Positions 1-33,801 of a stretch of 33,801 bases of DNA are shown piece by piece. The DNA comes from an uncultured Chthoniobacterales bacterium (GTDB lineage Bacteria; Verrucomicrobiota; Verrucomicrobiia; Chthoniobacterales; CALDSX01): the NCBI GenBank assembly GCA_937924445.1, contig CALDSX010000001.1:1-33801 (forward strand). Direction: 5' to 3'. Under the pieces are notes generated by a model, which worked only from the letters and a program-made list of their open reading frames with translations, ran no database searches and was not told where the DNA came from. Position 1 is the stretch's first letter, and every line of letters begins with the position of its first letter. The position numbers and the translations under genes were made by a program.

Positions 1-606
1 GTGCCCCCGCCGAGCGAACCCATTCGCGGCCCGCTGCGCGAGCTGCTGCCGCTGAGCGTGGGCGTCGTCGCGCCGGGTTCGGACGATGCACGCCTGTTCA
101 ACGCCCTGCTCGCCCACGAGCACTACCTCGGCCACCGCAACACCGTCGGCGAGAATCTCCGCTACCTCGCGCGCGACCGGCACGGTCGAGCGGTGGCCTG
201 TGTCCTGTTCGGCTCGGCGGCGTGGAAATGCGCGGCCCGCGACGCCTTCCTCGGCTAGGATCGCCCCACGCGCGAACGCAACCTGCAACGGCTGACCAAC
301 AACACCCGCTTTCTCATTCCAGGATGGGTGCAGGTGCCGCATCTGGCCAGTCATGTGCTGGGTCTGATCGCCCGGCGCATCCGCGCCGATTGGCAAGCCA
401 AGTATGGGCATCCCGTCGCGGCGTTGGAAACGTTCGTGGACCGTTCGCGGTTCAAGGGCACGTGCTACCGCGCCGCCAACTGGCGGCGGCTGGGCCAGAC
501 CACGGGCCGCACCCGCAACGACCGGGCGCACCGCATTTGCGTCGCCGTCAAGGACGTGTACCTGTATCCGCTCGTGACCGACTTCCGACGGGAGTTATCG
601 GCATGA
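1..606 (+). pseudogene. DUF4338 (DruA-like) gene, 5' truncated by the window edge and broken by an amber codon
   Basis: The plus frame is open from base 1 to a TGA at 604-606 except for one TAG at 256-258. Both sides of the stop read as one protein: DAFLG before it and DRPTRERN after it. The inverted copy further along has TGG (Trp) at the same codon, so this is a point nonsense mutation. Conserved stretches include AHEHYLGHR, FLIPGWVQVPHLASH, DWQAKYGHPV and AVKDVYLYPL, which I associate with the DUF4338 family named after DruA of the Druantia defence system. Many members, however, travel with insertion sequences. The last four bases overlap the start of an IS66-type ORF (ATGA). GC content is much higher than in the genes from 2260 onward, which suggests transfer. 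The true start lies outside the window. Confidence 0.75.
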
Positions 607-818
607 TGACCCGGCAAGAGGCCGAGGCGATCTACGAGGCCGGCAAGGAAACCGTCGTGCGTGTGCTGCTGGATATGGACCGGCGCATCCATGCCCTGGA
701 GCAGCGCATCGAGGAGTTGCAGGCGCAAGTCCAGACGCTCCAGGAGCAAGTTGCCAAGGACTCGCAGAGCATCCGCGCCGCCGACTCGGGATCGGTCCGG
801 CAAATCGCCAAGGCTTGA
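603..818 (+). pseudogene. IS66-type transposase N-terminal fragment (TnpC-like), truncated
   Basis: The ATG at 603 overlaps the stop of the preceding DUF4338 gene. The product starts MMTRQEAEAIYEAG and continues into a leucine-zipper-like coiled coil (residues about 25-55, RIHALEQRIEELQAQVQTL), then QEQVAKDSQ. That is the typical start of IS66-family TnpC proteins, which run to about 500 residues. Here the reading frame closes after 71 residues. From about base 760 the sequence is the reverse complement of a second, inverted copy, so the last 15 or so residues are junction-derived. The zinc-finger and DDE catalytic parts are absent. It cannot be a functional transposase. Confidence 0.65.
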
Positions 819-832
819 TGGTAGCCGATCAT
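762..832 (-). pseudogene. Second IS66-type transposase N-terminal fragment, inverted
   Basis: On the minus strand an ATG at 832-830 overlaps the TGA (831-829) of the inverted DUF4338 copy, exactly as in the plus-strand copy. The product begins MIGYHQALAICRTDPESAARMLCESLA, a start of the IS66 TnpC type (DPE-x-x-A-R-x-L-C). After about residue 27 the frame enters the reverse complement of the plus-strand fragment and loses resemblance. The fragment marks the other side of the tail-to-tail junction. The end coordinate is an estimate from where family resemblance stops. Confidence 0.5.
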
Positions 833-1490
833 GTGCACAACTCCCGCCGGAAGTCTTCGAGGAGCGGATACAAATATACGTCCTTGACCGCGGCGCGAAT
901 GCAGTGCTCGCGGTCGTTGCGCGTGCGCCCTTGGGTCGCGCCCAACCGCAGCCAGTTGGCCGCCCGTAGCCTGTTCCCTTGAACCGCGAACGGTCCACGA
1001 ATGTTTCCAACGCCGCGACGGGATGCCCATACTTGGCTTGCCAATCGGCGCGGATGCGCCGGGCGATCAGACCCAGCAGATGACTCGCCAGATGGGGCAC
1101 CTGCACCCAGCCGGGAATGAGAAAGCGGGTGTTGTTGGTCAGCCGTTGCAGGTTGCGTTGGCGCGTGGGGCGGTCCCAGCCGAGGAAGGCGTCGCGAATA
1201 GGATCGCGCGGCGTAGCCGGCGGCGGCACCCGCCGGTTGCGCCGTCCGTTGGGCGAAGAGCCGCGCCGCGGCGGCAGGCGGATATGCCCAGAGCGCTCGA
1301 ACTTCAGCGGCAGCGACCGTGCGACCATATCCTTGGGCCGGCCTTGCGCGTTGCGCCAGGCCCAACGCTGGCAGAGTTCCACGTTGAGTCGCGAGCGACA
1401 CCACTCGGGATGTTCGTCCAGCAGCCCCCGGATCCAAGCGATGTCCGCGCCGCTCAACTGTCGCCCTTGCACCACCAAGACGCTTGTCAT
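829..1490 (-). pseudogene. DUF4338 (DruA-like) gene, inverted copy with internal deletion and frameshift
   Basis: The minus frame starts at an ATG (1490) as MTSVLVVQGRQLSGADIAW and shows the usual DUF4338 N-terminus (RLNVELCQRWAWRN, GRPKDMVAR). It then passes from PPPATPRDPIR directly to DAFLGWDRPT. The plus-strand copy has about 65-70 extra residues there, including the AHEHYLGHR segment, so an in-frame deletion has occurred. Near 967 one C is missing (TACGGG where TACCGGG is expected), which shifts the frame. The other frame then continues correctly as RAANWLRLGATQGRTRND to DFRRELCT and the TGA at 831-829. Nucleotide identity to the plus-strand copy is very high over the shared part. The copy complements the other one: it has the Trp codon where that one has amber. 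Confidence 0.75.
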
Positions 1491-1611
1491 GGCGAGCAAG
1501 ATACGGCAGGCCCCCCTGGTGAATACAGCAAAAAACGAACTTTTTTCTGTTGCGTTCGGAGGAGGTAATTTATTCTTCGGTTACAGATGGTCCCATGGTG
1601 GGACTACCTGA

Positions 1612-2259
1612 GCAGGTACCTAATCGTTACCAAAAAGCTTCTCTCAAAGCAGAGAAGGAGTGTTAAAGCATTTGATTTTTCTGTGATACTCCCCCGCACA
1701 ATTCTCAAATAACTTTGAAGACAAATCCAAACTCAACCCCTGACAAACAATAAATAACCCGCATTTTTCTTCCCCGCTCCACTGCAGCTTATTTTTTCCG
1801 TCGTAGCGGCGTTGCTCTCGCTCGGTCCTCGGAGAGTATGTTCTCATACAGCCTTTCGTCTCTCGCCGCGCCTGCCTTGCCACACCGGGAAATGCCCGAG
1901 CTTCATCACGAAAAAACATGTGAGAAATGCCGACTAGCAAAACAGGTGCGTAAAAACTTGTAATTATTAGAAGCAAAAGAGGCCTCAAATTATGGGTTCC
2001 TCGCCCATTATGCCTAGAGGAGAAGGTGGATCTTTTGGGCGACACAGCGGGCTTTGTGGAAGTTCATTCCTAAAAACTCGGATGCCGACCTGAGAACTGT
2101 TTAACAGTTGAAGCAAATCCAGAATTGAGACTTTGCTTTTTGGTTAGAGGAGAGGACAGTTGGCACGGGAGGAAGTTCTCAGATGTCTAGGTTGCAACTT
2201 GTCTAAAAAGGAGGACTTCCTCGTTGACGGACAACAAGGATAGTCGGAGAGGTGTCAGT
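1612..2259. other. Intergenic region without a convincing gene
   Basis: About 650 bases separate the mobile-gene remnant from the permease operon. A 133-codon minus-strand reading frame (2045-1644) has low-complexity, arginine-rich content, no recognisable domain and no ribosome-binding site, so I do not call it. The segment 1795-1900 has a different, GC-richer composition than its flanks and may be a short repeat or remnant. I see no tRNA, CRISPR or clear terminator. Confidence 0.4.
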
Positions 2260-3558
2260 TCATAGCTGACCGTAAATCCAACCAGTGATTGTCGCCATTA
2301 AAACAACGAACCCCGCATAGACTAAGGTTCGTTTGGAACCAAAAATTTTCCCCAAGGCAAGCAAATTTGGCAGACTCAACGCCGGGCCGGCTAACAAAAG
2401 GGCCAGTGCGGGGCCTTTGCCCATTCCATTACCGATTAACCCCTGTAAAATCGGAATTTCGGTAAGGGTGGCAAAATACATGAGCGCTCCAACGAGCGAG
2501 CTGAGAAAGACCGCCCCCAACCCTTTACCGCCAACCGCCACAGCCACCCATTCCGAAGGAATCAAACCTTCATAACCTGGACGTCCTAGGAGAAACCCTG
2601 AAACAAACACCCCTATTAGCAAAAGCGGGGCGATCATTTTTGTGAAATCCCAGGTGGACTTCCACCAATCACCCAGTTCGCCCTCCGCAGGGGCCACAAT
2701 CCATACTAACCCAAACGTTCCGACAACAAAGGGCAGCATGACGTTTCCAAATGAAAGCAGGGCTGCTATGACCACCAAACCGCCGCCCACGAGCAGCTTC
2801 CACGCGGGTGCACCAAACCAGAACAACATGGCGAGCCACATTCCAAAAGCGCAGGCCGAGGCGAGCCACCACTTCCCGGCGGCAATCCGGCCAAATAATC
2901 CCGAGGCTTCCACCTCACTCCAATTTGCAAAAACCAAAAACGCAATCATCAGCCCCAGCCAGACTGAAGTTTTCCAGAGTGGGCGGGGTGGCGCCTCTGG
3001 ATCGGGTAGTTGAGCAGCGGCACAAGCCTTAGCCTGCTCCGATTTACGAAAAAACCACGCCATTGCAAGTCCGATCAGAGCCGCAAATGCGACCGCTCCG
3101 ATCATTCGGGCGAGGCCAAGCTCCAAGCCAAGAATCCGGGTGGTCAACACCACTGCCAACACACTGATCGCCGGTCCCGAATATAAGAAAGCCACCGCTG
3201 GCCCCAGACCGGCCCCCATTCGCCAAATCCCAGCAAACAGCGGCAGCACTGTGCACGAACAGACCGCCAACACTCCGCCCGAAACCGACGCCACCCCGTA
3301 GGCCACGGGTTTAGATGCCTTCGGGCCGAGGTATCGCATCACAGAATCCTGCTGCACAAAACTGGAAATTGCTCCAGCAATGAAAAAAGCAGGAATAAGG
3401 CAGAGCAGGACGTGCTCCTGTGCATACCAACGCGTTAGAGCCAAGCCTTCATGTAACCCCATTTGGAAGCGCTCTGATTCGAAAGGCAGATAATAACAAG
3501 CTAGAAAAACCCCTGCCATCCAGGCAGCCATCGTCCATTCTCTCTTTGTGTCGTTCAT
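2260..3558 (-). CDS. DUF318/ArsP-family permease (metal or metalloid efflux)
   Basis: This 432-residue polytopic membrane protein has about ten hydrophobic segments. The diagnostic motif is AVCSCTVLPLFAGI (residues about 100-115), the CSC-type loop of the DUF318/YraQ/ArsP permeases. Nearby is GPAISVLAV, and a second-half repeat shows GALMYFATLTEIPILQGLIG and GPALSLPNLL. Family members export organoarsenicals, or are linked to copper or zinc handling. The substrate cannot be fixed from sequence. At 432 residues it is longer than the compact (about 300-350) members, with a longer central section. It lies 29 bases downstream of an ArsR-type repressor on the same strand, so the two form an operon and expression is probably metal-induced. 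The ATG at 3558 has no clear Shine-Dalgarno sequence. Confidence 0.85.
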   Translation of the reverse strand: MNDTKREWTMAAWMAGVFLACYYLPFESERFQMGLHEGLALTRWYAQEHVLLCLIPAFFIAGAISSFVQQDSVMRYLGPKASKPVAYGVASVSGGVLAVCSCTVLPLFAGIWRMGAGLGPAVAFLYSGPAISVLAVVLTTRILGLELGLARMIGAVAFAALIGLAMAWFFRKSEQAKACAAAQLPDPEAPPRPLWKTSVWLGLMIAFLVFANWSEVEASGLFGRIAAGKWWLASACAFGMWLAMLFWFGAPAWKLLVGGGLVVIAALLSFGNVMLPFVVGTFGLVWIVAPAEGELGDWWKSTWDFTKMIAPLLLIGVFVSGFLLGRPGYEGLIPSEWVAVAVGGKGLGAVFLSSLVGALMYFATLTEIPILQGLIGNGMGKGPALALLLAGPALSLPNLLALGKIFGSKRTLVYAGFVVLMATITGWIYGQL

Positions 3559-3587
3559 TTTATTTTTTTATTAGATTATTAAAAAAT

Positions 3588-3902
3588 TCAACGGCAATCG
3601 CAGTTGTCCAGCTGGTGCATTTCTGGATATTCCTTTGGATGGTCGAGGCAGTCGATGATCCAAACAACGCAGGCGAGTTCCAACCGATAGAAAATCTGCA
3701 CCCCACGCTTTTTGAAGGAAATCACGCCTGCCTCGCGCAAAACCGAAAGGTGTCGTGACATTGAACTCCACCCGAGCCCGCAGGTGCTGACCAGATCGCA
3801 AACGCATTTTTCACTGCCGTCACTCAACAGTCGCACAATATGAACTCGTGCCGGGTGAGCCAACGCTTTGAAGATTTCAGGAGCCGACAGGAGGGGCTTC
3901 AT
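3588..3902 (-). CDS. ArsR/SmtB-family metalloregulatory repressor
   Basis: The protein has 104 residues, the normal ArsR length. The winged helix is evident: FKALAHPARVHIVRLL (helices 1-2), CVCDLV and then SSMSRHLSVLREAGVI (recognition helix), followed by the wing KKRGVQIFYRLE. The CVCDL pair at residues about 33-35 is the alpha3 metal-thiolate site known from ArsR and CadC types. A further CDC near the C-terminus could add ligands. The likely effector is arsenite, antimonite or a soft divalent metal. It precedes the DUF318 permease by 29 bases and presumably represses the operon from the palindrome just upstream of its own start. Confidence 0.88.
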   Translation of the reverse strand: MKPLLSAPEIFKALAHPARVHIVRLLSDGSEKCVCDLVSTCGLGWSSMSRHLSVLREAGVISFKKRGVQIFYRLELACVVWIIDCLDHPKEYPEMHQLDNCDCR

Positions 3903-3919
3903 TTGAGGATATATTTCTT

Positions 3920-3942
3920 ATGTTCGCGAAATATTCAAACAT
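3920..3942. promoter_or_regulatory. Candidate ArsR operator
   Basis: An imperfect inverted repeat, ATGTTCG at 3920-3926 and CAAACAT at 3936-3942 (one mismatch, 9-base spacer), lies 18 bases upstream of the arsR start codon in an AT-rich stretch. Its spacing and its AT-rich half sites suit ArsR/SmtB operators. The assignment is by position and symmetry only. Confidence 0.4.
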
Positions 3943-4044
3943 TTTTCTTTTTTATTTTTTCAACGTTCCATATGATAATTTCACCAGTCTGCACAAACAA
4001 ATGTTGTTGCAGGGGAAACGAAGTGAGCTTTTATATTTGCGTAT

Positions 4045-6090
4045 ATGCGAATTTTTTCCCCCCAAGGATTCGCGGCGTTGCTAATGCTATTTCCCCTAAA
4101 TTCCATGGCGCAGGCCATCTATGATTCAGGAAATCCAACGGCCGCCGAGCAATATTTGCTTGAACTCATTAACCGCGCTCGCGCCAACCCCGGTGCCGAA
4201 GCGGAAAGCTTGGGTATTGATCTCAACGAAGGACTGCCGCCCGGAGCAATATCAAATACCCCCAAACCACCATTAGCCTCTAACCCTCATCTCCTCGCAG
4301 CAGCACGAGAACACTCGCAATGGATGCTCGATACCAACACATTTAGCCACACCGGAATAGGCGGGTCCAATCCTGGCCAGCGAATGACGACTGCTGGGTA
4401 TATTTTTAGTGGCTTTTGGACTTGGGGCGAAAATATCAGTTGGCAACCCGGACATATTCCTTTTAATACTGAATCTCTGATAAGAGCAACTCACCAAGGG
4501 CTCTTCCTTAGCGCAGGGCACAGAAAAAATATTTGCAATCACAATTTCGATGAGCTCGGACTCGGCCTTATTGCAGGAGTTTTTAACTCTGCCGGGCTGG
4601 CCACTAACGGCCTTATCACAACGCAAAATTTTGCCGTAAGCGGTAGCACACCAGGTCCGATGCTTGTCGGGGTTGCGTACTACGATTTCGACGGCGATCG
4701 TTTTTACGATCCAGGTGAAGGGATTGCTGGGCTCGAGGTGACGGTTGCAGGCGCCTCCTATCGCGCGGTGACTGCGTCGGCGGGCGGATTTGCGGTGCCT
4801 GTGCCTGAAGGAGTTGCCACTCGAACGATGACTTTTTCTGGTTATGGGATAAACCACCAACGCGAGGTAGCCTTTCCCGGGAGCGTGAATGTGAAAGAGG
4901 ATCTCCGGCTGATTTATTCTCCTCCCACAATATCCGGCACTTCTTCCGCACTGGTGGGTGTTAAACATTTGTTGAATATTTCACAAGTTCCCGGTGCGGA
5001 AAATTGTACGGTTCAGGTCTCTCGGATTGGGAATTGCACCGCAGATCCCGCGGAATCAACCGACCGGGTTCTAGTGGAAACCTCCTGGCATTACGATGTG
5101 CTTGACAGCTCGGTCAAAGACACTGGATCGTTTTCCTATCGCCTGGCGCACAACGGGATAGGAAGCGAAACCCTCACTTACCGTAAGCACCTGCTGCCAT
5201 CTACTAGTGGCGCGTTGACCTTTCGCAGTCGTCTTTACCGCGCCACCAGCGATCAAATAGCAGTGGTCGAAATTTCCGATGACGGCGGTGCCACTTGGAC
5301 ACCTATTTACACCCAGGCCGGTGGGAGTGAGATCACATTTTCGACGCGAACTGTGTCTCTCGCCTCTTATTCAGACACACCAATCCTCCTGCGTTTTCGA
5401 TACACATTTCTTGGAGGTTCGTATTATCCCGGGACGAGTTCGGGGCGCGGCTGGCATATTGATAATGTTGAATTTACAAACACTCGTGAACTTAGCCCCC
5501 TAGAGTCTCTGACCCTACCCGCAGGTGCGGCTATCGAGTTTGCGGCAGACCAGCCTGGCACTTTTGTGTTGCAGGCTCAGCCGAGAAATGGAGAGAACTT
5601 GTGGCCGGTCGGACCGATTTTCGAAATCAACGCCACCACTCCTAGCCCGTACACCCTCTGGCTTTTAGCCTGGCAAGATGACGTTCGAATTTCCTCCCAA
5701 TCGCTCGAACCCGAAGCGAGTTGCACGGGTGACGGGGTGCCGAACCTGCTAAAATTCGCCGCGGGTTGCGCTCCGACAGCCCCGCCGTCTGCAGTGGCAC
5801 CGAATTATAAGGTTGTAGAACTTTCCGGAAATCAATATCTTACTTTTTCCTTCCGAAGGCTTGCGGGTGCTGGAACAGGCACAACTGAAAGCGGCTATTC
5901 GGTTTCTGGAATTACCTATTTCGTTGAGACTAGCGCAACTTTGGAACCCGGCTCCTGGCAGACCGGGCCGGAACACTTCTTGGAGACCGGTGTCACCTCG
6001 AATTCCGACGGCACGGAGACTGTCACCGTGCGACTGCGTTCCCCGGTTTCCGGAAAACAATTCATTCGCCTTCGCGTGGCACTCCAGTAA
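4045..6090 (+). CDS. Secreted CAP-domain (SCP/PR-1-like) multidomain protein
   Basis: This 681-residue protein starts with a signal peptide (MRIFSPQGFAALLMLFPLNSMAQA, cleaved near residue 24). A CAP domain follows at about 35-210, with YLLELINRARANPGAEA, AREHSQWM, FSHTGIGG, GENIS and GHRKNI. These carry the conserved His/Glu cavity residues. Residues about 215-290 form a Cna-B/SdrD-like module (YYDFDGDRFYDPGEGIAGL). Residues about 330-480 look like a MAM or immune-inhibitor-type jelly roll (EISDDGGATWTPIY, RGWHIDNVEF). The C-terminal 150 residues (GDGVPNLLKFAAG to QFIRLRVAL) resemble a tail I associate with verrucomicrobial exported proteins. Bacterial CAP proteins have been linked to adhesion, proteolysis or lipid binding, and the actual role is unknown. 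It is a single gene, divergent from arsR. Confidence 0.85.
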   Translation: MRIFSPQGFAALLMLFPLNSMAQAIYDSGNPTAAEQYLLELINRARANPGAEAESLGIDLNEGLPPGAISNTPKPPLASNPHLLAAAREHSQWMLDTNTFSHTGIGGSNPGQRMTTAGYIFSGFWTWGENISWQPGHIPFNTESLIRATHQGLFLSAGHRKNICNHNFDELGLGLIAGVFNSAGLATNGLITTQNFAVSGSTPGPMLVGVAYYDFDGDRFYDPGEGIAGLEVTVAGASYRAVTASAGGFAVPVPEGVATRTMTFSGYGINHQREVAFPGSVNVKEDLRLIYSPPTISGTSSALVGVKHLLNISQVPGAENCTVQVSRIGNCTADPAESTDRVLVETSWHYDVLDSSVKDTGSFSYRLAHNGIGSETLTYRKHLLPSTSGALTFRSRLYRATSDQIAVVEISDDGGATWTPIYTQAGGSEITFSTRTVSLASYSDTPILLRFRYTFLGGSYYPGTSSGRGWHIDNVEFTNTRELSPLESLTLPAGAAIEFAADQPGTFVLQAQPRNGENLWPVGPIFEINATTPSPYTLWLLAWQDDVRISSQSLEPEASCTGDGVPNLLKFAAGCAPTAPPSAVAPNYKVVELSGNQYLTFSFRRLAGAGTGTTESGYSVSGITYFVETSATLEPGSWQTGPEHFLETGVTSNSDGTETVTVRLRSPVSGKQFIRLRVALQ

Positions 6091-6452
6091 ATAACTTTGC
6101 TTGTTGGAAAGCGAATACGGTAGAATACCTTATCTCCCAAAGAAACACCTTGTTCGCAGGACTAGCTAAGTCTGAGTTAGAAAACCAGTCAATATTTGGC
6201 AACACACATATTTTCCAATCCAGAAAAAAACTCGTCAAAAGCTAAACCTCACCAATGGGAAAGGCCAGCTGTGCAAACCCCTGTTCCATACTACATGGCA
6301 ACCAGAGGGAAACAAATGAAAGCGGTTTTCCTGTAGGTTTGCGGGCAACATCTTTCATCTTCCTCGAGGAAAGATCTTTCGCATTTTCACCAATCAAGGC
6401 ATCAGTTGTTTTTTTGACTGGTCAGGGCGAATTATCCTAGTTATCTTCCAGA
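6091..6452. other. Intergenic region with a hairpin upstream of the TIR-FGE gene
   Basis: About 360 bases without a credible ORF. A stem (ATCTTTC at 6350-6356 with GAAAGAT at 6369-6375, enclosing CCTCGAGG) lies about 80 bases before the next start codon. It has no T-run of terminator type directly behind it, although a run of seven T occurs at 6409-6415. A TTGACT at 6414-6419 could be a -35 element, but I see no good -10 at the right spacing. Confidence 0.35.
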
Positions 6453-7706
6453 GTGCACAAAAGTGTTTGTATTCTTTACAGTGAATGCGACGCCGAACCG
6501 GCAGAACATTTCGCTCAATTTCTTTCGGCGCATGTTACCGATCTCGACGTTCGACTTATGCCCCTTCGAGGAGCCTGCTTTGAGCATCACAGCGAAAACA
6601 CTCTTAGTGCTACCATACAACAGCTTCGGCATTATGACTTTTTAATTCCCCTACTTACCCCAAGCCTTATGCACGATCCTTGGATCAGAGAGGAGGATTT
6701 CATTCTTGCTCTTAAAGACTTCTGTCGCCCGGCGTTGCGGTTACAAACAGTACAATTCTCCAGATGCCTATGGTATTCGCATCCTGTTTTTCGCAGTATT
6801 TCGCCCTTGCCATCAGACGAGGATCTTTATCGGCTGCCAGTGAACGATCCCAAATGGGGTTCTTTAAATCGTGCCTGGACAAAAGTCTTGACGGGGCTTT
6901 TAAAAATATTACAACCCCACCCCGCGTCCTCTTTTGCCCCTCCTGAAACTATTTTGGTTGCAGAAGGCGAACTTCTTTTGGGAAGTGCGAACCCTGAAGA
7001 TAGCAACCCATTTCACAAAGAACGGGTGACGGCATTTCTCCTTTCAAAATATCCGGTCACGGTGTCAGATTTCGCACATTTTATTAAGAGCAGCAACTAT
7101 CTCACTACGGCTGACCAGTTCGACTCCAGCTATACAATCTTCGAAAATCGAACCCACGCTGATCGAGGGGTCAACTGGCGCTGTAATTCCAGTGGGTTTG
7201 CTCACGAGGAAGCTGGAAAGAACTACCCGGTCATACATATTTCGTGGATTGATGCCTGTGCTTATTGCAACTGGTTGAGCAGAAAGACATCCAGGCGCTG
7301 GCGTCTGCCCTCGGACATAGAGTGGGAATATGCTGCTCGTGGCGGTGCAAATAGTCCCCATGCTGAAGATGCTTACAGCGGAGGAACTGACCTCGAAGAG
7401 TACGGCTGGTATTTAGGCAATTCTGAGGGGAACTCCCAGCCGGTTGGGCTCAAGACACCCAACTACCTCGGTCTGTATGAGATGAGCGGAAATGTGTTTG
7501 AATGGTGCTCCAATTCGTGGGCAGAGATATTTTTGGATTCTTCAACCTGCCAGAGCCCGGGATCGCCCAACTCAGAGGAGGTACGCGTGATCCGCGGCGG
7601 TTCTTGGCGTTCAGCTGCAACCTCTTGCCGCGTTTCTTACCGCAGCTCGAAGCATCAACTTTCTAGGAGCGACGAGATTGGGTTTCGTGTCGTATGCGAC
7701 ATTTAG
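6453..7706 (+). CDS. TIR-like domain fused to FGE-sulfatase/SUMF1-like domain
   Basis: The 417-residue product has two parts. Residues 1 to about 150 look like a TIR domain: strand VCILYS at the N-terminus, LRHYDFLIPLLTPSLMHDPW, then IREEDFILAL with an acidic residue where the TIR NADase glutamate sits, and a C-terminal WGSLNRAWTKVLTGL. Residues about 165-415 are an FGE-sulfatase fold: LLGSANPEDSNPFHKERVTAF, YPVTVSDFAHFI, YPVIHISWIDACAYCNWLS, WRLPSDIEWEYAARGG, GNVFEWCSNSW, VIRGGSWRSAATSCRVSYR and IGFRVV. The first catalytic Cys of true formylglycine synthases (GGSxxC) is Ser/Ala here. The domain is therefore more likely a C-type-lectin-like binding module. The GTG at 6453 is chosen because a stop lies 15 bases upstream and the first TIR strand follows directly. 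No partner gene or reverse transcriptase is adjacent. Confidence 0.72.
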   Translation: MHKSVCILYSECDAEPAEHFAQFLSAHVTDLDVRLMPLRGACFEHHSENTLSATIQQLRHYDFLIPLLTPSLMHDPWIREEDFILALKDFCRPALRLQTVQFSRCLWYSHPVFRSISPLPSDEDLYRLPVNDPKWGSLNRAWTKVLTGLLKILQPHPASSFAPPETILVAEGELLLGSANPEDSNPFHKERVTAFLLSKYPVTVSDFAHFIKSSNYLTTADQFDSSYTIFENRTHADRGVNWRCNSSGFAHEEAGKNYPVIHISWIDACAYCNWLSRKTSRRWRLPSDIEWEYAARGGANSPHAEDAYSGGTDLEEYGWYLGNSEGNSQPVGLKTPNYLGLYEMSGNVFEWCSNSWAEIFLDSSTCQSPGSPNSEEVRVIRGGSWRSAATSCRVSYRSSKHQLSRSDEIGFRVVCDI

Positions 7707-7758
7707 AGGCTTCTCGCGTGACACCGTTTATCCCTCACGACAGTCCGATTCGTCGCCC

Positions 7759-8223
7759 TCACTTACTGTCGCCCGGGCTCTGCTTTTTCTCTTCCGACCC
7801 TGCTATTTCGGAGTTTGAGGAATTGGTGTTTACTGATTTCGAAGCTTTGATGTCTAGCACGAAAACAACCGTTAGTCCTATCGTCATAAGGACGGCGGGT
7901 ATAGCGGTAGTAGTAAAAGGCCCGATAAATCTCTGCCATAAAGTAAGATTTCGACCTAGAAAAAAAGATGCAATACTTGCGATCCCAAATGAGCCAAACA
8001 TCGCAAGTAACGGGAACAGACCGGTCATAACAAACCCTTGTTTCAAAGAATCAGGTGCTAATTCAGCAAAAACTAAAACTACAGCAAATGGCAAAAGCCA
8101 GGGTAATGCTGCCGCCAGAGGGGTGATCCAGAAATGAAACGGAGCTATTCCACAAACCCATGCCAGTATGGTGGCAATTAGGGGAATGCTCAATAACGCT
8201 AATATAGAAGAAATGGAGCTCAT
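7759..8223 (-). CDS. Small integral membrane protein, unknown function
   Basis: The gene encodes 154 residues with about four hydrophobic segments: IPLIATILAWVCGI, LPWLLPFAVVLVFAEL, LFPLLAMFGSFGIASIASFF and AIPAVLMTIGLTVVFVL. These are followed by a hydrophilic, Ser/Asn/Lys-rich tail of about 30 residues. The ATG at 8223 is preceded by AGGACCT at a good distance, one of the clearer ribosome-binding sites in this window. I do not recognise a family. It converges with the TIR-FGE gene (52 bases between the ends) and may be unrelated to it. Confidence 0.6.
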   Translation of the reverse strand: MSSISSILALLSIPLIATILAWVCGIAPFHFWITPLAAALPWLLPFAVVLVFAELAPDSLKQGFVMTGLFPLLAMFGSFGIASIASFFLGRNLTLWQRFIGPFTTTAIPAVLMTIGLTVVFVLDIKASKSVNTNSSNSEIAGSEEKKQSPGDSK

Positions 8224-8952
8224 AGGTCCTATGGTTATACACTATCTTAACATTTTCAAGCAAGAGTCCGATCACTTTCTTATGTTCTTATCTCCGACAA
8301 ATGACTTAAGAGATATCGACAACGTTTCGACAACGCTAAACGTTTCGACACTGTGAAAGGAGATCCTTGCAGTAACAATTGCTATTTTTAACGCACTTTC
8401 ACTATTACTAAAAACTGCAGGCATATTTTTCAGCACACTTTTTCCACTTGTGGAGGTTTGTTATATATGTTTCCAACGCCTACATATAGTTTAGCTCTGG
8501 AGACACTCAAGCTGTGCGCTCGTCGCGTGCCTTCGTTCATTCTTATTAACATATCCCAAGCGACCCAAGCGTCTATTTTTTGATATAGTAACGGCACTTG
8601 AATCAACTCCTCTCTCCGCCTTTGCTAGTATCACTTCGGAGAGTTATGGGACTGGTCCCCGTTTTTTAACTCCCATTTCTCAGGCACGTTCGCCCCCACC
8701 AGGCGACATATTCGGTTGCTAACATGAAACCTGAAGCATCGGGTGACCTTTTTAGAAACCGGTCGCAACTCGAGATAAAGATGAAGTTAATGACGATGAA
8801 TTTTAGGAAGCAGGACGGCAAAGCCGAGATATCGATCTGCCGTGGAGGGCGTTGTTTAACACCTGATTAGGTGAGAAATATGGGCTTTTCGATAAGCATA
8901 CTAACACGGTTGCTTCGAGGGCTTCTTTTTTTGCAAATCGGTTATTCCACGG
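8224..8952. other. Intergenic region with short direct repeats and one hairpin
   Basis: About 730 bases without a convincing gene. AACGTTTCGACA occurs at 8321-8332 and again at 8339-8350, 18 bases apart and about 100 bases upstream of the minus-strand membrane-protein gene. Near 8615-8645 CTCTCCG and CGGAGAG can pair around a 19-base loop. A 48-codon frame starting at 8724 (MKPEASGDLFRNRSQ) shows no recognisable family. The right part may be an eroded 5' end of the pseudogene that follows. Confidence 0.35.
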
Positions 8953-10535
8953 GTGAACCAGCAAAGATTCTCTGATGATCTGAAAGTGGAGAAGAAGGCT
9001 ATCTCTTTATGTGGACGAAAAATCGTGCCATGGCGAAAGGGGGGGAAGCCTTGGGAAAGGCTCTTGTGGGAAACGACGGTGCAGGCTCATGGACGAGAGA
9101 AAGTGACTGCGAGAGCTGGCGATCTGGTGGAGGAGATTAAATTTTCAGAAAAACCGCTTTGGCAGGAAACATGGCTAGCAACTTCGTTGGAGTCGCTTAA
9201 ACGGTCTGCCAAGCTTACAAAACATTTTCGTGGCTGGCTCGATTTCGGTTCTCACTGACAGGAGGCAAATTCTCACGCTTGTCGTATGCTTGGATATTAG
9301 ATGTGGTGGAGTTTCGGGGTCGAGAACTTTTGCCAGAAGAGCTTGATTCGTTGTGGAAGCAAGTTCGGCAAGGACTGGATCTACTCGGCTGGTATAACGA
9401 TCTTGCAGAAAAACTTCCCGGTGGGAAGGGGGCTCTGATCCATGAATATCCTGAATTTCAAAATGCGATTGTTTTATCTGATGTGAGCCGTCGCGGCTTT
9501 TGCCCGTGCGGTGCGATTCCCTCCTGTTAAAGAGGAGCGTTGCCAGTGGCGGGAGGGGGCCCGGTCAGTCTGTGAATGGCTAGAGAGCGTGTCACCGCCA
9601 AGTGGTATAAACCTTTGTTGCCCGCACTTGGAGTGCATGAAGATACTCAAACGCCGGCAGCGGCAATGACTCGCGAACTTTTGATGGAACTCTGGGCGAT
9701 GATCGAGCTGGCCCATCTCGACTTCTGTGCACGCTCTGAGCGGTTTCGGTAAATTCTCAATGAAGTTTCCGGGTGGCAGTTGAACGATTTACCCCAAGGC
9801 ATTCAACTGCACGGTCAATTCGCAACCTTTCCAGACTGGGACCGTCCTGAAATGGCTTGGACGCATTTTGGAAATATGGAGCATCTCGGAGATATGGGAG
9901 CAACCTATCCTCATCGGCTTTTGCCGTCGATTAAGTTTTCTGAGTGGTGGCCTGAGGACCCACTGGCTAAAAGAGCACGCCAAATGGTGCGATCGTTTGC
10001 TTACGGATATTTCTTATCGGCTTGCGAGGCCAATCCTTCTGGTCTCTTACCCCTTGGCGGCTCCCCTAACGAAGCACTGGTTCGCCGGGCTCTGGCGCGG
10101 GATGAACTCGACTTACGGTCTTGCAGCAGCACTCGCTTTTGAATTTGGACGTTTTTTTGGTGCCACCGGCTTTTTGGGTCTTGCCACTGGCAATCTTCAG
10201 TGGCTAGCAGGTTTGAATGCCGACCGTGTTCCTGGAATTGAACTAGGCTGTAAAATGTCGGCGTCGATGACCGAAGCGACCTTGCTTTGCCGTTTAGCAT
10301 GATTTACGAGATAGGAGATCAGAATTTTGGCCCCTGGAAAACAATTCGAGGTTCTGTGGCCAATGGTTTTTACCGGGAAATCGTATGATTTTGACGTTTT
10401 CGCTCGAGAAAAATTTGATGCGCCCAGCTCTTTTGCTGATGAAGAATCGATCGCTTGCAATGGCGGCTGGCTTTCGGGAATTTCACGAATCCGGAAATTT
10501 TAAAATATGGCTTATTCATCGAATTAAAAATCAGA
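8953..10535 (+). pseudogene. Decayed large protein gene, several frameshifts and stops
   Basis: Reading across frames gives a continuous, well-formed protein. VNQQRFSDDLKVE to FRGWLDFG is in the first frame (8953-9258). It is followed by YAWILDVVEFRGRELLPEEL and GGKGALIHEYPEFQNAIVLSD (9279-9500), a frame change, then TQTPAAAMTRELLMELWAMI to RSERFR, a TAA at 9750-9752, then DLPQGIQLHGQFATFP, RPEMAWTHFGNMEHLGD and IKFSEWWPEDPLAKRAR. Another frame change near 10060-10110 leads to STYGLAAALAFEFGRFFG and ATGNLQWLAGLN. More changes follow, with SMIYEIGDQNFGPWKTIRG and SFADEESIACNGGWLSGI. I count at least five disruptions. The helical, Trp- and Asp-rich pattern, with an N-terminal beta-rich part, resembles carbohydrate-active (alpha/alpha)6 enzymes. 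That is a guess, and I do not recognise the family. Confidence 0.6.
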
Positions 10536-10733
10536 AATATGGTGCGGAAGATTCTATTTGTAGCTGCTCGATTCATAGTGATTTGAACGTTGAAATCGTT
10601 GAGGTTGTTCTGAATCTCGTGAGAGAAGGTGCAAGAGTCCTCTGTCAGGCTGGGCACAGGCGTTGCACCAAAGCAAAATGCAAAGTTTTGTTTTATTAAG
10701 TGGTCGCTAATCTAGATCGTGGGTGCAACGAGA

Positions 10734-12233
10734 CTAAGGCCATCCCCGCCTCAGGCTTTCAAAGGAAGCGCCAAGGTGGTTTAGAAGATCCGTGGCCATG
10801 AAGGATTCATCGAGGCGCTCATTTTTCATAGCGAGTTCGGCGGCCCGTCCGAGAAGCCAGGAGCCAACTTGCCCGGCATCAAACGCATCGAGCCCGCGGG
10901 CGAGGAGTGCCGCGCAGAGTCCGGAGAGGACATCTCCAATACCCGCTGTCGCCATGCCGGGTTGCCCGGTTGTGTTGTAGGAAATACCTCGGCTTTGCGC
11001 AGCTACTATCGTGCGGGAGCCTTTGAGAAGAAGCGCCGCCGCGGGATTGAGCTCTGCAAACCGCCGGGCGGCATCAGTTCTGTCCATTCCCTCTGCTTCG
11101 GGGAAGAGTCTGGCGAATTCGCCAGGATGGGGTGTCAAAAGGCGAGCTGGCCTGTCGGGAGAATTAAAAACAACTCTTTTGCTCTGCTGCGCAAGAGCGT
11201 TCAGTCCGTCGGCATCTATGACGCCTGGTAGCGGCGCGTTGAGAATCGTTCCGAGAGCCTCTTCTGCGGAATTCATGCCCAATCCTGGACCAAATGCGAA
11301 GGCGTGAAAATGGCCTGGTTTGGTGAGCCGCAGGAGGCCCTCTCGAAACGGCAAGACCATCAGCTCGGGCGGCGACGCAGACCTGAGAAGATCACACACC
11401 ACATCGGGAACGACGAGGGTGACAAGTCCAGCTCCACCGCGAAGAGCTCCCAATCCGGCAAGTATGGCGGCGCCCGTCATGCCGGGAGAGCCAGCAATAA
11501 TGGCCACGCGTCCAGCTTCTGCTTTGTGCAGATCAAATTCCCGCCTTGGCAAGAGCGCACGCAGAGAGGCAGCAGTTGCTACGACGGAGTTTCCGATCAG
11601 GCGAGGAAGAAGATAATCCGTAAGTGCGGGTAATGGTGCATGAACGAGTCTCCCCACAAAATTTGTTGCGTGATCCAAAAGCAACTCCATCTTGACGGCC
11701 CCAAGCGCGACCGTCCAATCGGCTAAAACCAAATCATCTGCCGGGCTTTTCTGAGCTCCTAATCCGGAGGGTAGATCCACGGCGAGGACTCGGCAGCCCT
11801 CGTTCTTTCGGAGACGGTTAATTTGCCTGATGGCCATGGGCAGAGGGGGGCGTGGAGTTCCCGATGTGCCGGTGCCCAGTAGCCCATCCACGACAAGGCG
11901 CGGGGCGTCTCCGGGCAATGCCGTCGCAGAACCAGGCACAGCGTTCAGTCGTTCGAATTGGCGGCGGGCTAAAGGGGTGAGTTGCTCCAGAGGAAAGGGC
12001 ATTATGGTCGCAACCACCCATCCATGCTGTTTGAGAATAGCTCCAACAGCCAAAGCATCCCCGCCGTTGTTGCCTTTTCCCGCAAAGATTTGTGCTATGC
12101 CAGGACCCGAAAACTCGCTGAGAATAAATCGGGCGATTGTGGCCGCCGCATCCTCCATCAGATTCTCAGCCGAAACACCATTGCGGATGGCCTCTCTCTC
12201 CGCTTCTCGCATCGCTGCCGACGTTATAACCAT
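10734..12233 (-). CDS. nnr: Bifunctional NAD(P)H-hydrate epimerase / ADP-dependent dehydratase
   Basis: This enzyme repairs hydrated NAD(P)H. The N-terminal YjeF_N domain (about 1-215) epimerises R- to S-NAD(P)HX. The C-terminal carbohydrate-kinase-like domain dehydrates S-NADHX with ADP. Visible motifs are ENLMEDAA, FAGKGNNGGDALAVG and VDLPSGL for the epimerase. The dehydratase shows GPGLGM, GVIDADGLNAL, LLTPHPGEFARLFP, LLLKGSRTIVA and GMATAGIGDVLSGL. Length from the chosen start is about 500 residues, normal for the fusion. I prefer the ATG at 12233 (MVITSAAMREAE) because family homology begins there. The frame is open 40 codons further upstream without resemblance. It is divergent from the RfaE2-like gene. 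Confidence 0.92.
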   Translation of the reverse strand: MVITSAAMREAEREAIRNGVSAENLMEDAAATIARFILSEFSGPGIAQIFAGKGNNGGDALAVGAILKQHGWVVATIMPFPLEQLTPLARRQFERLNAVPGSATALPGDAPRLVVDGLLGTGTSGTPRPPLPMAIRQINRLRKNEGCRVLAVDLPSGLGAQKSPADDLVLADWTVALGAVKMELLLDHATNFVGRLVHAPLPALTDYLLPRLIGNSVVATAASLRALLPRREFDLHKAEAGRVAIIAGSPGMTGAAILAGLGALRGGAGLVTLVVPDVVCDLLRSASPPELMVLPFREGLLRLTKPGHFHAFAFGPGLGMNSAEEALGTILNAPLPGVIDADGLNALAQQSKRVVFNSPDRPARLLTPHPGEFARLFPEAEGMDRTDAARRFAELNPAAALLLKGSRTIVAAQSRGISYNTTGQPGMATAGIGDVLSGLCAALLARGLDAFDAGQVGSWLLGRAAELAMKNERLDESFMATDLLNHLGASFESLRRGWP

Positions 12234-12377
12234 CAAAACTAGATACATCCTTCTCGGGGCGGAGTCCAGGGAAGGATGTATTTCAAACGCAACAGTCGAA
12301 AAAACCGACTTGCGAATTTGATTTATGTCAGTCAACTCAGGTAGAAACGTCAATGAGCAAAAGTTTTTTCAGAAAGT

Positions 12378-12872
12378 GTGACCGTGATCCGTAAAGTAAT
12401 CGAAAAAGAGAAATTACGTCTTTTGAGAGATTGCCTTGACGCAGAGGGGCATCGGCTGGTGTTCACAAACGGCTGCTTCGATATTCTGCACGAGGGACAC
12501 CTGCTCTATCTCGAACAGGCGTCAAAATTGGGGGATTTTCTCGCGGTTGCCTTGAACAGTGATCAGTCGGTCCGTGCGCTCAAAGGGTCTTCGCGGCCAA
12601 TTCGCGATGAGCAGACGCGGCTTGCGCAGGTGGCTGAACTCCCTTTCGTTGATGCGGTATTGCTTTTTTCCGAAACTCAAGTGACCGAGTTACTTCGCGA
12701 GATCCGACCGCATCTTTATGTGAAAGGCGGCGATTACAGAATAGAGACTATTGACCAGGGCTTGCGCCAAGCTCTTGAGGAATTGGGCGTTGAGGTTCGT
12801 TTTCTGGGTTATGTGGAAGGAGTTTCTACAACGCTTCTCCTCAAGAAAGGTCTCGTTAATTCTCAATCATGA
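12378..12872 (+). CDS. rfaE2: RfaE2/HldE-C-type nucleotidyltransferase
   Basis: The 164-residue cytidylyltransferase-fold protein contains FTNGCFDILHEGHLLYLEQA with the HxGH nucleotide-binding signature. It also has VALNSDQSVRALKG, the R-P-I-R/D-E-x-x-R segment and PHLYVKGGDY. These are the marks of D-glycero-beta-D-manno-heptose 1-phosphate adenylyltransferase, which makes ADP-heptose for lipopolysaccharide core. In this organism it is a stand-alone domain, not fused to the kinase. The start is GTG at 12378, with no clear Shine-Dalgarno sequence. It is transcribed divergently from nnr, with about 145 bases between them. A related glycerol-3-phosphate or other cytidylyltransferase role cannot be excluded. 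Confidence 0.85.
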   Translation: MTVIRKVIEKEKLRLLRDCLDAEGHRLVFTNGCFDILHEGHLLYLEQASKLGDFLAVALNSDQSVRALKGSSRPIRDEQTRLAQVAELPFVDAVLLFSETQVTELLREIRPHLYVKGGDYRIETIDQGLRQALEELGVEVRFLGYVEGVSTTLLLKKGLVNSQS

Positions 12873-12906
12873 GCAAAGAGGCTGGGGATAAGTCTGACGC
12901 GGACTG

Positions 12907-13518
12907 TCAGATACCTGAGACGAAATAAGCAAAACGCCACCCGGCGGGAGTTTTGCGCAACCCGGCTCGGTATCCGGCGTATGGCTGAGTCGGGTCAGCG
13001 AATTGGGGAGGGGCCACCATGTACCCTTTGAAGCTTTTGAATTCGCTGCGAACAATTTTATCGAGTTCTCCCCAAAGATTGTTGTTATCCCAGAATTCAA
13101 AGACGCCCGCTCCCTCCATAACGGGTGTGAGATTATAGCCAAAATCCGGCGTCATCATTGCGGCCAGAGCCACCACGTCACGCGCTTTGACAGCCTTGCG
13201 AAGCATTTTGACAAATTGCTGTAGATCCTGGGACGAGTCGACATTCTCATTGAATGAGTTGCCGGGGTTCTCGGTAACCCGCGTTTGAGCGTTACGAGAC
13301 TGATGCGTGTCATCTTGAGTCGCGGCGGAGTCTGCAGTGTATCGCACACGTTCATTTCGGCCCCATTTCTCGACTCGTGCTGCGGCGTCGCGTTCAGAGC
13401 GCTCCCTCAGTTTTACGATTGATTGACTGCATGAGGACAAAAGAAAACCGGCGAGAGATGCGGTGAGAGTGAGTAGCCGGGCGGTTGTATAAAAACCGGC
13501 GCGGGGACTGTTATTCAT
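12907..13518 (-). CDS. Predicted lipoprotein, unknown function
   Basis: The product has 203 residues. A lipoprotein signal peptide is visible: TARLLTLTASLAGFLLSSC, with the lipobox LSSC at about residue 30. A hydrophilic, charged linker (about 35-95) follows, then a compact domain (about 95-203) with LQQFVKMLRKAVKARDVVALAAMMTPDFGY, FWDNNNLWGELDKIV and TPAGWRFAYFVSGI. The layout of the C-terminal half, a helix then a beta-rich end with GWRFAYF, recalls SnoaL/NTF2-like folds, but I cannot assign it. The gene converges with the RfaE2-like gene. A 6-bp stem (TCTGAC/GTCAGA) spans its last codons. Confidence 0.7.
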   Translation of the reverse strand: MNNSPRAGFYTTARLLTLTASLAGFLLSSCSQSIVKLRERSERDAAARVEKWGRNERVRYTADSAATQDDTHQSRNAQTRVTENPGNSFNENVDSSQDLQQFVKMLRKAVKARDVVALAAMMTPDFGYNLTPVMEGAGVFEFWDNNNLWGELDKIVRSEFKSFKGYMVAPPQFADPTQPYAGYRAGLRKTPAGWRFAYFVSGI

Positions 13519-13791
13519 AGGGGAGCACTATATCATGAAGCTTTTTTCGTGCGAGAAAGAAGTGATAATCTTACTCAGTCCCCTCGCCTCCTCCAACGCC
13601 AGATCGATGACGCTCAGGCTTCGCAGATTGGACAAGGAAGAAGGGTGGTGGAGGGCAGAGGCGCTGTGCCGCCGATTTGAAAAATTTTCCCTTGCGCCAT
13701 TCTTGTGAAACGTGGATTATGACGGTCAAATAGGGTTCAATTAGGAATTTTAAATTGGTTGTTTCTTTCATCTCTCTACAGGTCTACTCCT

Positions 13792-14202
13792 ATGCTCTTG
13801 CACAGTTCCGAAAGCGTCCAGCTGCTGGGGGCACTCCCTCAAGGGGCGCCGTTTGTCGAGGCATTCGTTTTCCAATCTGTCGGTCTGTTGGTCGTATTGC
13901 TATCGCTTTCCTCTTTATGGCTCTTATGTGAGACGACCTCGCGCCTTTTGATACGGATCGGAGCGCCACGGCAAATCTCTCAGAATTCAAACGAAGTAAG
14001 GGGTGGCGATACAAGAACAGAGGCTATTGCAACCGCTGATGAAATAACCGCCGTCATCGCTGCGGCAGTGGTTGCCACCAGCGGGCGTGGCTCGATTATT
14101 CGGGAGATTCAACCTGTAGCCCCGTCTTTGAGTAATCCGCAGCTTGCGGCGTGGACGCTTCAGGGGCGACTCCAGCATCACACATCTCATAGTCTGCGGT
14201 GA
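13792..14202 (+). CDS. Sodium-pumping decarboxylase gamma/delta-like subunit (OadG family)
   Basis: A small single-span membrane protein of about 136 residues. The N-terminal hydrophobic segment is AFVFQSVGLLVVLLSLSSLWLLC. After a hydrophilic linker comes TADEITAVIAAAVVATSGRGSIIREI, the helical segment typical of OadG/MmdD proteins. It ends WTLQGRLQHHTSHSLR, a C-terminus often seen in this family. The subunit assembles the biotin-dependent decarboxylase and anchors the carboxyltransferase to the membrane beta subunit. It is first in a three-gene operon, 37 bases before the beta subunit. I chose ATG at 13792; the frame also has a TTG at 13759. Confidence 0.8.
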   Translation: MLLHSSESVQLLGALPQGAPFVEAFVFQSVGLLVVLLSLSSLWLLCETTSRLLIRIGAPRQISQNSNEVRGGDTRTEAIATADEITAVIAAAVVATSGRGSIIREIQPVAPSLSNPQLAAWTLQGRLQHHTSHSLR

Positions 14203-14239
14203 GAAGGATGCTTTCCCGCGTTTATTAATTGACTTAAAA

Positions 14240-15592
14240 ATGGAAGTTCTGACGCACTTTTTCAGTCTCACCGGGTTTGGCCTTGTGAGCTGGCAAATGG
14301 TTTTGATGTGGGGCGTTGTCCTCGTATTGCTTTATCTTGCTGTCTTCAAGGGCTTTGAGCCTCTTCTGCTCGTGCCGATTGCTTTTGGTGCCTTGCTGGC
14401 GAATTTACCAACGAAAGGTGTTGTGAATGAACCTGCGGGGCCGATTTTAAGTCCGGCAGATGGTCGGGTTCTTGAGTGGAAAGTGTCTGTTGGTGATGAA
14501 GTGAGTGAAGGGCAGACGCTTGCGCTTCTCGAATATACTTCCTCTGAAGGTTCAACTCGCACGGAGCCTCTCGTAAGCCATGCTCATGGCGAGGTGGTCT
14601 CCATTCCGGTGTCACCGACAAACACCGTTCGTGAAGGAGAAATGCTGGTTTTGCTCTACAGCAAAGAGCCTGGAGGTTTGTATTACTACATCTCCCAAGG
14701 AATCGTGCTCGAGTTGTTTCCGCCTATTATCTTTCTTGGAGTTGGAGCGCTTACTGATTTCGGACCTTTGATAGCCAATCCGAGAGTTCTACTCCTTGGT
14801 GCCGCGGCGCAACTCGGTGTGCTTGTTACTTTTCTCTGTGCTTACCTGCTCAAATTCAGCCCAGGAGAGTCGGCCTCTATTGCGATCATTGGTGGTGCCG
14901 ACGGTCCAACGGCGATATTTCTCTCTTCAAAACTTGCGCCTGATTTGCTGCCAGCCATTGCTGTGGCAGCTTACAGTTACATGTCGCTGGTGCCTCTGAT
15001 CCAGCCACCAATCATGCGGGCGCTCACTTCGGCCGAGGAACGGCGCATTCGTATGCGCTCACTTCGAAAGGTGGGCCGACTCGAGAAACTCATTTTTGCG
15101 CTGATCGTCACAGTGTTCTGCATTATGCTCGTGCCGCCAGCCTCGGCTCTTATTGCGATGCTGATGCTTGGGAATTTTCTGCGGGAATGCGGTGTTGTGG
15201 ATCGTCTTGTGAAAGCTGCTCAGAATGAAATTATAAATATAACCACCATCTTCCTTGGCACGAGTGTGGGTATAACGATGACGGGAGAACGCTTTCTCCA
15301 ACCGCAAACGCTTGGAATTATTGGGCTGGGAGTGGTCGCTTTTGGTATCTCAACGGCGGGGGGTGTTCTTATGGCCAAGATCATGAATCTTTTTATAAAA
15401 GAAAAAATCAACCCTCTGATCGGTTCGGCAGGTGTTTCCGCGGTGCCAATGGCCGCACGCGTCTCTCACATTGAGGGGCAGAGAGCCGATCCATCCAACT
15501 ATCTTCTGATGCATGCGATGGGGCCAAATGTGGCCGGGGTTATTGGGACGGCGGTTGTCGCTGGTTTTTATATCTCAACACTTGGAAAGTAG
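14240..15592 (+). CDS. oadB: Sodium-translocating decarboxylase beta subunit with inserted lipoyl-like domain
   Basis: The 450-residue membrane protein decarboxylates carboxybiotin and pumps Na+. Typical OadB/MmdB/GcdB signatures are PIAFGALLANLP, GIVLELFPPIIFLGVGALTD, FGPLIANP, IIGGADGPTAIF, MLGNFLRECGVVDRL and GVSAVPMAARVSH. The oddity is residues about 65-142 (bases 14432-14665), inserted just before the GGLYYY segment. It reads SPADGRVLEWKVSVGDEVSEG, QTLALLEYTSSEG, SHAHGEVVSIPVSP and VREGEMLVLL. This is a barrel-sandwich (biotinyl/lipoyl-like) pattern with EYTSS in place of the modified MKM lysine. Typical beta subunits lack this and are shorter. The start at 14240 fits the family. It lies between the OadG-like gene and the biotin carrier. 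Confidence 0.9.
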   Translation: MEVLTHFFSLTGFGLVSWQMVLMWGVVLVLLYLAVFKGFEPLLLVPIAFGALLANLPTKGVVNEPAGPILSPADGRVLEWKVSVGDEVSEGQTLALLEYTSSEGSTRTEPLVSHAHGEVVSIPVSPTNTVREGEMLVLLYSKEPGGLYYYISQGIVLELFPPIIFLGVGALTDFGPLIANPRVLLLGAAAQLGVLVTFLCAYLLKFSPGESASIAIIGGADGPTAIFLSSKLAPDLLPAIAVAAYSYMSLVPLIQPPIMRALTSAEERRIRMRSLRKVGRLEKLIFALIVTVFCIMLVPPASALIAMLMLGNFLRECGVVDRLVKAAQNEIINITTIFLGTSVGITMTGERFLQPQTLGIIGLGVVAFGISTAGGVLMAKIMNLFIKEKINPLIGSAGVSAVPMAARVSHIEGQRADPSNYLLMHAMGPNVAGVIGTAVVAGFYISTLGK

Positions 15593-15637
15593 CGAGGCTA
15601 TTATCTGTTTGGTCTAACGAAACTAACTAAGAAATTC

Positions 15638-16024
15638 ATGATCAGCCATTTAAAGATCACAGTTGAAGGTAAAGTTTACAACGTGACCGTAGAACGTTTA
15701 GATACAGCCATGAGCCGTGGTGCCGGGTTGAGTGCGACTTCTACGCCAAGCGCTGTTCCTGCACCACCGCCTGCTGCTGCGGTGTCGCCTAACCCGGCAT
15801 TGAGTGATGCGCCAGGCGCTGTTGTTAGTCCGCTGGCCGGAAAAGTCGTGTCTGTTGATGCCAATGTTGGCCAGCATATTCATGCAGGTCAGCTTGTGGT
15901 GACGATTGAGGCGATGAAGATGAACACGCAAATCACCGCCCCCACTGCTGGAATGGTCAAGGAGGTACTTGTGGCGCCTGGCGACTCTGTTGAAGAGGGG
16001 CAAATTCTGCTCCGAGTTGGTTAG
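15638..16024 (+). CDS. Biotin carrier subunit of sodium-pumping decarboxylase
   Basis: The product has 128 residues. The N-terminal LKITVEGKVYNVTVE is followed by a Pro/Ala-rich flexible linker (about 28-62) and a biotinyl domain. That domain has SPLAGKVVSVDANVGQHI, VVTIEAMKMNTQI (Lys of EAMKM is the biotinylation site), TAPTAGMVKEVLVAPGD and EEGQILLRVG. The architecture equals MmdC/GcdC or the C-terminus of oxaloacetate decarboxylase alpha. It carries CO2 from the carboxyltransferase to the beta subunit. It lies 45 bases downstream of the beta subunit. The carboxyltransferase itself is not in the window, so the substrate (oxaloacetate, methylmalonyl-CoA or glutaconyl-CoA) is open. Confidence 0.9.
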   Translation: MISHLKITVEGKVYNVTVERLDTAMSRGAGLSATSTPSAVPAPPPAAAVSPNPALSDAPGAVVSPLAGKVVSVDANVGQHIHAGQLVVTIEAMKMNTQITAPTAGMVKEVLVAPGDSVEEGQILLRVG

Positions 16025-16067
16025 GTCAGGCAATAGGGAGCGCAGGGCAAGAGCAAGCGATCGTAAT

Positions 16068-16538
16068 TCAACTGACGCGAGAAGCCTCCGCACGTTGCTG
16101 GTCACTCCACATTTTGACTGCGGTCTTTATCCGCGAAAGGACGTAATACACCGTCTGACTACGCAACCGCACGAGCTCAGAGCCAATGATTTTGGGGACA
16201 AAATCGGCCGGCACTTCCAAGATCTCCGTGGGGCTGGCCCCATCGAAACCTTTGCAAAGAATAGCACTCAAGGCGCGGGTAAGAGTTTGCACCTTCGGCC
16301 CAAGAGAAATTCGGAGGATCACATGCCCCTTAGAATCCACGCGAAGATGAACACCCACAGCGTCGGTGCACTCCTCGTCTTTTCGGATGTCTTCGATATC
16401 AAAGACCTCCCCTGGACGTGGAGAGCATCTAGTTGCCAAATCTGCGTAGGCAATCAAATTTTCTCTTCGTCCGGCATCGTCGAGTTCGTGAAATAGCGAA
16501 ATTATTCCCAGGAGCTTTTTCGGGTAAGAACTCTGCAT
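16068..16538 (-). CDS. sufE: SufE-family sulfur acceptor
   Basis: The 156-residue protein shows the SufE fold: LGIISLFHELDDAGRRENLIAYAD near the N-terminus, then DEECTDAVGVHLRVD. The Cys of the latter aligns with the sulfur-accepting cysteine (EC-x-x-x-V). ALSAILCKGFDGASPTEILEVPADFV is the family hallmark. SufE proteins take persulfide from cysteine desulfurase for Fe-S assembly. The upstream neighbour on the same strand, 42 bases away, is a tandem rhodanese, so the pair may handle sulfane sulfur together. No suf operon is present in the window. Confidence 0.85.
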   Translation of the reverse strand: MQSSYPKKLLGIISLFHELDDAGRRENLIAYADLATRCSPRPGEVFDIEDIRKDEECTDAVGVHLRVDSKGHVILRISLGPKVQTLTRALSAILCKGFDGASPTEILEVPADFVPKIIGSELVRLRSQTVYYVLSRIKTAVKMWSDQQRAEASRVS

Positions 16539-16580
16539 GCCTTAAGAGCTACGGAAGAGGCTTTTTACTCATTTTGTGGT

Positions 16581-17447
16581 TCACCTTTCTCTCTCGATGG
16601 GAGCACGAACTCTGTTACCCCACTCTGTCCAAGAGCCATCATAATTTCTTACTTTATGATGGCCGAGAAGATAGGTGAGTACAAACCAGGTGTGGCTTGA
16701 CCGTTCTCCGATGCGGCAGTAGACAATCGTGTTCTTGGAGGGGTCAACTCCAGCTTCATCGAAGTAGATACGCCGCAGTTCCTCAGCAGATTTGAATGTC
16801 GAATCATCGTTGACGGCGGCTTTCCAAGGGATATTGAGCGCTCCTGGAACATGCCCGCCACGGAGAACGCCTTCCTGGGGATACTCGGGCATGTGGGTGA
16901 CTTCGCCGCAAAACTCCGGGCTGGATCGAACATCTATAAGGGGACGAAGCGCACGACTCTGGGCGAGTGTGTCTTCAAAGAAAGCGCGAATTTCGTCATC
17001 GAGCCTGCGAGCTGGAACGGGATATTGGCAAGGTGTAAAAGATGGAGTAACGCGAGTGAGCGGGCGGTTTTCAGCGATCCATTTGTCGCGTCCGCCGTCG
17101 AGAATTTTAACCGCTGTATGCCCAAAAAGTCTGAAGCACCAAAGGGCGTAACAAGCCCACCAGTTGGACTTATCCCCATAAAAAATGCAGGTGGTATTTT
17201 TCTCGATTCCATGACGGGAGCAGAGCGAAGCGAAGGCTTCCGGAGAAATATAATCGCGGATGATGGGGTCTTGAAGATCACGTCGCCAGTCAATGTGGAT
17301 GGCGTTTGGAATGTGGCCAGTGTCGTAAAGGAGAATGTCTTCGTTGCTCTCGATAATGCGCAGGGCCGGATCGCTGAGATGGTCTGCCAGCCATTCGGTC
17401 GAGACGACAGCTTCAGGATGAGCGTAACCTTTATCTTGTGGGCTCAT
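16581..17447 (-). CDS. sseA: Thiosulfate/3-mercaptopyruvate sulfurtransferase (tandem rhodanese)
   Basis: The product has 288 residues with two rhodanese domains. The N-terminal one (about 15-130) has [20 protein letters not shown] and, at the active-site loop, IFYGDKSNW, with Asp instead of Cys. It is the usual inactive half. The C-terminal one (about 155-280) has [22 protein letters not shown] and [15 protein letters not shown], with catalytic Cys at about residue 248. The loop CRIGERS resembles thiosulfate-type transferases. It transfers sulfur from thiosulfate or mercaptopyruvate to thiophilic acceptors. It leads a two-gene unit with sufE. Confidence 0.9.
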
Positions 17448-17564
17448 AGTTGTTGAAATCTCTACTCTGTTTTACGGGTGCCGATTTTTTTGTGATGCTT
17501 GCTCTCGATAGCATTAATACTCTAATTTGCAGTGGCAATATTTACCTTCGGTGAAAGAAGCTTT

Positions 17565-18236
17565 TCATCGCATGAGACGGTAATGAAGGCTGATTGTATC
17601 GTAATGAAGCTGTTTCGGGAGAGCTTTTTTGCTGTTTTGAGATTTAGTTTTTTTCGTTGTTGCCGAATGAATGGTCTGGGCGGAAAACCGAATACAGCTT
17701 AATCGCATTTTCTCCCGTCGCCATTGATGGCATTCAATGGTGGTCTGTACGTCATTCTGTTGCTCTGTGCGGCGCTCGACAAGCAGTGCGGGTCCGAAGT
17801 CGGCCTGGAGTTTTTTTAGAAAAAAGTCGGCAAAGCCCTCGAATTGTTTGGAAGTCCATTCGGGATTGCCGTATTGCAGTTCCACCTCTTCGAGTCTCGA
17901 GCGGGAATCAAAATGGAGTTTTGCACCGGTGAGGTTTTCCTGTTTGAAACCGTCTAGAGTCCACGTTGAGCGGCCTTGTTTGGAAGTTTTGTCAGAAATG
18001 CGGAGTCCGGCTGACGCGATTTCTGTTTCGACGCGCTGTGCGGAATGTCCCAGTTTGAGGCCCCAGGGCGGGTTGATTGCTGTTGCGGCGCGGGCTGAGA
18101 TTGTGGAGATCCAGGCAAATGAGGTAACGATCGCGACCAGCGACAAGGTGTGCAGTTGATAAAGGATAGAGTTAATCCGAATCACAGAAAAACTATGCAG
18201 TGGGAGATGATGTTTGTCATTTTTTTCTCCATTCAA
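17565..18236 (-). CDS. Exported hypothetical protein downstream of hemW
   Basis: Up to 223 residues, starting at a TTG (18236) that overlaps the hemW stop. An in-frame GTG at 18185 would give a neater signal peptide: a short basic start, then LHTLSLVAIVTSFAWISTISARA. The mature part has NPPWGLKLGHSAQRVETEIASAG, which resembles proteins with a 'what the input should look like, per sequence position' helper repeat, and LHFDSRSRLEEVELQYGN. The C-terminus is Lys/Gln-rich. I do not recognise the family. Translational coupling to hemW suggests co-transcription rather than shared function. The start is uncertain. Confidence 0.6.
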   Translation of the reverse strand: MNGEKNDKHHLPLHSFSVIRINSILYQLHTLSLVAIVTSFAWISTISARAATAINPPWGLKLGHSAQRVETEIASAGLRISDKTSKQGRSTWTLDGFKQENLTGAKLHFDSRSRLEEVELQYGNPEWTSKQFEGFADFFLKKLQADFGPALLVERRTEQQNDVQTTIECHQWRREKMRLSCIRFSAQTIHSATTKKTKSQNSKKALPKQLHYDTISLHYRLMR

Positions 18237-19339
18237 ACAAAAAGTGTTCCGATCTCATCGGCAAGGAGTCTTCCCTTTGTGGTCAGGCGGAGGCGATTGT
18301 TATATAATTCGGCGAGTCCCTCTGCTTGCAGATCTTTGATTTGTTGAGCGAAACGGCTTGTCATTACATCGACTGGAATCCCTTCGGAGAGGCGTAATCC
18401 AAAGACGATTCGTTCGGTATCTCGAGTTTGGGGTGATAGCTCCTCATGATAATCGGCCGGATCTACGCCCGACTCAACTGCTGTCATCCAGGCATTGGTG
18501 TTACGGATATTTCGCCAGCGGGAGGATGCAATCGTCGAAACGGCGCTCGGCCCCAGTCCGAGATAATCCACCCCGCGCCAATATCCCAAGTTGTGTCGGC
18601 ACTCGCGTCCGGGTGGAGCAAAATTGGATATCTCATACTGCAAATAACCGGCGTGTTCGAGGGTTTGGATTGTCATGGCAAAGAGCTCGACCTCAAGCTC
18701 CGGGTGGCGTATGAGATCCCCCCGATGGAGTCGCTCAAGGTATTCGGTATCTTCCTCGTAAGTAAGGCAATAAGCGGAGATGTGCTCCGGTTGAAGGGCG
18801 ATCGAGCGACGCAGGGTAGCCAGCAAAAGAGAGGCGTCTTGGCCGGGTGCAGCAAAAATATGATCGAGATTGATGTTATCAAAACCGGCCTGGCGCAGGA
18901 TGTGGAAGGAGCGTTCCGCTTGTTCTTTGCTGTGCACACGACCGAGGATGGCAAGCGTGGCGTTATCCCAGGACTGTACGCCCATGCTGACGCGCGTTAC
19001 TCCAAGGCTACGGAGAAGGAGCGCTTTTTCGAGGGAAACCGTCGCGGGATTCATCTCAATAGTCCACTCTTGCAGGTGGGAAAGATCAAGACGTTCTCGC
19101 AAACCAATGATTAAACGCTCCAATTGCGGTGTGCTCAGAGCAGTTGGGGTGCCGCCACCGAAAAAGATAGTTTCCGGCGCAGGCAAGAGGCCCTTGTTTT
19201 TTTCTGCTGTAAACCGCTCCAACTCTCGCAACGTTGCACAGATGAAAAGATCGGCTCGGCCCCGTCCGCTCTCCTCTTTATAGAAGCTGCAGTATGGGCA
19301 GATCTTGGGACAAAACGGGATGTGAACGTAGAGATTCAA
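18233..19339 (-). CDS. hemW: Radical SAM heme chaperone HemW (HemN-like)
   Basis: The 368-residue protein begins MNLYVHIPFCPKICPYCSFY, with the CxxxCxxC 4Fe-4S/SAM motif close to the N-terminus and the extra F-Y that marks HemW. It lacks the N-terminal extension of true coproporphyrinogen dehydrogenase HemN. Further motifs are IFFGGGTPTALS, VTRVSMGVQSW, AGFDNINLDHIFAAPGQ, ISAYCLTYEEDT and YEISNFAPPGRECRHN. HemW transfers heme to apoproteins of electron transport. The start is TTG at 19339, 7 bases after the GH1 stop, so it is co-transcribed with the sugar genes. Confidence 0.88.
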   Translation of the reverse strand: MNLYVHIPFCPKICPYCSFYKEESGRGRADLFICATLRELERFTAEKNKGLLPAPETIFFGGGTPTALSTPQLERLIIGLRERLDLSHLQEWTIEMNPATVSLEKALLLRSLGVTRVSMGVQSWDNATLAILGRVHSKEQAERSFHILRQAGFDNINLDHIFAAPGQDASLLLATLRRSIALQPEHISAYCLTYEEDTEYLERLHRGDLIRHPELEVELFAMTIQTLEHAGYLQYEISNFAPPGRECRHNLGYWRGVDYLGLGPSAVSTIASSRWRNIRNTNAWMTAVESGVDPADYHEELSPQTRDTERIVFGLRLSEGIPVDVMTSRFAQQIKDLQAEGLAELYNNRLRLTTKGRLLADEIGTLFV

Positions 19340-19346
19340 AAGGTTT

Positions 19347-20729
19347 TCAAATCATCGCACCGTTGGAGGTGATAACATCTCGATACCAGAAAGCAGAATC
19401 TTTGGGTATTCTCTCGCCAGTAACGAAATCCACATACACAAGCCCGAAACGCTGGTTAAAACCTTCGGCCCATTCGAAATTGTCCATGAGAGACCAGTGA
19501 AAATACCCCTGAACCTCCACCCCTTCAGAGGAGGCCCGGCGTAGCTCGCGCAGGTATCGGGTGGTGTAGTCAATACGGTGCGGGTCGTGAACTTTGCCAT
19601 CTACCGATATCCAATCGTGGCCACTGATTCCGTTTTCTGTTATGATAATCGGCACATGATAATGTTCGCTAAAGAGCCTTGGCCCCCAGTAGAGGGCAGT
19701 TGGAGTGACCGGCCAGTTAAAAAGAGTTCTTGGCGCGCCAGGAGCGGTCCTCTCGGGGTGAACAAATCGAATGTTCCCATCTTCGTCTCGCGTTTGGAAG
19801 CCAGAGCTAAAATAAATGTTCATACCACAAAAATCGAGCTTTGCTGAAATGGCGCGAAGGTCGTTTTCCCAGCCAAGAGGTAGATTCCTTTCGAAGTGCG
19901 AGACAAAATCCTCTGGGTAACGGCCCAAAAAAACAGGGTCGCACCAGAGGGATGACCCAGAAACCATATTTTTACTGGGCGAGAAAGAAAACATGTTCTC
20001 ACTTGCCGCATGAACAACCTCGGGGTCGGATTCAAACTCCTTAGCCACACAAGGTGGCATGATGGCGAGAGCCCAACCGATGCAAGCCTCCCGGCCGCAA
20101 TGCTCACGTAGTATACCTACCGACTGGGCATGAGAGAGCAAAACGTTATGTGTGATGCGGGCGATATCGGCCGGAGGCAGAATGAGCCCTGGAGCATGAG
20201 CCCCACTAACATGTCCTAAGCCGACGAAGATTTGCGGTTCGTTGAGCGTTATCCAGTGCCGCACGCGGTCGCCGAAATTCTCTGCTACCAGCCGTGTGTA
20301 ATCCGCAAACCATTGCGGACTTTCGGAGTTGAGCCATCCACCTCGATGATAGAGTGCCAGAGGATAATCCCAATGAAACAACGTGGCCCAGGGTTGAATA
20401 TCGCGTTTAAGAAGACCGTCGATCAGACGGTTGTAGAAAGCGATCCCTTTTGGATTTACAACACCAGTGCCTGTGGGGAGGAGCCGCGTCCACGCGAAGG
20501 AAAACCGGTAGGCCTTCAGACCGAGCGCCGCCATTAAATCAAGATCTTCATCGAGACGATGATAATGATCGCAGGTGACATTTGCGTCATGTCCCTGAAA
20601 AACTTTACCGGGCCAGCTTGAGAATTGATCCCAAACAGTAGCTCCTCTACCGTCGTCGTTGGTGCCTCCCTCAATCTGATAAGCGGCGGTGGCCACACCC
20701 CAGATAAAATTGGTTTTAAAGTGCAACAA
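19347..20729 (-). CDS. GH1 beta-glucosidase
   Basis: The 460-residue cytoplasmic GH1 enzyme has normal family length and no signal peptide. It shows FIWGVATAAYQIEGG at the N-terminus, RFSFAWTRLLPTG, the acid/base motif TLNEP and the nucleophile motif ITENG. A typical DNFEWAEGFNQRFGLVYVDF end follows. It hydrolyses beta-linked gluco- or galacto-oligosaccharides such as cellobiose. It lies 21 bases downstream of xylB and 7 bases upstream of hemW. The absence of a phosphate-binding signature that I can identify favours non-phosphorylated substrates, but this is not firm. Confidence 0.92.
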   Translation of the reverse strand: MLHFKTNFIWGVATAAYQIEGGTNDDGRGATVWDQFSSWPGKVFQGHDANVTCDHYHRLDEDLDLMAALGLKAYRFSFAWTRLLPTGTGVVNPKGIAFYNRLIDGLLKRDIQPWATLFHWDYPLALYHRGGWLNSESPQWFADYTRLVAENFGDRVRHWITLNEPQIFVGLGHVSGAHAPGLILPPADIARITHNVLLSHAQSVGILREHCGREACIGWALAIMPPCVAKEFESDPEVVHAASENMFSFSPSKNMVSGSSLWCDPVFLGRYPEDFVSHFERNLPLGWENDLRAISAKLDFCGMNIYFSSGFQTRDEDGNIRFVHPERTAPGAPRTLFNWPVTPTALYWGPRLFSEHYHVPIIITENGISGHDWISVDGKVHDPHRIDYTTRYLRELRRASSEGVEVQGYFHWSLMDNFEWAEGFNQRFGLVYVDFVTGERIPKDSAFWYRDVITSNGAMI

Positions 20730-20750
20730 GGGTTTGGTGATGCGTGGGTT

Positions 20751-22250
20751 TTACAGATAGCCGATGGTTTTGAGGCGTCGTGTAAGGTCTGTTTGTCGAA
20801 GGGCGAGCTGTTTATAGGCTTCAACGGATTTGGAATCAGGCTCGACGCATGTGGAGTGTTCGAGGGTGACCAGTCGCTCGACAAGAGAGGAAAGAGAGAC
20901 AGCCTGACCGTCGGCTAGCAATCGTGTCGCTGCAGCTTGGATGGCGGCACCAATCGCTGCCCCTTCTGGACTTCTCAGACAAACAACCGGTGTGTTAAAT
21001 ACGTCAGCTGCTATCTTGCGCCAAACAGCACTTCTACTACCGCCACCCGTAAGCCGCACCTCGCGAGGTTGAAGCCCAAGATCAATCAATCGCCGTAGGC
21101 CATAGGCCAGACCCATTGTCACACCTTCTAAAACGGCCCGGGCAAGATTTTCCCTGGTCATGTTCCGCGTGGTTAACCCATGCAAGACTCCCGAAGCCTC
21201 GGGCAAATTCGGGGTGCGCTCTCCATTCAGGTAAGGCAGGAATAAAAGTCCCCCGGAACCCACGGAAGCAGAAGCGGCAAGTGAGTCAAACTCCTCGATC
21301 CCTACCCCGAGGAGAGCCCGAGTTTGTTCAGTCGCAACTGTCACATTCATGGTGCAGGCGAGAGGGAGCCAGTGATCTGTCGAGTCACAAAAAGCCGCAA
21401 CCTCTCCTTGCGGATCAACGACCGGGGTTTTTGAGAATGCATAGATGGTTCCCGAAGTTCCGAGACTGACGGTAAAAATCCCTGGGCGGATGTTGCCTGT
21501 GCCGATGGCACCCATCATGTTATCGCCACCGCCTGCAGACACCAGAACGCCCTCGGGCAGATTCCAAGCCTTACGAAGTTTTTCTCGAAGGAGCCCACAG
21601 GGGCTCTTTGAGCTACGCAACTCGGGGAGTTTATCGGCCACTTCCTCCCCGATTGCTTCGATGGCAATTTTGCTCCACAGACGCGTTTTGACGTTGAGCA
21701 GGGCGGTGCCGGAAGCGTCGCCAAACTCCATTCGTTTTTCCCCGGTGAGGTAGAAATTGATGTAATCGTGCGGGAGAAGAAAGGTGCGAGTTTTTTCGTA
21801 TGCAGCAGGTTCGTTGTTTTTGAGCCAGAGTATTTTCGGGGCGGTGTAGCCTGGAAGCATGGCATTGCCTATCTCCTGAATGACAGCTTCAGGTCCACCC
21901 ATTTTTTTGGTTAGTTCCGCACACTCTGCTGTGGTTGACGTGTCGCACCAAAGCTTGGCTGGGCGAAGAACCTCGGATTGGGCATCGAGAGGCACAAGTC
22001 CATGCTGTTGGCCGCTGACTCCGATTCCAGCAATTTCCGCACGGCGGGTGCCAAGCTTAGCGAGGACTGTTTCCACCGTTTTTTCGACAGCCTGAAGCCA
22101 GTCTTCAGGATGCTGTTCGAGGTGGCCTGGCGGCAGACCCTGGACGAGTTCGTAGGATGCTTGGGCGGTGGCAGCTATTTCGCCGGTTTCAACGTCCAGA
22201 GCGATGGTTTTGGTGCTTTGTGTGCCGCTATCTATGCCAAGGAATATCAT
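20751..22250 (-). CDS. xylB: Xylulokinase (FGGY family)
   Basis: The product has 499 residues. It opens with MIFLGIDSGTQSTKTIALD (phosphate-binding loop), then SGQQHGLVPLD, LPHDYINFYLTG, SAGGGDNMMGAIG (the catalytic Asp region), TVSLGTSGTIYAFS, LPYLNGERTPNLP and LTGGGSRSAVWRKIAADVF. This pattern is XylB. It phosphorylates D-xylulose for entry into the pentose phosphate pathway. No xylose isomerase is in the window. The neighbours are GH1 beta-glucosidase downstream and glgB upstream on the same strand, which indicates a sugar-utilisation cluster. Confidence 0.92.
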   Translation of the reverse strand: MIFLGIDSGTQSTKTIALDVETGEIAATAQASYELVQGLPPGHLEQHPEDWLQAVEKTVETVLAKLGTRRAEIAGIGVSGQQHGLVPLDAQSEVLRPAKLWCDTSTTAECAELTKKMGGPEAVIQEIGNAMLPGYTAPKILWLKNNEPAAYEKTRTFLLPHDYINFYLTGEKRMEFGDASGTALLNVKTRLWSKIAIEAIGEEVADKLPELRSSKSPCGLLREKLRKAWNLPEGVLVSAGGGDNMMGAIGTGNIRPGIFTVSLGTSGTIYAFSKTPVVDPQGEVAAFCDSTDHWLPLACTMNVTVATEQTRALLGVGIEEFDSLAASASVGSGGLLFLPYLNGERTPNLPEASGVLHGLTTRNMTRENLARAVLEGVTMGLAYGLRRLIDLGLQPREVRLTGGGSRSAVWRKIAADVFNTPVVCLRSPEGAAIGAAIQAAATRLLADGQAVSLSSLVERLVTLEHSTCVEPDSKSVEAYKQLALRQTDLTRRLKTIGYL

Positions 22251-22318
22251 GTTTAGTAAAGAGAACTGGTTTTTGGCTTTCCGTGAAGCGTCTTGGGCAC
22301 GTGCAAATCATGGGAGAT

Positions 22319-24520
22319 TCAAACGGCAGTAACGTCTTGCGGATTTCGCGTAAAGGCCACAACCGCCAGAGGCGGAAGAGTTACCTGTATGCTAAAGGGC
22401 CGCCCGTGAGCCTCGACCGGTTCCGAGTGACGCCCCCCTAAATTTCCCAAATTTGAACCGCCATAAATTTCGGCATCGGTGTTGAGAATTTCATTGTAAA
22501 ATCCGCTTTCAGCGACGCCGATCCTGTAATTTGAACGAGGCACGGGAGTGGCATTAACAACGAAAAGAATTTTTCGTCCGTTACGCGCCTTTCGAAGGAA
22601 TGAAAAAACGCTCGATTCGGAGTCTTGAAAGTCAATCCACTCGAAACCTTCGTGAGTGTCATCGAGTTCATGAAGGGCAGGTTCGGAGAGGAGGAGATGG
22701 TTGAGATCTTTAACGAGTTGCCGAACACCTGCGTGCTGCGGGTATTGATTGAGGTGCCAGTCGAGAGAGGCGTCATGGTTCCACTCGGCCCACTGGGCAA
22801 ACTCGCCTCCCATAAAGAGAAGTTTCTTTCCCGGGTGTGCCCACATGAAGGCGTAGAAGAGTCGAAGATTGGCAAATTTCTGCCACAGATCGCCTGGCAT
22901 TTTGTCGAGAAGGGACCGTTTGCCATGGACGACTTCATCATGGCTAAGGACGAGCACAAAGTGTTCATGGAATGCGTAGAGAAGCGAAAAAGTGATGTCG
23001 CCCTGATGATATTTACGGTGGATCGGCTCACGGGAAAAGTACCGAAGGCAGTCGTTCATCCAGCCCATGTTCCATTTGAAGCCAAACCCGAGCCCGCCGA
23101 GGTAGGTGGGCCGGGAAACCATTGGCCATGCGGTGGATTCCTCCGCAATCGTCACAATACCAGGGTGATGGTCGTAGCAGACTTCGTTAAATTTTTTAAG
23201 GAAATGGATCGCTTCCAGATTTTCCCGGCCACCATAAATATTGGGAATCCACTCCCCCGGCTGGCGGGAATAATCAAGGTAGAGCATCGAGGCCACAGCA
23301 TCTACGCGCAGACCGTCAATATGGTATTCTTCGAGCCAAAATAGAGCGTTTGCTATGAGAAAATTTCGAACTTCGTTGCGTCCGTAATTAAAGATGAGCG
23401 TGCCCCAATCGCGGTGTTCGCCCTGGCGAGGGTCGAAGTGTTCATAAAGTGCGGAACCGTCAAACCTGGCGAGCCCGTGTTGATCCTTGGGAAAATGTGC
23501 TGGCACCCAGTCTATAATCACCCCAATGCCCGCATGGTGACAGCGGTCAACAAATTCGCGAAACTCGTCAGGATTACCAAAACGGCTCGTTGGCGCGTAA
23601 TAACCAGTGACTTGATACCCCCATGAACCGTCGAAGGGATGTTCGGCCACGGGCATAAGTTCAATGTGGGTAAAACCAAGCTCTTTGACATAAGGTATGA
23701 GTCTGTCGCCAAGCTCGCGGTAGCTCAGCGGGCGATTATTCTCCTCCGGCACACGCGCCCAAGAGCCGAGATGCACTTCGTAAATAGCCATTGCTTCGCA
23801 GTGCCACTCTTTGATTCGGCGCTCCTGCATCCATTTCTGATCTGACCACTTAAAGCGACGAAGATTAAAAACGAGTGATGCCGTCTGCATTCCATGCTGG
23901 GCGAAGAAAGCAAAAGGATCGGTTTTGACCAATATCTCGCCATTGCGGCTGCGGATTTCAAACTTGTAATGAGCCCCTTCAGGTACTGCCGGGATAAATA
24001 TCTCCCATACACCGTTACCAGGATGCAGGCGCATAGGATGCCGCCGTCCGTCCCAGCGGTTGAAGTCTCCCACCACACTGACCCGTTCAGCATTTGGAGC
24101 CCAGACGGCAAAATGAGTGCCGGCTACTCCATCGACCTCTGTAAGGTGCGCACCCAGCTTTTCCCAGAGTCGCCAATGCTGCCCTTCGCCAATGAGATAC
24201 AGATCCAACTCCCCAATCTGGGGGCAAAACTGGTAGGGATCACGCAGCGTTTCCTTAAAGCCATCCCCCCACTCGACATAGAATGCATAAGGCATTCGCG
24301 CTGCTATTTCTGCCTCGAAGAGCATATCCCCCCCGATTAGGTTGGTGGTAGCCAGCAGTTCGCCGCTGACGGGATCCACCACGTTAACCGATCGTGCTTC
24401 AGGGAAGATCCCTCTAACGACCCATCCTCTACCGTGCGGATGAAGGCCCAGAAAACCAAATGGGTTGTGGTGACGAGCTTCGATAAGAGCTTGCAGATCA
24501 GGTTCGGGAAGTGTCGCCAT
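22319..24520 (-). CDS. glgB: 1,4-alpha-glucan branching enzyme
   Basis: The 733-residue GH13 protein has normal GlgB length. An N-terminal CBM48-type region ([20 protein letters not shown] and a second one, [20 protein letters not shown]) precedes the TIM barrel. Catalytic features are [36 protein letters not shown] (nucleophile Asp), [12 protein letters not shown] (acid/base Glu) and [21 protein letters not shown]. It makes alpha-1,6 branches in glycogen. No other glg gene lies in the window. The gene starts 20 bases downstream of the cation-transporter gene, so they may share a transcript. Confidence 0.95.
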
Positions 24521-24540
24521 AAAATGAGCCTTTAAACTAA

Positions 24541-25506
24541 CTATGGGTCCAATTCAAACTCAGGTTTTCGGCTTTTTTGCTTGGGTGCATTGCTGGTCAA
24601 CTCATGAGAGTGCGCGTGGTCCGCAGCACACTCAAGGTGTGTTGTCACGCGCGCACGACTATTTAACCCGACGCCAACGGCTAACTCAATGGCCGTGGCC
24701 GTGCGATGGGCTTCACGAAGCAAAACTCCCTCCGGGAAAAGCAGGTGCAATTCAACGAGGTGCATATCGCCCGTGTTTCGGTGCCGCAGTTCGTGATAGT
24801 GCAGACCTCGTGCATCGGTTTCCTTGTCGAGAATTTTGACGAGCGTCTGGTGGGCCTCCGGGTCTGCGCGATCCATGAGCCCGCCGATAGCAGATTTCAA
24901 AAGGCTCCACCCCGAATACAGAATGTTGCACGCCACTAGGATACCGCACAAGGGATCAAACATCGACCAACCGGTTATACCGACCAAAATTAATCCTGTC
25001 AACACCCCAAGACTCGTCCAGCAATCCGTCAAAACATGTTTGCCGTGGGCTTCGACTATCAGCGAGGCGCTCTTTCGTCCAAGCCAAACGAGGTAGAGGC
25101 CCAAGACGCCGTTGATGGCACCCGTCACAAAAATAAGGAGCGTTCCAATACCAAGATTGCCAGGTGCAACACCCACGAGCCATTTGCTCACCGATTCGTG
25201 AATGATATAAATCGCTGCAAGAATAATCATCGCCCCTTCAAAGCCCGCAGAAAAAAATGTGATTTTCGCGTGGCCATAAAGATGATCTTCATCCGCAGGT
25301 CTCATAGCGAGACGCACGCTGATCGACGCAAAAATAATTGCCGCAAGATGCACAATTGATTCGGCTGTGTCGCCCAAAATGGCTGCTGAATTGGTGAGCC
25401 AATAGGCCGCACCTTTGATGATTACGAGCAACACGCCAACCGCCAGCGAAAGGTTCATCGCGAAGAGAAGAGTGCTGTCAGTTGGTCTCGAAATGCTGCT
25501 TTTCAT
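24541..25506 (-). CDS. Cation diffusion facilitator transporter
   Basis: About 321 residues from [11 protein letters not shown]; an in-frame ATG also exists at 25563. Six hydrophobic segments are visible. [16 protein letters not shown] in TM2, [20 protein letters not shown] in the loop and TM3, and [13 protein letters not shown] in TM5 identify the CDF family. TM5 keeps H-x-x-x-D. In TM2 the usual H-x-x-x-D pair is Glu and His, a pattern I recall from one CDF subclade. A cytoplasmic C-terminal domain follows (residues about 205 on, with [10 protein letters not shown] and [10 protein letters not shown]), and the tail ends His-rich and Lys-rich. It probably exports Zn2+, Fe2+ or Co2+ by proton antiport. 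Confidence 0.88.
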
Positions 25507-25590
25507 AACTGTGACAAGACGCTTCAAATGCTCGCGGCACGCGGGTGACCTGCGAATCATCAATAGGATGGTTGTAAATACCCAAGCAGA

Positions 25591-26586
25591 TCAGCTGCGC
25601 CAGCCTTGAAGCACGCGCATGTAATTCCCGCGTTCGAATGCCTCTGGGTCGGGGCATCGAGCCATGCTCATGCAGCCGCGCATTTGATCAGCACTTTCAT
25701 ATTCATGCTCAGTCATCCAGTTGGCAATCTCGGAATGCAACTTTTTCAGAAGGCTTGGCCCATTGAGAAGCAGTGCACTGACAATCTGGATAACATCCGC
25801 ACCCGCCATGAGAGCTTTTATGCAATCCATGGCCGAGTGGGCACCGCCAGAGGCCGCGATCCACCGCCCTTCAAGAGCCGGGCGGAGAATCGCTATCCAA
25901 CGAAGGCGAAGAAGCAGTTCCTGTGACGTAGAGAGATTCAGCGAATGCGAAACTTCCAGTTGTTCAACATCTATATCGGGCTGGTAAAACCTATTGAAGA
26001 GCACCAAGCCATCAGCGCCAGCATGACACAACTCAAGGGCAAAATGAGGCAACGCCGTAAAAAAGGGCGAAAGCTTCACAGCGATAGGCAGACTGGTGCT
26101 GGAGCGAATCTGACGAACAATCTCGACCGCCCGTTTTTCGGCTTCAGCAGAAGTCTCCATACAATCGGTTACAATGCGATAGAGATTGAGTTCAATGGCG
26201 TTTGCCCCGGCCTCTTCAAGCAACTGGGCCCGGCTGGTCCATCCACCTGGTGTTGTCCCGTTTAGCGATGCGATGACCGGAATACCCAACTCATCACGGA
26301 GTTTGCCGAGATGCAGGATGTAATTATCAGGCAGATCTTCGAACCGACTGGGTGCAGGAAAGTAGCTAAGCGCTTCGGCGAAGCTTTCCGAATGGCGATT
26401 CACGTGCAACGCCACAGCCCGCTCTTCCATCTCAATTTGCTCTTCGAAAAGAGAGTGAAGAACGATGGCACCGGCGCCGGCAGCTTCAAGCTCACGGGCG
26501 CTTTCGATTTTATCACCCAGCGGTGACGCACCAACAATGAGTGGTGATTTAAGCTTCAGACCCAGATAGGTGGTTTGAAAATTCAT
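25591..26586 (-). CDS. Dihydroorotate dehydrogenase-like FMN protein paired with PFOR
   Basis: The product has 331 residues of the class 1 DHOD fold. It starts MNFQTTYLGLKLKSPLIVGASPL, then IPVIASLNGTTPGGW, NAIELNLY, PIAVKLSPF, DGLVLFNRF and AASGGAHSAMDCIKALMAGADVIQIVSALL (FMN phosphate site). It ends QMRGCMSMARCPDPEAFERGNYMRVLQ. This subfamily is annotated as DHOD-like and commonly lies beside nifJ. Its biochemical role is not settled. True pyrimidine synthesis is unlikely, given the insertions and the partnership. The start codon lies 17 bases from the nifJ stop, so it is the second gene of that operon. Confidence 0.88.
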   Translation of the reverse strand: MNFQTTYLGLKLKSPLIVGASPLGDKIESARELEAAGAGAIVLHSLFEEQIEMEERAVALHVNRHSESFAEALSYFPAPSRFEDLPDNYILHLGKLRDELGIPVIASLNGTTPGGWTSRAQLLEEAGANAIELNLYRIVTDCMETSAEAEKRAVEIVRQIRSSTSLPIAVKLSPFFTALPHFALELCHAGADGLVLFNRFYQPDIDVEQLEVSHSLNLSTSQELLLRLRWIAILRPALEGRWIAASGGAHSAMDCIKALMAGADVIQIVSALLLNGPSLLKKLHSEIANWMTEHEYESADQMRGCMSMARCPDPEAFERGNYMRVLQGWRS

Positions 26587-26603
26587 TTTTTTTAAGGGTA
26601 ACT

Positions 26604-29600
26604 TCAGGGCTCTGCTTTGTATGCTTCAGATGGGCTGCGCTCACTGACGTTGCGCAGCGCTTCGAAGCGCCGCAAGACCAGTTCTTGCGCGGTGGCGGCC
26701 AGCTCAGTGTAGATCGCTGGTTGCAGTCCGGCAAGCATCCTGAATCGCGTTTCGTTTTCGGTAAATCGCCCGATCGGCAGAGAGGGTTTTGAGCTGTCGA
26801 GTTTGAGAGGTTCTTCACCAACTCGACGTCGGCGCGGGTCGAAGCGATAGAGTGGCCAGAACCCCGTGTTGACAGCCAGTTTCTGCTGCTCCATCCCAAT
26901 CGAGAGAGAATACCCATGTGCAATGCAGTGGCTGTAGGCGATTATGATCGAAGGGCCACGGTAGCTCTCCGCCTCATGGAAAGCGCTGATGGTCTGGCCG
27001 TCTTTAGCCCCCATCGCCACGGATGCCACGTAGATATGACCATAGCTCATGAGCATGAGACCGAGATCTTTGCGCGGGAGATTTTTTCCGCTTGCAGCAA
27101 ATTTCGCCACAGCACTGAGCGGTGTGGATTTCGATGCCTGCCCACCAGTGTTGGAGTACACTTGGGTGTCCAATACGAGTACATTGATGTCGTGGGCACC
27201 GGAGAGGACATGGTCAAGCCCTCCGAAGCCGATATCGTAGGCCCAACCGTCGCCACCGACGATCCAAACTGACTTTTTAACAAGAAAATCAGACAGATCG
27301 AACAACTTCCGCAAGCCCGGATCTGACGGGCCAGAGCGAAGAGAAGAGCCATTACTCAGAAGCGCTTTGAGTGCGGCGACGCGTTCACGCTGGCTCTGAA
27401 TTCCGGTTTCGGTCGATTGATCCGCGTCGAGCAGACTCGAGATTAGATCATCCCCAATTCGCCCGGCTGCGCCGCGCAACAGGCGGCGCGCTTCGAAAGT
27501 GTGGTGGTCAACAGCAAGGCGAATGCCGAGCCCGAATTCTGCGTTGTCTTCAAACAGTGAGTTTGCCCAGGCTGGCCCACGCCCCGAAGCGTCTGTGGTG
27601 TAGGGGGTTGTGGGCAAATTCCCACCATAAATCGAGGAGCAGCCTGTGGCATTGGCGATGATGAGACGGTCACCATAAAGTTGTGTGAGCAGCTTCAAAT
27701 AAGGAGTCTCCCCACAACCCGCACAGGCACCCGAAAATTCAAAAAGCGGTTGCAGAAACTGAGAGCTTTTGACTTCCATACGTGCGGCTGCTCGTTCCGA
27801 CTCGGGAATTGAGAGGAAGAAATCCCAGTTTGCGCGCTCCGTTTCACGCAAGGGAAGCTGTTCCTGCATGTTTATTGCCTTTCGACGCGGGTTCGTTTTG
27901 TCTTTTGCAGGACAGACTTGAACGCAAAGTGAGCAGCCGGTGCAATCCTCCACGGCAACTTGAAGAGAGTAGCGTTTGCCGGGGAAGTCCTGCGATCGGA
28001 ATACAGTGCTCTTAAAGGTGGATGGGGCAGCTTCAAGCAACTGGGGATCATAGAATTTCGCACGAATTGTTGCATGCGGACAGACGAATACACATTTGTT
28101 GCATTGAATGCAGATGTCGGGCTCCCAGACTGGAACCTGCTGCGCAATATTGCGCTTTTCCCACCGTGCAGTGCCGGACGGCCAGACCCCGTCCGGCGGA
28201 AAAGCACTGACGGGCAAGCGGTCGCCGTGACCCGCGAGAAGAGTTGCTGTAACCCGTTGGACAAATTCCGGCACCGCCGGGGGGACCGGCGCATCCAGAG
28301 GAAACTCTGGCACGTGCGGATCCAACGGCGGAAAGGTGAAAAGTTTTTCCAAGGTCTGATCAACCGCACGACAATTTTTAGCGACTACCTCTTCGCCTTT
28401 TTTAAGATAAGTTTTACGGATGGATTCCTTTATTTTTTGGATTGCCTCCTCGCGCGGCAAAACACCGGAGATCGCGAAATAGCACGTCTGCATAATGGTG
28501 TTAATGCGCCCCCCCATGCCCGCCTCTGTGGCCACGCGATAAGCATCAATTCCATAACAGCGAATTCCTTTCTCACGAATATGCCGACGCGCTTCGGTCG
28601 GCATTCGCTCCCAAACCCGCGAGGGGTCTGAAGTGGTGTTGAGCAGAAAAACAGCACCTGGCGCGGCGTTTTCAAGCATATCGATCTTGCGAAGAAACTG
28701 CTCTTGGTGGCAGGCGATAAAATTTGCCTTGCGGATCAGATAAGATGAGCGGATTGGCTGAGGGCCAAAACGGAGGTGGGAGATGGTCATCGAACCCGAT
28801 TTCTTCGAGTCATAGACAAAATATCCCTGGGCGTAATTCTCTGTCTCCTCGCCGATAATTTTAATAGTGTTTTTGTTTGCTCCAACTGTCCCATCGGCCC
28901 CGAGCCCGAAAAACATTGCCCGCGAGACTGAGCTCGGCTCGATATCAAAATCTTCATCCCATGCCAACGATGTGCCTGTGACATCATCGTTTATGCCGAT
29001 TGTGAACCCATTTTTTGGATGTTTGCTCGAAAGATTTTCAAACACAGCGCGGACCATCGCCGGCGTAAATTCTTTAGATGACAACCCGTAGCGGCCACCG
29101 ACCACCTTTGGCAAGAGAGGCTGACGCAGCAACCCCGTTTCCGCAGCTTCATGCAACGCCACAATCACATCGAGTTTGAGCGGTTCCCCGATTGCCCCAG
29201 GTTCTTTCGTGCGGTCAAGAACCGCGATGTGCCGAACAGTCGGAGGAAGAGATGCAGCAAAATCCGCCACGTGCCATGGCCGATAAAGGCGCGGTTTGAG
29301 CACCCCAATGCGATCCCCTTTTTGGAGTGCCCACGCCACATATTCATGAGTCACATCTGCTCCACTGCCCATGACAACGATCACCTGCTCGGCCTCGGGG
29401 TGTCCAAAATAATCAAACAACGAATACTTTCGCCCTGTCAACCCTGCGAAACGTTCCATCTCCTCACGAACAATACCGGGAAGCGCAAGATAAAAGGAAT
29501 TACAAGCCTCCCGAGCCTGGAAGAACGCATCGGGGTTTTGCGCTGTGCCCCGTATGCTCGGATGGTCGGGACTCATTGCGCGCGCTTTGTGCGCTGCTAG

Positions 29601-30203
29601 AGCTCCCTCGTCTATCATCGCACGAATCTGGTTTTCACTGGTCAGCTCAATCTTTGAAACTTCATGCGAAGTCCGAAATCCATCGAAAAAATGGAGGAAT
29701 GGCACACGCGAACGAAGGCTTGCGGCATGAGCGATGATCGCCATGTCTTGGGCCTCCTGAACTGAATTTGAGCAAAGCATGGCGAAACCAGTAGAGCGGC
29801 AGGCCATGACGTCAGAGTGATCACCAAAAATGGAGAGTGCATGGGTGGCAATGGTACGCGCGGTCACATGCATTGTGAATGGGAGGAGTTCACCCGCGAT
29901 TTTGAACATTGCCGGAATCATGAGCAGAAGTCCCTGCGAGGCGGTGAAAGTGGTCGAGAGCGCACCTGCCTGAAGCATACCATGGACAGCTCCAGCTGCG
30001 CCGCCTTCGCTCTGCATTTCAATTATGGTGGGGGTTGCCCCCCAAAGATTGGGCTTTTCCAGACTGCGCCACTCGTCACACGACTCCGCCATTGGAGAAC
30101 TCGGAGTGATCGGATAAATCGCAATTGTTTCAGAGAGAAGGTAGGCGACACGCGCGACAGCCTCATTAGCGTCAAGGGTTTTGGACTCCGGATGATGGCT
30201 CAT
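26604..30203 (-). CDS. nifJ: Pyruvate:ferredoxin (flavodoxin) oxidoreductase
   Basis: This is a one-chain enzyme of 1199 residues, the full family length. It oxidises pyruvate and CoA to acetyl-CoA and CO2, reducing ferredoxin. Domain order: POR N-terminal (about 10-250, with LSETIAIYPITPSSPMAE), domain II (260-400) and the EKR region with TEARRHIREK. Then come two ferredoxin clusters (CIQCNKCVFVCPH and CTGCSLCVQVCPAK, about residues 690-770) and a proximal cluster start (SGACAGCGETPYLKLL). The TPP domain has TGCSSIYGGNLP, GGDGWAYDIGFGGLDHV and DTQVYSNTGGQASKSTPLSA. The ATG at 30203 gives MSHHPESKTLDANEAVA. It is co-transcribed with the DHOD-like gene. The enzyme is oxygen-sensitive and indicates anaerobic carbon metabolism. 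Confidence 0.97.
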   Translation of the reverse strand: MSHHPESKTLDANEAVARVAYLLSETIAIYPITPSSPMAESCDEWRSLEKPNLWGATPTIIEMQSEGGAAGAVHGMLQAGALSTTFTASQGLLLMIPAMFKIAGELLPFTMHVTARTIATHALSIFGDHSDVMACRSTGFAMLCSNSVQEAQDMAIIAHAASLRSRVPFLHFFDGFRTSHEVSKIELTSENQIRAMIDEGALAAHKARAMSPDHPSIRGTAQNPDAFFQAREACNSFYLALPGIVREEMERFAGLTGRKYSLFDYFGHPEAEQVIVVMGSGADVTHEYVAWALQKGDRIGVLKPRLYRPWHVADFAASLPPTVRHIAVLDRTKEPGAIGEPLKLDVIVALHEAAETGLLRQPLLPKVVGGRYGLSSKEFTPAMVRAVFENLSSKHPKNGFTIGINDDVTGTSLAWDEDFDIEPSSVSRAMFFGLGADGTVGANKNTIKIIGEETENYAQGYFVYDSKKSGSMTISHLRFGPQPIRSSYLIRKANFIACHQEQFLRKIDMLENAAPGAVFLLNTTSDPSRVWERMPTEARRHIREKGIRCYGIDAYRVATEAGMGGRINTIMQTCYFAISGVLPREEAIQKIKESIRKTYLKKGEEVVAKNCRAVDQTLEKLFTFPPLDPHVPEFPLDAPVPPAVPEFVQRVTATLLAGHGDRLPVSAFPPDGVWPSGTARWEKRNIAQQVPVWEPDICIQCNKCVFVCPHATIRAKFYDPQLLEAAPSTFKSTVFRSQDFPGKRYSLQVAVEDCTGCSLCVQVCPAKDKTNPRRKAINMQEQLPLRETERANWDFFLSIPESERAAARMEVKSSQFLQPLFEFSGACAGCGETPYLKLLTQLYGDRLIIANATGCSSIYGGNLPTTPYTTDASGRGPAWANSLFEDNAEFGLGIRLAVDHHTFEARRLLRGAAGRIGDDLISSLLDADQSTETGIQSQRERVAALKALLSNGSSLRSGPSDPGLRKLFDLSDFLVKKSVWIVGGDGWAYDIGFGGLDHVLSGAHDINVLVLDTQVYSNTGGQASKSTPLSAVAKFAASGKNLPRKDLGLMLMSYGHIYVASVAMGAKDGQTISAFHEAESYRGPSIIIAYSHCIAHGYSLSIGMEQQKLAVNTGFWPLYRFDPRRRRVGEEPLKLDSSKPSLPIGRFTENETRFRMLAGLQPAIYTELAATAQELVLRRFEALRNVSERSPSEAYKAEP

Positions 30204-30256
30204 AGTAATATCTTATTAATAAATGCTTTTTGAGCAGAATGAACTCTGGACTCTGC

Positions 30257-30306
30257 AATAAATCCGCTCGAATGCGGCATCGGCAAGGCCGAGTCGAAGA
30301 TTTATT
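30257..30306 (-). promoter_or_regulatory. Hairpin in the nifJ 5' region
   Basis: AATAAATC (30257-30264) and GATTTATT (30299-30306) form a perfect 8-bp outer stem, and CGGC/GCCG (30281-30284 with 288-291) an inner one. It lies about 55 bases before the nifJ start codon, on the side that would be its leader. A T-run like that of a terminator is absent. It could be an RNA structure or a DNA-binding site. Confidence 0.35.
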
Positions 30307-30421
30307 ATTGCTTTAATGATTCCAAAAACGAGTTGAATTTCAAGCAAAAACTATAAGTTAAACTAATGGTAATTGATTTACGGTATAAAATGGGATAAAA
30401 TAAAAAAAATTAAAAAATTTA

Positions 30422-30450
30422 TTGACGCACTCAGCGCTTTGTTGTATGAT
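30422..30450 (+). promoter_or_regulatory. Strong sigma70-type promoter of the structured RNA
   Basis: TTGACG (30422-30427) and TATGAT (30445-30450) are separated by exactly 17 bases, in an AT-rich upstream context. Predicted transcription starts near 30457 on the plus strand, opposite to nifJ and to the solute-binding protein gene. Confidence 0.7.
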
Positions 30451-30456
30451 TTGGCT

Positions 30457-30855
30457 GTAACGAAAATGGTTTTGTTGGTTCTCCACTTTCGTCACTTCAG
30501 GAGGCAGTTTCGCTCCTGCGAACATAGGTTGAAAGGTTTGTGGCTTCGTTGGCACAAACCAAGATTCCGCGCAACTGCCATCCCAGATGGCATCTGGGTG
30601 CGGGCAAGCCCGTATGGATGCCCGCACCATCCCCAAAAAGACTCTGCAGTCCAAGTCTTGCGGGGAACAGAAAAAACTGGGTTATTTTCCGGAGCCGCGC
30701 CAGTTGAGGCGGCCAAATCCGGACTGCACAACACATAGGATGAGCAGGCGCTCATCCGCGACACACGGAGCACAAAAAGCCTTGCGCTGTCACACGCGGT
30801 GCAGGGCGCATTAGGCGCGGGGGTTTTTCCCGGACCCCCGCGCCAACTTATTTTT
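30457..30855 (+). ncRNA. Candidate structured non-coding RNA of about 400 nt
   Basis: No plausible ORF of good composition fits, but successive stems do. They are: ACGAAA 30460/TTTCGT 30487; CAGGAG 30498/CTCCTG 30513; GGTTTGTG 30535/CACAAACC 30553 (8 bp); CCCAGAT 30582/ATCTGGG 30592; GGTGCGGGCA 30597/TGCCCGCACC 30619 (10 bp). Further on: CCCC and AAGACT 30631-30643 with AGTCTT and GGGG to 30665; TCCGGA and GCCGC 30688-30698 with GCGGC and TCCGGA to 30723; GGATGAGC 30738/GCTCATCC 30750 (8 bp). A terminator follows. A promoter stands in front. I checked by eye for RNase P, tmRNA, SRP and 6S signatures and did not see them. Identity is open. Confidence 0.6.
30814..30855 (+). terminator. Intrinsic terminator of the structured RNA
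   Basis: GGCGCGGGGG (30814-30823) pairs perfectly with CCCCCGCGCC (30835-30844) around an 11-base loop. The tail AACTTATTTTT follows on the plus strand. No T-rich tail exists on the minus side, so the direction is plus. Confidence 0.65.
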
Positions 30856-31026
30856 CACGAAATTTTATTATTCTAGCTTAACCCCGCTGACTCCTTCTTT
30901 GTCGACAACCAGTTCTTTTTCCCTCCAATTTTAGGGCATTTGCAGGCCCTTTCTTCTATTCGCTTGGCTGGCTCTGCTCCAAGGCCGGGAGACTGTGCTG
31001 AGGCAACGGTTGCGCTGAAGGGAAGG

Positions 31027-32898
31027 CTACTCGGAATAGACCACTTTCCCGGGCGCGGCAGGTAGGCTTAAGTCTGCGGCTCGAGCGGTTTCGAGCGCAG
31101 CGGCCTTTTCGCGGTCAAACCACCAATAAACAATTGCCGAAGTTTCCCGACCAAACCGATCGAGAACGGTTTTTGGCATGCCGAAACGATTCCAATAAAG
31201 AAGCCGGGAACGATCTGACTGCCATAGAAGAACATATGGCATCTCTCGTGTGACGATGTTGTCAATCTGACGAATGATTTCATTTCGTTTCACCAGGTCG
31301 AGTTCAGTTTTTTGTTGCTGGATCAGGGCATCCACTTCCTTGTTTCGGAACCCGGGAATGTTAAAAGTCGCCGGTTCATCAGCGGTCTTTGAGGACCAGA
31401 GAGACTCCGGATCGCGCAAGCGTCCGGCTCCCCATGCCACCCAAGCCATATCGAACTTATGCTCGTCAAGCCGTTTGGAATAGGTTGATTGAGAGACCGT
31501 TTCCACTGCCGCGTCAATGCCGACCCTCTGCAAATCCTGCATGTAGATATTCAGATGAGGGAGCGGGTCCCCACTGTAAAGAAATGACAATTTGAAGGGT
31601 TGGCCATCTTTCTCCAAGCGACCCGAAGAATTGACCGTCCACCCGGCTTCGGCAAGCAACGCCCGCGCTCTCTCGGGGTCATAGCTCAGCATTGGTGCGT
31701 TTGGATTAATGTTCCCCTCGAAAAGATCGGGGTAGTATGAGTTAAGGAGGAAATACTGGCGATACATCAGTTTGTCAAGCATCTGCTCGCGATTTAGAAG
31801 TCGGGCTAAAGCCTCCCGCACGCGCAGATCTTGAAACAAAGGCCGACGAAGATTCATTGCAAATCCCTGAAAGGCCTTTGGTTCATCGTTGAAAACCTCT
31901 TGGCGTATCACCCAACCTTTTTCAACAGCGGGGAAACGTGTCTGTTCCGCCCAAATAGCCGCTGTGTAGATGGCATACATATCAAAGTCGCCTTTTTTAA
32001 GAGCCTCGAGCGATTTGTGGCGGTCTTCCATGAACCGAAAGCGAAGGTAATCAAAATTGTATTTGCCGACATTCTGGCGAAGCACGCGGCCCCACCAGTC
32101 GCCACGGCGTTTGAGAAGCACACTGCGCTCGTTGAGCACCTGTTTCAGTTCATAGGGCCCGCTTATTACAGGGAAATCAAAATTGAAGGAGGAGAATTCC
32201 TTGCCGCCCATCACATGCCGAGGAAAGGCGTTCAGGCCACCCGCATCCCAAAAAGCCGACCAGTGGCGTTCCTTGGCGCGAACGCGCAACGTTTTAGGGC
32301 CTAGCGCCTCGGGTCGCTCCAGTCGCGAAAGACTCACCCGAAACGATGATGTTGGGTTTTTTGGATCCATCATCGTATCGAAGTAAAAGACAAAATCTTC
32401 GGCTTCCACCGGTCGGCCATCACTCCAGGAGGCTTGAGGATAGATTTCGAATGTGAATTCCATTTGATCTTCAGAGATGCTCCAGTTCTTTGCCAGCACA
32501 CCTTGCGGGCGGTTTTCTACCGGATGCAATCCGAGGAGAGGCTCAAACATCAGCCCGCAGATCGTGCCAGTCAGAGAATTCGTATCGAGCCAATAGTTGA
32601 GTGAAGCTGGAAACCCTCCACCCCAGGTTGTAAAGGTGCCGCCACGTTGCGCTTTCGGATCGGCAATCGGATCCAACTCCCCAGTTTCTTCTACCACAAA
32701 CGGCGCATCTTCGACAGGAGGCAAGCGATCTGCAGGATTGCCTGCCGTGCTGTCTCGGCGTTTTGTGCATCCAACAGTCCCCAACAGAAACCCAAGAACC
32801 AAAGTGAAGACGAGTTTGACCGGCAAATCGTGCCACTGGTTGAAAGCGTGGTCGAATGGGAGTAACGTGACTGTTTGGGTTTTTGAGCCAAGATTCAT
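31027..32898 (-). CDS. Oligopeptide-type ABC transporter substrate-binding lipoprotein
   Basis: An SBP family 5 protein of about 623 residues. The lipoprotein signal peptide is VKLVFTLVLGFLLGTVGC, lipobox GTVGC, followed by a polar linker (TKRRDSTAGN). Family features are PQGVLAKNWSISEDQMEFTF, WSDGRPVEAEDFVFYFDTMM, LRVREALARLLNREQMLD and LLNSYYPDLFEGN. LAEAGWTVNSSGRLEKDGQP and MPYVLLWQSDRSRLLYWNRF also occur. It resembles YejA-type peptide binders. No permease or ATPase gene follows, so partners lie elsewhere. The ATG at 32898 gives a long N-region; an in-frame TTG at 32826 would start the signal peptide directly. Confidence 0.85.
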   Translation of the reverse strand: MNLGSKTQTVTLLPFDHAFNQWHDLPVKLVFTLVLGFLLGTVGCTKRRDSTAGNPADRLPPVEDAPFVVEETGELDPIADPKAQRGGTFTTWGGGFPASLNYWLDTNSLTGTICGLMFEPLLGLHPVENRPQGVLAKNWSISEDQMEFTFEIYPQASWSDGRPVEAEDFVFYFDTMMDPKNPTSSFRVSLSRLERPEALGPKTLRVRAKERHWSAFWDAGGLNAFPRHVMGGKEFSSFNFDFPVISGPYELKQVLNERSVLLKRRGDWWGRVLRQNVGKYNFDYLRFRFMEDRHKSLEALKKGDFDMYAIYTAAIWAEQTRFPAVEKGWVIRQEVFNDEPKAFQGFAMNLRRPLFQDLRVREALARLLNREQMLDKLMYRQYFLLNSYYPDLFEGNINPNAPMLSYDPERARALLAEAGWTVNSSGRLEKDGQPFKLSFLYSGDPLPHLNIYMQDLQRVGIDAAVETVSQSTYSKRLDEHKFDMAWVAWGAGRLRDPESLWSSKTADEPATFNIPGFRNKEVDALIQQQKTELDLVKRNEIIRQIDNIVTREMPYVLLWQSDRSRLLYWNRFGMPKTVLDRFGRETSAIVYWWFDREKAAALETARAADLSLPAAPGKVVYSE

Positions 32899-33004
32899 TT
32901 GGACAACATTAGACGAGTGGAGGCCTGCTGCAACAGGCAAAGCCAGGCGCAATCTTCCATACAATCGCGCAAGGTAGAGCGCTCAAAAATTCCGTAAATT
33001 ATTC

Positions 33005-33033
33005 TTGACCCTTCGACATTTGTCTTCGATAAT
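33005..33033 (+). promoter_or_regulatory. Promoter of rpmB
   Basis: TTGACC (33005-33010), a 17-base spacer and GATAAT (33028-33033) form a near-consensus sigma70-type promoter. Transcription would start near 33040, leaving a leader of about 157 bases before the rpmB ATG. Confidence 0.6.
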
Positions 33034-33196
33034 TCTTTTTTTAAAAGAGAAGTTATTCTGATGGCTTGGACCGCTTGGACCAAGTCGGAATTGCACCTCT
33101 CTAAACGATCGGCGCTAAAAGCGCAAGCAACGGCATCTTCTGCTTCTGCGGATCGCCGCACCAGCCTAACTTTTCCACCCTAAAAGTATATATTCC

Positions 33197-33460
33197 ATGG
33201 CCAAAATCTGTGAAATCACCGGAGCTCGTCCAGGCAAAGGAAGCGTCATCCATCGCCGCGGTCTCGCCAAGAAAAAAGGTGGCGTTGGCCAGCACGTCAC
33301 CGCAACAAATTTCCGCCAGTTCGACCTCAACCTTAAAAAGCGTCGCATTTGGGTTCCTGAACTGGAGAAATACGTCACCGTTAAACTTACCATGCGGGCA
33401 TTAAAGACTATGAACAAAAACGGCATTTATGCGACGCTGAAAGCTGCCGGTCTGGTGTGA
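33197..33460 (+). CDS. rpmB: 50S ribosomal protein L28
   Basis: The product has 87 residues, normal for L28. The pattern is CEITGARPGKGSVIHRRGLA, then RQFDLNLKKRRIWVPELEKY, VTVKLTMRALKTMNKNGIYATL. Only one Cys is present, so it is the zinc-free form. It is basic and binds 23S rRNA in the large subunit. A strong promoter lies 160 bases upstream. The usual partner rpmG is not adjacent in this window. Confidence 0.95.
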   Translation: MAKICEITGARPGKGSVIHRRGLAKKKGGVGQHVTATNFRQFDLNLKKRRIWVPELEKYVTVKLTMRALKTMNKNGIYATLKAAGLV

Positions 33461-33575
33461 AGTGCTTTGCCATCTCACGCTCACGAAAACCGCTTGTTGA
33501 CATACTGTTCAGAATTTTGCCCTTTAAAGATAGCTCCCCCCTCTCAATCTCAACCCTCAAAAAACCTAACCAACT

Positions 33576-33776
33576 ATGGCTTATTCGGTTGTCAGTAAAA
33601 AATCTGGTAAAACCTACTACCTCCACTCCCGCCTCCAAGAGCTTCGCGGGGGGCGCAAAGTGACGCTTTATTTCTTCTCTGGAACGATCGGCGAAGGTGC
33701 TTTAGACGCTCTGCCTGAAGGCTATGTTGTGAGCGAGAACGGGCGTACAGGTCTTCCTTTGCTTAAAAAAAGTTAA
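33576..33776 (+). CDS. Small conserved-looking basic protein, unknown function
   Basis: The product has 66 residues: MAYSVVSKKSGKTYYLHSRL, then ELRGGRKVTLYFFSGTI, EGALDALPEGYVVSENGRTG and LPLLKKS. It is basic, without signal peptide or membrane segment. The alternation of aromatic and polar residues suggests a small beta-rich fold. I recall similar short proteins in other bacteria without assigned function. The gene follows rpmB by 115 bases. That gap contains a TTGACA (33497-33502) without a matching -10, so it may be read from its own or from the rpmB promoter. The name cannot be narrowed further. Confidence 0.65.
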   Translation: MAYSVVSKKSGKTYYLHSRLQELRGGRKVTLYFFSGTIGEGALDALPEGYVVSENGRTGLPLLKKS

Positions 33777-33801
33777 TCAGCCTTAATCCATCTGAAAGCC
33801 G

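Follow-up and report, generated by a model that had tools for sequence, protein, structure and literature searches.

The stretch of DNA analysed here, hereafter the window, comprises 33,801 nt from an uncultured Chthoniobacterales bacterium whose genome assembly (2.58 Mb) is 95% complete. Near the end of the window, an 823-bp gap separates two minus-strand genes and holds, on the plus strand, a candidate non-coding RNA. The upstream, divergent neighbor is a gene which we take to be nifJ, the name having been assigned by the initial annotation and by ourselves without a family search, and the downstream, convergent neighbor encodes a family-5 solute-binding protein. No plus-strand gene lies downstream of the candidate RNA before the convergent gene. 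The features of the locus are as follows.

26604-30203, minus strand: nifJ (presumably pyruvate:ferredoxin oxidoreductase), open reading frame, divergent neighbor outside the RNA
30400-30421, plus strand: A/T-rich tract resembling an UP element in its sequence, directly upstream of the -35 box
30422-30450, plus strand: sigma-70-type promoter, TTGACG-17-TATGAT, with 10/12 consensus matches
30457-30856, plus strand: predicted structured non-coding RNA (z -5.68), its putative start placed 6-7 nt past the -10 box
30814-30856, plus strand: intrinsic terminator, a stem followed by a T-rich tail (pair probability 0.96)
31027-32964, minus strand: family-5 solute-binding protein gene (Pfam SBP_bac_5, E 6e-65), convergent neighbor outside the RNA

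The first 220 bp of the gap are A/T rich, and the GC content, which reaches a trough of 0.24-0.25 around the promoter (30300-30449), switches at the promoter and climbs to 54-65% across the body of the RNA. What the initial annotation described is confirmed. Its consensus promoter with a 17-base spacer is present; promoter-like sites number 4 in 851 bp versus 0.8 in shuffled sequences. The terminator is present as well: a GC-rich hairpin closes the element, with a stem (GGCGCGGGGGTTT/GGACCCCCGCGCC, 30814-30844) of 13 pairs, 10 of which are G-C, but the tail (AACTTATTTTTC) is just moderately T rich, with no clean T run. Promoter and terminator are in register on the same strand.

Between these two signals, the sequence is far more structured than expected. 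The minimum free energy of the predicted RNA is -174.7 kcal/mol, compared to -137.5 +/- 6.6 kcal/mol in dinucleotide shuffles (z -5.68), and none of the 100 shuffles folded as low. In a plus-strand scan of the window with segments of 400 nt, where the z values are rough since 25 shuffles were used for each position, the two placements over the candidate RNA (z -7.6 and -7.4) were the most structured of all, the next best distinct place reaching z -4.2 and the scan as a whole having a mean of -0.25 and a standard deviation of 1.3. Furthermore, with 120-nt segments, the fold signal begins at the promoter and ends at the terminator, changing sharply at either end. The stems, predicted from a single sequence, resolve into nine high-probability hairpins followed by the terminator, so that the serial hairpins over about 400 nt that had been described from the letters, at least seven in number, turn out to be more numerous than claimed. 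The hairpin stems are 6 to 12 bp long, and most pair probabilities are 0.8-1.0. All of the following lie on the plus strand.

30457-30495, plus strand: hairpin 1, ACGAAA/TTTCGT plus TGG/CCA, loop TTTTGTTGGTTCT (mean pair probability 0.76-0.90)
30498-30518, plus strand: hairpin 2, CAGGAG/CTCCTG (pair probability 0.81)
30535-30560, plus strand: hairpin 3, GGTTTGTG/CACAAACC (pair probability 0.99)
30576-30592, plus strand: hairpin 4, TGCCATC/GATGGCA (pair probability 0.89)
30597-30628, plus strand: hairpin 5, GGTGCGGGCA/TGCCCGCACC (pair probability 0.99)
30630-30666, plus strand: hairpin 6, TCCCC/GGGGA plus AAGACT/AGTCTT (pair probability 0.95-0.98)
30688-30723, plus strand: hairpin 7, TCCGGA/TCCGGA plus GCCGC/GCGGC (pair probability 0.85-0.89)
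30738-30757, plus strand: hairpin 8, GGATGAGC/GCTCATCC (pair probability 1.00)
30779-30807, plus strand: hairpin 9, GCCTTGCGCTGT/GCGGTGCAGGGC, 12 bp (pair probability 0.99)

Alternative pairings occur at two places: GGCAGTTTCGC in hairpin 2 could pair with GCGCAACTGCC at 30569-30579, and hairpin 4 competes with CCCAGAT/ATCTGGG at 30582-30598. Adenine makes up 31% of the unpaired positions versus 15% of those in stems, an enrichment that is usual in folded RNAs. Pseudoknots between loops and linkers were also sought, and the candidates were no better than chance (P 0.11-0.16). Elsewhere in the window, positions 7801-7920 show the lowest fold z (-5.8) among the plus-strand 120-nt segments and lie over a short minus-strand frame without a Pfam match, and a perfect 11-bp inverted repeat, ATACATCCTTC/GAAGGATGTAT, with a fold z of -5.0, occurs at 12243-12282, near the start of an NAD(P)H-hydrate dehydratase gene.

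As the initial annotation had stated, no good open reading frame fits the element, the longest one spanning 93 aa versus 97 aa by chance. A frame of 91 aa (30466-30738, plus strand) deserves consideration, because its ATG begins about 9 nt from the putative transcript start, in a genome where Shine-Dalgarno sites are rare, and its codon score, at the 14th percentile of real gene segments, is within their range, if toward the lower end; it could thus be a short protein gene translated without a Shine-Dalgarno site. However, codon use does not separate it from spurious frames, 20% of which reach the same score, the length of the frame is at chance level, neither the Pfam search of the longer frame that contains it nor tblastn of the 91-aa frame against plasmids gave a match, and the structure runs about 118 nt beyond its stop codon, so that we give this reading very little credence. 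Judged from the sequence, an own promoter and an own terminator occur here together with no frame above chance, which are the marks of a free-standing non-coding RNA gene.

None of the known RNA families accounts for it. The search of all Rfam models that had been recommended returned no match at the gathering cutoff over the whole window, the models of OLE, ROOL, GOLLD, and HEARO included, and the best subthreshold match near the candidate RNA (E 0.22) is a stray one to the terminator hairpin, read on the opposite strand. Since the promoter is strong and the size is about 400 nt, a degenerate or divergent housekeeping RNA could be considered. However, the models of 6S RNA (RF00013, searched to an E of <=10), tmRNA (RF00023), and RNase P RNA (RF00010) do not match at the candidate RNA, ARAGORN found nothing in the whole window, and good copies of all three lie on other contigs of the genome, namely, 6S RNA at G000:C11:4786-4966 (50.7 bits), tmRNA at G000:C10:95223-95580 (157.3 bits), and RNase P RNA at G000:C16:17180-17600 (207.1 bits). 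It follows that the candidate RNA is none of these, in agreement with the initial annotation, which had seen the features of none of the three here, and this reading, whose probability is close to nil, can be regarded as refuted for practical purposes. An attC array and a replication origin were likewise rejected, as neither RYYYAAC/GTTRRRY nor a DnaA box occurs in 30457-30856.

The candidate RNA is present in a single copy in the genome. A dispersed repeat was rejected, the other matches in the genome being at most 26 nt long and due to chance. One match of 17 nt is to a dispersed, mobile-element-like repeat of about 140 bp, which does not reach into the RNA. The copies of this repeat, 94-96% identical, lie at or near several contig ends (L070:1-145, L071:1-145, L072:955-1093, and L073:749-861).

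The candidate RNA was searched for at the DNA level in 57 relatives, in 213 genomes of the order, and in 384 genomes of the class, with chance matches or none as the outcome, and no relative of it was found in phages or plasmids. Weak matches in six genomes of the order (E 0.003-0.009 per genome) were attributed to chance, as five of them fall within open frames or overlap them and the sixth lies in an A/T tract; a match of 16 residues to a viral contig, amounting to 21 nt of DNA, was rejected as well. Moreover, two covariance models, each built from this single sequence with the stems predicted for it (R1, 30457-30634, and R2, 30630-30812), recovered the window and, besides it, just two matches at chance level, the R1 matches having 17 bits and an E of 0.03-0.06 per genome among 213 genomes; the sensitivity of such single-sequence models is, in our judgment, little above that of BLAST. 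That none of these searches found a relative counts against the RNA, whose stems are predicted from one sequence. However, the other genomes listed for the order all come from families different from that of the source, and at order-level distance bacterial RNAs are usually no longer recognizable (PMC4214555), so that absence there is weak evidence against a function.

The neighborhood itself is not conserved. The nifJ gene has tblastn matches of 56-67% identity in the order relatives, and the closest solute-binding protein genes there are 55-58% identical, but no adjacency of the two genes was found in these relatives, and a conserved neighborhood was therefore rejected. The initial annotation had proposed aligning homologous regions upstream of nifJ; in the order relatives, these regions offered nothing comparable, and a gap marked by an A/T trough like the one here is absent from them. 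In all three relative loci that were read, frames that we recognized by eye from the sequence as transporter permeases follow the solute-binding protein homologues, whereas the gene at 31027-32964 stands apart from such frames and is followed instead by the RNA and nifJ. A search of contigs with the solute-binding protein gene found only two distant loci of the Rhodobacterales type. Since the relatives differ in the context of the solute-binding protein gene and carry no similar gap upstream of nifJ, the interval looks specific to the source lineage, and it may have arisen together with a rearrangement.

The displacement of the solute-binding protein gene from permease frames would make the interval a rearrangement site, which could hold unconstrained DNA. 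The candidate RNA would then be intergenic sequence with nonfunctional palindromes, or a cluster of terminators or DNA hairpins that insulates the convergent genes, and both the displaced neighbor and the lack of detectable conservation in the order, in the class, and with the covariance models speak for such a reading. Conversely, the structured part is bounded exactly by the promoter and the terminator, a z of -5.7 is sustained over 400 nt with sharp edges at either end, the change in GC content coincides with the promoter, and the element is not a dispersed repeat. On balance, we consider unconstrained DNA unlikely, although with an appreciable chance of being right.

We therefore favor a real, lineage-restricted non-coding RNA gene, which the sequence makes probable. 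Among highly expressed bacterial RNAs of unknown function (RUFs), conservation is mostly poor, and just 12% of such RNAs are common to clades outside the "Goldilocks" range (PMC4214555); since a narrow distribution is the norm for them, we count it in favor of this explanation. The candidate RNA shares with the RUFs of bacterial transcriptomes the intergenic position, the length of up to about 400 nt, the lack of an Rfam family, and the narrow distribution (PMC4214555), but, different from the RUFs, it is known from sequence alone, and it is far more structured than its own surroundings. The suggestion of the initial annotation that this may be a new or lineage-restricted RNA is thus supported in part: it fits the missing Rfam match, the absence of relatives in the order and class, the location of the housekeeping RNAs elsewhere, the excess structure, and the clean promoter and terminator, while its transcription and its function are what we infer from these.

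As for how such an RNA could work, three familiar mechanisms were considered. No match to Hfq (PF17209) was found in the genome at an E of <=1, the missing 5% of the assembly leaving a small doubt, and an Hfq-dependent antisense sRNA is disfavored. CsrA sponges of the CsrB/CsrC/RsmZ type also consist of serial hairpins, over a length similar to that of the candidate RNA. However, different from these, GGA motifs are at chance level (8 versus 5.6 +/- 2.4 expected, hence not enriched), with only two ANGGA occurrences, and a CsrA-sponge mechanism is disfavored too.

The third mechanism is that of staphylococcal RNAIII, an RNA that is 514 nt long and has 14 stem-loops, with UCCC in loops (PMC3861533), with which the candidate RNA shares the serial hairpins over several hundred nucleotides, the presumable independence from Hfq, no match to which was found in the genome, and the CU-rich loops (PMC3861533). 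A CU-rich motif occurs in 3 of 10 loops, taken with two flanking bases (P 0.04 by shuffling, uncorrected for motif choice); in particular, TTCTCC is found in the hairpin 1 loop and next to it, and the terminator loop contains TTCCC (30827-30831). Such loops could pair with the ribosome-binding sites of several mRNAs. However, GGAG, GAGG, or AGGA was absent ahead of all 15 predicted gene starts in the window, including those of nifJ and rpmB, several of these starts being uncertain, so that few targets for anti-Shine-Dalgarno pairing are to be expected, and translation in this lineage may be initiated through other signals. Furthermore, the candidate RNA is shorter (about 400 nt), has no Rfam model match, and has no evident Shine-Dalgarno targets. 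The CU-rich loops hint at an RNAIII-like anti-Shine-Dalgarno mechanism, which the few targets to be expected disfavor, and a regulatory RNA of this kind appears rather improbable.

For the lineage-restricted RNA gene that we prefer, it is possible to hypothesize the following. The RNA would be transcribed from its own strong promoter to its own terminator and would remain untranslated. As no gene follows on the plus strand, a leader role is not expected, and the combination of an own promoter and terminator with no same-strand gene downstream leads us to expect that it acts in trans. The nine local hairpins, set on A-rich single-stranded joints, may form a binding platform, and the RNA might serve a protein, or another RNA, as its scaffold or decoy, rather than as an Hfq-dependent antisense sRNA. 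This last role is proposed by elimination, since the three familiar sRNA mechanisms are disfavored, on thin evidence; it is a guess and the weakest step of the scheme. Taken as a whole, a free-standing, untranslated structured RNA gene of about 400 nt acting in trans, with the scaffold or decoy role as a guess, seems to us somewhat better than an even proposition.

OLE, ROOL, and GOLLD (PMC12286853) are, as predicted for the candidate RNA, long, heavily folded, and free-standing. Their families are conserved and show covariation, GOLLD often exceeding 800 nt and ROOL and GOLLD being found largely in phages and prophages (PMC12286853), whereas the candidate RNA has no Rfam match and no relatives, and its hairpins are mostly local. 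It is possible, but doubtful, that the candidate RNA is the first known representative of a new class of bacterial RNAs that are large, folded, free-standing, confined to one lineage, highly expressed, and Hfq free. If transcribed, it would add a large structured RNA to those covered by none of the 4227 Rfam families, in a lineage that has no detectable Hfq and whose RNA regulation is little known. The locus also illustrates a limit of comparative RNA discovery, in that the gene signals are clean, yet no relative is near enough to align.

At the opposite end of the window, positions 465-1499 encode a DruA-like protein (Pfam PF14236, E 4e-12).
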